Shown in pieces: positions 1 to 64,000 of a DNA stretch of 64,000 bases. The notes under the pieces are model-generated. The model had not been told where the DNA came from, made no database searches, and saw nothing but the letters and a program-made list of their open reading frames with translations. The DNA comes from Antitrichia curtipendula (lineage: Eukaryota > Streptophyta > Bryopsida > Hypnales > Leucodontaceae), in contig OX579633.1 in NCBI GenBank assembly GCA_951230915.1, positions 1,426,001-1,490,000 on the forward strand, read 5' to 3'. Numbering within the stretch: position 1 is the stretch's first letter; every line of letters begins with the position of its first letter. Both the position numbers and the translations under genes were made by a program.

Positions 1-420
1 ACGTCAAGAAGTGGTACAATAAATTGATGACATTGAGATTCTTCTTCCATTGTTTGGCAGTCCCCAAGCTTGCACTCTCACCTCAAGTTCTTTTTTGTTT
101 TTGCTTAATTTTAGTAGAATTTCTAGTCAAAAAAGGTCATAAAAAAATAAATGAAGGGTGGAGAGGTCGTTTTTATAATGAAATATATTGTCCGTCCATG
201 ATTAGACAAAGGATATGGGATAATTTGAAGATAAGAGCTTGATTGCTAGGCATCTAGATATTGTTTCAAACATCTAGATGTAGTTTTAGAAATTATACTT
301 TGAACACAATTCTTGCTTTACATATCCCACAGGATTAGTTTTACTTTCTATCATCCCTCTTGTATGAAGTTTAATCCCAATGTTCTAAACAACATCCACA
401 AAAATCTATATTTCAGGGCC
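1..420. repeat. Degenerate dispersed repeat copy at window edge
   Basis: The stretch with 'ggagaggtcgtttttataat', 'aaaggatatgggataatttg' and 'acatatcccacagg' matches in order the stretch at 17560-17700 ('ggagaggtcatttctataat', 'aaaggatatggaataatttg', 'acatatcccacatggg'). A weaker match lies at 2690-2830. It is non-coding, heavily mutated repeat sequence cut by the left edge. No transposase or reverse transcriptase frame is visible, so its class is unknown. Confidence 0.55.
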
Positions 421-1777
421 ATCCTCACTTTGACATCTTGATGTTTTGAAAAACAAAAATGTCTAGGGTTAAACATAAAATAAAACGTGGGTTTCTTATA
501 GTGATCCAAATTTGAATTTGTAAGTGCTTTGGCAATGCAAGCTATAACAACTTCAAATCACTATGAACATGATGCGCCACAATAAAATAATCCAAATACA
601 CATGATGACCAACATGGAATGAAGGCAATAGACAATCACTCCTACCCCCCAAGAAGGTAGCACCTTGGGTAGCACTATTTAATTGATTACTTAGTACACC
701 CCAAATTAATAATATTGATTTGCACAAAACTCATAATTATATAAATTTGTAAAATACACAAATATAGTTCACAATATTTTAGATAGAACAAGTTTAAATG
801 TCAATTCCATGTGCCATTTTGGCATCTACAGTAGCTTATTGTGCCAACAAACATACAAATTAATATGCAAAATTCTACTGCAATAGTAAGTGTGCACTTC
901 TAAGCTAGGATTTCCACCCCCTTCCCTTTTCGCATTCCTAAATCATTTCCTTTTCATGACAATCCATTGTGCCAATTTAATGGATATTACTTACCAATTT
1001 ATTGGAATTGATGTTCTTATTGTAGTCAATTTTATTTTGATACTATTTTTAATAATGTAATTGTCATTCAACTATCATTCCATTTTTCATCCACTTTCAT
1101 CTACAATCATCCAAGTTTCATACACTTTCATCCATTTTTAATGTAAAATGCATCCAATATCTGCACTAGTTAGACCACATCATCCAAAATTCATTCAATT
1201 TATATGAGAGTGTCTTATACTCTTTAAATTTTTGCACTAACTAATTGAATTTGCTTAATTTACTAAGTTAACCTGTAAAGGCCGACAAATTTCATGATTT
1301 GTAGATAATTGTAATTTTATTGATTATATTGTAGAAAGTGTAATTTTATTGGAAAAAATCTTCTTGTCAATAGATTGAGTGAAAAATACAACATGTGTTG
1401 ATTAAAAATAATAGTGACTTGAACAAATAAAAATTGAAGCTAAATGTGAGTTAATTCTTAAAGTATAAAGACACATACATATCGATATTGTTATTTATTC
1501 AACTAATAAAATGTAATATATTTTTTGAAAATATGGTAAGATATATATTATTGGATTAATAATTCAACAATTAACATCTTTTATTTAAATGTCATTATAT
1601 GATCTAATTCTTATCACCCTCAAACACATTCCCATAAATTAAAGTTGAATAAGTAATCATTTTGAAGCTTTTCAAACATGTAGAAGGTACAATCATGATT
1701 CACATGTTTCCTGACTACTTTATCTTAAATCCTACATATGGACCTAGTGAAGTACTTTGTTTTGCATAACCTATCAT
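421..1777. other. AT-rich intergenic DNA, no feature seen
   Basis: Long AT-rich stretch with short homopolymer runs. No open frame resembles a known protein, and no RNA gene or clear inverted repeat was recognised. Confidence 0.5.
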
Positions 1778-2088
1778 CATTACAAAAAATATGAGGCCTC
1801 AACAAGGCCGTGAGTGCTGATTTTCGGGACCCACGGGTGATATTACGGAAAAAAAAAAAAAAAAAAAAAAAATTGAAAAAAAAAACCTTTTTTTTTTTTT
1901 TTTTTTTTCCCGAAAAAAAAATTAAAAAGTGACGTCACGCTTATGTGGCGCTGACGTCAGCGCTGGCGTGGAACTTCGACCACGTCAGAATTTCAGTTTC
2001 TGAATTTTTTTTTAAAAAAAAAACTCCGTAGTATCACTACGGGGTCCAGGCTTAACGGCCTTCCGGAGGCCTCATATTTTTTGTAATG
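1778..2088. mobile_element. MITE-like element, copy 1 (CATTACAAAAAATATGAGG ends)
   Basis: The element starts CATTACAAAAAATATGAGG and ends with its reverse complement CCTCATATTTTTTGTAATG, giving terminal inverted repeats of about 23 bp. The interior is GC-rich against AT-rich surroundings, with long A and T runs and the palindromes GTGACGTCAC and GCTGACGTCAGC. It has no coding capacity, so it would be non-autonomous. A second copy lies in reverse orientation at 26692-26976. Both insertions read CAT-TA at the left and TA-ATG at the right. Either the repeat begins at CAT, or TA is the target duplication within a preferred CATTAATG site. The superfamily (Tc1/mariner-like or CACTA-like) cannot be settled from two copies. 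Confidence 0.8.
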
Positions 2089-3920
2089 GTACAACAAACT
2101 CTCTTTCTAAGAATTGTCCAAATTGTGTGTAAAGTAGCTAGATGATTTCATTGTTTATAGAAGAGATACATCCAAGTGATTTGTATGGTCTCTCTCCCCA
2201 TTCACAAGTGCAATGCAACTTTGTGTATGCCAGGAACAAAGTTTCTTATAGATTACACCTACAAGTATTAAAAAACTGGTGCTTCTATTGGCATAGAGTT
2301 TATTAAGCATTTTTGTGTTGTAGTGAGGGGCACTTTTGAGTCTACATAATGAAGACAACCATTGCGTGAGGATATTAATAAGCAATTAGAAATCAATGCT
2401 AGTAGAAGATTTCCTAGCATGTTTAAGTTCATTGACTACATGAAGTATGCTTGCAAAAATTGCCATATTGTGCAGTAGGATCAATTCCAAGATAAATATA
2501 GAAATTATTCTATCAAACTAAAAGCAATGCCAGATTAGTTTAAGGTTTTGGCTATAACTTTTGATTGGAGGCTCTAAATCTGAAAAGGATTTTTGGAGAT
2601 GAAACTCAAATTGATTTCCCAGCTTTTTTTAGTTCAAATTTTTTTGAAAAAAACTTATTCTACTATGCCTAAATGAGGTCTGAAATTTCACATTTAACAA
2701 AATTCTTGCTTTTGAGTTTAAAATAAGTGATTGAGATCCTATATTAATCCTAATTTATATATTCCACACGGGTTGTTTTACATATTACTACCTACTTGTT
2801 TAAAAAAAAATCTCTATTTAAAACACTCTCAATAAAAGGCTCTTGAAGTTGTATTTCATGGTTGTCAAATTTGAATGTAAAGTTGATTTTGATAAGTAAT
2901 ATTTTAAAGTGCCAAACTTTAATTAGCTAGTAGTTTAGGAACAACATGGCAAACTTGGACCATCAACCCACCAATCATCAACATTCTTAAGATGTATTCT
3001 TGAGTTTTCCACAAAGAATCTAGTAAGTGGGAACTTTAAGAATTTTTGAAGAGAACAAGGATGGAAACCAGATTAGAACAAAGTTTTCTACAAAGAATTT
3101 AATAAGTGGGAACTTTGGGAATTTATGAGGAGAGCGAGGATGGGAACCAAGCTAAAACGAACTTCAAGAGGCCTCCGATCTCCTCTAATGTTTGTCTTTC
3201 GGACTTTCATAAGTATACAAATAATACAATCAAGGTAAGAATTTGTAGAGATTGATTTTGGAAAAAGATCAGAAGAACTGCAATAATTAATCTTACCTCA
3301 ATTTATGAACCTTTACATTCAAATATACAAACAAAATGTGTCCAAAATTAGATTCCCTAGATTCTTGATGGAATAAATAATTGCACCTAATTTTTATTGT
3401 TTTTTTAAAACACCCTTTACAAATTATTGCCTAAAGCATACAATCTCTAATCATAAGAGCCTAATGTCACTTTTGGATGCTCCAATTTTCAACACTTTGA
3501 AAATTCTTAGTTTATTTATGCAGAATCTAAAAAATGCATAAAAAATATCTAGAATATTTTTTTTGGCTTCCAACAAGATCCAACAATAAATAAATCTTGC
3601 AATTTAATGATACAAACAATGCTCAATTGCTTGCTGGAATTTGTTTAAATTGCACTCAAAGCTTGGGTGGACCCTTTTAATCCTTTAGAGCTTCAATGTC
3701 CAAAATCAGAACGATGAACAAAGAAGTTCAAAGAGCCTTTTTTGACCGTAGTACTTCTCATTCATCCAAACCAATGCTTGACTTTTAGAAAACCACTCTT
3801 TTTGTATGACAAATTTGATGAAATTGAGGTAAAGAGTATATAATTATAAAGATATAAGCTAAAATATACAAACATCCAAGAATGGATTTAGGTGCTAAGG
3901 GGTTAAAACCTTAGCAAGAC
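2089..3920. other. AT-rich intergenic DNA with repeat remnants
   Basis: No gene was recognised. It holds a repeat remnant at about 2690-2830 (related to 1-420 and 17560-17760) and the 79-bp tandem pair at 3004-3161. The right end, with 'gctaaggggttaaaacc', carries the 'ggggttaa' signature also seen at the ends of dispersed repeats elsewhere in the window. Confidence 0.45.
3004..3161. repeat. Tandem duplication, two 79-bp units
   Basis: Unit 1 (3004-3082) and unit 2 (3083-3161) align end to end without gaps. Shared stretches include 'acaaagaat', 'aataagtgggaacttt' (unit 1 'tagtaagtgggaacttt') and 'gaggatgg' (unit 1 'aaggatgg'). There are scattered substitutions, so it is an old duplication. 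Confidence 0.8.
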
Positions 3921-3939
3921 TAAATGGATAATGTTTTCC

Positions 3940-3949
3940 TTAGGGTTTT
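3940..3949 (+). promoter_or_regulatory. Telo-box-like motif upstream of the CPP1-like gene
   Basis: TTAGGGTTTT is the reverse complement of the plant telo-box core AAACCCTAA-type motif, found near the start of many housekeeping plant genes. It lies about 0.5 kb upstream of the CPP1 start codon, near the probable transcript start. The match is by eye only. Confidence 0.35.
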
Positions 3950-4097
3950 GTCTCTCACTCCTTGTTGCAACGGAGCCCAAGCTCCAGTCCACCATAGCCA
4001 ACGGACCTGCCTTCTTCTCCGGCCTTCTTCCCATTCCTTCACTTGCACTGCCAACTGGTTCGAAATTTTCTTACTGGTGCGAGAGAAATTTTCTCAC

Positions 4098-4466
4098 GTA
4101 AGTTTGTCTATTCTTTTTCGCGGTCTGCTACTTTGATCTATTGACGAAATCCGATGGTTTTCTCTAGTGTTGATCTGAAATTGGTCCGAAATTTTATTCT
4201 CTGCAATGGTCGCAACCTTAGGAGCTTAAGAATCCAGTTGTGGAGGTTTGGCCAAGTGAGAGGTGAATCTTTCTGAAGCTTGGAGCATTTTCTGGAACGG
4301 CGAGAGTGCAGCCTTTTTGGTGAATCGTATCATTTTCGTAGTTTGATCATTAATTTGGTCGTTTTGAAACCGTGGATCCTTGTTTCTTAGGGTTAAGAGG
4401 TTTAGACAGTATTTTTATGGGGTTGGCATTGTCAAAAGCTTGACTCTGTGATATGTGTGTGAACAG
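4098..4466 (+). other. Probable 5'-UTR intron of the CPP1-like gene
   Basis: A strong donor 'CAC|GTAAGT' at 4098 pairs with an acceptor 'GTGTGTGAACAG|G' ending at 4466, one base before the start codon. The interval contains T-rich tracts and short frames with stops. This would place the start codon at the beginning of exon 2, a common plant arrangement. It is inferred from splice-site quality; there is no transcript evidence. Confidence 0.5.
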
Positions 4467-4467
4467 G

Positions 4468-7400
4468 ATGGCGGCATTAACTGATAATTTGACGTGTTCT
4501 TTAGTGAGGGGCAACAACTCCTCTTTGTCCGTTAATTACAGATTTGAGTCCAGCAGACTGTTCAATGTGAAGCGATCCAAGTGCTCAGGTATAGTTCGGA
4601 TCTCATGAAACTATAGTGTGCATTTGTTTCTATTTTTCTTGATCTTTTTTGTCTCTATCTTTTGTATTCAAATTTAATCTCTATCTAGCTTGCTTAACCC
4701 TAAATGCCCTAGCAGCACGTATATATATGTCTTGTTCATCCTGTTTCATTCATACGGAAGGTTCAAGGAAAATGCATCCAGTATATCCAATATTGGAATA
4801 TAGTTGGTTTTGCATTTTTTACAATTAGAAACTTCATTACTTGCTTTTCCATGTTATCGAGAAATTGAAATGCTCTTATATGTTAAATTTCTCTAAGAAA
4901 AATTAAATAATTTAGAGCACAATGTCCACAATTGGTAGGTTAAATGGTCGTTGTGAATTCTCCTCTAGGCCTCTTTCATCCTGTTAAATTATTTGGGTTT
5001 GGGCGAATAATTAAGACTTTGACGGTCTCATTTTCTGCTGATTGTGTAGTTTTGCTCCTGCTTGGATTCCTTTTATCTTGCTGGTAACGTCTACACAGAT
5101 TCAGCTGTTTGGACTTAGTGACTTTCGACGACTGAAAACTAGTGATGTTGTGATTGCTGTCATTCTATCTTATATGATTATATGCTTTCTGGATGTTTTG
5201 CAGTCTACCCAAGGGCATCTGGACAGTTGTTACACTCTTTGCGGACGAATGAATCATTTGGCGCTGCAGTAAGGTGATTTTCTTCGAAAGACCAATAACT
5301 ATTGCATTTTATCTGAATAGTGGTGCTGGAGATCATATACCTTAGGCTTTAGATCTCCGAAAATGGGGTGAACTTATTTCTTAGAAGATGCTATCTAGAT
5401 CCTCAGAAATTTTGGGTGTTTTCAAACGGTTTTGTGTGTTCTTTCAGGAAGTCATGGCCAAGACAACAGTCTTCGAAGAGGCTGGTTTGTTCGGCTATGG
5501 ATGCTTCGAAGGGTGGTTCGGATTCTGGTAGGTTCTGGCAGCTCGTAGATGTTTAGACAATGATCACTTTAGAAAATCAACTAAACAATCAGAACTTCTG
5601 TTTAACTATACTTTCCATTCTATGTTATGTCAACCACGATTTAATGTGCCTCCAAAATAGTGTCCCATACAGTTTATGCACTTGTTTTTGTTAAGTACTG
5701 TACTTGATTTAACTTGGTGACCATCAAAAGAGAGGAAAGAGGGCAACACGGTTTTAAAACGCACTAAATGATATTTTAATCGTATCTATCAAGACATGCA
5801 GTCATACACTAATGCATGATGCTCAAATTAGCATTCAACCTACAAAATAGTGTATCGTACACTAAATTAATAGACCGTGTATTGTCTCTACCCATATTTA
5901 CTTATCCATTGAAATATTTCACCAGTTTTTCCAAGACTGAACGTGCGAGACCCCTACAAGCGCTTGGGAATAAGCAGGGAGGCTGGGGAGGAAGAGATAC
6001 GGGAAGCCCGTAGCTACTTGGCCGGTCAGGTAGCTAGTTTATCTTCAGCGTTTATTGTCAATCATCGAAAGTGGTTTGTTTGGGTCATTGACAGACCTCT
6101 AAGAACGTTTGCTGCTATTAGTTTTCATAGACTATTGCAAATCGTATTCTTCTCCTGATAAACTGTCTTCTGTTGCTTCTTTTTTGCGTAGTACGGTGGC
6201 GATGCTAAAAGCATGGAGTCCATTGAATCAGCATATGATAAGATTATGATGGAGAAATTGCGTGAATACCAAAAACTGCAAAGTAATCCAAAGAAGCCGA
6301 AGGTGGTTAAGGAACTGCCCGCTTGGATGCAGAAGATAGTGAATATGTATCAAGTTCCGACTAAAGATGTAATTGCCCAAAGAGCTGTTTTTTACGTTTT
6401 ACTTGCATTGTGGAGTATCCTCCAACCTGGAAATGGAGGCCCTGCTTTTCAGGTAACTATCTCATTCAGCCAGGTCTCAAGTCAAGATCTTTCCATATGT
6501 TTTCTAGAGCAACTCAGCAGTTAATATCGACAACTTTGCCAATAGTTCCACTAGACTACCCTACTACGTTCTTGTATTATTGAACCATGACCAATTGATT
6601 AGGGCATCACCTTTTCAGTAGTTTTTACTATTTGTGCTTTGTTTCAATCCAGGTAAATCTTTCTTGGTCATTGTTACATCATATGAAAGGACTCATAAAT
6701 TCAATCTTTCAGAGATCATCTTTTCGTCGACTGTTCTTTTCTCAGTGGTCGTCTAGCACTTGATAGAACAATTGTTTACTGGTTTTCTCTCCAGGTGCTC
6801 ATGTCGTTTGTGGGATGTATTTACTTTCTCAATGACCGAACCAAGAAGTTGGTCAGATCTTTCTTCATCGGGTATGTTCCCAGATCTTCTCTTCTGTTTC
6901 TGCCATTTCTGGCATGATATCGTTCAGGATTTAAAATGAACGCATGTTCTGGCCTGGTGTGATATTTTGGGTACATAGTCAAGTACTCTTATTTTTGGAG
7001 GATGTTGTGTTACTTTGTCACAACCTAGTTATTGTTAGGGATCCCTGCCTATCATGTGTCTTGAATTCCAGTGTTCATCTTGCATCACTAAGAGACTCCC
7101 AAGTAGAGAACGAAGTTTTTAATGTTACCAGGCATTAGATTCATACAATACTCCTGTTGAATTAATGTTATGTTAATGTTATGTTAGTGTCACACACGTG
7201 TTTACTTGATGTTATTGTCCTTGGCATTTACTTGATATTATACAGGAGTCACATTAACTTGACATTATTTTAACGCTATTTATAAGACTGGTCTAATGTT
7301 CTCTTAGATTACCATCAATAATTTTGTGTTCTAGTAGATCTTTTGAGATGTGGTACTGTGCTCCCGATTACTAGAGAAGCATCAGATATGAGCTTCGTCA

Positions 7401-7597
7401 TTTGATATCGCATATTTTAACCCCCAATTACTGGTCTTGTGTACAGATTTGGTGCGTTAGTCTTAGGTTGGGTGTTCAGCTCCTTCCTGGTGCCCGTCAT
7501 TCCTACGCAAATTCTTCCGTCGTCGTGGACCTTGGAGCTTACTTCATCCCTTATTTCATATATCTTCCTGTGGGCTGCTTGCACATTTTTGAGGTGA
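4468..7597 (+). CDS. CPP1: CPP1/CDF1-type J-like chloroplast membrane protein
   Basis: Seven coding exons join in phase to 287 aa: 4468-4588, 5204-5273, 5448-5527, 5926-6029, 6192-6452, 6795-6871 and 7447-7597. All introns are GT-AG. Residues 1-90 are Ser/Arg-rich, like a chloroplast transit peptide. At residue 98 the J-like domain opens with [18 protein letters not shown]. It has no HPD motif, as expected for this DUF3353 family. About four hydrophobic segments follow (near 189-205, 213-224, 240-256 and 270-285), with the family's [14 protein letters not shown] and TLEL signatures. In Arabidopsis, CPP1 (CDF1) is a thylakoid or envelope holdase that stabilises the light-dependent protochlorophyllide oxidoreductase POR, so a role in chlorophyll synthesis is inferred. 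The frame is intact, and the start is the first ATG after the likely leader intron. Confidence 0.93.
7126..7345. repeat. Intronic 'TTAATGTTA' repeat, related to 58440-58740
   Basis: In the last CPP1 intron, 'ggcattagattcatacaat' followed by reiterated 'ttaatgttatgtta' and 'cttggcattt' matches in order the stretch at 58505-58740 ('ggcattagattcacacaat', 'attaatgttaatgtaac', 'cttggcatta'). Orientation is the same. It is a dispersed low-copy repeat of unknown class. Confidence 0.6.
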
Positions 7598-8459
7598 AGA
7601 TGAACTCTTGGTTACAAGGAGAGATTAGAGGTTAGCATAGATAGGGAAGGTGAAGGATTATGGGAAGCCATAATTTGCTAGCCCCCTGGAGGCTCAGAAA
7701 TTTGGTGTATTGGTACAGTAGATCTTTTACACTTGGGTTGCCGAGCAAAAGATCGTTGCTTGGGTACGAGAAATTTTCGCACCATTTCAGCAAAGGGTTT
7801 GATTGTGAACCTAAGATTCAAAGGTGACGAAGGTGAATTAAATTATGCAGAGAATTTGCAATGTCTGGTGTGATTGAAAAATGTCACGAAGACAAAGAGA
7901 GTTCTTCACCACTTTTAACAATTGGTCATTCGTTATAATCAACTGTGTGTGTGTTTGTATGAGATGTCGATAACTAGCAATGTCAATGTCAAATGAACTT
8001 TTGTACCTCATTGTCTCTCGTAATTGTTGTCAAAATAAAAATAAAACTTTCATTTGCAAGACGAAAACATTAACTCTGGAAGGACAGGCTGGTCATTGTG
8101 GAAATCATCCTTTTGGGTACCATGTGAACCATTTGCTTAAAAAACAACCAAGAGCACTCATTGGAGGTCAAAATTGTTGTGCAAGACCTCCCCTTTTCAC
8201 ACAAAATTCCAAGGATGAACAATTGTGCTTTTCTTGCATAGAAGGATCCTATGTCATCCATTGCACATTTAGTATTTGTAGTGACATTATAGGGTTAATT
8301 CCCTGTAGACAAGGCGTTCAAATTTTGAACGAGTGAGTGAACACAAACATATTCCAAGCGTTCATTGTTTTTTTGTTCACTTGAATGTTTGTAGATTTGT
8401 TTGTTTGTTTTCTAACATTTGTACGGTGTAGATTTTTATACCTTTTCTTAGTAAACATT
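7598..8459. other. CPP1 3' flank and intergenic DNA
   Basis: Probably holds the 3'-UTR of the CPP1-like gene. A 118-codon frame at 7980-8336 has no recognisable motif and unusual composition, so I do not call it a gene. Nothing else was seen. Confidence 0.4.
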
Positions 8460-9200
8460 CTATGGTTCAAAAGGTACAAGTATATTTTTTCCTCAAAAAG
8501 TAAATTTTTTGAGTCAAAATATCCCTCAAAACCTATTTAAGTAATTGAGTGAAATAAAAATCTTTAAAATCACCATCATTAGAATCTAACAATTTGAATT
8601 TAATAAATTAAAAAATTGTGGAAATTACAAATACTCAAAGTACAATCAATTTTAAAAGGAATTTTCAATCTTTGGTTTCAAATTTCATTGATAATTATTG
8701 ATAAGCATAGTAGATAATATAACAATATGGATATGGTCTATGGATCATATTTTACAACTTTTATTTGTAAACCATCATTAAATGAATCTTTTAAATTTTA
8801 TTTTATAACACATCTTCCAAATTTTGATAACACATCTTCCAAATTTCCAAAATTGTGAAGATGTATTATAAAATAAAATTTAGAAGATTCATTTAATGAT
8901 GGTTTACAAATAGAAGTTTTGATCTATAGACCATATCCATATTGTTAGGCTTTCTACTCTACGCTTACCAATAATTATTAATGAAACTTGAAACCAAAAA
9001 TTGAAATTTCTTTTTGGTAATGATTCTATAATGAATATGTGTTATTTCCACAAGAAATATTTTTAAAGTGTAAAATATTAAGATCTTATTACACATATGG
9101 TGATTTTGTAGGATTATTGAAAAACTTACTTATTCAAGTCATTTTTGATATCAATGTCATTTTTTGATCTTGAAGAAATAATTTTGATTTCAAACTTGCC
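8460..9200. repeat. Large degenerate foldback (inverted repeat, about 740 bp)
   Basis: The sequence is palindromic around about 8836. The inner arms are well matched: 'aaaccatcattaaatgaatc' on the left against 'gattcatttaatgatggttt' on the right, and 'caatatggatatggtctat' against 'ctatagaccatatccatatt'. Matching fades outward, for example 'aaaatcaccat' against 'atggtgatttt'. Near the centre a 20-base motif beginning 'ataacacatcttcc' is repeated twice. The right-arm sequence resembles 12140-12420 and 21770-21930, so the foldback was probably built from one member of a dispersed repeat family. It is non-coding. Confidence 0.75.
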
Positions 9201-9609
9201 TATAGCCCTTAATTAATAGGATATCTCTAAAGTAAATATTTTTGAAAATATCTCAATCATGTACAAATGTATGAGAACTAGCATGAGAATCAACAAACAT
9301 TTAGATGAATGAAAAAAACAAGACTTTGTATACATGTTTGCATTCTTTTGTTGTTCAAAATTAGGACACCTAGTCTCCAAGGGGTAGATTTCAAAGAATT
9401 CTTGGAAGAAATAGGAATATAGATTTGGAGTTTTTTAGGCAAAATAAATAATGGCATAAGAAGAATCTACCCATAAGATCTTCATTTTCTAAAAAAAATT
9501 ATTTTTGTACCTTCATGAATTGATTCTAAACATAAATTCATGCAACACTAAGTAAACATGCTAATCACATTGTTGAAGAATAGATAAAAATATCCTTTTT
9601 CAATATAAT
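9201..9609. other. AT-rich intergenic DNA, no feature seen
   Basis: No open frame, RNA gene or clear repeat was recognised. Confidence 0.4.
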
Positions 9610-12559
9610 TACTTGAGGTAGAAACACCCATATCAGATTATTTAAGCGATTTTGTGTTATATGATGAGTAGTATGAAGAGATGCATATTTTTCCTCTGTA
9701 GAAAAATAAGAAATATAGGGATTGCAATTTTTTTGTAATTTTATTTCCAAAATTGAAATTATTGTTTTAGGAGCCAAAAAGTAATTCAAGCCTATGGCTA
9801 ATATTTAGGGTCTTTCAATTCCAATCGTTCAAGAACTACTTTCATGCTCATTACTTCCTACTTTCTTGCTCACTACTTTGGGACACGTGTCATCACCTAA
9901 TTAGTTCCAACCTTGAAAAGGAAAAAAAAAAAACATTCCAAGATTTAGTTCAAAATCTGTTCCAACCATGGTTGGAAATAGATGCACGCTACAAGTGTTT
10001 CTACCTTAGATGTACTTCATTCATTTCCTACAGCTTGTATAATTAGCTCTTGAAGACATTCATGCTATAAGTGAGACATTTTCATTTGATTTGATGGTTT
10101 TACAACAAATTTTTGAGGGACTCTCATTTCATATATATATATTTATTAAGTTTGATATGTGTTATTTCTCACAAAAGTTTATTTTTCATGGCTTTCTAGT
10201 TTCTACTTCAGATTTTTTAATAATAGTTTCTTTCATTTTATATAATTATTTAGTGTTTACATATTTTCCTTGATCATTTGTATATAGAATTTTGTAATTG
10301 GTATTTGTAGATTTTTGTATATATGAATCAAAAAAAGCATTTGATGGTCTTCAATTGAATCCATCAATCATGATATTATTCCATAAAACAAATGAAGGCA
10401 AAAAAGGCACTAAATGGATTAGGAAAAAAACCCACACTGATCTCATTGTCAAATTTCATTATCAGATTTTACTTCTTTCACAAGCTTTGGATTGCAAAGA
10501 CCTCTTTTATAGTCCACTCAGCTTATAATGGTTGAATTGTTTGAAATCTTTTGCGTTAGCTTATTAACCTATAACCCTCACCCTTAAAGCATCACCATTT
10601 ATGGGCACTTAATAGAATTGACACACCAAATGTGGATAGAAAAAAAGGGCATGCTAAAATTACATTCAATTCTAAATAAAGAGCAATAAGAGTATGATTG
10701 TCATGCACATTTATATTGGCTCCATGCGGCCACAGGAATGTTCTATGACAAGCCAAAAAATTGAGTTTTATTGGAAGGTAAAATTACCATCCGTTCATCA
10801 ACCTCCAATAATAAATTGCTACATATCATCTACTCATATGCAATTTACCATGCGCCACCTTTTTTCCTCTATTGACCAATTTTACACCTTTTTGTCTATT
10901 TATCCTTGTATATTTATCTCATTGTTCACAAAAATCTGGCCACTCGTTTGTCAAAAGTTATTCTTCGTCTCCCAAAAGTTATATGTCCACCAAAGGATAT
11001 CCTTCTATCCGCCAAATTTCATTTTTTATCCATCCATTTGCCCTAAAACATCTGACCTTTTCGCCAAAAGTCATTTGCCGTTTGCCAGAGGTACATCTAT
11101 ACCAATAATCGTCGACTTCTTTGCTAATTTTTCAATTCAAAAAAGATAAATTTTTATTTGTAAATAGTTGTCCATCTATGCCAAGGGATTATCCCTATTT
11201 ATCCCAATGGACGTTGTATGCAAGAGCACTTGACATCCTTCAAAGGGGCATCTTTTAGACATAATTTTGCTTAAAGATATTTATATTAACAAGTCATATT
11301 GAAAATTCATAACATGACTCATGGATCATCATTTAAATAAATTTTTGTATAAACTAATGTTAATATATATTTCTCTATTATCTACTATTACACATGTAGT
11401 GGTTTTTGAGTGGTTTGAAATTTAATAATTGGTTGTGCATAGGTATGTAGATGACATAGGGGAGTTAAAATTTTAAGGTGGATTTATTTTAAGGTGCATC
11501 CCAATTGAACATCAATAATTGGCTATGTTATAGACCATCATCCACTTATTTATTGTTTTTTTCAAAAAAATGTACATTCTTTTGGATGAATCATTTAACT
11601 TTTTCATCAAAAAAGTTCACGTTTCATCTCTTAAAATAGATGTAAACAATTGCATCAGTCTAATGAAAACCATTTTTTGCACTGTCTTGAATAAATGAAA
11701 AAAAATCCCTAGTTCCAACCATGAGGCCAATCATTAGGTGCAAAAATATATATTCATAGTCCAAACCATCAATTTATGGCCCCAAAAGGTATATATTTTC
11801 CTTAGACTTTCTTACAATCTCTATCCACTCACTTTTGACCATGAATCTCAATCATCACTTAGTTTATCACAACCCTTTTTCATCTTATATTTTCTAACAA
11901 CTATTCATCTTTACCATAGTTTCCAATCTCAATGCTTAACAATGAACAAGTTGTTCTTATCGACTTTGTTGCCATGACGTTCTCTATGAATCCATCCATC
12001 TATCCATCCAAAATTTCTTAAACCATTGGCATGCAAATATTACATTAAATTTGGCGTTTCATTTGAACATTAATCCTTTAAAAAAATTGGATTTCCAAAA
12101 TTGTAACAATACATATAAAATGCAATTTTTTTGACGATTAATTTATTGATGGATTTTTAACATAAATTATCAAATAAGATCTATATATCATATATTCATA
12201 TCTATAATTGTAGTTAAATTTACTATTATATAAGCCAATATTTTTCAATAAAACTTGAAAGCAAAACTTGAAAATTTCTTCAAACATTGATTGAAGATTG
12301 AATATCTTTTTTTTTTTTAAAGAATTAAGTTCAAAATACTAAATTATAGTTATGCTGATTTTTGAAAGCTTTGATTGTACTTATTTATTCAAGTTGTTTT
12401 TTAAATGAATAATTCTTGATATTTGGATTGTGCTTTTTGTGGGCTAAAGTACCTACAACCTTTAAACTATTGTAAGAGAAATAAAAGAATCTATACTATA
12501 CAAATGTAAGAGAATTAACAAGATAATCTACTAATGTTTATAATAAATGGATGGAAGAA

Positions 12560-12790
12560 ACAAGATCCTAGGCTCACACATTAGGGCGGCTAGTATGTGA
12601 GCTTAGGATCTTGAGCTTATGAGCCTAAGAACCTAGGCTTCTATGTTACAGGTACCTATGTTATAGGCACTTTCTTGGTTATAGAATATTTATGTTATAA
12701 ATGTCTATATTATAGGTACCTATGTTATAAACACCTTCAATAGTTATAGGATACCTACTTACAACTAGGCTCACGGCTCATAGATTTACA
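12560..12790. repeat. Short degenerate tandem repeats ('ctatgttataggtacc')
   Basis: The motif 'tatgttataggtacc' or close variants recurs about six times, followed by 'caatagttataggatacct' and 'cataggcttgca'-like sequence. A related array with the same order of motifs lies at 36870-37045. It is non-coding. Confidence 0.6.
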
Positions 12791-13359
12791 TTTTTAGACT
12801 CATATGCTAGCATTGTTGTTTGGAACATCATTGCATTCATCTATTCATTTATTGTTCAATATATGAACATATAGTCCGTAAGGGGTTAAATATTCTATAT
12901 GAAAATTTAGTTAATTTTTGAAGCTGAATCTCAAACTAGTGCATTCAAACCAAAATATATGACTACTAGCAAAGATATAATTGATAGAGTCAAATTTAAA
13001 ACAATCTCTCCCTTATGAAAATTAAATAGATCATCAAATAGAAAATTATACTAAAAAATACTAGTCAATTTTTTTAAGCAATAGAATAACTCATAATATA
13101 AATAATAATAATAATAATAATAGAAAAATTCAAATATTTTTATATACCCATAGATCCTTGAGGAATAGTTTTTGAAAAATCCTAAAAATTAAATATAATT
13201 TGTAAGCTATCCCAATCATCTTCATTGAAAAAAAATTATTTATCAAACTATAAATGTTTAACGGAATATAATGTGGATGAAAATGAAAAGCCCCTTCACT
13301 CAAACATGGTTAATACTATAAAATAGATAATATTGATAATTCACAATGGACTCTTAACC

Positions 13360-14290
13360 TCTAAGGATCAAGCTGCGCTTTGGGGCATATAGAAATTTTG
13401 GGCAGGTACCTATTAGGGTACCTATGATTGGAGATTTACATATTTTAGGCTGAAATTTTAATAGAAGATGTGGACAAGGAATATCTTTCACATGCACTAA
13501 ATTTCATGACATTTGAAAACAGGAGTCAAAAGTTACAGCCTAATATGTTACTTTTTTTCCCGATTGGGCAGTCTAGGCAGATCAGAAAAAATCATTTTTT
13601 TCATAAATAAAAATTTGAAATTGATTTTCTAGAGTTATAATTACATGAAAAGCTTTGAATTATTCTATTTCAATAAATGAGTCAAAAGTAATGAGGAATT
13701 TTAGTTTGCAAGCGGTTATGGATTTTCTACTCTAAAATAAATTTTAAAGTCTTTTATCTTATTCAATTTTCAATATTTTTTGAAAAAAGTAAAAATTTAG
13801 GATGTATATTGTTTATTATAACATTCCAACCATTGGAGTTGACATTTTTCAATTCCTTAACAAAATTCTTAACAATTTAGTATTTTGAATCATTCTCTAC
13901 TTCTCTCCGCTTACTATTTTTTCCTATATGATGTACACTTCCAAATGATTTGAAAATTTTCAAGCATGTAGAAAACTTGCCTTGAAGAATGAATGCAAAG
14001 AAGCACCACCATTTTGGTCATTTTTTCATAGGAAAGTGAGCTTGTGAAGTGCAGCTGCCCTGTTTTTCACAGGGCCCAAAAAATGATTTCAATGAATTTG
14101 AATGCATATATCTTGCAATCCACACGGTGGAAATTTCTGAAATTTTTACCACATGTTTTCAAGTCAACATACTACAAGATCGTATGATTACATTTGTCAA
14201 AGAAGAGTTTTTTTTCAAATATTTGCTACTTGTACTAGATATGGCAGTTTTGGAGCGTTTGTGGTGAAAACATAGTCAAGGAACTTAAGG
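13360..14290. repeat. Dispersed repeat unit, best copy A
   Basis: This unit begins near 'aagctgcgctttgggg', contains 'gaagtgcagctgccc' and 'atcttgcaatccacacggtg', then 'ctacaagatcgtatgattac', and ends 'cttaaggagttaaat'. The same order occurs at 22080-23020. Parts recur at 30640-30740 ('acaagatcttatggttaat') and 50670-50935 ('atctttcaatccgtacggtg', 'acaagatcctacgatta', 'ttaggggttaag'). No protein-coding frame survives. Confidence 0.65.
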
Positions 14291-14499
14291 AGTTAAATCT
14301 TTGTTTGGATATATCTTTGGATGACATAATGCTATTATAGGACTTATTATCTTCTTCTAAATATGTGTTTGTTTTTTAGTGGTTCCAAATTTAAAATTGG
14401 TCATATATGGTGGGAAGGTGAGAGTGTTTAAATTTCAAAGGGGGTTATTTTTAAGGTGCATCCCATTTGAGTTTATAAACATGGCACTGTTGTAAGCTA

Positions 14500-15150
14500 C
14501 CACACACTTGCTCACTCACAATCCTTCACTGTCACCTACTTGCTTAAAACCATCAAGTAGATTCATCATCTATTTGCCTACAATCTTTCATCATTGTTTC
14601 TTTACTCATAATCTTTCACCATCAACCACTTGCTTACAAAGGTATATACCATCACCCAAGCTTGCTTACAATGCTTCATCTCTATCCATTTACTTGCATG
14701 TGACCATTATCTCAATCATCACCTACTTGCTCACAACTATTTAATATCTTGTACACACTTACAACTAACCATTTCCACCACGGTTCAATCCCGATCCTAT
14801 CACTCACTGCATTTCTATCTACTCATTGTACGTGACTGTCAATTTCAACACAATTGTTCACCAACCTCTACATGTATCTACTCACTTGTACATGACTGTT
14901 AGTTTAACGTAATTGCTCACCAACTTCCATCTCTATCTACTCACTTGTACGTAACTATCAAGGTTCAAACTAATTGCTCACCAACCTCCATCTCTATCTA
15001 TTCATATGTACATGACTGTTAGGCTCAACCTAACTACATACAAACCTCCATTTCTATCTACTCACTTATATGTGACTATTAATCTCAACTATTGTCTAAT
15101 TACTAACAACCATTTGCCATGTTGTACTCTCTAACAACTATTCATCCCTG
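14500..15150. repeat. Minisatellite-like array, about 60-bp period (block 1)
   Basis: The phrase 'ccatctctatctactcactt' with 'gtacatgactgt' and 'aattgctcaccaacct' recurs every 55-65 bases, in at least five degenerate units. The paralogous array at 23040-23700 has the same phrases. Open frames across it reflect the low stop content of the repeat, not a gene. Confidence 0.75.
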
Positions 15151-18100
15151 CCATGGCTCAATCCCAATCATTCTACAAATTGTTCTTAATATCTCCTTTG
15201 TTGTTGTGACGTTTTCTTTCTTCATATCAATTCCAAAGATTTTTTGATTGTGGTATGTTGAACATAACATTAAATTTGAAAAATTCACGTAATTGTTAAG
15301 ATTTTTATAAAAAAGATATGAATATTTTTTAAATGAGAATTTTTCAAACCAGTACAATCAATTGAAACTATTTGCTCAGAAAAAATTAATAAAGGAAAAT
15401 TTAAAACAAATTTTATTCTATGCGAGTTAAGTAGACCATCAAATAAAACAAGTAAACTCAAAAATATTGATTAAATAATATTTCAAAGCAATAAAAATGA
15501 CAATTTTGTCAATATATAACAATTAAAATATTTTTATTTACACAAGAATCTAAAAAATTAATTCTATGTAATTAATTTTTTTAATTTTTAATTTTTAATT
15601 TTGTTTCCAAAAAAACTTTTGTTGAAGAGAGAATATCAAAGTTTAAACCTCTTTGGATACCATACAAATGAATAGAAGAGAACCAAAACAAAATCAAAAG
15701 TTATATATCAAGTTACATAGACAATATTTAATTCCTATTTTCTTGTCTATAGTTTGACATGCACCTCAAAAAGCAAGAGGGCTTGAACAATCATCTAGTT
15801 TTTCATGTCCATCCATTTTTCATATACTTTCATGCATAATATATGCTACAAAAATTTAATAATTTAAATCCAAATTTAAGCTAATATTGTGTTTTTTGAA
15901 GTTAGTTTGGAGATTTTATGTAGTTTTTTATTTTATTTTTTATAATATTATAGTAGCTAATACAAAAATCAAGTCAAACTTTAGCAATAACTCATCAAAT
16001 ATTTAACCACTTTTAGGGACTACTTGTAGTTTTCAAATTCTTATTTTACCTTTTGGGATTTCAAAATTTGTTTATAAAAGATGTATTATAAAGTGCAATG
16101 TGCCTTTGGATCTTGAAGGAATAAACTTTTCAACCATCTTAATTCTTCTTGAATTTTATGTTAGTTGAATCATACTTCAATGGTGCAAATTCATTAAATT
16201 CTTATTTTATATAAATATCATATTGAAATCGTAGCGAGTCAAACAAATGTGTTAAAGCATGCCTCTTGGTAATTCAAAAAGTGACTTCAAAAAAGAGCTA
16301 CACAAATTCAACTATTAAATTTTTGATATAATTATATTAAGAGGTTTTCAATTACAAATCCTAGACAACCAAATTTTATTATAAAATTATCAATATTTAG
16401 GATGCAATTTATTATAGAATATTTAATAATTTTAGAAATTGAATAATATTTATAATAATGGTGATAAAAACTGAAAATCTAACTATACATTTGCAATTAA
16501 AAATTAAAAAATCTACAACTCTTTGTTTACAAATATTACCGAACTCATTTTCAAATTTATTGACTCTGGACCAAAGGAAACGAGGGTTTGCATCAACATA
16601 AGTTATTTTATAAGGAAGTTTGAGTACTTATCTTTATCAATAATCAATCTACTTTAAAGAATTAAAAATTAAAAGAGAAAAACATTGTCCTTACATCACC
16701 ATTCCATTTTCCTCGTTGCTCAATTCTATGGCTATTGGAATAAGCCCCTAGTAGCAAATATTTTTTTGTAATAATACAATTTTTTTCCAAAATTTCAAAC
16801 CAAAATCTTAGTCGAAGCATTCAAAGACTAATAATATTATACACACTATAAGCTTATTAAGATAATTCCAATTTAGTTATGAAACACTTGAAAAGATGAT
16901 TTATGTCCTCTAGATGATTTCACAAAGGCCTTTAGGGTGGAAAAAAACAATTTTTTTTTTGAAGGGAGTTGCTTGAATGCATATTTATTTAGTAAATGGA
17001 ATCAAATATTCTTTTATTGTCATTGTGATACATTTTGACTTTTTTTACATGAAAAGTGATTCATTGATCATTGTTTTTTGGCAAAGTCAAGCACTTCACT
17101 ACTTGATGGGAATTTGAACCATAAAATTGATCATTTTGGAATTCTACCCTGATGAAGCTAATGAAGTAGTTTCTATTCCAACTTGGAAATTTGAAAAATT
17201 CCTAAAATTGAATAATTTATTGTGATTTGAACTTTGGGCCAATTGACACAATCTTTTTATTTTTGAATTACAAAAATCTGAGACAAAAATATACTATAAA
17301 CGTTTTTACTCCATTATATTCTACACTACTCTATACCGTACCTATAGGGCAAGATTGGTGAAAAATAATTATTTTTAAAAAATTTGGAAAATAAATTAAA
17401 ATTTTTTTTTTTGCCAAATTTAGCAAGAATTAAATGACCAAGTTGTTGTAAGAAAAAAAAATTCTAATATAAGTCAAAACGTCCAAAGACCATCTACCAT
17501 CAAGTAAATTTCTCATGACAAACTAAAGGAAATTCTACATTGACACTTAGTGAGACTAGAGAATGGAGAGGTCATTTCTATAATTAAATCCATTATCCCT
17601 CATGAACCATCAAAGGATATGGAATAATTTGAAGATTGAGCTCTTACTAATCCTAACCATTTACATATCCCACATGGGTTGTTTTACCTCCTACCATCCA
17701 ATTTGTAAGAAAATTTTGTCTTCCTCAACTTCTCACACATCCAAGTAAGTGACTTTTGGATTAATTTCAATATAATGTCAAATTTCCAAAAATTAAACTA
17801 AATTTTGCCAAAGCTACTTTGGGAACTTTAATTAACTTTTTAGCATGAAAGTGCCAACCCTGCCCCTAATCTACGGTATACCAATGGAGAAATCTTCAAA
17901 TTTTGTAGAGCACATTTTGTATTTCATATAACTTCCCTTCACTCTTTTCTTCAAAAATTCACACTTAATTTTAAATTTCACAAAAAGGATCACTAAACTT
18001 TTTTCTATTCTCATGATTCCTACTATTTCATGTGTTTTCATTTCTAAAGAATCTATACCTTAAGTTAGGATGTTTGTTTTGTTTTGTTTTGTTTGTTATA

Positions 18101-18847
18101 GTCAAATCCCTAGAACCATGCATCCCCTAATTGCATTCTTGGTACCGTTGGAAAGCTCTCTACAAGGAGGGGTGCATGGGTTTTGTTTCATAACGTTTGA
18201 ACCTATGCTATGAAAGTTAATTGAATCTCAAAATTTTCATGAATTACAAAAATTAGAATTTTTTTCTTACGTTTTTAACTTTTGGCTGTGACAACAGCAC
18301 AAGAGACACTAGTACATATAAATAATCCATTCAAGAATAAAATGCCAAGTGCACAGATTTTGAAGTTCCTTTCAGTCCTTAGCCACATGATATGGAATAC
18401 CCACAAGTGAGATCTCTTGCTGCTCCATGGCTGCTTGGAAGAGCCATCACTCATCAGAGACTCATGGTTTTTAACTTAAATTATTATTCTCTGATTTCGT
18501 GGGAGTGGAGCCAAGCTTCAAAGTTAACAACTTCACATTCCCAGATGTTGCAGCAAATAGCTTAGCATGAATTTGTTTGGTCAGTCCAAGCACGCGCATC
18601 TCCTTGAGTTCTCCCAAAAATACTCAAATGAAAAACAAGCGTAACTAATTTGGGGCTTGAAAGCTGTTGCATGGTCTGTGTTTGTAGTTGGGTTCTCTCA
18701 AAAAAAACTAAAAAAACTGTTGTATGAGCATTCAAAACTATCAATCCTCGCACTGTACGTTAACTGCTCCAAACTTATTGTAAGTTCCAACAACCTTCTT
18801 CTTCAGGATACAAGGGAAAATAACTTATTACAATACCCCCTTAAACA

Positions 18848-18997
18848 TAAACTACACCCATTATGGACAAAATGGGAGCAAGTCCATTGTGGGTTGAATT
18901 TTAATGGTGGTGAACATTCAAGCTCTGAAATGTACACCACCATTAAAATTCAGCCCATAGGGGTCTCCGTCCCATTTTGTCCATAAGGGGTAGTTTA
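18848..18997. mobile_element. Short foldback or MITE-like hairpin, 150 bp
   Basis: The left arm ('taaactac' then 'ttatggacaaaatggga') is complementary to the right arm ('tcccattttgtccataa' then 'gtagttta'). The inner parts also pair: 'gaattttaatggtggtg' with 'caccaccattaaaattc'. The loop is about 25 bases around 'cattcaagctctgaaatgta'. It has no coding capacity. It could be a tiny inverted-repeat transposon or a source of small RNA. Confidence 0.75.
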
Positions 18998-21900
18998 CCT
19001 TATGCGCAGAATGACTTACTAGTGTAGTAGGATGTACTAAGGTAGAAGTATCAGTAGTCCATCATTTAAGCGATTTGGGAGTAAATGGTGAGGAGTATGA
19101 GGTGGTAGAAATTTTCCTCCATGTAAAAAGATAGGAAATATGGAGCCAAAAAAAAAATTCAGAATTTTAGAAATTCAGAAAAAAATGAAATTATTGTGAA
19201 TTTTGGAAGCCCCAAAGTGCACTGGTCTAGTAGCCAATGTCTAGAGCCTTCCAATTCCAATCATTCAAGAACTACTTTATCGCTCACTATTTTCTATTTT
19301 CTTGCTCACTACTTCAAGACATGTGTCATAACCTTATTAGTTCCAACCTTGACAAGGACAAAAAAACAAACATTCCAAGCTTGAGTTCCGATCTAAGGTT
19401 GGAAATAGCGCATCCAATAGGTTGGGTATTGGGCATGGTTGACAACTTGTGCCTCAACCTTAAAATGTGGGAATCAATTTCAGGGGTAGTGAGACAAGCA
19501 ATCAAAAACAACGGTACAATTGAAAAAAAATGATTTTTGACTTCAAAATTCTAAACATATTAGAGTTACTTGTAATAAAAGATTGTCCTTAGTTGTAACA
19601 GTGGTGTTAGAGGAAGGTTTAGCTAAGAATAGTACAAAAGAAAGACAACACCAAACTCCATTAGATCCTAGTTTGGGTACTCTCGAAGGAATTTTGTCTT
19701 GTGTTTTTCTCAAACTCTAGCTCCTCGTCTTGCACTGAATGCACTTTATGATTAGTTGTATAATTAATTAGAATACTTGAAATTTATATTAGTTAAGCCT
19801 TATAGTATTGTGGTGTTTTGAGGCCTATAACAACTTCAAAATACTTGTATCCAAGGCAAGGCTAATAAAATTCTTCATCTTTATTCTCTGACAAATCCAA
19901 ACGTAGGATTCTCTAATAATTTGTTCAAGTACATCCTCCCAAATTTTTCCCATCAATTGCAAGTTTAATGTGTATAACTTTTTTAAAGTTACTTTTTCAA
20001 GCCCTTCCCAAATGAAAAGTTTTGTATGCCACCATTTTTTTTAAAAGCACATATGTGAAGAACTTGTATAATTTATCCAATATACTGGAAAATGGTGGTT
20101 TGAGAATGCATGTTAAAAAAAAAGAACCAAAAAAGTTTTCAAATTCATCTTTAAAAAAATTATAAAATGGATGGAGGTATTGGATGAAAAACTAAACTAA
20201 ACTACTAATAGCTTTTATAAGAAATTAAGAAATCCAGTGTAAATCTCAATGGTAAAAATGTTATGGCGAGCAATATATATCCTACATTTTATTTTTATTT
20301 GAAAATTTTCAAAGTTGAGTTCAAAAAACAATTTTATATGATTTTCCTACCTTCATTGCATGCAAAATATAACTCTTTAGAATTTTCACCTCATTGTTTG
20401 GATTTCAATCTTTCAAATATTTTGAGTAGGTATCAATCTTTCAAATAAAATAAAATTAATTAATCTTTTTTTAGATATATTTTTAGTTGTCCAACATATA
20501 AAAAACTAATTATACCTTTTTGCAATTTTTATCATAATGTTGTGAACCAAAACTTCACATGTAGATAAGGATGATTAGCATCCATACCAAATTAGATGTA
20601 GCATTAGCATAATGCAAAATTATGAAGTCAATAGAGCTTGCTTGAGTTCTCATAAATTCCAAAGTAAATTCCTTGGTTATTTAGGAGTTAACATATTTTA
20701 GTAGGATGTAATGCTTGGGCTAAGCATTAAGACGCCAAAAATCCATAAACTTGAATCCACTTTGTAGAAGACATATATACCTTGTATTACCATGATCTCT
20801 TTTTAATGTGAAAAACATCAAGAAATATTCATTAATTCCTCACAACTTCTAAAAAGACTTGTTCTAAAACCAGTGGGACTCAAAACACCACAATACTATA
20901 AAATAGAAAGGGTGGAAAGAATGAAATGAAGATCAAAGTACAATTTTTATGGCCTAAGACTTGTGTTTTTTTGGCATTGCCTTCAATGAACAATTCAAGA
21001 TTTGAAGTACCATGACCTCAAGTACCTCCAAATTACTACTGTAAGTGTCAAATTGACAACTCTTTGCCATTCCTTCAACAATTATAGAAATTGAAGTTTT
21101 AAGGTCCAAACACTCAATAATTAATAGAAATGCATCCAAATTCACATGCACCAATCAATTACGATTTTTAATTTACACAAAAAATGTGTTTCTAAAAATT
21201 TAATTAGCGCATCTAAAAAGTCAAAAGTCAAACTACAATAGTTGATCAAAACTTTAGAAGCTATAATTTGGTTTTAAGGATAGTTTTCTTCGTTGTATTC
21301 TCTTGTCTTTGCATCAAATTTGCACGTGGTGGGTTTTTAAGGTTACAATCACAATTGTTGCTGTGATCACTTAATATGGTTTTTAGAAATACATGAGATA
21401 CAAAATAATTATTAGAATTGTGTACAATTAATTCATAAATTCAAAGTTAAGGTAGAGCTTATACAATCCTTTGTCATCTTATATTTTATTACAACTATTC
21501 ATTCCCACTAGAGTCCAATCTCAATCCTTAACAATCAACAAGTTGTTCTTATCCACTTTGTTACAATGGTGTTTTCTATGAATCCATCCATCCATCCAAA
21601 AATTCTTGAACCATTGTCATATCAAATATAACATTAAATTTGACATTTCATTTGACCTTTAAGCCAAAATCCCTTAAGCCAAAATCCTTTAAGCCAAAAT
21701 TGGATTTTCAAAATTGTAACAATGTTAATATATAAAATGCAACTTACGTAGGTGAGTAATTTATTGATGGATTTCTAACATAAGCTATAAAATAAGATCT
21801 ATAGATCATATATTTATACCCATATAGTTAGATATATTGTACGAGATAATTTTTTTCAATAAAACTTGAAAATTCTTCAAACATTGATTATAGACTGAAT

Positions 21901-22079
21901 ATATGTTATTTTCACACACAAAAAAGTTAAATTCAAAATATTTTTGGATGATATAATGCTATTATAGGACTTATTTTTTTCTACTAAATTTGTTTTTGTT
22001 TGTGGTTTCAAATTTAAAAATTGGTCATATATAGCGGGTGGATGGAAATGTTTAAATTTTCAGGGTGGTTTATTTGTAA

Positions 22080-23020
22080 CCCCTACAGGACCAAGCTGCG
22101 TGTTTGGCAACATAGAAATTTTGGACAGATGCATGTAACTAGAGATTTTCATATTTTTGGCCCAAATTTTAATAGAAGGTGTGGACAAGGAATATATTTC
22201 ATATGCACTAAATTTCAGGACATTTGGAAATATGAGTCAAAAGTTATGACCTAATATGTGGTTTGTTTATTAACTTGGGCCGTCTAGGACTCTAGGTAGA
22301 TCTAAAAAAATCACTTTTTTCAGAAATAAAAATTTGAATTATTATTTTTAGATTTATACATACATAGAAAGCTTTTTGAATCATTCCATTTTGATTAATG
22401 AATCAAAAGTTATGAGGTGTTTTAGTTTGCGGGCAATTTAGGATTCTCTACTCTAAAATAAACTTTGAAGTCCTTTATTTTACTCAATTTTCAATATTTT
22501 TGAAAATAAATAAAAACAAATGATGTAGATTATTTATTACAACATTGCAATCATTGGGATTCGAATTTTTCAACTCCATAAATAAATTGTTGACAATTTT
22601 GTGTTTTGAATCATTCTCTACATCTTTTTACTTATTATTTTTTTCCTATATGTTGTACGACTCCAAATGATCTGAAAATTTTCAAGCATGTAGCCAACTT
22701 GCCTTGAAGAATGAATATAAAGAATTACCACCATTTTGGACAATTTTTTCATACAAATGTGACCTTGTGAAGTGCAGCTGCCCGGTTATTTGCAGGCACC
22801 AAAAAAAGGGGTTTTTATCACTTCAAATGCTAATATCTTGCAATCTATATGGTGAAAATTTTTGAATTTTTTTCCACATCTTCTTGATCTAGTGTACTAC
22901 AAGATCCTATGATTACATGTGTCCAAAAATGATATTTTTCAAAAATTTGATACTTGTACTAAAAATGACAGTTTTGAGCATTTTTGGTGATAACATATTT
23001 AAAGAACTTGAGGGGTTAAA
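22080..23020. repeat. Dispersed repeat unit, best copy B
   Basis: Paralogue of 13360-14290: 'aagctgcgtgtttgg', 'atagaaattttggacag', 'gaagtgcagctgcccgg', 'atcttgcaatctatatggtg', 'actacaagatcctatgatta' and 'cttgaggggttaaaat' occur in the same order. It is non-coding. Confidence 0.65.
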
Positions 23021-23039
23021 ATGCACGCTCTTTGATTGT

Positions 23040-23700
23040 ACAAACATAGTGATGTTGTAAGCTACCACCCACTTGCTAGCTCGCAACCCTTCACCGTCAC
23101 CCATTTGCTTACAACCATCAAGTAAATTCATCATCTATTTGCCTACAATCCTTTATCATTGTCTCTTTATTCATAATCTTTCATCATCATTCAAGTTTGC
23201 TTACAATACTTCATCACTATCCACTCACTTGTACGTGACCATTATCTCAACCATCACCTACTTGCTCACAACTATTTAGTATCTTGTACACACTTACAAC
23301 TATTCATCTCCACCACGGTTCAATCCTGATCCTATCACTCACTGCATTTCTATCCACTCATTGTACGTGACTGTACATGACTGTCAGTTTTAATGTAATT
23401 CCTCCCCAACATCCATCTCTATCTATTCACTTGTACATGCATGTGACCGTCAATTTCAACCCAATTGCTTACAAACTTCCATCTCTATCTACTCATTTGT
23501 ACGTAATCATCACATTCAACCTAATTGCTCACCAACCTCCATCTCTATCTACTCTCTTCTACATGACCGTCAGATTCAAGATAATTGCTTACAAACTTCA
23601 ATCTATGTCTACTCACTTGTATGTGACTATCAATCTCAAGTATCATCTAATTTCTAACAACCATTTACCATCTTGTACTCTCTAACAACTATTCATCTCC
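23040..23700. repeat. Minisatellite-like array, about 60-bp period (block 2)
   Basis: Degenerate units with 'catctctatctactca', 'ttgtacatgac' and 'aattgctcaccaacctcc'. Paralogous to 14500-15150. Unit number and spacing differ slightly between the two arrays. Confidence 0.75.
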
Positions 23701-25059
23701 ACTATGGCCCAATCTTAATCTACAAACTGTTTTTAATATCTTCTTTGTTGTTGTGACATTTTCCACCTTTATATCAATCTAAAAGATCCTTTGATTGTGG
23801 GATGTTGAATATAACACAAAGTTAGAATATAATATGAAAAACCACTTGATTGATAAGATTTCTATAAGAAATTATGTTAAATTTGGAAAATGATAAATTT
23901 TTGGTTAATTTCTCAAATTCATATAGTGAATTGAAACTATTTACTAAGACGGAATTAATAAAGACAAATTTAAAACAAGTTTTCTTCTACTAGAATTATA
24001 AAGACCATTAAATTATTCAAATAAAGCATGTAAAATCAGAAATATTGATTAAATAATATTTGAAGGCAATAAAAATGATAAATAAATAAACATAGAATAG
24101 TTAAAATATTTTTATTTACACAAATTAGAGAACTAAGTTTAGTTTTTGGTTACAAATTTTGAGAGATATCCAAACTCCCTAGTTGAAAACAAAACTAATA
24201 TTAAAATAATAATTTTCAATTGTATAGTTGGATCTTATGAAAATTATTGTGCCTAAAACTACTCCTCAATTCCATGTTGTGTGAAAGTATTAAAAAATAA
24301 ATAAAATCCTGCTTGTAACTGGATGACCAAAAACATTTCTATAATTGTTATTTGATCCTCCAGGAGCTAAGATTAAGAGTCAAATAACAACAAAACATTT
24401 TGCCTCTAGCCATTCATTGTGAGAAACATTTTGACTTACTTAACTTTTTCATTCATATTTTTCATTTTTCATTTTGTTTTTAAAAGAGACCTTTCTTGAA
24501 GAGAGAAACAACAAAATCTAAGCCTCTTTGACTGCCACACCAATGAATAAAAGAGAACCAAAACAAAAGCAAAAGTCATAAAACAAATTTTTAAGGACAA
24601 CACTATTTTTGTGCTTTATTTTAAGACACACCTTGAAAAGCAAGACAATCCAACAATCATCTATTTTTTGACATCCATTCATTTCTTATATACTTTCATT
24701 CATTATACTACAAAAACTTAATAAATTTCGATCAAATTTTAACTAATTTTGCATTTCTTCAAGGTGGTTTGGAGATTTCATTCACATTTTCTTATTGTTT
24801 TTCCTAAATTATCATAGCATTCAATACAAAAATCAAGTGAAACTTTGGCAATAACTCACTAAATAGTTAAACACTTCTTAGGACTTACAACTTTCAGATT
24901 CTTATATTACTTTAAAGGGCTCCTAATTTTTTTTTATAGAAGGTATATAGAGTGCAATGTGCTGTCGGATCTTGAAGGGATACATTTTTCATCCATTCTT
25001 CTCCTTAATTTTTATGTTAGTTGAATCATATTTTGTATATAGTCAAACAACCACATTAG

Positions 25060-25341
25060 ATGTTTTTTGGGGGGTCTGGAGGGCCGTTTTAGGCCTCTTT
25101 CTGGCGTTGTTCACCCGGTAGTAAAAGAACGGCCGCTATTAGAATTTTTGTTTTGAAAAAAAAATGAAAAAATGAAAAAAGAAGATGAACAAAAGAAATT
25201 TATTTATTTTTTTGAATTCTTTTTATATGACGTGGCAGTCCCTTTGCCATATCATGCAGTTGCTATGGCGCAGTTCGAGGCGGTTCCAAAGTTTGAGAAC
25301 CTTGAGGAACTCGCAACCCTCCCAAGGGGTTGAAAAAACAT
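25060..25341. mobile_element. Candidate GC-rich MITE inserted in block 2 only
   Basis: A GC-rich stretch opens ATGTTTTTTGGGGGG and closes with AAAAAACAT, so the outermost 9 bases form an inverted repeat, with a second partial match (GGAGGG against CCCTCC) further in. The sequence on both sides ('ttagttgaatcata' before, 'cgtctcttgg' after) aligns with block 1 near 16150-16270, which has no such stretch. Length is close to that of the other MITE. No target duplication is obvious and no transposase frame is present. Confidence 0.5.
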
Positions 25342-26691
25342 ATAAGGCTTGTAAAAAAACGTCTCTTGGTACTTCAAAAAACACTCCAAGAAAAGCTACA
25401 CAAATTTAATTTTTAATTTTTTGATATAAGTATATTTAGAGGTTTTTAATTATAAGATATATATAATAATATTTTATTATAAAATTATCAATATTTAGGA
25501 TGAAATTAATTATAGAATTTTTTTTTTAATTTTTCAATTTGATTCAATTTGAAATATACTTATAATAATGACAATAACAATTAGAAATGTAACTATGCAT
25601 TTGGATTTTATAATTCAAAAATCTACAACACCTTGTTTACAAATATTACCATATTTGTTCTCAAGTTTGTTTGTTGACTCTAGACCAAAGGGGAGGACGG
25701 TTTGGAACTTTGGATCGACATAAGCTATTGGGAAGAAGTTTGAATAGCTACCTTTCTAAATAATCAAGCCACTTCAACGAATGAAAAATTGAAAAAAAAA
25801 AATTATCCTTTCATCACCATTTCATTTTTCTGTTGCACATTTCGAAGGGTACTAGGACAAAGCCTATTGTAGCATAGTTTTTTTTTATTATATAATACAT
25901 TTTTTTGCAAAACTTGAAATTAAAATCTTAGTCAAAGCATTTAAGGTCTAATAATGTTATGCATACTATATGCTTATTGACGATAATTCATATTTAGCCA
26001 TGAAACACTTGAGAGCAAAATTTATGTCCTTTAGATGATTTTAGAAATGCCTTAGGATGGAAAAAATAAAATTTTGCCCATTTGGAGGGAGAGTTGTTTG
26101 AATGCATATTCAACAAATGAAATTGATTATTCCCTCATTGTATTATGTTTTGACTTTTTTACATGAGAAGATGTTCAATCCATGGATTACCACGGATTTT
26201 ATTTTGGTAACGTTAGGTGCTTTACTATTGATGTGAATTTAAACCATAAAATTGTTTTGTTTAATTCTATCCTAATGAAACAAATAAAGCAGTTTCTATT
26301 CCAATTTGAAAATTTGAAAAATTTCTAAAATTGAATAATGTATTGCAATTTGAACTTGAGGCCTATAATTACTGTCTATAGATTTTCAAATTACTAAAAT
26401 ATACTAGAAATGTTTTTATTCCATTACATTCTACACTACTCCATATACTAGTAGAAAAATCTTCAAGTTTTTCTAGAGCATAATTATTTTGTATTTCATA
26501 TGACTTTCCATCACTCTTTCCTAACAAAAATTCACAAAAGTTTCAAATTTTTACACAAAAACACATTGAATTTCTTGTATTTTCATTCTTGCTATTTTAT
26601 ATGTTTTTATATATGAAGAATCTATACCTTATGTGTTCCCGATTTTGTTTTGTTTATTATGGTGAGATTTTCAAGCATGTGCATTCCGGAT

Positions 26692-26976
26692 CATTACAAA
26701 AAATATGAGGCCTCCGGAAGGCCGTTAAGCCTGGACCCCCGTAGTGATACTACGGAGTTTTTTTCCAAAAAAAAAATTCAGAAACTGAAATTCTGACGTG
26801 GTCGAAGTTCCACGCCAGCGCTGACGTCAGCGCCGCGTCAGCGTGACGTCACTTTTTAATTTTTTTTTCGGGGGGGAAAAAAAAAAAAAAAAGATTTTTT
26901 TTTTTCCGTAATATCACCCGCGGGTCCCGAAAATCAGCACTCACGGCCTTGTTGAGGCCTCATATTTTTTGTAATG
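26692..26976. mobile_element. MITE-like element, copy 2 (inverted relative to copy 1)
   Basis: Reverse-orientation copy of 1778-2088, with the same CATTACAAAAAATATGAGG ends and the same GC-rich core including GCTGACGTCAGCGC and GTGACGTCAC. It is about 26 bases shorter, mainly in the A and T runs. It splits a sequence that is continuous in duplication block 1 near 18118-18150, so that site is a paralogous empty site. Confidence 0.8.
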
Positions 26977-27461
26977 CACATTTTTGGTACCGCCGGAAAG
27001 CTCTTTATGAGGAGAGAGGTGCATGGATTTTGTTTCATGATGTCTTGAACCTATAGTATGAAAGTTATTGAATCTCAAAGTTTTCATGAATTATAAAAAT
27101 TAGAAGATTACTTTTATTTTTACTTTGGCCGAGGCAATGGCACAAGGCACACTAGTACATCTAAAAACTCTAAGAATATATACTAAGTAACCTTTATAGT
27201 TCATATATTAGTACAACATATTGTATTGAACTTCTATATATGACAATATTGAGAGAATCCTACATAACATAGAGTTTTTTTATCAAATTCAATAACATCA
27301 AAACAAATGATTTCTACATAAAGAGACTATTAAGAAAAAATTTACTTCAAATTTTTGTATTACTAGTATTTTTTGTATTGTAAATGTCTAATATGCTAAC
27401 TTCCAATATTATAAATGTTGCTATATTTTTTTAAGTATTATATTTGGTTAAAGATAATACT

Positions 27462-27463
27462 TA

Positions 27464-27509
<46 letters not shown>
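27462..27509. repeat. AAT/ATT trinucleotide microsatellite
   Basis: About four AAT units run directly into about ten ATT units, so the run can itself fold as a short hairpin. Confidence 0.9.
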
Positions 27510-28616
27510 AACTTATAAGTGGATTTGGATGACATCTTTTGTAAAAATATTTACAAACAAAGACACTTGAAAAATGATTTACATGACAATCAGATGCACC
27601 TATGCTTGAATGTGCTTGAAGAAGCAATCGAGCATTCTTTTTTTGTTGGATCTTGTTGAAAGTAAAAATAATATCACAAATTTCCCTCTTTTTCATGCAC
27701 TTTCTGTACACTATCATTTTGAATATGAGTTTTCAAAAATGCTAAAACGAATCATATCTTGAAAGCAACACCACGCGCTCTCGCATGAATAGTGTCATAG
27801 TACATTTTTCTAGGCAAGAATTTCTAGGGGTCCGATCTTTTTTTTTAAAAAGGCCAAAATTAGGTGCAATTATCCTTCTTTATCATATAACACTAAAATA
27901 CATTTAAATTAAAAAACTTCTCAAAGATAAAATAATATTAGATACCTCCCCCCCCCCCCTTTATTATAAGAAACCACAAAATCTATTTTCAAGTAGAGAA
28001 TGATCCTTCCCAAAAGGGAGGGATGAGAAGCATAAATAAAAAGGTCCCCCCGCCCTTTTTCTTATGATTGGAAACTCCATTCATTTGGATTGATTTTGAG
28101 TTTGTGGCTCCAATCCCATAGGAAACGGCACTTCACTGGTGGCCACATCTTTCAATGAGCAACTGAAAAGGGCCGGAGCTTCAGTCTTTCTGTCAGTCCT
28201 GCCAATCCCTTTGATTTTTTCTTTGGCATGTGCCTCTGTTTGGGTCCAGTTTCAGAGGTTCAGACCACGTGGCAAACAGCAATCATGCCTTACTAGGGAC
28301 TAGATAACATTTTTCTTTTGGATAAGAAATGGAAAGCATTGAATTCTTTTTTTTAAAAGAAGAAAAAAAGTACACAGCCAGGAGCCCAGGACCCAAAAGG
28401 GCCGGACAAGGAAGAGATGAGAGGACTAAATGGTCTTATTGATGGCCTCGACTCCTTGAATTAACTGATAAGTTCCTTCCATGCATCTTGCAAAGCATAA
28501 TACCTTCCTAGCGTGGAAGAGGACCATTGTCTGATTATACAATGTTATGTTGAAGGCACTTTTTCAAGGAAAAACAATTTTGTAGTAGTAGTAATTGAAA
28601 AATCATGAATTTTCAA

Positions 28617-28640
28617 AATAAATAAATAATTAATTAATTA

Positions 28641-28678
<38 letters not shown>

Positions 28679-28697
28679 TTATTTATTTATTTATTTT
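28617..28697. repeat. Compound AT-rich microsatellite
   Basis: AATA/TTAA repeats lead into about fifteen TA units and then TTTA units. Confidence 0.9.
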
Positions 28698-31600
28698 TGG
28701 ATAGGACATGTAATTACTATGAATTTTCAAAGTGGAAGCTCCTTAGGCCATTGAAATTGATATATGACCTTGTCATGAAATCAAAATCTAAAGAATCAAC
28801 AATCAACCAATTGCAATTAAGTACGGGAACAATTTAACTTCTAAAGGACTGAGGCATGTTTTGGGCAGAAATTGTGAAAACTGCCACTTTTTAGGATAGT
28901 GAGGAAGAAATGAAAAAAGAAGAAGTTTCTTTTTCAAAACTAAACCGTACAAATTTGTACTAAGGTAGAACAACCCATTGTGGTCAGATGACCTATAGTG
29001 GACACCTAGGGAATGACCCCATTATGGATTCTTTCGGTTTGCAAGATTTTGACTTCAATGCATGTCTTACATGACTATAATAGAGTGCTTAGTGACTTCA
29101 TTATTTACTTCCAATTTTTCAGTGAGAATTGATTGTAAAAATTGACTTTTTTAGGCCTTCCATGTTAGAAAATGATAAGACTACTTTAGGTGAACAAAAT
29201 GAGCATGATGGATTCAGATTTGTTGGTTCCAAAGTAATCTATTGACTCTTTTGGGCCATGATGCATTGAACACTTCAAAAATTCATAGCAAATTCATACT
29301 TTTCATAAAAATATAATTTCAATTGCTCTCATTGTTTCTCACACTTTCACTATTGTGGGAAAGAAATTGAAAAATTTCAGCAACCACATGAGGTCAAACT
29401 CCTAATTTTGACCACAATGGGCTGTTTTATCTTAGACTACTACGGGAATGTGTGGAGGAAATTTCAGAAACTTTGACTATACAAATTTAAAGATTATAAT
29501 GTTTTAAGTTAGAAGAAAGAGGTTTATTTCAACCTAATTTGACAGGGTCAACAACCTTTAATTCCTTCTAGAGTGAGATTTCTATACTACACATGGTTAT
29601 CTTTTTGACATTTGCATCTTATATCATGTAAATTACATACCTGTCAAATTTCAAAAGTAAACTTAAGGAGGAATTTTGCAAAAGCTACCCGAGCTGCCAG
29701 AAAAGTTCAGGGTAGCATAACTTTTGATCCAAGCATCCAAAATAAATAAATAAATATATTCCCACTAAGGGGGGACTTGTTCACACCTTATGTCAAAATT
29801 TCATGAACATTTGATCCAAATTGATTTCATAAGAACCCGCTACCCAAATTTTCAATTGTCTGTTCAATAGAAAATTGTCCTTTAAGGATTAATTGCACTT
29901 TGATAGACATTTTCAATTATAAAAGTCTACTTGTCTTGAATAGACACCCAAACAATTTGGGATGTTTTTACCTTAGATTATCTTTTAAAGCCTCTCAAGA
30001 AGTTTATTTAACCCTTAAAATTCATTGACCATAATATGACCAGTTTATTTTTAGAATTTACCATTTATGGACTTTAAAATGTGTAAAGTCACTTGTCCTT
30101 GGGTTCATTCTCAAAAAAATGAAGTTAACTTTAAAGTGGGGTATATTCAAATTTAAAAAAAGATTCACTATTGAATTTACAAAAATTTACAAAGCTTGGG
30201 TGGTATGCAGTAAATGAAGTCAAGGCATGTATTTTTTACCTCTTCCTAGTATGTGGCTAGCGACAACCACTAGAATACACATCTTGTACTTGGATTTCAA
30301 TCCTTTTTTATTTTTTTATTTTTATTTTTTCTTGTATTCTTTCACTCTACTATATTTGATCTTGAATTGTGGCTCTAGATTTTGTGACCAATCTTCCATT
30401 TATTTCATAATTTTTGAAATTTAACGATAAATCGGTCTTTACAATAAGCCCATTTTTTTGTCCTAAAAATACAAGACTTTGTTTCATGCTTGACGAAATT
30501 AGTTACCTTGAAAATGAACATAGGATTCCAACTTTCTAAAATGTTATGTGACCTTTTGAGCCAATCATAGCACAATTTTAATTAGGCCAAAACATTAATT
30601 TCCTTAAAATACCCTTCACTTTTATGTTATAATCTTCCAATCTATGGCTTAGATAGAAACTAAAATTTGTAGAGATGATAAGGGTTGACTTTCTACAAGA
30701 TCTTATGGTTAATTTTGCCTAAAAATGACTCTCTAAACTATGAGTTTCAACTCTTTGTAATTTACAAAATTAGAATCCAAAACACCTTGAAAATGGCTTA
30801 AAATTTTAAGAGTTAAAGGACATTCAATACATGATTCTATGTTTCTTCTTGGTCAAATTTCATGATTTTTTATATTAAAATATAACTTTCAAAAAATCTG
30901 ATATTTTCTCATGTAGTAATATATATCCAAAATTTGATTCATTTAAAATAATTTCTTTAGTAAACATCATAATAATTAGAAAAAATGCTTCAAATAATAT
31001 AATTTTTTTAGCTAAAATGGAGATGATGGTGATAAACATCATAGTGAGATAAATTTTGTTATTCTCCTTGAACTTTTACTAAGAGAAATTCAGTAGAAAA
31101 GTTCAGAAGTAGTGTATTTTAAGCTTTTAAGATACTTCCTTCAAAGTGTCACAAAAATTGCAATTTTAACAATTTTGAAAACAAAATTAAAATGGAATAA
31201 AAAGTATATTATTGGAGCTCCATTTCCTTAGTCAAGCTTAAAGACACTATTGTGCCCCACAAAGTCAAGCTCAAAATCAAGAACTACTTAAATTTTATAT
31301 TTGACTTTTTACCATGTCCCTCGGGCTTGGTTTGTATTTTAAGGGTTAAAAAGGATAAGGTAGAAGCATCCTTTCCCAACCTTGTATTTTAAACCAATCT
31401 TGAAAATATATTGATGTAGGAAGTCCCAAATGTACATTTTGTGTATATGAATTCAAGAAATGATTTGAGATTCACCATGTAGTTGAACTTCACAACTTCA
31501 CAATATATTCATACATATTCAAATTGCTTAAAGTATTGGTTATAGGTGCTATCTTTACTTGTTCAATACATTTTCATCAACAATAATAATTTAGGCTACA

Positions 31601-32492
31601 TTATATATAGTCTTATAGTCTCGGAGGATTGCAAAATTTCAAAAAATTACCTTTAGAGAAATGTAGGCCCCTAAAGTGATTAAGTTGAAACCTTATATTA
31701 GGAATGAAAGACCCAAAATTAGCTAAAAATAGTCACAATATACAAAAGTAACCAATTATAAAATAGGAAACTAGTTTTTAAATTTATATGCAAAGGTGAA
31801 AATTTTGGAGTTTATGCATTCTAGTCCACAAGGCCACATGTGATCTAGCTGTGGCCAAAAAATTAGGTGTGGATTCAAAGGTCCAACCACTTGCAATATT
31901 CAACCATGGTTGTTTTTAAAATGAAAAGGTTTTTTTCTAAGTCATCAAATATAATCATCCATTTTGTCCCTACTTCATTCATATTGTAGTTTAGATGGTG
32001 TGTATGAATTCTCATTCAAATTGATTATTTTGAGAATGACAAGAGCATTTAACCCAAGGTGTTTCATATTTTTTGGACCTTTGTGGGATTAGTTACAAAT
32101 TTTTGAAGTTGAAATGTTGTTGTCATTGAAAGTGAGTACCTCTTGAAATGTACACTACTGATACATTGAAGAAAGCAAAATGTACATCTACATTAGAGGT
32201 TGCTTTCAAAGCACCCTTAGAGGTTGGTTTTAGAGCACCCTACCTTACGTACCTTACCTGGTACGTAATGTTATGAATAATAGTTGCTAAACAATAGTGA
32301 TAATATAGAAGGAACTAAATCTGAGAAAGGTTGAAGTACCGTAATAGAGAATCATGTTTCAGAGGTCAAATTTAAACACTGTCCGAATTAATGTCACAAG
32401 GTTCTCCGTCACAGTGCAAATGTGCAATTAGAGAGGTCAGAGAGTACTCATTTCGGCCTGAGCTTTTCTCATACCCCAGACGCTCTCAAGGG

Positions 32493-32504
32493 TTTAGGGT
32501 TTAA
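32493..32504 (+). promoter_or_regulatory. Telo-box-like motif upstream of the DNL gene
   Basis: TTTAGGGTTTAA lies about 0.43 kb upstream of the DNL start codon, inside a locally GC-richer promoter or leader. It is the reverse complement of the AAACCCTAA-type telo-box of plant housekeeping promoters. Confidence 0.4.
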
Positions 32505-32566
32505 GCTTCGTCGTCGGAAATCGAAGTTTTTATGCGCTGACGAACCTTTAGCAACAACTGTTCAGA

Positions 32567-32759
32567 ATGCGAGGTAGCTTCTCAGTTGAATTACTTTCGT
32601 CCCGCTTCCACAATCTCTTCCTAATCACGCTTTGATTCCTGTCTCGACGTCCCATCCTTTCTCTCAAGTGAGCTGCAGTCATTTTCTTTCATGGCAGAGC
32701 GCGAGTTACCGTTGGTGAGAGCACAATCAAATGCTAGTAGGAGGAAGAGCGCCTTCTAA
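32567..32759 (+). other. Two possible upstream ORFs in the DNL leader
   Basis: If the leader is unspliced, ATG at 32567 opens a 22-codon frame ending TGA, and ATG at 32691 opens another 22-codon frame ending TAA at 32757-32759. Both end before the main start at 32928. They could reduce translation, but the transcript start is unknown. Confidence 0.3.
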
Positions 32760-32927
32760 CCTAACTCTCAGGGAATCCCGGAAGTTCTTTCCGACTAATA
32801 ACGAAGTTTTCGAAAATTAGGGTTTCAGCTGATCGATCATATGAATGTCTTAAATTGAATGTGGGATCAAATCGCAGTTCCGATTCGTTTTGATCGCGAT
32901 TGGAGGTTTCAATAAAGTTGGATTGAG

Positions 32928-34335
32928 ATGGCGTTGCGAGTAGGGCTACGAAGAGCTTCACGATTGTTTGCTCATGATTCATTCTTGCGAGTCGCTTCTA
33001 CTACAGGTTTGTGTTCTCCGAGTTTTTTCTTTGCCTCTCTTTTTTTCAGGGCGAGAGCCAGCACTGTAGATGCCACAGCTTATTAGAGACTGCTTAGGTG
33101 CGTCAGTCCATTTGTTTTCGTGCTCTGGATGTTCGTGTTTGGTTACACTAGGGCTTGATTTCAATGAAATTAAATTGTTTGTTTATGGACCTTGCCAGAT
33201 CTCGCCATTCACCGCTCTTGGCACGAATTCGAATATTAACAATTTACTTATCACAGTGATATGTTCTCTTAGTGCGTATGACACTAATTTACCAAAGTCA
33301 CACTATTTTATATTCAATTAGTGCACATTGAAATATTTACAAAAATTTATGTCTGTAGTGACTAATTTTGCGTCTCACTAATAGGATACGTCACACTAGT
33401 GTTGGATTTGCACCTTTTCCACTGTAGCCTTAGAGACCAGTAAACCACTGAAATAATGTGAACTAACAATGTCAACCGTCATGTGGCTCCAAAGCTCTGC
33501 AACTTTAGTACCACTGTGGCATGTATTCCAAGACTAAAACCATGATGACTTTCAAATGTGCTTTCAAATGTAGAACTCAGCATACGTGCGTCAAGGAAAG
33601 TAATCGTCAGAGAATCACTGAATTTTGGATAGTCTGCTTTTCTAGCAGATGGACCCCCCCCAAAGTGTGAGGACCTGATTTCAAAAATGTCCACCAAATA
33701 GAATATCAGCAATTTACATGTTGGCTTTTGATTTTGGTCAAGTAAAACAAATAACTGACTTTGAAGGTATTCAGTTTCAACCACATCGTCTTTTCAGTCC
33801 TTCTAACCAAGTGCTTTTAATGTCTTGCACAGGTACCATTACAAAATCTCACACTGCCTTCACAATTCGAGGAGCTTGTTTCGAGACTTCCGAGTCAAGG
33901 CTTTCGAACTCAACCACTACGACTTCAAGTTTATCTCACTTTCGATCTTTCTGCAGCGGGAACGACATAGATTCCAGTAGAAGCACCATCAGTCCAGCAC
34001 AGGAAACGAAAGCAGAAGAGGAGCAGGAGATATCCAAGCCATCCAAGAGACATGACCTTGCGATGCTGTTCACGTGCAAAGTGTGTGAGACCCGGTCTGC
34101 GAAGACCATGAGCCGTGTTACTTACGAGACGGGGATTGTGATTGTGCGCTGCCCCAAGTGTCGAAACCTCCATTTGATTGCCGACCGGCTGGGTTGGTTT
34201 GGGGAGAAGGGCAGTGTGGAAGATTTTTTGGAGCAGCAGGGCGTTTCTGTGAGGAAAGGTTTGGAGGGGAGCTATGAGTTTTCTGTTGATGATTTGGCTG
34301 GGTGGACTCCACCAAGTAATGAGAGCAAGAGTTGA
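32928..34335 (+). CDS. DNL-type zinc-finger protein, probably mitochondrial
   Basis: Two exons (32928-33006 and 33833-34335, phase-1 GT-AG intron) encode 193 aa. The first ~30 residues are rich in Arg, Ala and Ser with almost no acidic residues, typical of a mitochondrial presequence. A low-complexity Ser/Thr and Glu-rich linker runs to about residue 100. The zinc-finger domain (about 104-182) has Cys108, Cys111, Cys133 and Cys136 as two CxxC knuckles, followed by NLHLIADRLGWFGEKGS and EDFLEQQG. This is the Zim17/Tim15/HEP (plant ZR) family, which keeps mitochondrial or chloroplast Hsp70 soluble and active in import. The canonical D-N-L triplet reads D-R-L here. The intron of 826 bp contains no recognised element. 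Confidence 0.92.
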
Positions 34336-34540
34336 CGTTTCTTCTCATTGAATTCCAATGGTGCTTCATCTCCTTTCCCATGTTGTGGGGTAAGAGCTCC
34401 AGCTGTGCATAAAATTGGTACCGTACCAGAATTTTCGGATGACAAGTTGCCCTCATTTTTTATTGTCAGATTCTGGTTGTATGTATAGAGTCACTTCTTT
34501 GATTAAGTGTTGTCAAATTTTAGTTGCCATTGTGGCATCT

Positions 34541-34690
34541 GTGTGTAAGGTAGACAAGCCTATTACCATCCTGATTAGCAATCTGAATATCTTGGGCCCC
34601 CTCCAAGAGGGTCATGTGTGTAAGGTAGACAAGCCTATTACCACCCTGATTAGCAATCTGAATATCTTGGGTCCCCCTCCAAGAGGGTCA
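34541..34690. repeat. Tandem duplication, two 75-bp units
   Basis: Unit 34541-34615 is repeated at 34616-34690 with two or three differences (one T/C in 'accatcctg', one extra C in the 'ccccctcc' run). It lies just 3' of the DNL gene, possibly in its 3'-UTR. High identity means a recent event compared with the other tandem duplications here. Confidence 0.92.
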
Positions 34691-37554
34691 CATATTTTGC
34701 GCAGGTGTGTGCTTGTTTCATTAATCAAACCCAAATGGAATAATAATTTTTCATAGAGTGGAGTCATGTTCATAGAGTAAAGTGGAGTCATCCTATAAAC
34801 AACCTATAATCACTCTTTCATGTATCCAATGGTACTTAAATGTTCACCGTTAAAGGATTGACACATTATCCCTTATTGGCATTAATACAATGATTTTGTC
34901 CAAAAATGAACAAATTTGGACAAGTTTTTGGATGGAATTGGAGCCAAAAATAAAATTATGGAATTAGGTAGCAAACAAAAATGAGTTGGCTTACCTTACC
35001 TTAGTGTCTAATCCCTAAGTGCTCAAACTAAAGATAGTAAATTTATTGTTGAAAATTTATCATGAATAAATGGAACTCCTTCCGCATATCTTTCATCTCA
35101 TTTGTCCTTCTTTTCCATTGAATATTACATGATTTTCTTGAAGTTTCACACAAATTCGTGCAATTCCAAAATTAGAGTGAGTTAATGTTGCTACTGCGGG
35201 ATACACTAATAACTTGTACCAACTCTAAATTTGCAAGGAACATGGTCCTTCTTATCCACCTGAACCCACCCAATTTGGCTCTCTCCACGACTCCACTCTC
35301 TGTTCACAACATGGGGTTACATTTTACTCTCTTTATTTATTTAGCAACTAAATTAAAAATAAAATGGGGTGGTCCTTAATTGAAGGGGGAAATAAGAAAA
35401 AATTCCAGAAACGTGGGCCACTCTCTGCAGTGTCTGTCCTTTTACGGATCAAAGCAGATGACCGGCGCGGTCGACGTGCGACACTTGGAACGATATGGGC
35501 CGGGTGGGAAGGGACCTGTGGGAAGCCATTGACCTGGCCCGTGCCCGGCCACATCCCTCGACCGTGGGCCCTACCTACCAAGAAAACTCAATATTAGAAT
35601 CCGGAGCACACTTGTTGGACAAAGAGGGACAGCTCGAAGCTCTGGAATAATTCGGGGGGGAAGGGTAGGAAGTCCATAAAGCCACCAAGCTCGAAAAGTA
35701 TTCCGTTCGCGAACAAAGAGGGTAGGTGTGCGTTGCTTTCTTTGTTGAATGAATCAATTGCGTTTGTCAATGTGTGAATGGTGAAAGTGTAAGAGGGTCA
35801 GTGGTCACTTTTAGAGTCTTGTGCGATTTCAACTTCAAAAAATTTGTAACAAATTCTATGATGGTTCAAATAGGCAAACAAACTCAATGATTTCAGGTTC
35901 CATGCAAACCAATTTAGTCCGTACCCCCCCCAAAATTGTGGTTTTTCTCTATTTGGTGTGCATTGAGTTGATATGCAATTGCAACAACCACCACCATGAT
36001 TTGTGAAGGGGAAAGACTTGGCCCTTGCTTATATTAATGTCGGGCTTGGGTGTGTGAGCTTTGATTGAGAATGCCATAAATGCAAAAGCCATGTAAAGTT
36101 ACTTGTAATTAACAATTTTTAGGGGTTATTAAATTTATCAAGGAAAATAAGTGTTTTTAAGAGTTTATTTCTATTATTGCACCTTTAATTTTTTATCCCT
36201 CATTTTAGGTGTCCAATTAGTATAGTCATATATCATCCTTTGAACTAAGTAATAAACATCTAGCTTTATTAAAAATAATGAAAATAATAAAAATAATTAT
36301 AATTGATTGGAATTGGACTCTTTTTTTTTTGTAAAATCTCAAAGGCATATAGAGCCAAATCAAAGTCAAAGTCCCAATTCTTTTAGCCTTATGTATTGAC
36401 TTTTGTATGATTGGAAAACCAAATGTTGTATTAGTGCTTTAAAATTTAATGGCTTAAAGAAACATGGTGTTAGGGTGCTCATCCATGACTATTGGAAAAA
36501 TTGAAGGCCTTTAAAAAGATTTTTTTGTTTTTTATTTTTAATTGAAGTGCATGGTTTATTGAAATAGCCAATATATTGCATGATCTACAAACAACAAATG
36601 CACTAAAATTTTGAAGTAATTTCAAGACCAAATGTACATCAAATCCAATGCGTAGACTACCATGTGAGAGCTCTTGAAGATGCACTTATAAACAAATATG
36701 CCTCCAAATTTTGTTGTTTGAGATTTTTATATAGAGGAAAAAAGTGAACACAATATTTGGAGAATCTTAGAAGATGATGTACAAAGGAGTACGTCATTCA
36801 AAGGCTCAAAACTATTTCTAATATTTTATAAATACGGTTGCTATTATGTGAGACTAGAATCATGAGCATGTGAGCATAGGTGTCTACACATTTATATTGT
36901 AGATGTTTATATTACAAAAATCTTCGATGATTATAGGATACCTATGTTATAAATACGCGTATTATAGGTGTTTATGTTACAAGTGTCTTCAATGGTTGTA
37001 GAGTATCTACTCACACATATGCTCAAGATTCATAGGCTTGCATCTCCACGCTTTCATACTAGCATCACTGGATTTAAAAAGATCATTCATGCCTTTGAAA
37101 TGGATAAACTATTTCCAAATGGAAGGAGTTGTAGACTATTTCAAGCTAGATATTTATATATAACAAACTCTTAAATAATTTAGAGATAATATATTTATAA
37201 AAGAAGCCACATTTTTTTTTAGTTTTCTTTTGTTCTAATACCTTTGAGTGTGTGGAATGAAGTTTAAAATATTGGATTGTACATCATATTACTTCAAGTT
37301 GTACTTTATCCATATCAATTTCCTATAATTATTTATGTTTGGTAAAAATAGAAAAGAAAAAATTGAGATGCCTTTCACCTTGAGAAGAACAAATCTCTAC
37401 TAGAATGCTAGTTTAAAGGGATTTTATTTGGCTGAATATTATAGGAAAAAAAGAAAATGCCCTTCAAATTTAAACATGACCCAAAGATTTAGGCCTCTTA
37501 TGAATAGCTTTAAATGAATGAAACTATAGAAACTATGAATGCACCTATTCGTCC
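34691..37554. other. Intergenic region with a GC-rich patch
   Basis: No gene was recognised. 35395-35720 is clearly GC-richer than its neighbours and contains overlapping short frames on both strands, none with a known motif. It could be an old gene or promoter fragment. 36870-37045 is a repeat array related to 12560-12790. Confidence 0.4.
36870..37045. repeat. Degenerate repeat related to 12560-12790
   Basis: 'ttataggatacctatgttat', 'tattataggtgtttatgtta', 'cttcaatggttgtag' and 'attcataggcttgca' follow the same order as at 12560-12790. Confidence 0.55.
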
Positions 37555-38205
37555 AAGAGTTTGATAATATTAGCTTGACCAACTGGATGATAAGAATGTC
37601 TCTTTTCAAAGTTAGCATGGTTTCCAATGATGTAAACATCAATAGTAATATTTGCCTTTGAATTTTGACTTTGGTGTAACATCTAAAATGAATAAATTCG
37701 TGTCTATCACCTAAGAATTTGTTAATATTTGATTGACAAATTAGATGATAGGAACGTCTCTTTCCAAGGTTAACATTATTTCCTGTGATGTAAACATCAA
37801 TAGTACTCCCTCCCTTTGACTTATAGGCTCTGGTACAAGGAATAAATTGATGAATTGATGTCTCTCTATTAAGAACTTGTTAATATTTGGTCGACCAACT
37901 TGGTGAGAGGGACATCTCTTTCTTCAAAGTATGGTTAATATTGTCTCCTATGATATGAACATCAATAAGATTTTTTCCCTTTGACTTGTGGACTTTAGTG
38001 TGAAGTTTAAAATGAATGAATTGATGAATCGATGTCTGTTTTCCAAGAATTTGTTACTATTCAATTGATCAACTTGGTGATAGAGCCATGTCCTGCTTGA
38101 GTTCTAAGATTAACGTTGTTTCCTATGATGTCAACATCAATTGTATACTCTTCTTTTGTTTCGTGGGTTTTGGTGCGAGGTCTAAAATGAATGGACTCTT
38201 TATTC
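37555..38205. repeat. Four-unit tandem array, 158-174 bp period
   Basis: Units start at about 37555, 37713, 37871 and 38045 with 'aagaatttgttaatattt'-like sequence. Each then has a 'gaccaacttggtga'-type phrase, a 'tttcctatgatgtaaacatc' phrase, a 'ccctttgacttgtgg' phrase and 'tctaaaatgaatgaatt'. Divergence between units is moderate. The period is in the range of plant satellite or nucleosome-length repeats. It is non-coding. Confidence 0.85.
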
Positions 38206-38359
38206 ACACTGGACTTTTACAAAGGATTGCTTGGAGTTATTTCTTTTTCTTGTTCTTGCAATACAAAGGAAACACTGGTATTATTATGAGACAGAGGGAG
38301 GATTTCATAACACATTTGTGTTTCCCCATTGCGGAATTAATTTCTACTCTAGTTAATTG

Positions 38360-38765
38360 GTGACCGTCTGCCCCGGTGGATAATGCCACAGGACCCGACG
38401 TCCAATTCGTTAATCGAGGTCCAAAGCTCCAGGGCCGGTAGCATCCGGTCGTCAGCCAACAGGCACTGCATGACAGTCACATGGCACGCCCACGAAGCAG
38501 GAACCCCGCAGTGCCAGGTATACCAGTCGAGCTTCCGCGACTACTGGACGGTGACTTCGACCAGCGGTCTAAAATCTGGAACCGTCCTCCGGACGAAACC
38601 CTCCCACGCGGACGGTATCTTCCCCAAACGGACGGCACGTCCGACCGACGGGCATGGGTTTCAAGAATGTGAGGGGTCCCCAGTCGGGAAGAAGGCCTTG
38701 GCTATGGCGTTCTTTTGTGCAAAGCAGGCGGAGTTGTAGTGCTGAGGACGTGAGAGGAGCGCCGG
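38360..38765. other. GC-rich island 5' of the PTPMT1-like gene
   Basis: Composition switches sharply to GC-rich just after 'ttaattggtgaccgtctgcc'. A 118-codon frame (38383-38739) and an overlapping frame both stay open, but neither shows a recognisable domain, and low stop density is expected at this GC content. It probably belongs to the promoter of the downstream gene or is an inserted fragment. Confidence 0.4.
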
Positions 38766-39948
38766 ATTAGAGCGGGATCGTTTACGACCGCGGTGGATCT
38801 GACTTGTTCTTGTTGAAATCAGCGTCTTTTGGAGCCATTTCTCGCCAATTTTGGTGCTTTGGCGATCGCGATTCAGTCGTTCGAGGGATTGCTAACCCTT
38901 GCGGGGCTTTCTGGTGCTTGCTGGTGCTTGCTGGTGCATGCGGAGCGTTTAGGAAGGAGTATTATCCGGTTTCTGGTGTGGTGTATTGATTTCTGTGGCC
39001 GTCGCAGCGGTGGCGCTTGGAAATCCGCTTGTGGCCGAGAAGTTCTTTTTAAAGTTGTTGGATTTTTTCTCGCGTATTGAAAGCGGCATTTGTTTTCGCG
39101 TCGTGTTGAACTGTGCTGGATTACAAGGGTGATGGTTGAGGTTGATTAGTCCGGAAGTGCAATTAAGATCTGACGCGCCAGGGTTGGTGCTAATTTGCGC
39201 AAGTCGGAAGTTTCTTTGCTCGCATTGATCTCGAAGGAGTTTCAGGTTTCTCATCTTAGTCCAAGCGGTGGCTATTGATACCCGATGGTTCGTACCTTGA
39301 GAAATGCCAAGAACTTCAAGAAGGATATGCAAGTATTAGGTCTGTTTGACGGTGGAGAACGGTCTTGATTGGAGATGAACGTAGGGTTTGAAAGGCAAAT
39401 TTTCGATGCGCAAGTTTCCGGCTCTTTGCTAGACTGTTGGAAGCGAGGGAAGCATAGTTTCGCAGGAGACGCTCTTTGGCGGCACAAGCAACACAACTTG
39501 AGTCTGATGTGTGCGGAAGAGTGACTGGAACTGCGGCTATGTGAGCCCGTATCGGAGGTCTTGATTAGAGCCAGAGCGGGGTATCTGTAGGCGTCAATGC
39601 TTGGAAGCACCGGATCTGATGTGTGTCCCCAATCCTCTTGGTTGCGGCAAGTTGAGCTTGAGGTTGGCCAGAACGCGTATGAGGAAGTGTAGTAGGCTCT
39701 GTTGACCAGTTATGCTGAGAGTGCTTATGCAATTGAGTTCTTTTTGGAGAGGGAGAGAGTTTCTTTCAACATGAGGGTTTGTAGTTGTGTTTCTGTTTTA
39801 GTTTGAGAAGATAGGAAAACGCTGTGGCGCGGAAATCATTCTCTGTGGGTTTAGACTAGTATCATCTTCTGGATCGAGAGTTCTTTCTTGCTGAAACAAG
39901 TCGGAGTGATCGGTACAATTGGATCTGAGGATAGCGAAGGCGCCTGTA
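38766..39948 (+). promoter_or_regulatory. Probable promoter/leader of the PTPMT1-like gene
   Basis: The region has gene-like base composition. It includes a small tandem repeat of CTGGTGCTTG near 38911-38940 and many short upstream frames. No coding exon homologous to PTPMT1 was found here, and the protein starting at 39949 already looks complete, so this is read as leader or promoter. Transcript start and any leader intron are unknown. Confidence 0.4.
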
Positions 39949-42562
39949 ATGAAAATGATGATTGAGGAAGGTCCGAAGGGCGGCTGTCAAGACAAGTTCG
40001 GATGGACGCTTGTTCCTGTATACAAGGCTGGGGGAGATTTGAAGCGAACAGAACTGACTGCGAAACGCGCTGTAGTTGGTGCTGGTGCTCGGGTTCTGTT
40101 TTACCCGACTCTGTTGTACAACGTCGTCCGGAACAAGTTGCAATCCGAGTTTCGTTGGTGGGATCAGATCGATCAGGTTTGTTCTTCTTCTGAGTGGGAA
40201 ATGAAGACTCTAGATTTGTTATAGCGGTGCCCATATTAAGGCAGTCTTCGATGATCGGGGATGGAGAGAAAAGCTGATGTGGATGTAGTTAACATTTTTC
40301 CACGATGCCATCCAAGTTTATTAGTTTCTGGAAACACTTATTTTCTTGTCTATACTATACTTCTGCTAGTTTGCTTGTCGTTATTTGCGAGGTCCTCTCG
40401 ATTACCTTTCATTTGGATCTTATAATCGTTGAAGCATATCTCAACTTTCTTAGCGTATCTAACCTGGAGATTTTATGGGATGCAGCATCTGCTGTTGGGT
40501 GCTGTCCCGTTCCCAGGTGACGTTCTTCGTCTCAAGGATGTAGGCGTTTATGCCGTTGTGACTCTGAACGAGTCTTACGAAACTCTTGTTCCTACTTCAA
40601 TGTACCAGGTACTTATTCATCTTGTATCGTATTTTGAGCTTCTCATCACCGAGTCTCGCTGTTAGGGTATCTAATCAAAGTGACTCGTTATCTGATGCTG
40701 CGAAAGCTACATTGAGATAGTTTGCTCTTGTTGAATTGCAAATGTTTTCTTGTGCTTATGATAATTTGTGATCGAATTATGTATAGGGTCACCGAATTTA
40801 CAATTTATAATTTATACATTAAGTTCGTGCTTCAGTCCTTGTCAGAAGCTGGGTGAAATGTTCTTAATGAGGGCCCTTAATGATCCGACTGCAATATTTT
40901 CAGGCACACGGCATTGACCATCTTGTCATTCCCACGAGAGATTACCTTTTTGCTCCATCTTTTGGTGATATTCGTCGAGCTGTGGACTTCATTCACGGCA
41001 AGTATCATTCCTCTGCAACTTTTCTCCGGTCTTTCATGTTCTTTATAATTTATCGGTTTCCTACTGGAACGTTGGACGATGTCCTCGATATTATATCTTG
41101 AATAGTCATTTGTGTATTGAGGGTCACAGGTAACTATACTGGAGTACAGTACCTACCAGCAAGCCTTATTTATAATGTAACTGACAATTGGATTTTGCCA
41201 TTTTACAGATCATGTACAGCGCAGACAGACCACCTATGTTCATTGTAAAGCTGGTCGTGGTCGCAGCACCACCGTCGTCTTGTGCTATCTGGTACATTTC
41301 CATTACGTACTTGCAGCTACACAAAATAATTTAATTACTGTGGGAGTTGCTCTGCGCTGTAAAATTATCTATGTATGTGGAAGGAGATTTTGCGACCCAA
41401 GTAGTTACGATGTTTGTTGCAGTTGATGTTATAGAACGTGCTGCAAATTTTCTTCGAAGTTTCTACCACTTATCATGTCTGTACATTCTGAGTTTACTCA
41501 TATGCGTCGCATTGAACAGCATTGATGCAACAGATCGACTTCTTCCCTTCTTTGTATAAGTTAGATTGTTTACGAGGTGGTAATCATATTTTCCAGGTGC
41601 AACACAAGGGTATGACGCCAATTGATGCTTTCCAGTATGTCCGGGCTAGAAGACCTCGGGTGCTCCTTGCCACTGCTCAATGGCGGGTAAGTTCTGACAT
41701 GAGCTTTCAGTGAGTCGAGAAGTTGGTGCTTGGGAGTTCTTTGCGATAGAGTATGTGATGCTGGGATTGGTTGTTATGGAAAGGGAGAGTGATGGTAAGA
41801 ATTAATGAGCCGCTATTGTAAATGATCAGATTGAGTATTCTCAAAATATTAGGTGCCCTATTAATTTGTTCCGACGTTTGTGGGATTCTACTACATTGTT
41901 TGATCGACTGTTGGTTATATTGCAGCTATTGTGGGTAATTAACTGGTGGTTCAGGGTTGTGCTGGATGATTTTTTATCCTGTCTTTTAAGCCTCTGGTCT
42001 TATGAAATACATTTAATGAGTAGATCATGTGATTTGCACTTACGATCAAATCTTTGTGGATTTTCTGCAGGCTGTCCAGGAGTACAGCAGGCGAATTCAG
42101 GGAGCAACTTTGACTCAATCTTTGCCTTCCCTAAATCTGCAGTCATCCCTCCTCACATGTTCAACTACTCAGTCACCGGCATCTACACCTACCACGACTG
42201 ATGAATCAGAGATTAACACTGTTGATGATGGACCTGTCTTAGTGAGCAGCTCTGATTTGGCTGGGTATGGAGGTATTGAAGATGCAGGTCTCGTTGGCAA
42301 TGAAATTTGGAACGATCTGGGAGTGGTGTACCGTGTGCGATTCATTGCTGCAGCTCGAGCTTCAGCAGCATGGGAACGCCTTTCATGTGTATGGCTTGGC
42401 TGCCAGGCGGAGAATGGAGTCCTAACAGGAAAAATGCCTGTGGACCGGTTGTCTTCCAGTGATGTTATAACTTCTCTTACGGTTCCCTCAACATGTTCGG
42501 GACGTCTCGACTTTTCTGGGATAAGCCTCACCGTATGTCAGTCAGGTATGGTGAACGGATGA
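39949..42562 (+). CDS. PTPMT1: PTPMT1-like dual-specificity phosphatase
   Basis: Six exons join in phase to 369 aa: 39949-40176, 40486-40608, 40904-40997, 41209-41291, 41597-41686 and 42071-42562. The N-terminal region has the family signature LFYPTLLYNVVRNK (inside exon 1) and then LLLGAVPFPGDVLRL. The general-acid Asp is D130 in PTRDYLFAPS. The catalytic P-loop is C161-KAGRG-R167 in VHCKAGRGRSTTV, followed by VRARRPRVLLATAQW. Plant homologues dephosphorylate phosphatidylglycerophosphate or phosphoinositides, so a role in phosphatidylglycerol or cardiolipin synthesis is inferred. The last exon adds about 150 residues of Ser/Thr-rich tail without a known fold. Intron 3 starts with GC (CACG|GCAAGT). 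No lesion was seen. The start is the first in-frame ATG after upstream stops. Confidence 0.93.
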
Positions 42563-43289
42563 ATACCGGATGAAGCTCCTTGTTCTCTGACTTACTGTAT
42601 GGCAAGAAGTACGCAACATCAACTGTCCTGGCCTGTACGCAAGTGATTGTACATACAAAGGTTACTTTTGAGAACTAAGGAGTGAACTTCTCATTTGCTT
42701 CTGTAAATCTCTTATTTTGCCGCTCCCTTTTACCTTAGTAGTCTGCGTTTAGTTGCCAGATTTTGTTAACGCAGTACCAGATAAAAGAGAAGTTGTAGAT
42801 TAATGTATCAACAATCTCAATTGCAATTTCGCTGAGAAGTATTCATGTTTGATATCTTCAACTGTTTCCTTATTGAGCCTGGGCACTCGGATCCTCTTTG
42901 GAGTGTTGTAAATTCTTGTGTTACGTAGATTTTGTTAGAGTTCTTTGGTCATATGCATTCTACACATTTCACTTCCAGTTTCAGTTAGCACGTAAGAAGC
43001 ACTCCCTGGCCAAATGCTGAGTTTTCTCCCGTATTTGGAGTTGATCCTGGTCCATCATGTTCGCAATATTCCAAATACCAGCTCATGAACGACGGATGGC
43101 CCAAACAATTCCACCAATTTCTTGCATGTAGTGACAATTCAGAGTCCACAGTACTTGCTCTATCGGCAGTTGCAAAGAGCATATGCCAACGTTGAGGGTC
43201 AACAGAAGTTGTGACCTTAAATCATTTAACAATATTTTTGCTTGTGGACAAATATTGTTTATTTCAATTTCATCACATTCATCATACAA

Positions 43290-44040
43290 AAATTGAATTG
43301 GATGAATGAGAAGATTTGTGGCAAAAAAAACATCAAGAAAGTGCCTACTGACTCCGCTCCTACAGATGTAGTATTGCAGAAGGGGCTATACTAGCTAATA
43401 TTCTTGCAGTATTGCATGTAATATTGCGCTTACACGAAGACAATAAGAATTTGTTTTTTAAATTCTAATATTGCTTTTATACTGTATTAATACTTTGTTT
43501 CTTAAAAATACAATACTTATCATTTTAATATTTTTCAATTGCAAAATGTCAACAAACACTCCTTTTCTTAATACTTTTGCAATATTGCATGTAATATTGC
43601 GCTTAAGTTTTTTAATTAAGTGCAATATAACATTTGTATACATTAAATATTGCTAAATTCCAGTACTGCAAAAGTATTCATTAGGTATTCTATTGTTAAG
43701 CCTCTCCATGGGTACTAATGCAGTATTGCAAGGATATTGAAAAATGTAGGCTCTTTTTCGTGATGAAAGTCCATAAAACATCCTCCATTGAGAAAGCATT
43801 GGCTTGGATGAATGAGAAGTTTTGTGGCAAAAAAAAGTCCCCAAAATACCCTCGGGTGAGACAATATAGTTACAATATAGTTTTTGTACAATAACAACAT
43901 ACTTTCAATATTGGATTGTGAAACTAGTAGTTTCAATGGGAATGCACTGTTCCCATCAAAACTACATTGTTGTAGTACTCAAATAATACACTTTCAATGT
44001 TGGATTGTGAAACCATTGAACAATATTGCAACAATATAAA
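43290..44040. repeat. Cluster of short direct repeats ('caatattgcatgtaatattg')
   Basis: 'gtattgcatgtaatattgcg' occurs near 43410 and, with one change, near 43576. 'gatgaatgagaag' plus 'ttgtggcaaaaaaaa' occurs near 43302 and 43809. 'actttcaatattggattgtg' occurs near 43902 and again near 43990. The order suggests at least two degenerate copies of one element. Confidence 0.6.
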
Positions 44041-44048
44041 AAAAGTAG

Positions 44049-44058
44049 GTGTGTGTGT

Positions 44059-44090
<32 letters not shown>
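44049..44090. repeat. GT dinucleotide microsatellite
   Basis: About twenty GT units interrupted by a single GTAT. Confidence 0.95.
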
Positions 44091-47000
44091 AGTTCCTAAT
44101 GAGTGAGTCCCTAGAACCTTTTGTGTCCATCATCCAAAATTGGGACATTGGAATGCTAAGGGGTTAAAGGTAAGTGCCTACACATTGAGAAGTACAATTT
44201 AATGCACAAATTTTGAGAATTAAAAGTGTTGTATGGTTCCTTAGAATTGCTATGAAATAATTTTTGATTTTATGCCTACTTTTGAGTATTAAAGGTGTTG
44301 TATGGTCTTTTTGAATTGACTTAACCCCTAAATGCATGTTTTAGGGCCTGTTTTGAGCTTCTTAGAATTTGCTCTAAATTGAACAAAAAAAAAACATTTT
44401 GATAAGGTCTATCAATTTTCTTGAATTGTAACCATAAAAATTCAAACTAGACATTTTAGAGATCACATAGGAAAAGAAAACACAACAATATCATTTAAGG
44501 ATTGAAAGATTATAATGTTTGACCATGAGGGTGTTAAAACTATGAAAGTTTCTTAGCTCTATTTTTGCATGTCAAATTAAAAAAGTTGGTCACCAAAACA
44601 ATATGAGGTTGAAGGGCCTAACATGCATAACCCCAATTAATTTATGGCTTCTCAAAATCCTATAACAATTCTTTTAAATGAATTTCTAGTGTGATTTTTC
44701 CTCCAAGATCTAGTGTATTTGAGGCTCATTTTCAAGAGCCACCAACACTACATAAAGTCAAGATTGCATTGAACACCCTTGCACAAAATCTTGAATAGAA
44801 AAATTATAATCATTTATTTTCAAAATCGGATATTTGATGCTAAAATTAGACTTTGAAAAGAATTTGTCAAAAATATAAACTACTAAAAATAAAAACTTAC
44901 TTGAGTCTTATTTAACTTCAAAGTATCGTTGACACCAGAATTTGGTGTCGTGGGCTTTAGGAGTTAGAATAACTTTTCATTTGATCTTTTGAAACATTGT
45001 GAAGGACAAGTGTTAAAAGAGACTTGTAGTTTGAGTAGTGACAAAGAATGCACCTATTCATTCACAAATCTAATACTCCCTCTGTCTCACCAAAAGCCTT
45101 CAAATCAATCACAATCTCTGTTCCACTAAAAGACTCCATTTATTGATTTTGATTGTTGATAAGCATTGGCCATATTGAATGACCTCATGGAAGTTAGTGA
45201 CAAACAATTAAGGAATACTACAATCCCATTGTTGTCACCAACTTTCAAATCATCAGGAATGATGAATTGGCAACATTCACAAACAATACTCAAATATGAT
45301 AATTTCTGCATAGATTTTGGATGCCTAATAGACGGCGCCTAAGCTTGAAATTTTTCATAGATCTAGGAGATGGGTTACTAGTTCTTGAATGTATGTATCA
45401 TTGGCTCAAAGACTAAAAATATAGTTAATCCTTCATGGGGAAGATTTTTGGTGGATTTTAGTGAGACAAAGGGAGTAGTTTTAAGCTAATAGTTTTGGAT
45501 CTCTAACTTGTTGACAACCCTTGTCCATCCTAAGGTAAAAAGTTAGACCTACCAATTCATCCATTAGAATGTAATAATATTGAGTAGGATGAATGCATGG
45601 TTGAATGGCTCATTTTTTGGCAAAAGTCCAAGTCCCAAAAGTCCTTTTTTGTGAGTAAAATGTTTGAGATTGAAATGCTTGGAAGTGAATTCTACAAATA
45701 ACAAATTTAAAAAAAATCTAAAAGCACTTAGCTTTTTGAGCGCCCCTAGACCTCAAAATTTTATTATACTTTAGAAAAATAATTTTTGAAAAAAAAATTT
45801 TTAGCTAAGAAAAAAAGACCTCATAAAATTTGGTGTTTGAAAAGTCATTAAAAAGTCCTTTGCATGTGTTCAATACATATCTACACCACAAGATTATAAT
45901 TTAATAAAAATTTACTCAAATATCTACTACAATCATAGTCCTTTCAATGATATTAAGTACCAAAAACATCTTAAAAAAGTCCTTAAAAAATTTGCTGACA
46001 GCAAATTCGTCACATCCATGAATTTTTAAAAGTCCCCTACACTTTCATAAAATGCTCTAAAAAATATTCAACAACATGGTTGTATTTAGAATGAAATTCA
46101 AGCCTCTAATATGAACTTTTTTTTTAGTTTTTAATTTTTCAATGTACCTTTTAGGCATTTGAAAATTGGTTTTGTGCAGGAATTGAGAGTTTGTCACATT
46201 TTTGAGCCACTCAACCATGCATTTACCCAGTATGAAGTTGTCAAAACCTTATACATGGTAGAGGGTTTGCAACGGCTCTTCAAATGAGCACCTTTTTGAT
46301 TCATGGGTGTTTTATATAGGAATATTGATAGTTCACCCCAAAAACTACCATGTTCTATCATTTGAAAGTATAGAACAACTGGGCTAGAGGAATTTCTTAA
46401 AATTTTAAAATCATTTCTTGATCTTTTAAATTGAAATAATTCCTTCTAGTTTTGGTTGTTTCAAGGGGGTTAAAGTGTCAATAACATGCACATTCTTACT
46501 CCTAAGACAAGAATTATTTTGCTAAGGTAGACAAACCCTTTTCTGATTAGCCATTCATTTTTGCTAGTTAGGTTGCTACGTTTCCAATGAGCTATGTTTT
46601 TGGTGACAGTTCAAAGCAAAAGCAACACAAATGTCCGGGAGATATACATTGAAAGCATACAATGATGACAAGATGTACATTGAAAGACAAAATTATCACT
46701 TACATTGAAGCACTGTTGATTTTGTAATTAACCTACGATTGGAAATAGTGTGACCTATATAATAAGAATAGGTTGAATGGAATCTTCATTAAAAAAACTC
46801 ATAGTAATTTTATTTTTGAAGAAAAAAATAAATAAAATATGAAATCCTTCTAAAATCTATATCTCTAATCCGGAAAAAAATTCCCCTCACCGTATCCATA
46901 CTGGAGGTACAATATGCTAAATTTTTTAACCCTAAAACAATTTGAAAGCCTTCTGCAGCCATATAATATGTGATGAAGATAGTGGTATTTGACCATAAAT

Positions 47001-47822
47001 ACATTGAGCAAATATTGTTAAGTACAAAGTAAATTAATGATCATGATAGTATGTAAATAACAATGTATCACAATTCATATAGTATACTTCAGTTGAAGAG
47101 TTAAAAGCCTAAGAGTTGGTCTCCATTACCCGCCTAGAGGTTCAATTCTGGACCCTCTAGGTCTATAATTCTACTTTGCTTGGATTGAAGGCTGGAGGTC
47201 CAGTCCAAATATAATATTGTTAATCGGCTCCATGAGTATCTTTCACCTGAGGTATAATCCTCCTCTAGGCGGGTATAATCCTCCTCCTCTCACTTGGGGG
47301 GACTTCATTTTAAGATCCAAAGATGTTATTGGCTAGTTGAGGTAAATTGAAGCTAGGTTTATAGGCTCAATTTGATGGGACATGATGATGGGTGAGTGAG
47401 TTGGCTTGGATACTCATAGGCATGACTGAAATAAAGTGAATACATGACAATATTCAACGCCACTGTTGAATTTTGTGGAGTAGGTGCTTTTTTTGTCAGA
47501 AGCTGTAGTTTTCAATAGCTGGATAATTCTCAACATTGGGGGACTCCAAATTTTTGGGGAGGAAAAGGACCCCCCCCCTAGTGTTGATTAACCTCTAAAG
47601 GACCATTGTCTTTTTAGGGGACAAAATGAAAATTGCATAGGTTCTTCTTGAAGGGATTTTTATCCCAATTAATATAATTCTTTTTAGGGAAGAGAGTTTC
47701 GTAAGAACTACATAGAGGAGAAAAAACCCAACATTTGGATTTGTTGTTCAAAAGTTATATTATATGAAAGTCGATTTCTGCATGGGGGATAGAGCGAGTA
47801 GAGCTAACTTTGAGAAATTTTA

Positions 47823-48040
47823 GAGAGGGTACCCTTGGCAGGGCAGATAGTTGCACGGGTGAGGGGCAGTGGAGGGTTGTATGGGTGAGGAGATGTGGAG
47901 GAAGGGAGCACAAATGAGGAGCAAAGGCAGGGGAGCGGAGGTGGAGAACAAATGTAGGAAACAAAGGTGGAGAACGGAGGTGGAGGCGAAAAAGGAAGGC
48001 ATGGAACAAAGGCGAGGAGCTTGAATGGGAATATGGGTGT
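47823..48040. repeat. Purine-rich imperfect repeat tract
   Basis: Plus strand is strongly G/A-rich with reiterated 'ggtggagaacaaa' and 'aggagcaaaggc'-like motifs. This strand bias keeps several minus-strand frames open without any real gene. Confidence 0.7.
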
Positions 48041-48149
48041 AGAAGAGCACAAGAGCTGTGGAGGAGCCAAAGAGCATAGGAGCTACGCAAAGATAAGTGT
48101 TTCTTCCATTTTTTTGTGCATTAATTTTTGAGGGTTTTTGTAATGTCAA

Positions 48150-50640
48150 TGAGTTGTAGGTTCAAGAGTACAATGTCTACTCACTAACGTTTTTAATTTT
48201 GAAATCAATGTAGGGTCAAGAGCAAAGGCAATAAATTTCCAAGCCCCCCTCAAATGGCAATTCAAAGCAATTATCTAAATTAGTCACATTTGAACCAATC
48301 TTCTACAATTCCAATTTTTGATTCCAAAAAATGGCCAAGATGTTCCCTAAAGTTGTAATAAATACCAAACAAGTATATAAGCATAAGAAATTGGACAAGC
48401 CAATGCAAAAAAATACATGGGCTTGTAATTATCTTCTAAGAAAAAATTGAGTTATGATGCTTGCTCTAATTTATGCCCTCCAAGTATGTAGGGACGCTTT
48501 GGAAGTCATCCTTCACACAATGCACACACCACATACTTGGGAAGTGTATACAAATTCATAAAACAAACTTAGTGTATACAAATATATATATCTAAAAACA
48601 TATATAAATATAAAATAAAACTATATATGTATGCGTGTAATGTTTACAAAGTAAATCATGAATATTTTATTTTTAATCCCTTTATTATTTTTGGATGTGG
48701 AATCTAAAATTAATTCAAAAGTCATATTTAGAGCAAGTAGATTATATTATTCTATGTGTTCTCTAAGAATCCAAGTGTAGAAAATTGAAGATCCTAACCT
48801 CTTAGGATTGTAAGAAAGTTTAGTGAGAAACTTTTAGTTTCTATTCCCAATAGGGTGGTATTTTTAGTTTCTACGTTGGATCCTTATTTTCATCTCCCCC
48901 CATTTTTTCCCATGCCTTTCTATATCCATTGCCTCACTTTGTTCATATTTTTGAACCTAATGAAGCCATAGTCTACGAGGGCTTCCAATTTTTTTCCACC
49001 AATGAGGTAGCATATTTAGTTTCTTTGTTGGATCTTTATTTTCATCTACCTATTTTTTTCGATGCCATTCTATATTCATTGATATACATTCTTCATATGT
49101 TTGAATCCCATGAAATCTTAGCCCCTTAGTGCCCAAAGGGACCAAAAGTGTCCACATAGTTTCAAGTCCAATTCAAACTATTGTAACTTTTGCATCTAGT
49201 ATCCACATTCAGTAAAACTTGTTGGAATTTTTTTTTATCTCTCTTCTAATTTGTGTAGTAAAATTTTAGATCAACCCTATATGATTGTTAATAGGCTTGT
49301 TCAAGATTCCTACATCTTTGGGGAATGTCTTTGGACATTTTTGGAATAAAAAAACAGGAATTGTGGAAGATTGGTTCAAATGTGATTCCACATTAGTCAC
49401 AGTTGTACAAAATCTTCTACAATCTTGAGTGGAGGGATAAAATTTTCATAGAATTTGTATAGATTTTCTACACTACATAAGACATATAGGTGCAAATTTG
49501 TAGGAGCGTTGGACACTTGTAGAATTTTTTGCAATTTTTGGATTGTTTTTGCTTCAACCCCAAAATAAGTAAAAATTGGGGTTGACATGTCAAATTTCAT
49601 ATGCTTATAGGCTTGTTTAGAATTCCTATATCTCTAGGGAAGTCTTGAATGAATTTTTGAATCAAGAGGTAAGTGATGTAGATGTTCTTTGTAGCCGTTA
49701 CTAATGCAACTAATGTTTTATAAGGTGATTTTTTTTTCCTTCTTACAAAGATATATTTGTGGACAATGTATAAATAAAGCAAAGAGCACAAATGCATTAT
49801 ATGAACGTAATTGAGATTTAAAATTTTTTTTTTGAAGGTAGTTGTGGTTTCTACTATTTAGGTGTGAAGATGCAATTTGTAAATGTAATCAATACAAGAA
49901 AATATTTATTTTTTGTTTTCAAATTTTATTTTTAGATGTTGTAAACCAAATTTATTTGTTCACTTGAATTATTGAATTATATAATTACCTACGTAATAAT
50001 TATTTATTTATTTATTTATATAATTAAATTTTATTTACCTATATAATAATTATTTATTTGTTTGATTCATGTGTGATGAGAATGGGGTGCTTAGTTTGTA
50101 TTTTTGAAAATATTGGCCAGCATATGTTGGGGGTGATGGCAAGGTTCAGTTATGTTGAAGGTGACATGTTTCCTCCCCACCCAATTTGGATTCAGTTTGA
50201 GATAAACTTGGTTAAAGTTCTCCAGTTTAATTTCTTGCAAATTGAAAGTTCCCAATGATTAAAACAGACTGGGAACACAATTGGAACATATTAGGAACGC
50301 CCTCCAACCCTTTTTTCATAGCATGTCCAAAGTCATATTCCAATCTTTCTTCACATAGTGCTTCTAAATTTCATAGGAAATAGAATTTTTGTTATTTTCC
50401 AATCTTTTTTACTTGAGATTGTAAAGGCATAATATATTTTTCAATCCACCGTTTTTTGATTTTTGAATTTCAAAATAATGTGGTACAAAATTTGCTTGAA
50501 AAATTGTATGAGGCATTGTGAACTTTTGGACATTGTTTCACTGCAAGATTTTTTTTGAATGTGATTCATGTCTTATTTTGCCTTGAAATTTTTTGGAGGA
50601 ATTTCTAACATGATTTACAATAGGATAAATTTTTAAGTTT
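48150..50640. other. Gene-free AT-rich region with local duplications
   Basis: No gene was recognised. It contains the 152-bp tandem pair at 48850-49130. A phrase at about 49290 ('aggcttgttcaagattccta') recurs at about 49610. A motif near 48283 reappears inverted near 49366 ('gattggttcaaatgtga'). Confidence 0.45.
48850..49130. repeat. Tandem duplication, offset about 152 bp
   Basis: 'tagtttctacgttggatcct' at 48865 is repeated as 'tagtttctttgttggatctt' at 49017. 'ttattttcatct', 'gatgccattctatattcatt'-like and 'ttcatatgtttgaa'-like phrases follow in both units. Confidence 0.75.
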
Positions 50641-50940
50641 AGCACTCATAGTTGAAAAATTTACCACAATCAATGGTCAAAGGCAGCTGAAGTTCTCATG
50701 CATAGTGAAAACAACAAACAAACTTTTACTTCAAATGATTATATCTTTCAATCCGTACGGTGAAATGACACGAAATTTGTACCACTTTTTCTTCTTCAAG
50801 TATAATACAAGATCCTACGATTAAATTCTTTAAAAAAATTATTTTGTTGAAAATTTTGATAAACGCAGCAGTAGGGGCAATTTTGAGTGGATTTGCACAG
50901 AAAATGGCCTTGGTCCTTTAGGGGTTAAGAATGTTATGGA
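50640..50940. repeat. Partial copy of the 13360-14290 repeat family
   Basis: 'cagctgaagttc', 'atctttcaatccgtacggtg', 'tacaagatcctacgatta' and final 'cctttaggggttaag' match the second half of the units at 13360-14290 and 22080-23020. It ends directly before the DRT111 promoter. Confidence 0.6.
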
Positions 50941-51279
50941 GGTTTAGTCCGGAGGTTAAGTGGGGTCGGCTACCTTAGACTGAGAAAAAGCTCCCCTTGC
51001 GCTCAGCTGGGCTCGTCTTCAAGAATAACAGACTCGTCTTTGAGTCTCTCTGAATCTTTTGGGGCTGATCTGCAGCTCCGAATTGTCATCTCTCCGCAGC
51101 GGCGACTGAGAATCGAACTCTTACTTAGGTCTTGCTCGATCGTCCTCCGCGTTTTCCGAACTCTGGCAACCGGCAATCGTGTTGCTCTTGATCTCCTCGA
51201 AGGCATTCGTTCTGCGTTGGTGTTATCTCTGGTGTTTTCTTCGTTTTCGTTTTTGGCTTTCTTCCTCTGCGGTCGACTT

Positions 51280-51472
51280 ATGCTGGTATTTCAGTTGCGA
51301 GTGAATTTCTTGGGACACATTCCTGGTCTTTGACGCGGTGCCTGGCCGGATCAACTTGTCGTTAGGTTCGTCAAGACGAGGATTTATGTTGCATTGGAGG
51401 TGACCTCTTTGCCGTGTCGGTGGAGAATCAGCGAGCATGGTGAAAGTGGAGCGGAGGACGTTTTCGGGTTAG
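51280..51472 (+). other. Upstream ORFs in the DRT111 leader
   Basis: Three short frames precede the main ATG if the leader is unspliced: 51280-51333 (17 codons), 51384-51401 (5 codons) and 51437-51472 (MVKVERRTFSG then TAG). The last ends 15 bases before the DRT111 start codon, and its end overlaps the telo-box-like TTAGGGTTT at 51469-51477. They could tune translation of the splicing factor. Confidence 0.35.
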
Positions 51473-51477
51473 GGTTT
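51469..51477 (+). promoter_or_regulatory. Telo-box-like motif in the DRT111 leader
   Basis: TTAGGGTTT lies 11 bases upstream of the start codon. Similar motifs lie upstream of the CPP1-like and DNL genes. Confidence 0.35.
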
Positions 51478-51487
51478 GACTCGATCG

Positions 51488-53159
51488 ATGCTGGGAGGTT
51501 TGTATGGGGACCTGCCGCCCCCGTCTGCGGCAGGGGACGATGAGAGCTCGGGGTTGTCGTCGAACGGGGCTCTGGGGACTTCTGTGTGGAGTAATAACAA
51601 GCTAGCCCCTTCGAATGTGCGGAAACCGAGTTTTTTCGCTCCTCCGACGTCGGTGCTGCGCAATCAGGTGTCTGCAACGAAGCCGAAAGCAGCGGCCCCC
51701 GCAGTGCAAGGGTTGTTGGCGGCTTCGCGATGGACGAGTGATGATGTGCCTGCCACGCCGGAGAGGCCACATTCCCCGCCGGCGATACATCACGGGGCGG
51801 CTTTGATGGCCGTGAGTAGCCGAGTGCTGGAAGAGTACGATCCCGCGCGACCGAACGATTACGACGAGTATTGCAGGGAACGTCGACGGCGCAAAGTGGA
51901 GGAGGAGATGCGAATGGAGGTCGAGAGGCGGCGGCAGGAAGAGGAGGAGCGGGAGGAGGCCATGAGGCAGAGAGAGGGAGAGGTCGAGAGGGAGAGGGAG
52001 AGAGAGAGGGAGAGAGAGACCGAGAGGGAGAAGGAGCAGGGGTCTGAACAGCGGGCGGCGTTGCGGATTAGTGGCGAGGAAGCTTGGAAACGCAGGGCGA
52101 TGCTGTCTGCAGCTCGGGAGAGTCCAAGTCCAAGTCCGGCTCGAGCTCGCTCACCATCGCCACCAAAGAGTGGCGAAGGATTTAGTAGTGCGAACAAGCA
52201 AAGTTCCATGACTGCCGCGCAAAGGATGATGGCCAGGATGGGGTGGAAGGAAGGGCAGGGGCTTGGGAAACAAGAGCAGGGGATCACTGTGCCCTTGATG
52301 GCGAGGAAGACGGATAAAAGGGCTGGGGTCATCGTGAATGCAGCTCAGACGGCCGCTGTTGTGGACAAGAAGCCGGCTGTGAAGGGGGTCTCGATCTCTG
52401 GGCCGCCTACTCGAGTTGTACTGCTTCGAAACATGGTATGTTGTTTTCAGTTATTTCCCTTGTTTCGGTTCAGTGGTCTGAGTCCTAACCCCGAGATTTC
52501 TTAGCTTTAAAATGACCACTTGGATTGATCTGATTTTGAAATTTTTAATTTGGACAGTACCACTGAAGAGCATTGCATGTGTGGGTCAGTAAGTAAACAG
52601 AATTGAGCAAAAGAAAGTTCCCCATGTGACCCACTCAGAAGTGCTTAAAATCACGTTAGGGTTTAAAACCTTGAGTTGCACTGGGTTTAAGCTCGGCTTA
52701 AATTACGAAATCTTCTATTTGGAACATCGTTCGCTTGAATCAAGGTAGGCTGAGAATTGAAGTGCAGGTGAATGGAATGGGTCATATAACACGCATTGAT
52801 TGTGTTCTCAGAGACATGTGTAACCTTTCATTCACTGGTCTTCTTATTGGCAGGTTGGACCTGGGGAAGTTGATTCTGAGCTGGAGGACGAAATCTCGTC
52901 AGAGTGCTCGAAGTATGGGAATGTGACGCGGGTTCTCATTTTTGAGATTACCGAGCCAAATTTCCCTGCCACAGAAGCTGTTCGAATTTTCGTGCAATTT
53001 GAACGGTCAGAACAAACCACCAAAGCCCTCGTAGACTTGGATGGTCGTTTCTTTGGGGGCCGCGTAGTGAGAGCCAGCTTTTATGACGAGGACAAGTTCA
53101 ATAGGAATGATCTGGCACCCTCGCCAGGGGAGGTTCCTGCTGCATTACCTGAGTCCTGA
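51488..53159 (+). CDS. DRT111: DRT111/SPF45-type splicing factor (RBM17 family)
   Basis: Two exons (51488-52435 and 52854-53159, phase-0 GT-AG intron) give 417 aa. The N-terminus has GGLYGDLPPP, then a Pro/Ser-rich stretch with an ExYDPARPNDYDEY motif near residues 118-130. A highly charged Arg/Glu coiled-coil-like stretch follows at about 128-188 (a run of about six RE dipeptides). An SPSPSPARARSPSPP segment comes next, then a G-patch at about 241-285 (RMMARMGWKEGQGLGK). The C-terminal RRM of the UHM type is at about 308-398, with the ligand-binding R-x-F loop as GRFFGGR. In Arabidopsis this protein (DRT111/RSN2/SFPS) acts in early spliceosome 3' splice-site choice and in light and ABA signalling. 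The frame is intact. Start choice: the first ATG after the uORFs, giving the conserved N-terminus. Confidence 0.95.
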
Positions 53160-53342
53160 AACAGCTATGGATTTTCCTCACAATTTTGCCTGTAGCATAC
53201 TCCACCTTCTTGGGATCCATACTCTCTGTACTCGATCTTTGAAGAGGTCTCCATCCTTGTGTAGGTACAGTACAGGTCACAAACTATCTGCAGCAGTAGG
53301 TTAGTAAGGATACAATGCTAGTTTGAGGACTTGTGGAACCAA

Positions 53343-53684
53343 ATGTTTCGAATGTCTGACTTTAAGCTTCTTCACCGTCAACGTAATGTGATTCGCTCCT
53401 GGTTGGCTGATATTATTAGCGATAACAACACTGTTGAGCTTCGCGGACTCAGAGATGCGATAGTTTCACCCTTTGTCTTCCCATTTATGCAAAAAACGGT
53501 TCATCTCTATTCTGGCCTCAAATGCGAAAAGCGCTTCACGGGCAAACAATCTTCAGTCATTGAAGAGCAGGTTTCAGCACCGCTACGTTCACCAGAAACC
53601 AATCATTCAGCATTAGCAAAACCACAAGCGCCCCAAGAAATCAAAATGGGAAGCTTCGAAACCACTTCACGGTACTTAGTGTGA
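53343..53684 (+). CDS. Uncertain 113-aa ORF downstream of DRT111
   Basis: An open frame from ATG at 53343 begins MFRMSDFKLLHRQRN and ends TAG-free until TGA at 53682-53684. Base composition is closer to genes than to the AT-rich intergenic DNA. I see no known domain, signal peptide or membrane segment. It could be part of the DRT111 3'-UTR, an unannotated small gene or chance. The short distance (183 bases after the DRT111 stop) favours UTR. Confidence 0.2.
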   Translation: MFRMSDFKLLHRQRNVIRSWLADIISDNNTVELRGLRDAIVSPFVFPFMQKTVHLYSGLKCEKRFTGKQSSVIEEQVSAPLRSPETNHSALAKPQAPQEIKMGSFETTSRYLV

Positions 53685-54025
53685 GATACTGAGCATCATT
53701 CTCGCACTATTTGGAGCATCCAGACACAGCAGCAGAGTCGTTCTCTGCAGCACCATGTTCAGCAAAAAGTGGCATGAATTTGTATTGAGATGATCTGGAT
53801 GAAAACAATTACAGGTACGTCACTAAACTATCAAAAAAACAAAGTTCAACTTTGAGTAAATATAGAGCCGGGCTTCTGCACATTTGAACCCCCACTAACA
53901 ACAATGCTATCATCTTTCCACCAATCTGCACTCAACACCTGAATACAACAGTGGAAAACTCAGAAACTCAGGTATATTAACTCCAAACTTCTATTTTTCA
54001 CTCAAAGAAAAGCAAAGCTCCTGTA
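53685..54025. other. Intergenic DNA, no feature seen
   Basis: DRT111 downstream flank up to the Tc1-like element. Nothing recognised. Confidence 0.4.
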
Positions 54026-54502
54026 CAGTATCCGGAAGCAATGTTACGTAACTTTCAGTTTACTGCGGTGAGATTAAAAAAAGCAGTCAACTTCAAGTGA
54101 CCACCGTGAATTTGACTTTTGAGCAATTGCCATGGGATTTTCACTATGTTATTGGACTATGAGTAATCTTGTGAAAAATAAATTGTATGTGGATAATTAT
54201 CCAAAAAATCCACATAAAGTCATAGTTCTCTATTGCCTTATCCAAAGTGTGTCCACCTGGTTTTCATGCACTGGCTTCCGTTGGTCCTCATTGCAGCACA
54301 ATCGTGATTTGGATCATTGGTTTTTTAAAAGATATGTATGTGCTTTTGTATTGGGATTGCATTGTAAGTTGTTGGGATAACTTGTGATACGGTTGTACTA
54401 GGTGAATTTGTGACTTGGTTTAGTGTGAGGTGCATTTTTTTTGTTGATACAAGTTTGTTTGTTGTTGTGGATAGGTTTAGTGGCATTATTTGTTGAGAAA
54501 AA

Positions 54503-55235
54503 ATGAAGACTAGAGCGTTGACAGATGTTGAAAAAGAAGTAGTAGTTAGAATGCATAGAGGTGGAATGACAGGTGTGCAAATAGCAAGAGAATTAGAAAT
54601 GCCGCCTTCAATTGTTTATGGTATTCTACAAAGTTTTAAGAAATAAGGAACTGTAGTGTCACCAAAGTCACCGGGTAGGCCTCAAAAGCTTATAAAGCAT
54701 AGAATGAGACATCTAGAGTGCCTACTTAATGATGATTGTCATTTATCACTCACAAAGATTACAAATTAGATGGCAAATGTTGCACATGTTAGTTGTCGTA
54801 TTGTAAAGAACGCTTTGAAAACCCTTCGTTATAGATATCGTGTTGCAACAAAAAACATTTTTGAGTCTGAAGCACCAAGCAAATAGGCTAGCATTTGCTA
54901 GAAAGTACAAAAATTGGAGTGAGGAGGATTGGAAGAAAGTTATTTGGACTGATGAATCATCTTTTGAAATTGGAAGAAATTCTTGACAAATTAGGGTGTG
55001 GAGAAAAGCATATATAAGAGGTACTCATCTAAATGTCTAGCACCTATTTTCAAGTCTGGCCATACTTCAATGATGGTTTGGAGTGCTTTTAGTGGTTTTG
55101 ATAAGTCTCTTTTACTAATCATACCTCCACATAATAGAAGTACAAGTGATTTTGTTGATCTTATTTATGATGGCACTTTAAGTGGATTTTATTTTCTCCA
55201 CAATCATCCAAAAGACATTATACTTATGGAGGATG
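54503..55235 (+). pseudogene. Tc1-like transposase fragment, left arm (broken)
   Basis: Begins MKTRALTDVEKEVVVRM, a helix-turn-helix start with GGMTGVQIARELEMPPS, then the linker motif SPGRPQKL (a GRPR-type hook). The first catalytic Asp is in VIWTDESSFE, and the second is in the region read as DIILMED, after HNHPK. The frame is broken by TAA after SFKK, TAG after KITN, a frameshift near 54860, TGA after RNS and TAG after HLNV. No functional protein can be made. Confidence 0.85.
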
Positions 55236-55249
55236 GCACTCCCATACTT

Positions 55250-56277
55250 GATGAAGAGATTCTACCAATTCTTCTCTATTGAGTGATCGGGACGTAGGTT
55301 GAATTCTATTTTTCAATATCTTCCATAAGTTTTCTATTGGGTTTNNNNNNNNNNNNNNNNNNNNNNNNNNNNNNNNNNNNNNNNNNNNNNNNNNNNNNNN
55401 NNNNNNNNNNNNNNNNNNNNNNNNNNNNNNNNNNNNNNNNNNNNNNNNNNNNNNNNNNNNNNNNNNNNNNNNNNNNNNNNNNNNNNNNNNNNNNNNNNNN
55501 NNNNNNNNNNNNNNNNNNNNNNNNNNNNNNNNNNNNNNNNNNNNCATCCTCCATAAGTATAATGTCTTTTGGATGATTGTGGAGAAAATAAAATCCACTT
55601 AAAGTGCCATCATAAATAAGATCAACAAAATCACTTGTACTTCTATTATGTGGAGGTATGATTAGTAAAAGAGACTTATCAAAACCACTAAAAGCACTCC
55701 AAACCATCATTGAAGTATGGCCAGACTTGAAAATAGGTGCTAGACATTTAGATGAGTACCTCTTATATATGCTTTTCTCCACACCCTAATTTGTCGAGAA
55801 TTTCTTCCAATTTCAAAAGATGATTCATCAGTCCAAATAACTTTCTTCCAATCCTCCTCACTCCAATTTTTGTACTTTCTAGCAAATGCTAGCCTATTTG
55901 CTTGGTGCTTCAAACTCAAAAATGTTTTTTGTTGCAACACGATATCTATAACGAAGGGTTTTCAAAGCGTTCTTTACAATACGACAACTAACATGTGCAA
56001 CATTTGCCATCTAATTTGTAATCTTTGTGAGTGATAAATGACAATCATCATTAAGTAGGCACTCTAGATGTCTCATTCTATGCTTTATAAGCTTTTGAGG
56101 CCTACCCGGTGACTTTGGTGACACTACAGTTCCTTATTTCTTAAAACTTTGTAGAATACCATAAACAATTGAAGGCGGCATTTCTAATTCTCTTGCTATT
56201 TGCACACCTGTCATTCCACCTCTATGCATTCTAACTACTACTTCTTTTTCAACATCTGTCAACGCTCTAGTCTTCAT
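55250..56277 (-). pseudogene. Tc1-like transposase, minus strand across the gap
   Basis: On the minus strand the right arm repeats the N-terminal two thirds (ATG at 56277), with the same early TAA, TAG and frameshift as the left arm. Here the RNS codon is followed by CGA (Arg), not TGA. After the N gap the C-terminus continues at 55344-55250 with NPIENLWKILKNR, whose Glu is the expected third catalytic residue of the DDE triad. The spacing between the second Asp and this Glu lies in the gap, so DD34E or another class cannot be read. Confidence 0.8.
55345..55544. other. Assembly gap (200 N)
   Basis: Exactly 200 undetermined bases, probably a placeholder size. It sits at the centre of a long inverted repeat, a place where assemblers commonly fail. 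Confidence 1.
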
Positions 56278-56883
56278 TTTTTCTCAACAAATAATGCCAC
56301 TAAACCTATCCACAACAACAAACAAACTTGTATCAACAAAAAAAATGCACCTCACACTAAACCAAGTCACAAATTCACCTAGTACAACCGTATCACAAGT
56401 TATCCCAACAACTTACAATGCAATCCCAATACAAAAGCACATACATATCTTTTAAAAAACCAATGATCCAAATCACGATTGTGCCGCAATGAGGACCAAT
56501 GGAAGCCAGTGCATGAAAACCAGGTAGACACACTTTGGATAAGGCAATAGAGAACTATGACTTTACGTGGATTTTTTGGATAATTATCCACATACAATTT
56601 ATTTTTCACAAGATTACTCATAGTCCAATAACATGGTGAAAATCCCATGGCAATTGCTCAAAAATCAAATTCACGGTGGCCACTTGAAGTTGACTGTGCT
56701 TTTTCTAGTCTCACCACAATAAACCAAAAGTTACGTAACATTGCTTCCGGGTACTGTAGATCAATGGAGGCAACCACTCTTGGTCATTTGGTCACTTGGG
56801 GATAAATGATGTTAAACTCAATCATAAAAGCAACCTGCATGAATGTATATACAGACAATATTATCAGTCGAATTGCCCAAGAT

Positions 56884-57050
56884 CCTAGAAGAAACCCATG
56901 TTTTTCTTGAAGAATTATTTTGTGATGTCCACTTGTTTTTATGTTATGTTACAACTAACATCTTAATGTTATGTTTGATGTCATTGTGACATAAAAACAT
57001 GTGGATGTCACAAAAATGTGTCATAAAAAACACAAGTTTCTTCTAATGGG
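56884..57050. repeat. Foldback repeat, about 167 bp
   Basis: 'agaagaaacccatgttttt' on the left pairs with 'cacaagtttcttct' on the right, and 'ttgtgatgtccacttgtttttatg' pairs with 'cataaaaacatgtggatgtcacaa' inside (first 20 bases of each considered). It overlaps the last predicted residues of the unidentified exon series. Confidence 0.65.
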
Positions 57051-57876
57051 ATAATTCTAGAAAACCCAGCACCAAGGATGTACCAGAGACTTTGGTAAAG
57101 TATCTCTTGTGCACAAGGAGACAACAAACCTGATGAGCAAACACCTGATGAGTGACTCTATGCAAAAACTCAGAATTCCAACATATAGGAAAAACACGCA
57201 ATCAACAATCGTCCTGGCGAAATACCTGCTTTTCAATAGAAAATGACAGCGCAAGACTCCAATCGTCATTTTGAACCACATAAAAGCATGCTCCACCTGA
57301 ATTGAACTTTTCTTTTTCGATGGCTTGATGGATGTGTCCATGATCCTGAACAAACCAGATCAAAACGAAGTCAGATATTAGGCACAACCAAGTTCAACAA
57401 AACGGCGGTATTGTAGTTAGGAAGCTCTTGACCGTTACTGCTAAACATAAGAGAGGAATTACAAATCCCAAGAAGAAGTGAGGCAAGAACGACTGTTAAG
57501 AACTAAGGCCCTTTGCCTCCGCAATTTAGTACTTGACTGCCCGAGGGACTAGAATAGCTGCTGCAACACATTGGACTAATGCTGTATGTCCCTTTAGTTG
57601 CTTCAAACCTTAAGAAGGTCACACGAAGCCCTTCAATGTATACTTTTGAAAACTTGTGTCCTGTCGGGGTTAAAGCATTTAGACACAATGTCGTTGAAGT
57701 CGCTTCGTTCTGAGCAACCTGCAAAATCATGGGCATTAGGCATCACATTGTTCAAATAAGCACCCAATACTTCTTTCTATGAAGTGTAGAACAATGATGG
57801 CCATTTTCCCTTCAATCCAAGTGTCCCCAAATGGCTTCTTCCATATCTTTAGGATTTGAAACAAATCATTAGGAAG
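57008..57876 (-). CDS. Unidentified exon series downstream of SWI2
   Basis: Three minus-strand exons with clear splice borders keep one frame at phase 0: 57718-57533 (begins VAQNEATSTTLCLNAL, includes KVYIEGLRVTFLRFE), 57345-57226 (DHGHIHQAIEKEKF, then GGACFYVVQNDDWSLALSF) and 57157-57008 (SHSSGVCSSGLLSPCAQEIL, LWYILGAGFSRI, stop TGA). A possible earlier exon is 57876-57793 (LPNDLFQILKIWKKPFGDTW), but its donor GTTCTA is weak. Composition looks protein-like, with clustered aromatic residues and Cys. I do not recognise the family. It could be the 3' end of an unknown gene, a retained pseudogene, or alternative 3' exons of the SWI2 transcript. The last exon runs into a foldback repeat, so the end is uncertain. 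Confidence 0.35.
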
Positions 57877-58964
57877 CTGCACGGATGGTAACAAAACGTA
57901 ACAAAAGAAAGAAGAAATTAAGCCCTCCATACACGTAACGTAGAAATCTGATTTGGAAGTTATTAATGATGACTATTAGTTTCTAGACTGGACATTCTAT
58001 TTTATGTTTGGGCACTTTGGGGTTAACTGGAAACTTGATTCAAGTATTCACAGAAGGTTTAATGAGTTGTGATCACAGAGAGCAGGCAGTAAAAGAGGAG
58101 CATTTAGAAGTAAAGATTTGACCCAAATCTGGACACCAATGGGAATTTAAATCAAAGGATGGTATGTATAACCCACATGGATTATGGAACCCCCAAGTCT
58201 AAACCAAACTCAACCACAAGCAAAGATGGGTACAACTGGAAATACATGATGCAGAGTATGTGTCTGTTATGGTCATGCATACTCATAGAGTACGAGCAAA
58301 CATTTACGTGCCAAGGTTGTAACGGTCTCTGCAGTAAATCAAAACCATGTTTCCAAATGCAACATGGACCTGACATAACCCTGCTCTATATGTACATCAT
58401 AAAAGACTCCCCAGGATCGAAAAGTTGTAAATGTTTAGTTATAAGCATTAGATTCATACAAAAGATCCCCAATCATAGATTGAAAAGCTTTCCATGTTTA
58501 GTTAAACGGCATTAGATTCACACAATCTCATGCTGAGTAAAGGTTGTATTAATGTTAATGTAACACAAGTGGAGTTAACAAAATACAAGTGTGATGTTAG
58601 CGTTCTTGGCATTAATTTAATATTATACTACCATTAAGTAACCATTTAATCACTATCATCTTGCATTAGTTTAACATTATCTTAATATTAATCTAATATT
58701 CCATCAGTTGAACATTAACTTATCAGCAATAGCACGGGAAATCTAATAAAGGATCGTATTGAGAAATGAAAGTAAGTACGAACATAAAAGATTAAGCGAA
58801 AAGATAACGAATCGAACCTGGAGCAGGTACTGTATGGGGGCGATTGATTGTTAAAACACCACTGTAACTTCTAGTGAGAATAAATTGTTCAATGGAAGTC
58901 TTCAGAAACTCGCCGTCGACCAAAAATTCGAATGGTCACAGATTTTGTATAAAATAGAAATAAT
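57877..58964. other. SWI2 3' flank with repeat
   Basis: 58440-58740 is the 'TTAATGTTA' repeat related to the CPP1 intron (7126-7345). A 118-codon plus-strand frame at 58159-58515 shows no known motif. A donor-like 'CTCCAG|GTTCGA' on the minus strand near 58819 may mark a 3'-UTR intron or an exon of the unidentified downstream series. Confidence 0.4.
58440..58740. repeat. 'TTAATGTTA' dispersed repeat
   Basis: 'cattagattcatacaaaa' at about 58446 and 'cattagattcacacaat' at about 58508 start two adjacent partial copies. Both are followed by reiterated 'ttaatgtta'/'taacattat' motifs as at 7126-7345. Confidence 0.6.
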
Positions 58965-61900
58965 TTACAGAAGACTCAGACTGTCGATCACTTCAAGAGT
59001 ACAGAGGCCACTGGTAGCTAGAAGCCATTTTGTTGTCGCATCCATCTCCCCATACTTATGTGGCTCCTCTAATTCCTCTTGTTTGCTGTTGGCCTCCACT
59101 CCAGTTTGGTGCACTTTCTCTGGCGGGGCATTGACGGTAGAGGCTTCTTCTTCTTGAATGGTTTGTTGTTGATCAACAACTGGAGAGTTGTTAGAAGTCA
59201 AGCTTTTCTGGTCTCCAACTGGACTACGCTGCACTCTTGCCTTGGACCTCTTGCGCTTCTTCGACACTCCTACCACTTCCTCATTCCGGTGGGCATAAAT
59301 AACACCTGCAAGTATTACAAGAGAATGTGTGTTAATGCCAGACAGTGCTTTCTCGAATTAATATAGAGGATACTGAAACCGTTAAAGACCTGATGCTGGT
59401 TCCTATATTACCCCTGTTACCAACAGGAATTCATCAGGTAATTCAGGAATTCATACACTTCGTTGGGCTTCAATTAGCAAGTGGCGTAAGCATGACTTGA
59501 CTAAATGTATATGGTCACTAATCTTTTTAATGGAAATGGGGATGTCCATTATCACTTACAATGGCCTACAACCTCCCACTTTCAAATTGCATAAGAAATT
59601 CATACGTAGTGATAAAATTTTGACCTCAAATGGTTTTGGCTCGTGTACCCAATAATCACTCCACAGCTCAACAGTGATATCCCAAAAAATCACTTCAACA
59701 TATGCTGACATGCTTAGAGTGAAGCAAATAGTATCATCTACCTTACAAGGAGACCTCCAACACCGATCTACTCAAACTTTCAGAATGCAAAACAAAATAA
59801 AAAGAGTCAGAAAGACAAAAATTGCCAACGGAGTTCGCTAAGAATGATCTTCACAGCCACTGCCAGTTTTGCAAGATCTTGGGGGGTGTCAGTCAAGTCA
59901 CATGTAACACCCAAAGTGGTCTGAGCTGCTTACCTGCATCTTTCAACATGTCCTCGTACTGGCTTTCAGAGTTGTTTTCGATTTTATCTGTACTTGCACT
60001 TTGCACTTCAGATGACTCACTGTCCTCAATGTCGTCTTCAAGTTCACCTCTTGAGCCAAGTGAATCGTCGGAACAGCGAATGTCGTCTACTTCAGCTTCT
60101 TCAATGTGTTTGCAGCTCATAGTCTTTTCGTCGATGACTTCTGGCTGAGTACTGTTCCCAAGAGAATTCAATACTGGGCTGGTGCGATGAATACCTGTCG
60201 CTCTCTCATCGTGCTTTTCAATGATGTCGCTCGTAAAAACGGTTGCCGAAAGATCCCGGAACAAATTACTGATCCCAAAAAGCTCACCCTTATGCATTTT
60301 TGAGTCCTGCAGATTATCAATGCAAAGGCCGTCAAAAACAACAAAAAAACAACTAGTGCAAGTGACAAGTTTAAAAATTAGCCAACAATGAAGAAAAGGA
60401 ATTCCTTTCCCTTCTTATCAATATATGTGACTACAAGGAAGTCAACCGTAAGGTGGTGCTTTCAGAACGGAGGTGGATAAAAATTTAACTTTCCATTTGG
60501 ATAGACATTACCCTCATCTATTTGTGAGAAATTCTATGAAGTGAAAAAGAGTTCTGTATCTATCTAAAGAGATAAATCAACGACAAAAAAAATCAGAATC
60601 AGATGAGAAACTGGACTTCTCTTAATTTACCTGGACACCTTCAAAGTAGCGCTTCTCAAATGTACCATTAACGCCGATGTTGAATAGCTGCTGTTTGTAT
60701 ATCTGACGAGAATAAACAAGCTCCTCTATTGATCCTGCAGCTAGTAGCCTGTACACAGTAACGTGCCGTCGTTGCCCATAGCGGAAGGACCGATCTTGCG
60801 CCTGCAAATCCTGGGCAGGGTTCCAATTGGGGTCGAAAATGACCACCCTATTGGCACTCACAAGGTTGAGTCCTAATCCACCCGCCCGGGTGGAGATCAA
60901 AAACACCTGAATCCGTGCAAAACATCAGAATAAGAAAGAGTCATATCACTGAAAATTCATATAAGCAATAAACTAACAACTAAGGTAAATTACCGGATTG
61001 AGGAACTTGTCAAAGCAATTAGACTATTCATAACAAATGCGTAATCTGGATATTGACGCCAAGTTCCTAGAAGCTCGAAGGAGATTGAGTGTATATATCT
61101 CCAAGAATGTATAATACTTCGGCGTGTGCCACCTACTAAAATCAGTAGCTACACTGTGATACTTCCACATGCCTCCAAAACCTTCCAATAAAATGCAATG
61201 GATGATAGTCCAGGATCCTAACAAAATAGATGAAATTTTACCTGCTTACTAGGGCTATTATTGAATTCGTCCACCAGGGTCTGACGCAAACCCATTGGAG
61301 TGGATCCATCAAGGCGACAGAAGCTGTAAGCCTTTCGCACCATGAACCTATCCAGAATATCCAGCATCCTGCAAAAGGCCATTGTTGTCAATCGTACTTT
61401 CCTACGACAACATGAAAACTGCAGACGTATCAATAATTGGTCGGCGGAAATAACAGCACTCACAAAGTTTTGGATAAAATCATCAATCAAGAGAACACTC
61501 TGAGGATACCGACCATTATAAGCAAACAAAGAGGGTGAGAACACTAATCTACACAGAACCGTCAGAACACTGATCATACAAATGATGCCCATCCATATGC
61601 AGTACAGAAGCCATGAAACTAAAAAATGTGAGCAAGAAAACTAAAAAATTAATTCGAGAACTCACTTAACGGAGTAGCTGAAAAGGAGAACTTTGTCTCC
61701 TTTTGATAGCCAGGTCCCCAGCAGTTTTTCCAGTGCTCTCATTTTGCCACAATGCTGAGCATCACTTAATCCCATAAAGCTCTCATCCTGTTGCACCCCG
61801 CCAACCAGCACTGCATCCTCACCAAGTGCAGCTGAAGCAAACCGTTCATCCTTTTTTTGTTTTTCCGGGTCATCCTTTGAACTAGGTTTGATCAACTCCA

Positions 61901-64000
61901 AATGATTACTCACCTACACAGCAGTCATACAAGATACTTGAGAATGAAATTCATCAACACCACTGGGGCCCTTGAAGAAGCAAGTAACATGGTCCGATGC
62001 ATTGAACCTTACTCAATATCTGAAAGATCGATAGACCAGAATCCAAATGATATCTAAGAATTAAAAAGAGGAATCATTCTGGTAATGAAATCCTGTTGAG
62101 TCCAGAAAACCCAGACCAAAACGTAGTCTTTGGCACAATCAATCTAAGTGATTTAGTAGTGATATAGTAGCGACTTAGTCGGTTGTTTGTGAATATTCTA
62201 AGTCACTAAGCCACTACTATATCACACTGGAATGTTCTAGCACTTTCCTTTCTTTTTAATGAAGAGTGGAGACACCTAACTATCCTATAACTCTCAAGTT
62301 GCTGTATTAGGAGAGGATTGCAGAGCTTGAGGACAACTACAAAGTGCGCCAAAACTTTAAAGTAGCATACAAGAGTCAAAGCAAAAGATCACCACAAACC
62401 TGCTGAAGCTTAGTCAAGCATGGGAGAACGATGCAATAAGGGCACCAGTCACAGCCATCAGGGTCTTCCTGATGTAAATATGACCAAATGACACCATCAG
62501 GAGCCGTTCGATGGCAACACTCCACACGAGTTAAGTGACTGCCACAGCTACATGGCGAATCCTTGCTGATAAGAAGCTGGAAATCAGGACTTTGAAGTAG
62601 CCTTCTATACACTCGAGTCTGCACATCACTCATCTTACAAAACACAACGTTGTCGGCTTTGCCTCGCATTAGATGCCCAATGGTTTCTTGTTTTGTTCGA
62701 CGAAGTAGGTGACGACTGAGAACCTTCACCTGCAAGAGAGTACATACGTCTCTGTCATCGCACGGACTAAATCGTACACAAGTAACAGAATCGGTTGAAT
62801 TGAAACATTTCTAAACTGGGCATTTTTAAACCATGAATCCTTGCTCCCTGAGGGGTCAACCGCAGGGTAACTTTGTCTCCTTTTTCATACATTAGGTAAA
62901 TGACACACATGCCGAAAGAACAAATGAACCTCAAAAAGAAGCATCTAGTTATCAAGAATCTTACCAAATGTTGCTTCCGCTCCTCAGCAATTTGTACGAA
63001 ACGCTCAGGTGCACTTATACGTTGACCTTGCTTCAGAGGCTCTCCATAGTATTCCTTAAAATGCTCGCGCGGACCCAGGCTACCCGGGGCGGCCCAATCG
63101 AAAACATTAAACATCTCAGAGTAATTATTTTGCATGATCGTTCCAGTTAAACCGTACCGGCGCTTTGTCTTCATTTGAATGCAAGCCTTGTAGAGCTGGG
63201 ACTTGTCGTTTTTCAAACGGTGAGCTTCATCTACTACCACACAGTCCCACTTGATTTCGCAGAGGGCAGTCAGATTCAGCCGAAACATATCATGGCTTGT
63301 CAGTAGCACCTGTGTCCATCGACACCCTCTGTCAGTGTCAAGGTAACTAACAGCTTCGCAAAATCTTTAAAAACGAGCAGCCAAACAGTCGACCAGATGA
63401 ACTTCCACAAAGATCCAGTCAAACCATTGAGAAAAAGGAAGAAGATGCTCAAGTTTACAAGCAAACATGAACACTAATGCAACATCTAAAGGAAGATATG
63501 CAACAAAACAATATGGGGAGGTAAGGTATGTGATACTAAAACCGTTAGGGACCTGATCCCGTCTACGATACTGACCCGTGCTACCAACAGCAACTCGTCT
63601 ATTCATACACTTCATCGATCTTCAACATTCTGACCATAAGTACGAATGACTCGGCTAAATGTGCATCTTTGAAAGGAAATGAGGTTGTCTACTGTCAGTG
63701 ACAGTGATCTACAACCTCCCCATTTGAAATTGCATATGAAATTCATATATAGTACTAAAAAATCAACGGATTTGGCTCTTGTACCCAAAGTGATATCTCC
63801 ACAGCTCTATGGCGATCTCCCAAAAAATCACTCCTACATATGCAAAAATGCGTAAAGTGTCACAAAGTACTTTCGACTTTATAAACAAGCATCGGCAAAG
63901 TAATACACGCACCTCTAGCTCATGGGCCCGGACTTTGTCCAAAACCGCGTCCCTGTTGACTCCGTGATAGATCCCCACCCTGAACGACCCCCACGCTTGA
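58965..64000 (-). CDS. SWI2: SWI2/CHR9 (ERCC6L2-like) SNF2 ATPase, 5' part cut off
   Basis: Eight minus-strand exons join in phase to the last 708 aa: 64000-63913 (partial), 63309-62965, 62729-62400, 61913-61666, 61368-61242, 60906-60631, 60306-59934 and 59305-58965. The window opens inside lobe 1 (FRVGIYHGVNRD). Motif II is DEAH (63231-63220) in DEAHRLKN and motif III is LTGTIMQN. A Cys-rich insert follows (CSCGS, ECC, CDWCPYC), probably metal binding. Lobe 2 has LLFSYSV, FCRLDGSTP, LISTRAGGLGLNLVSANRVV (motif V) and QAQDRSFRYGQ (motif VI), then ELVYSRQIYKQQL. The tail has GELFGISNLFRDLS and an acidic Ser-rich stretch, and ends with TKWLLATS. Plant SWI2/CHR9 is the ERCC6L2-like chromatin/DNA-repair translocase, so a nuclear role is inferred. 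Walker A lies beyond the right edge. All visible introns are GT-AG. Confidence 0.93.
59368..59733. repeat. Intronic repeat, copy in SWI2 intron before last exon
   Basis: 'gatactgaaaccgtta', 'gacctgat', 'ctaccaacag'-like, 'cctacaacctccca', 'aaattgcataagaaattcat' and 'atcccaaaaaatcact' occur in the same order and orientation as at 63531-63870. Non-coding. Confidence 0.8.
63531..63870. repeat. Intronic repeat, copy in upstream SWI2 intron
   Basis: 'gatactaaaaccgtta', 'gacctgat', 'ctacaacctcccc', 'aaattgcatatgaaattcat' and 'ctcccaaaaaatcact' match the copy at 59368-59733. It lies in the intron between the first two visible SWI2 exons. Confidence 0.8.

What the first reader, a model, noticed from the sequence alone, without database searches (positions are those of the whole stretch)
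54026..56756. Tc1-type element arranged as a 1.2-kb-arm palindrome around a gap
Two inverted copies of the 5' two thirds of one transposon face each other, with only one C-terminal piece between them and TA duplications at the outer ends. This is either a genuine foldback element, able to move as one unit because both outer ends are intact inverted repeats, or a misassembly of one element. If it is real, transcription would give long double-stranded RNA.
Basis: partly seen in the sequence, partly recalled or inferred. Interest (0 to 1): 0.75.

Follow-up and report, generated by a model that had tools for sequence, protein, structure and literature searches.

The report
Inside-out palindromic Tc1 transposon in moss
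In a moss genome one old, apparently dead jumping gene has lost its tail and instead carries a mirror-image second copy of its own front part, an arrangement that could make a self-pairing RNA hairpin like a known natural transposon silencer of maize, although nothing here shows that it is transcribed.

Summary
The palindrome is there and is probably real. Arms 54026-55235 (+) and 55545-56756 (-) are 98.5% alike (16 substitutions, one 2-nt indel), with a C-terminal transposase piece and 200 N between them and TA outside. The host is a moss (inferred from a neighbour gene). The element is Tc1-like; ordinary copies in the same genome are about 1.7 kb. Both outer ends here are 5' ends; the normal 3' end, seen at 6 of 10 other loci, is absent. 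The inversion junction lies inside a contig, over 3 shared bases (TCC, 55240-55242), and the sequence beyond the gap continues that copy in order. The arms differ by 5.2% in the outer 272 bp but 0.2% inside, not what a duplicated contig would give. A second copy (L021) also lacks the normal 3' end and has a 200-N gap. No complete transposase frame was seen. Closest analogue: maize Mu killer, whose centre also resisted PCR. Best reading: a foldback template-switch derivative with later conversion between arms. Silencing and mobility are untested; searches for the junction elsewhere, a stray 3' half and the empty site did not complete.

The parts
54024..54025 (.). left TA (target-site half)
   Evidence: sequence; most ordinary copies also have TA at the tips
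54026..55242 (+). left arm: 5' end and transposase start through the second catalytic D, reading rightwards; last 3 bases (TCC) shared with the reversed piece
   Evidence: 5'-type end (score 50 to 5' ends, 9 to 3' ends)
55240..55344 (-). C-terminal transposase piece (NPIENLW..., third catalytic E) belonging to the right copy
   Evidence: (DDE_3, weak, below its cut-off)
55240..55242 (.). 3-base microhomology TCC at the inversion junction
55345..55544 (.). 200-N gap; 9 ordinary-orientation copies compared have 91 bp (7), 90 bp (L010) or 64 bp (L008) between arm end and C-terminal piece
55545..56756 (-). right arm: 5' end and transposase start, reading leftwards
   Evidence: 5'-type end (57 against 11)
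56757..56758 (.). right TA (target-site half)
51488..53156 (+). neighbour gene: splicing factor 45 / DRT111-like (two exons matched), pointing towards the palindrome
58968..63366 (-). neighbour gene: SNF2-type helicase pieces (SNF2-rel_dom, Helicase_C, VIGSSK), taken as one gene by inference, also pointing towards the palindrome

Best explanation
A real, old, non-autonomous 5'-5' derivative of a PpTc2-like Tc1 transposon in a moss. Most likely, during replication or repair of an element copy, a strand being synthesised from the 5' end (right side) ran to about position 1,410, folded back and primed on itself near position 1,219 using TCC. It then copied itself back out to the 5' end, and was joined at the left flank, replacing the 3' end. 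That leaves a palindrome with about 1.2-kb arms and an expected loop of about 190 bp (if the gap hides what ordinary copies have there). The inner arms were later homogenised by conversion between the arms, while the outer 272 bp kept diverging. Shown: anatomy, end types, junction, divergence pattern. Inferred: the foldback step, the conversion, the gap content. It has two TIR-bearing ends and lies between two converging genes, so a hairpin RNA is possible; this is untested.
For: Both ends 5'-type, while 6 of 6 ordinary 3' ends score 3'-type. Junction inside a contig with 3-bp microhomology. Across the gap the same copy continues, with about 91 bp missing. 14 of 16 arm substitutions in the outer 272 of 1212 bp (P 6e-8 for even spread; the border at 272 was chosen after seeing the data), while other copies diverge from each other by 7.6% in the inner part. 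19 alleles seen in both arms and in no other aligned copy, 3 of them in positions 76-272. A second copy without the normal 3' end and with the same kind of gap.
Against: No reads were available. The gap hides the centre, so arm continuity across it is inferred from order only. The right contig begins within about 7 bases of the arm end, a coincidence that an assembly effect could cause. A 3-bp microhomology is weak evidence. The outer divergence could come from two different source copies instead of conversion; positions 1-75 hold no allele private to the pair. The second copy's left end matches neither end type in direct orientation (7 against 7); only its reversed tail matches its own 5' end. 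The searches for a stray 3' half, for the junction elsewhere and for the empty site did not complete.
Confidence: 0.7

Rival explanations
1. Two separate, nearly identical elements in convergent orientation lie here; the assembly lost both 3' halves in the gap, and the inverted C-terminal piece at the end of the left contig is a snap-back chimera.
For: The gap is of round size (200 N here and at L021), so its true length is unknown; each arm has its own TA and TIR.
Against: Needs a chimeric contig end whose order happens to continue into the right contig. Inner arms 99.8% alike while the other copies are 7-10% away (L010 is an outlier because of a deletion).
Confidence: 0.15
2. Misassembly of one ordinary element (one copy duplicated or folded by the assembler).
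For: The gap lies in the centre, and the right contig starts almost at the arm end.
Against: Left and right flanks differ, both are joined to a 5' end, and the arms carry separate mutations, 14 of 16 in the outer part. No 3' end exists at either side.
Confidence: 0.1
3. A variant of the best explanation: the palindrome is real, but the outer 272 bp of the arms come from different source elements, and no later arm-to-arm conversion took place.
For: Positions 1-75 of the two arms differ as much as between separate copies (9.6%) and hold no allele private to the pair.
Against: Positions 76-272 share 3 private alleles, and over 76-262 the arms differ less (3.2%) than either does from any other copy with data there (6.4% or more).
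Confidence: 0.25

Closest known systems
PpTc2 / Tc1-like elements of the moss Physcomitrium (Physcomitrella) patens (PMC4054914; parts 1 and 2 of 5 read)
   Same: CAGT tips, TA, about 1.7 kb (PpTc2 1,709 bp; PpTc1 1,584 bp), transposase of 338 aa, DD34E. P. patens Tc1-like protein P0127 (338 aa) is 62% identical to a 252-aa piece from ordinary copy L012; unnamed 341-aa relatives reach 76-85%.
   Different: PpTc2 has one 5' and one 3' end and intact copies; this copy has two 5' ends, and no complete transposase frame was found in the loci examined. Whether P0127 is PpTc1 or PpTc2 was not tested; 'PpTc2-like' rests on length and is inferred.
Mu killer of maize (PMC3440606; abstract, passages and section 12 read)
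   Same: Both TIRs come from the same end of the element; partial transposase gene as an inverted duplication, about 1.3 kb into it; centre could not be spanned by PCR.
   Different: Mutator superfamily, not Tc1; shown to silence its relatives. In that paper silencing went with short antisense transcripts starting inside Mu killer, and read-through sense transcripts with failure to silence. Here expression and silencing are unknown, and the family seems dead.
Long-TIR Tc1/mariner elements (Bari with 255-bp TIRs, PMC4877112; aphid LTIR elements with about 460 bp, PMC5490172; passages read)
   Same: Inverted repeats longer than the usual about 30 bp.
   Different: There the long TIR is a feature of a family or several copies with a transposase gene between; here one locus, arms including the transposase start, no complete gene.
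Foldback-like elements (Galileo; PMC3573991 and PMC3688188, abstracts in search listings only)
   Same: Very long inverted arms.
   Different: Galileo is of the P-element superfamily with internally repetitive TIRs; this is Tc1-like and one search found no repeats within one arm.

Membership tests
Tc1-like elements (Tc1/mariner superfamily) | TA at both tips | tested here: met
   (54024-25, 56757-58); ordinary copies
Tc1-like elements (Tc1/mariner superfamily) | terminal CAGT and TIR of about 33 bp | tested here: met
   for the window; some other copies have decayed tips (L003, L006, L008, L013)
Tc1-like elements (Tc1/mariner superfamily) | DD34E transposase | tested here: inconclusive
   met in ordinary copy L012 (34 residues counted by me between D2 and E; DDE_3 7e-14); in the window copy the spacing is hidden by the gap
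Tc1-like elements (Tc1/mariner superfamily) | one 5' and one 3' end | tested here: not met
   both ends 5'-type; 6 of 10 other loci show a normal 3' end
Mu killer-type inverted derivative | both ends from the same transposon end, with the partial transposase gene inverted | tested here: met
Mu killer-type inverted derivative | hairpin or antisense transcript and silencing of relatives | not testable with these tools
   no RNA data
Mu killer-type inverted derivative | derived from MuDR (Mutator superfamily) | tested here: not met
   transposase is Tc1-like (window pieces weak)
Foldback / Galileo elements | internally repetitive long TIRs | tested here: not met
   only two short two-copy direct families in 53000-58000, neither with both copies in one arm
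mobile unit or MITE family | more than one copy of the same palindrome | tested here: not met
   12 matches to the 5' end at 11 loci, only this locus with two full arms; the direct junction search did not complete

The most novel reading that the evidence does not exclude
A natural Mu-killer-like locus of a Tc1 transposon in a moss: transcripts from within the palindrome or from the converging neighbour genes give hairpin or antisense RNA whose small RNAs shut down the whole family. The second copy with 5'-derived sequence at both ends would mean that such inverted derivatives arise repeatedly.
Probability: 0.12. Interest if true: 0.75.

Novelty: new variant of a known kind. Interest (0 to 1): 0.42.

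Why it matters
If real, it shows that a Mu-killer-like architecture (two identical ends, inverted transposase) also arises in Tc1-like elements and in a moss. It also offers a test of whether self-made hairpins are a general route by which plants silence cut-and-paste transposons. It adds a practical warning: both gaps met in the fetched copies of this family fall in the two copies with 5'-derived sequence at both ends (2 of 2, against 0 of 9 other loci; after-the-fact P 0.018), so such elements may be broken or missed in assemblies. How common gaps are in this genome was not measured.

Tried and rejected
Chance: rejected (1.2-kb arms). Single-element misassembly: disfavoured. Arm divergence explained by a faster-evolving outer region: other copies are more divergent outside (14.5% in 1-75, 9.2% in 76-272, 7.6% in 273-1212; L009 and L010 left out), not nearly enough for a difference of about 25-fold. 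The Fisher test (3e-8) used 262 as outer denominator, typed by hand; the positions compared are 270, so take instead. All 16 arm substitutions are transitions, but pairs of other copies are mostly transitions too, so this is no special sign. C-to-T excess at CG (left arm 16 of 54 CG, 8 of 48 CHG, 25 of 371 CHH sites) holds in all 11 rows counted (L010 left out), so it speaks for methylation of the family, not for silencing by this locus. Transfer-RNA scan and Rfam at gathering scores: nothing. A junction-spanning ORF (54998-55282) searched against proteins found 4 relatives, none with the junction. The regular-expression end typing did not discriminate and was replaced by alignment scores. Literature: ten searches, some on side questions and several with capped lists; in what I saw of them, no Tc1/mariner copy with two 5' ends and 1.2-kb inverted arms was described. 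That is no proof that none is in print.

Full report
WHERE. The window is C1:1,426,001-1,490,000 of a 400-Mb genome in 303 contigs. The neighbouring splicing-factor-45 gene is most like moss proteins: an unnamed protein at 91%, Ceratodon purpureus at 81% (best named hit), Sphagnum jensenii at 64%.

OBSERVATION. The inverted repeat is real in the sequence: 54026-55235 and 55545-56756, 1210 and 1212 bp, 16 substitutions and one 2-nt indel. Between them lie a C-terminal transposase piece on the minus strand (NPIENLW...) and exactly 200 N at 55345-55544. TA stands at each outer tip.

WHAT IT IS MADE OF. A search with the left arm gave 47 matches (40 of 78 candidates scored, so a lower bound). Two are this locus; then come matches of about 88-91%, and a more distant group of mostly 67-76%. 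The 272-bp 5' end has 12 matches, at 11 loci: this one and 10 others. Copies L003, L004, L005 and L006 run about 1.7 kb from tip to tip; L010 is 1.4 kb; others are interrupted. Tips are mostly CAGT with TA outside, with decay in some (L003, L006, L008, L013). The 252-aa transposase piece of L012 matches DDE_3 and HTH_Tnp_Tc3_2 above their cut-offs. It is 62% identical to a Physcomitrium Tc1-like transposase of 338 aa, and 76-85% identical to unnamed 341-aa proteins. Its D2-to-E spacing is 34, counted by me. This resembles the description of PpTc2: 1,709 bp, 33-bp TIRs, CAGT, 338 aa (PMC4054914, parts 1 and 2 of 5 read). The likeness to PpTc2 and not PpTc1 (1,584 bp) rests on length alone. No complete transposase frame was seen in the loci examined; the longest piece is 252 aa (which looked only at frames holding chosen transposase motifs).

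TWO FRONT ENDS. Beyond the shared TIR, the 5' and 3' ends of ordinary copies are unrelated. By alignment score both window ends match 5' ends of other copies (50 and 57) and not 3' ends (9 and 11), while 6 of 6 ordinary 3' ends behave the other way. So the 3' end is absent and its place is taken by a second 5' end.

JUNCTION. After ...GGAGGATG the left arm continues as ordinary copies do (GCACTCC), then turns at TCC (55240-55242) into the reversed C-terminus (TCCCATACTTGATG...). Of 9 copies compared, 7 have 91 bp between the base where the right arm starts and the C-terminal piece, L010 has 90 and L008 has 64. The gap therefore most simply hides that stretch, and the loop would be about 190 bp (inference; 200 N is a round number and says nothing of true length). 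The inversion junction lies within one contig and does not depend on the scaffolding; the right contig continues the same copy in the right order.

DIVERGENCE. 14 of 16 substitutions lie in the outer 272 bp: 14 of 270 compared positions (5.2%) against 2 of 940 inside (0.2%) (P 6e-8 for even spread, with the border chosen after seeing the data). Positions 1-75 differ by 9.6% and 76-262 by 3.2%. The two arms share 19 alleles seen in none of the other aligned copies, 3 of them in 76-272 and none in 1-75. Measured against the majority of the other copies, 10 of 16 changes fall to the left arm and 6 to the right. At several of these positions the other copies vary; alleles found in one arm alone are 4 substitutions plus the indel on the left (49, 52, 77, 93) and 4 on the right (32, 41, 122, 231), all in the outer part. 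This fits an old inverted duplication whose inner arms were later homogenised, or, for the outermost bases, different source copies. It does not fit one sequence written twice by an assembler.

SECOND CASE. Locus L021 (C6:20,692,000-20,701,999) holds a copy from 4610 to 5862 with TA on both sides and a 200-N gap at 4674-4873. Its right end is an ordinary 5' end. Its left end is a TIR followed by 32 bases identical to the reverse strand of its own 5' subterminal region; read directly, that stretch matches neither end type (7 against 7), and it is not the ordinary 3' end. Its hidden interior is unknown, so whether it is a palindrome is open. Of 11 loci, these two have 5'-derived sequence at both ends and these two have gaps; the 9 others have none in the stretches fetched. 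In 3 of those 9 (L007, L008, L011) the 3' end was not seen.

MECHANISM. Foldback priming of a strand with a large loop is documented in yeast: with MRE11 and SAE2 intact, hairpin loops had a median of 36 nt and could reach many thousands (PMC7467729, passages). Abortive gap repair after excision is a known source of rearranged transposons (I know it from recall and from a reference in PMC4877112; that paper not read). I infer such a foldback here. Two TA-flanked 5' TIRs mean either that the palindrome later moved as a unit, or that the left end was joined by TIR homology; I cannot tell which.

FUNCTION. Maize Mu killer has the same plan: both TIRs from the mudrA end, an inverted partial transposase, an inversion about 1.3 kb in, and a centre that resisted PCR (PMC3440606). 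The same paper also cautions against a simple read-through model: silencing plants had short antisense transcripts starting inside Mu killer, while read-through sense transcripts were found where silencing failed. Here the palindrome lies between converging genes, splicing factor 45 ending at 53156 and SNF2-type helicase pieces ending near 58,968. There are no RNA data. All 11 rows counted, these arms included, show C-to-T change concentrated at CG sites, which suggests that the family was methylated; this does not single out the palindrome as the cause.

VERDICT. Probably a real 5'-5' inverted derivative of a Tc1-like moss transposon: a new variant of a known kind, of moderate interest, with a hidden centre that only reads can settle.

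Noticed in passing
L021:4610-5862 (C6:20,692,000-20,701,999): Second copy of the family without the normal 3' end and with a 200-N gap; 32 bases of its left end are the reverse strand of its own 5' subterminal hairpin region.
   Followed up: partly
L007, L008, L011, L013/L012: Copies whose element sequence is interrupted (about 0.4-0.9 kb insertions in L007, L011, L013/L012) or whose 3' part runs into other sequence (L007, L008, L011); L007's runs into CTCCCTCCGTCCCA, which I recall as typical of Stowaway-like MITEs.
   Followed up: no
window 51488-53156 and 58968-63366: Splicing factor 45 (DRT111-like) and SNF2-type helicase pieces with a VIGSSK domain point at each other across the palindrome.
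   Followed up: partly
window 1778-2088 and 26692-26976: A 0.3-kb inverted repeat pair, 87% alike, 24.6 kb apart, probably another dispersed repeat.
   Followed up: no
window 56886-57045: Small imperfect hairpins (arms of 37 and 27 nt) just right of the palindrome, possibly a MITE remnant.
   Followed up: no
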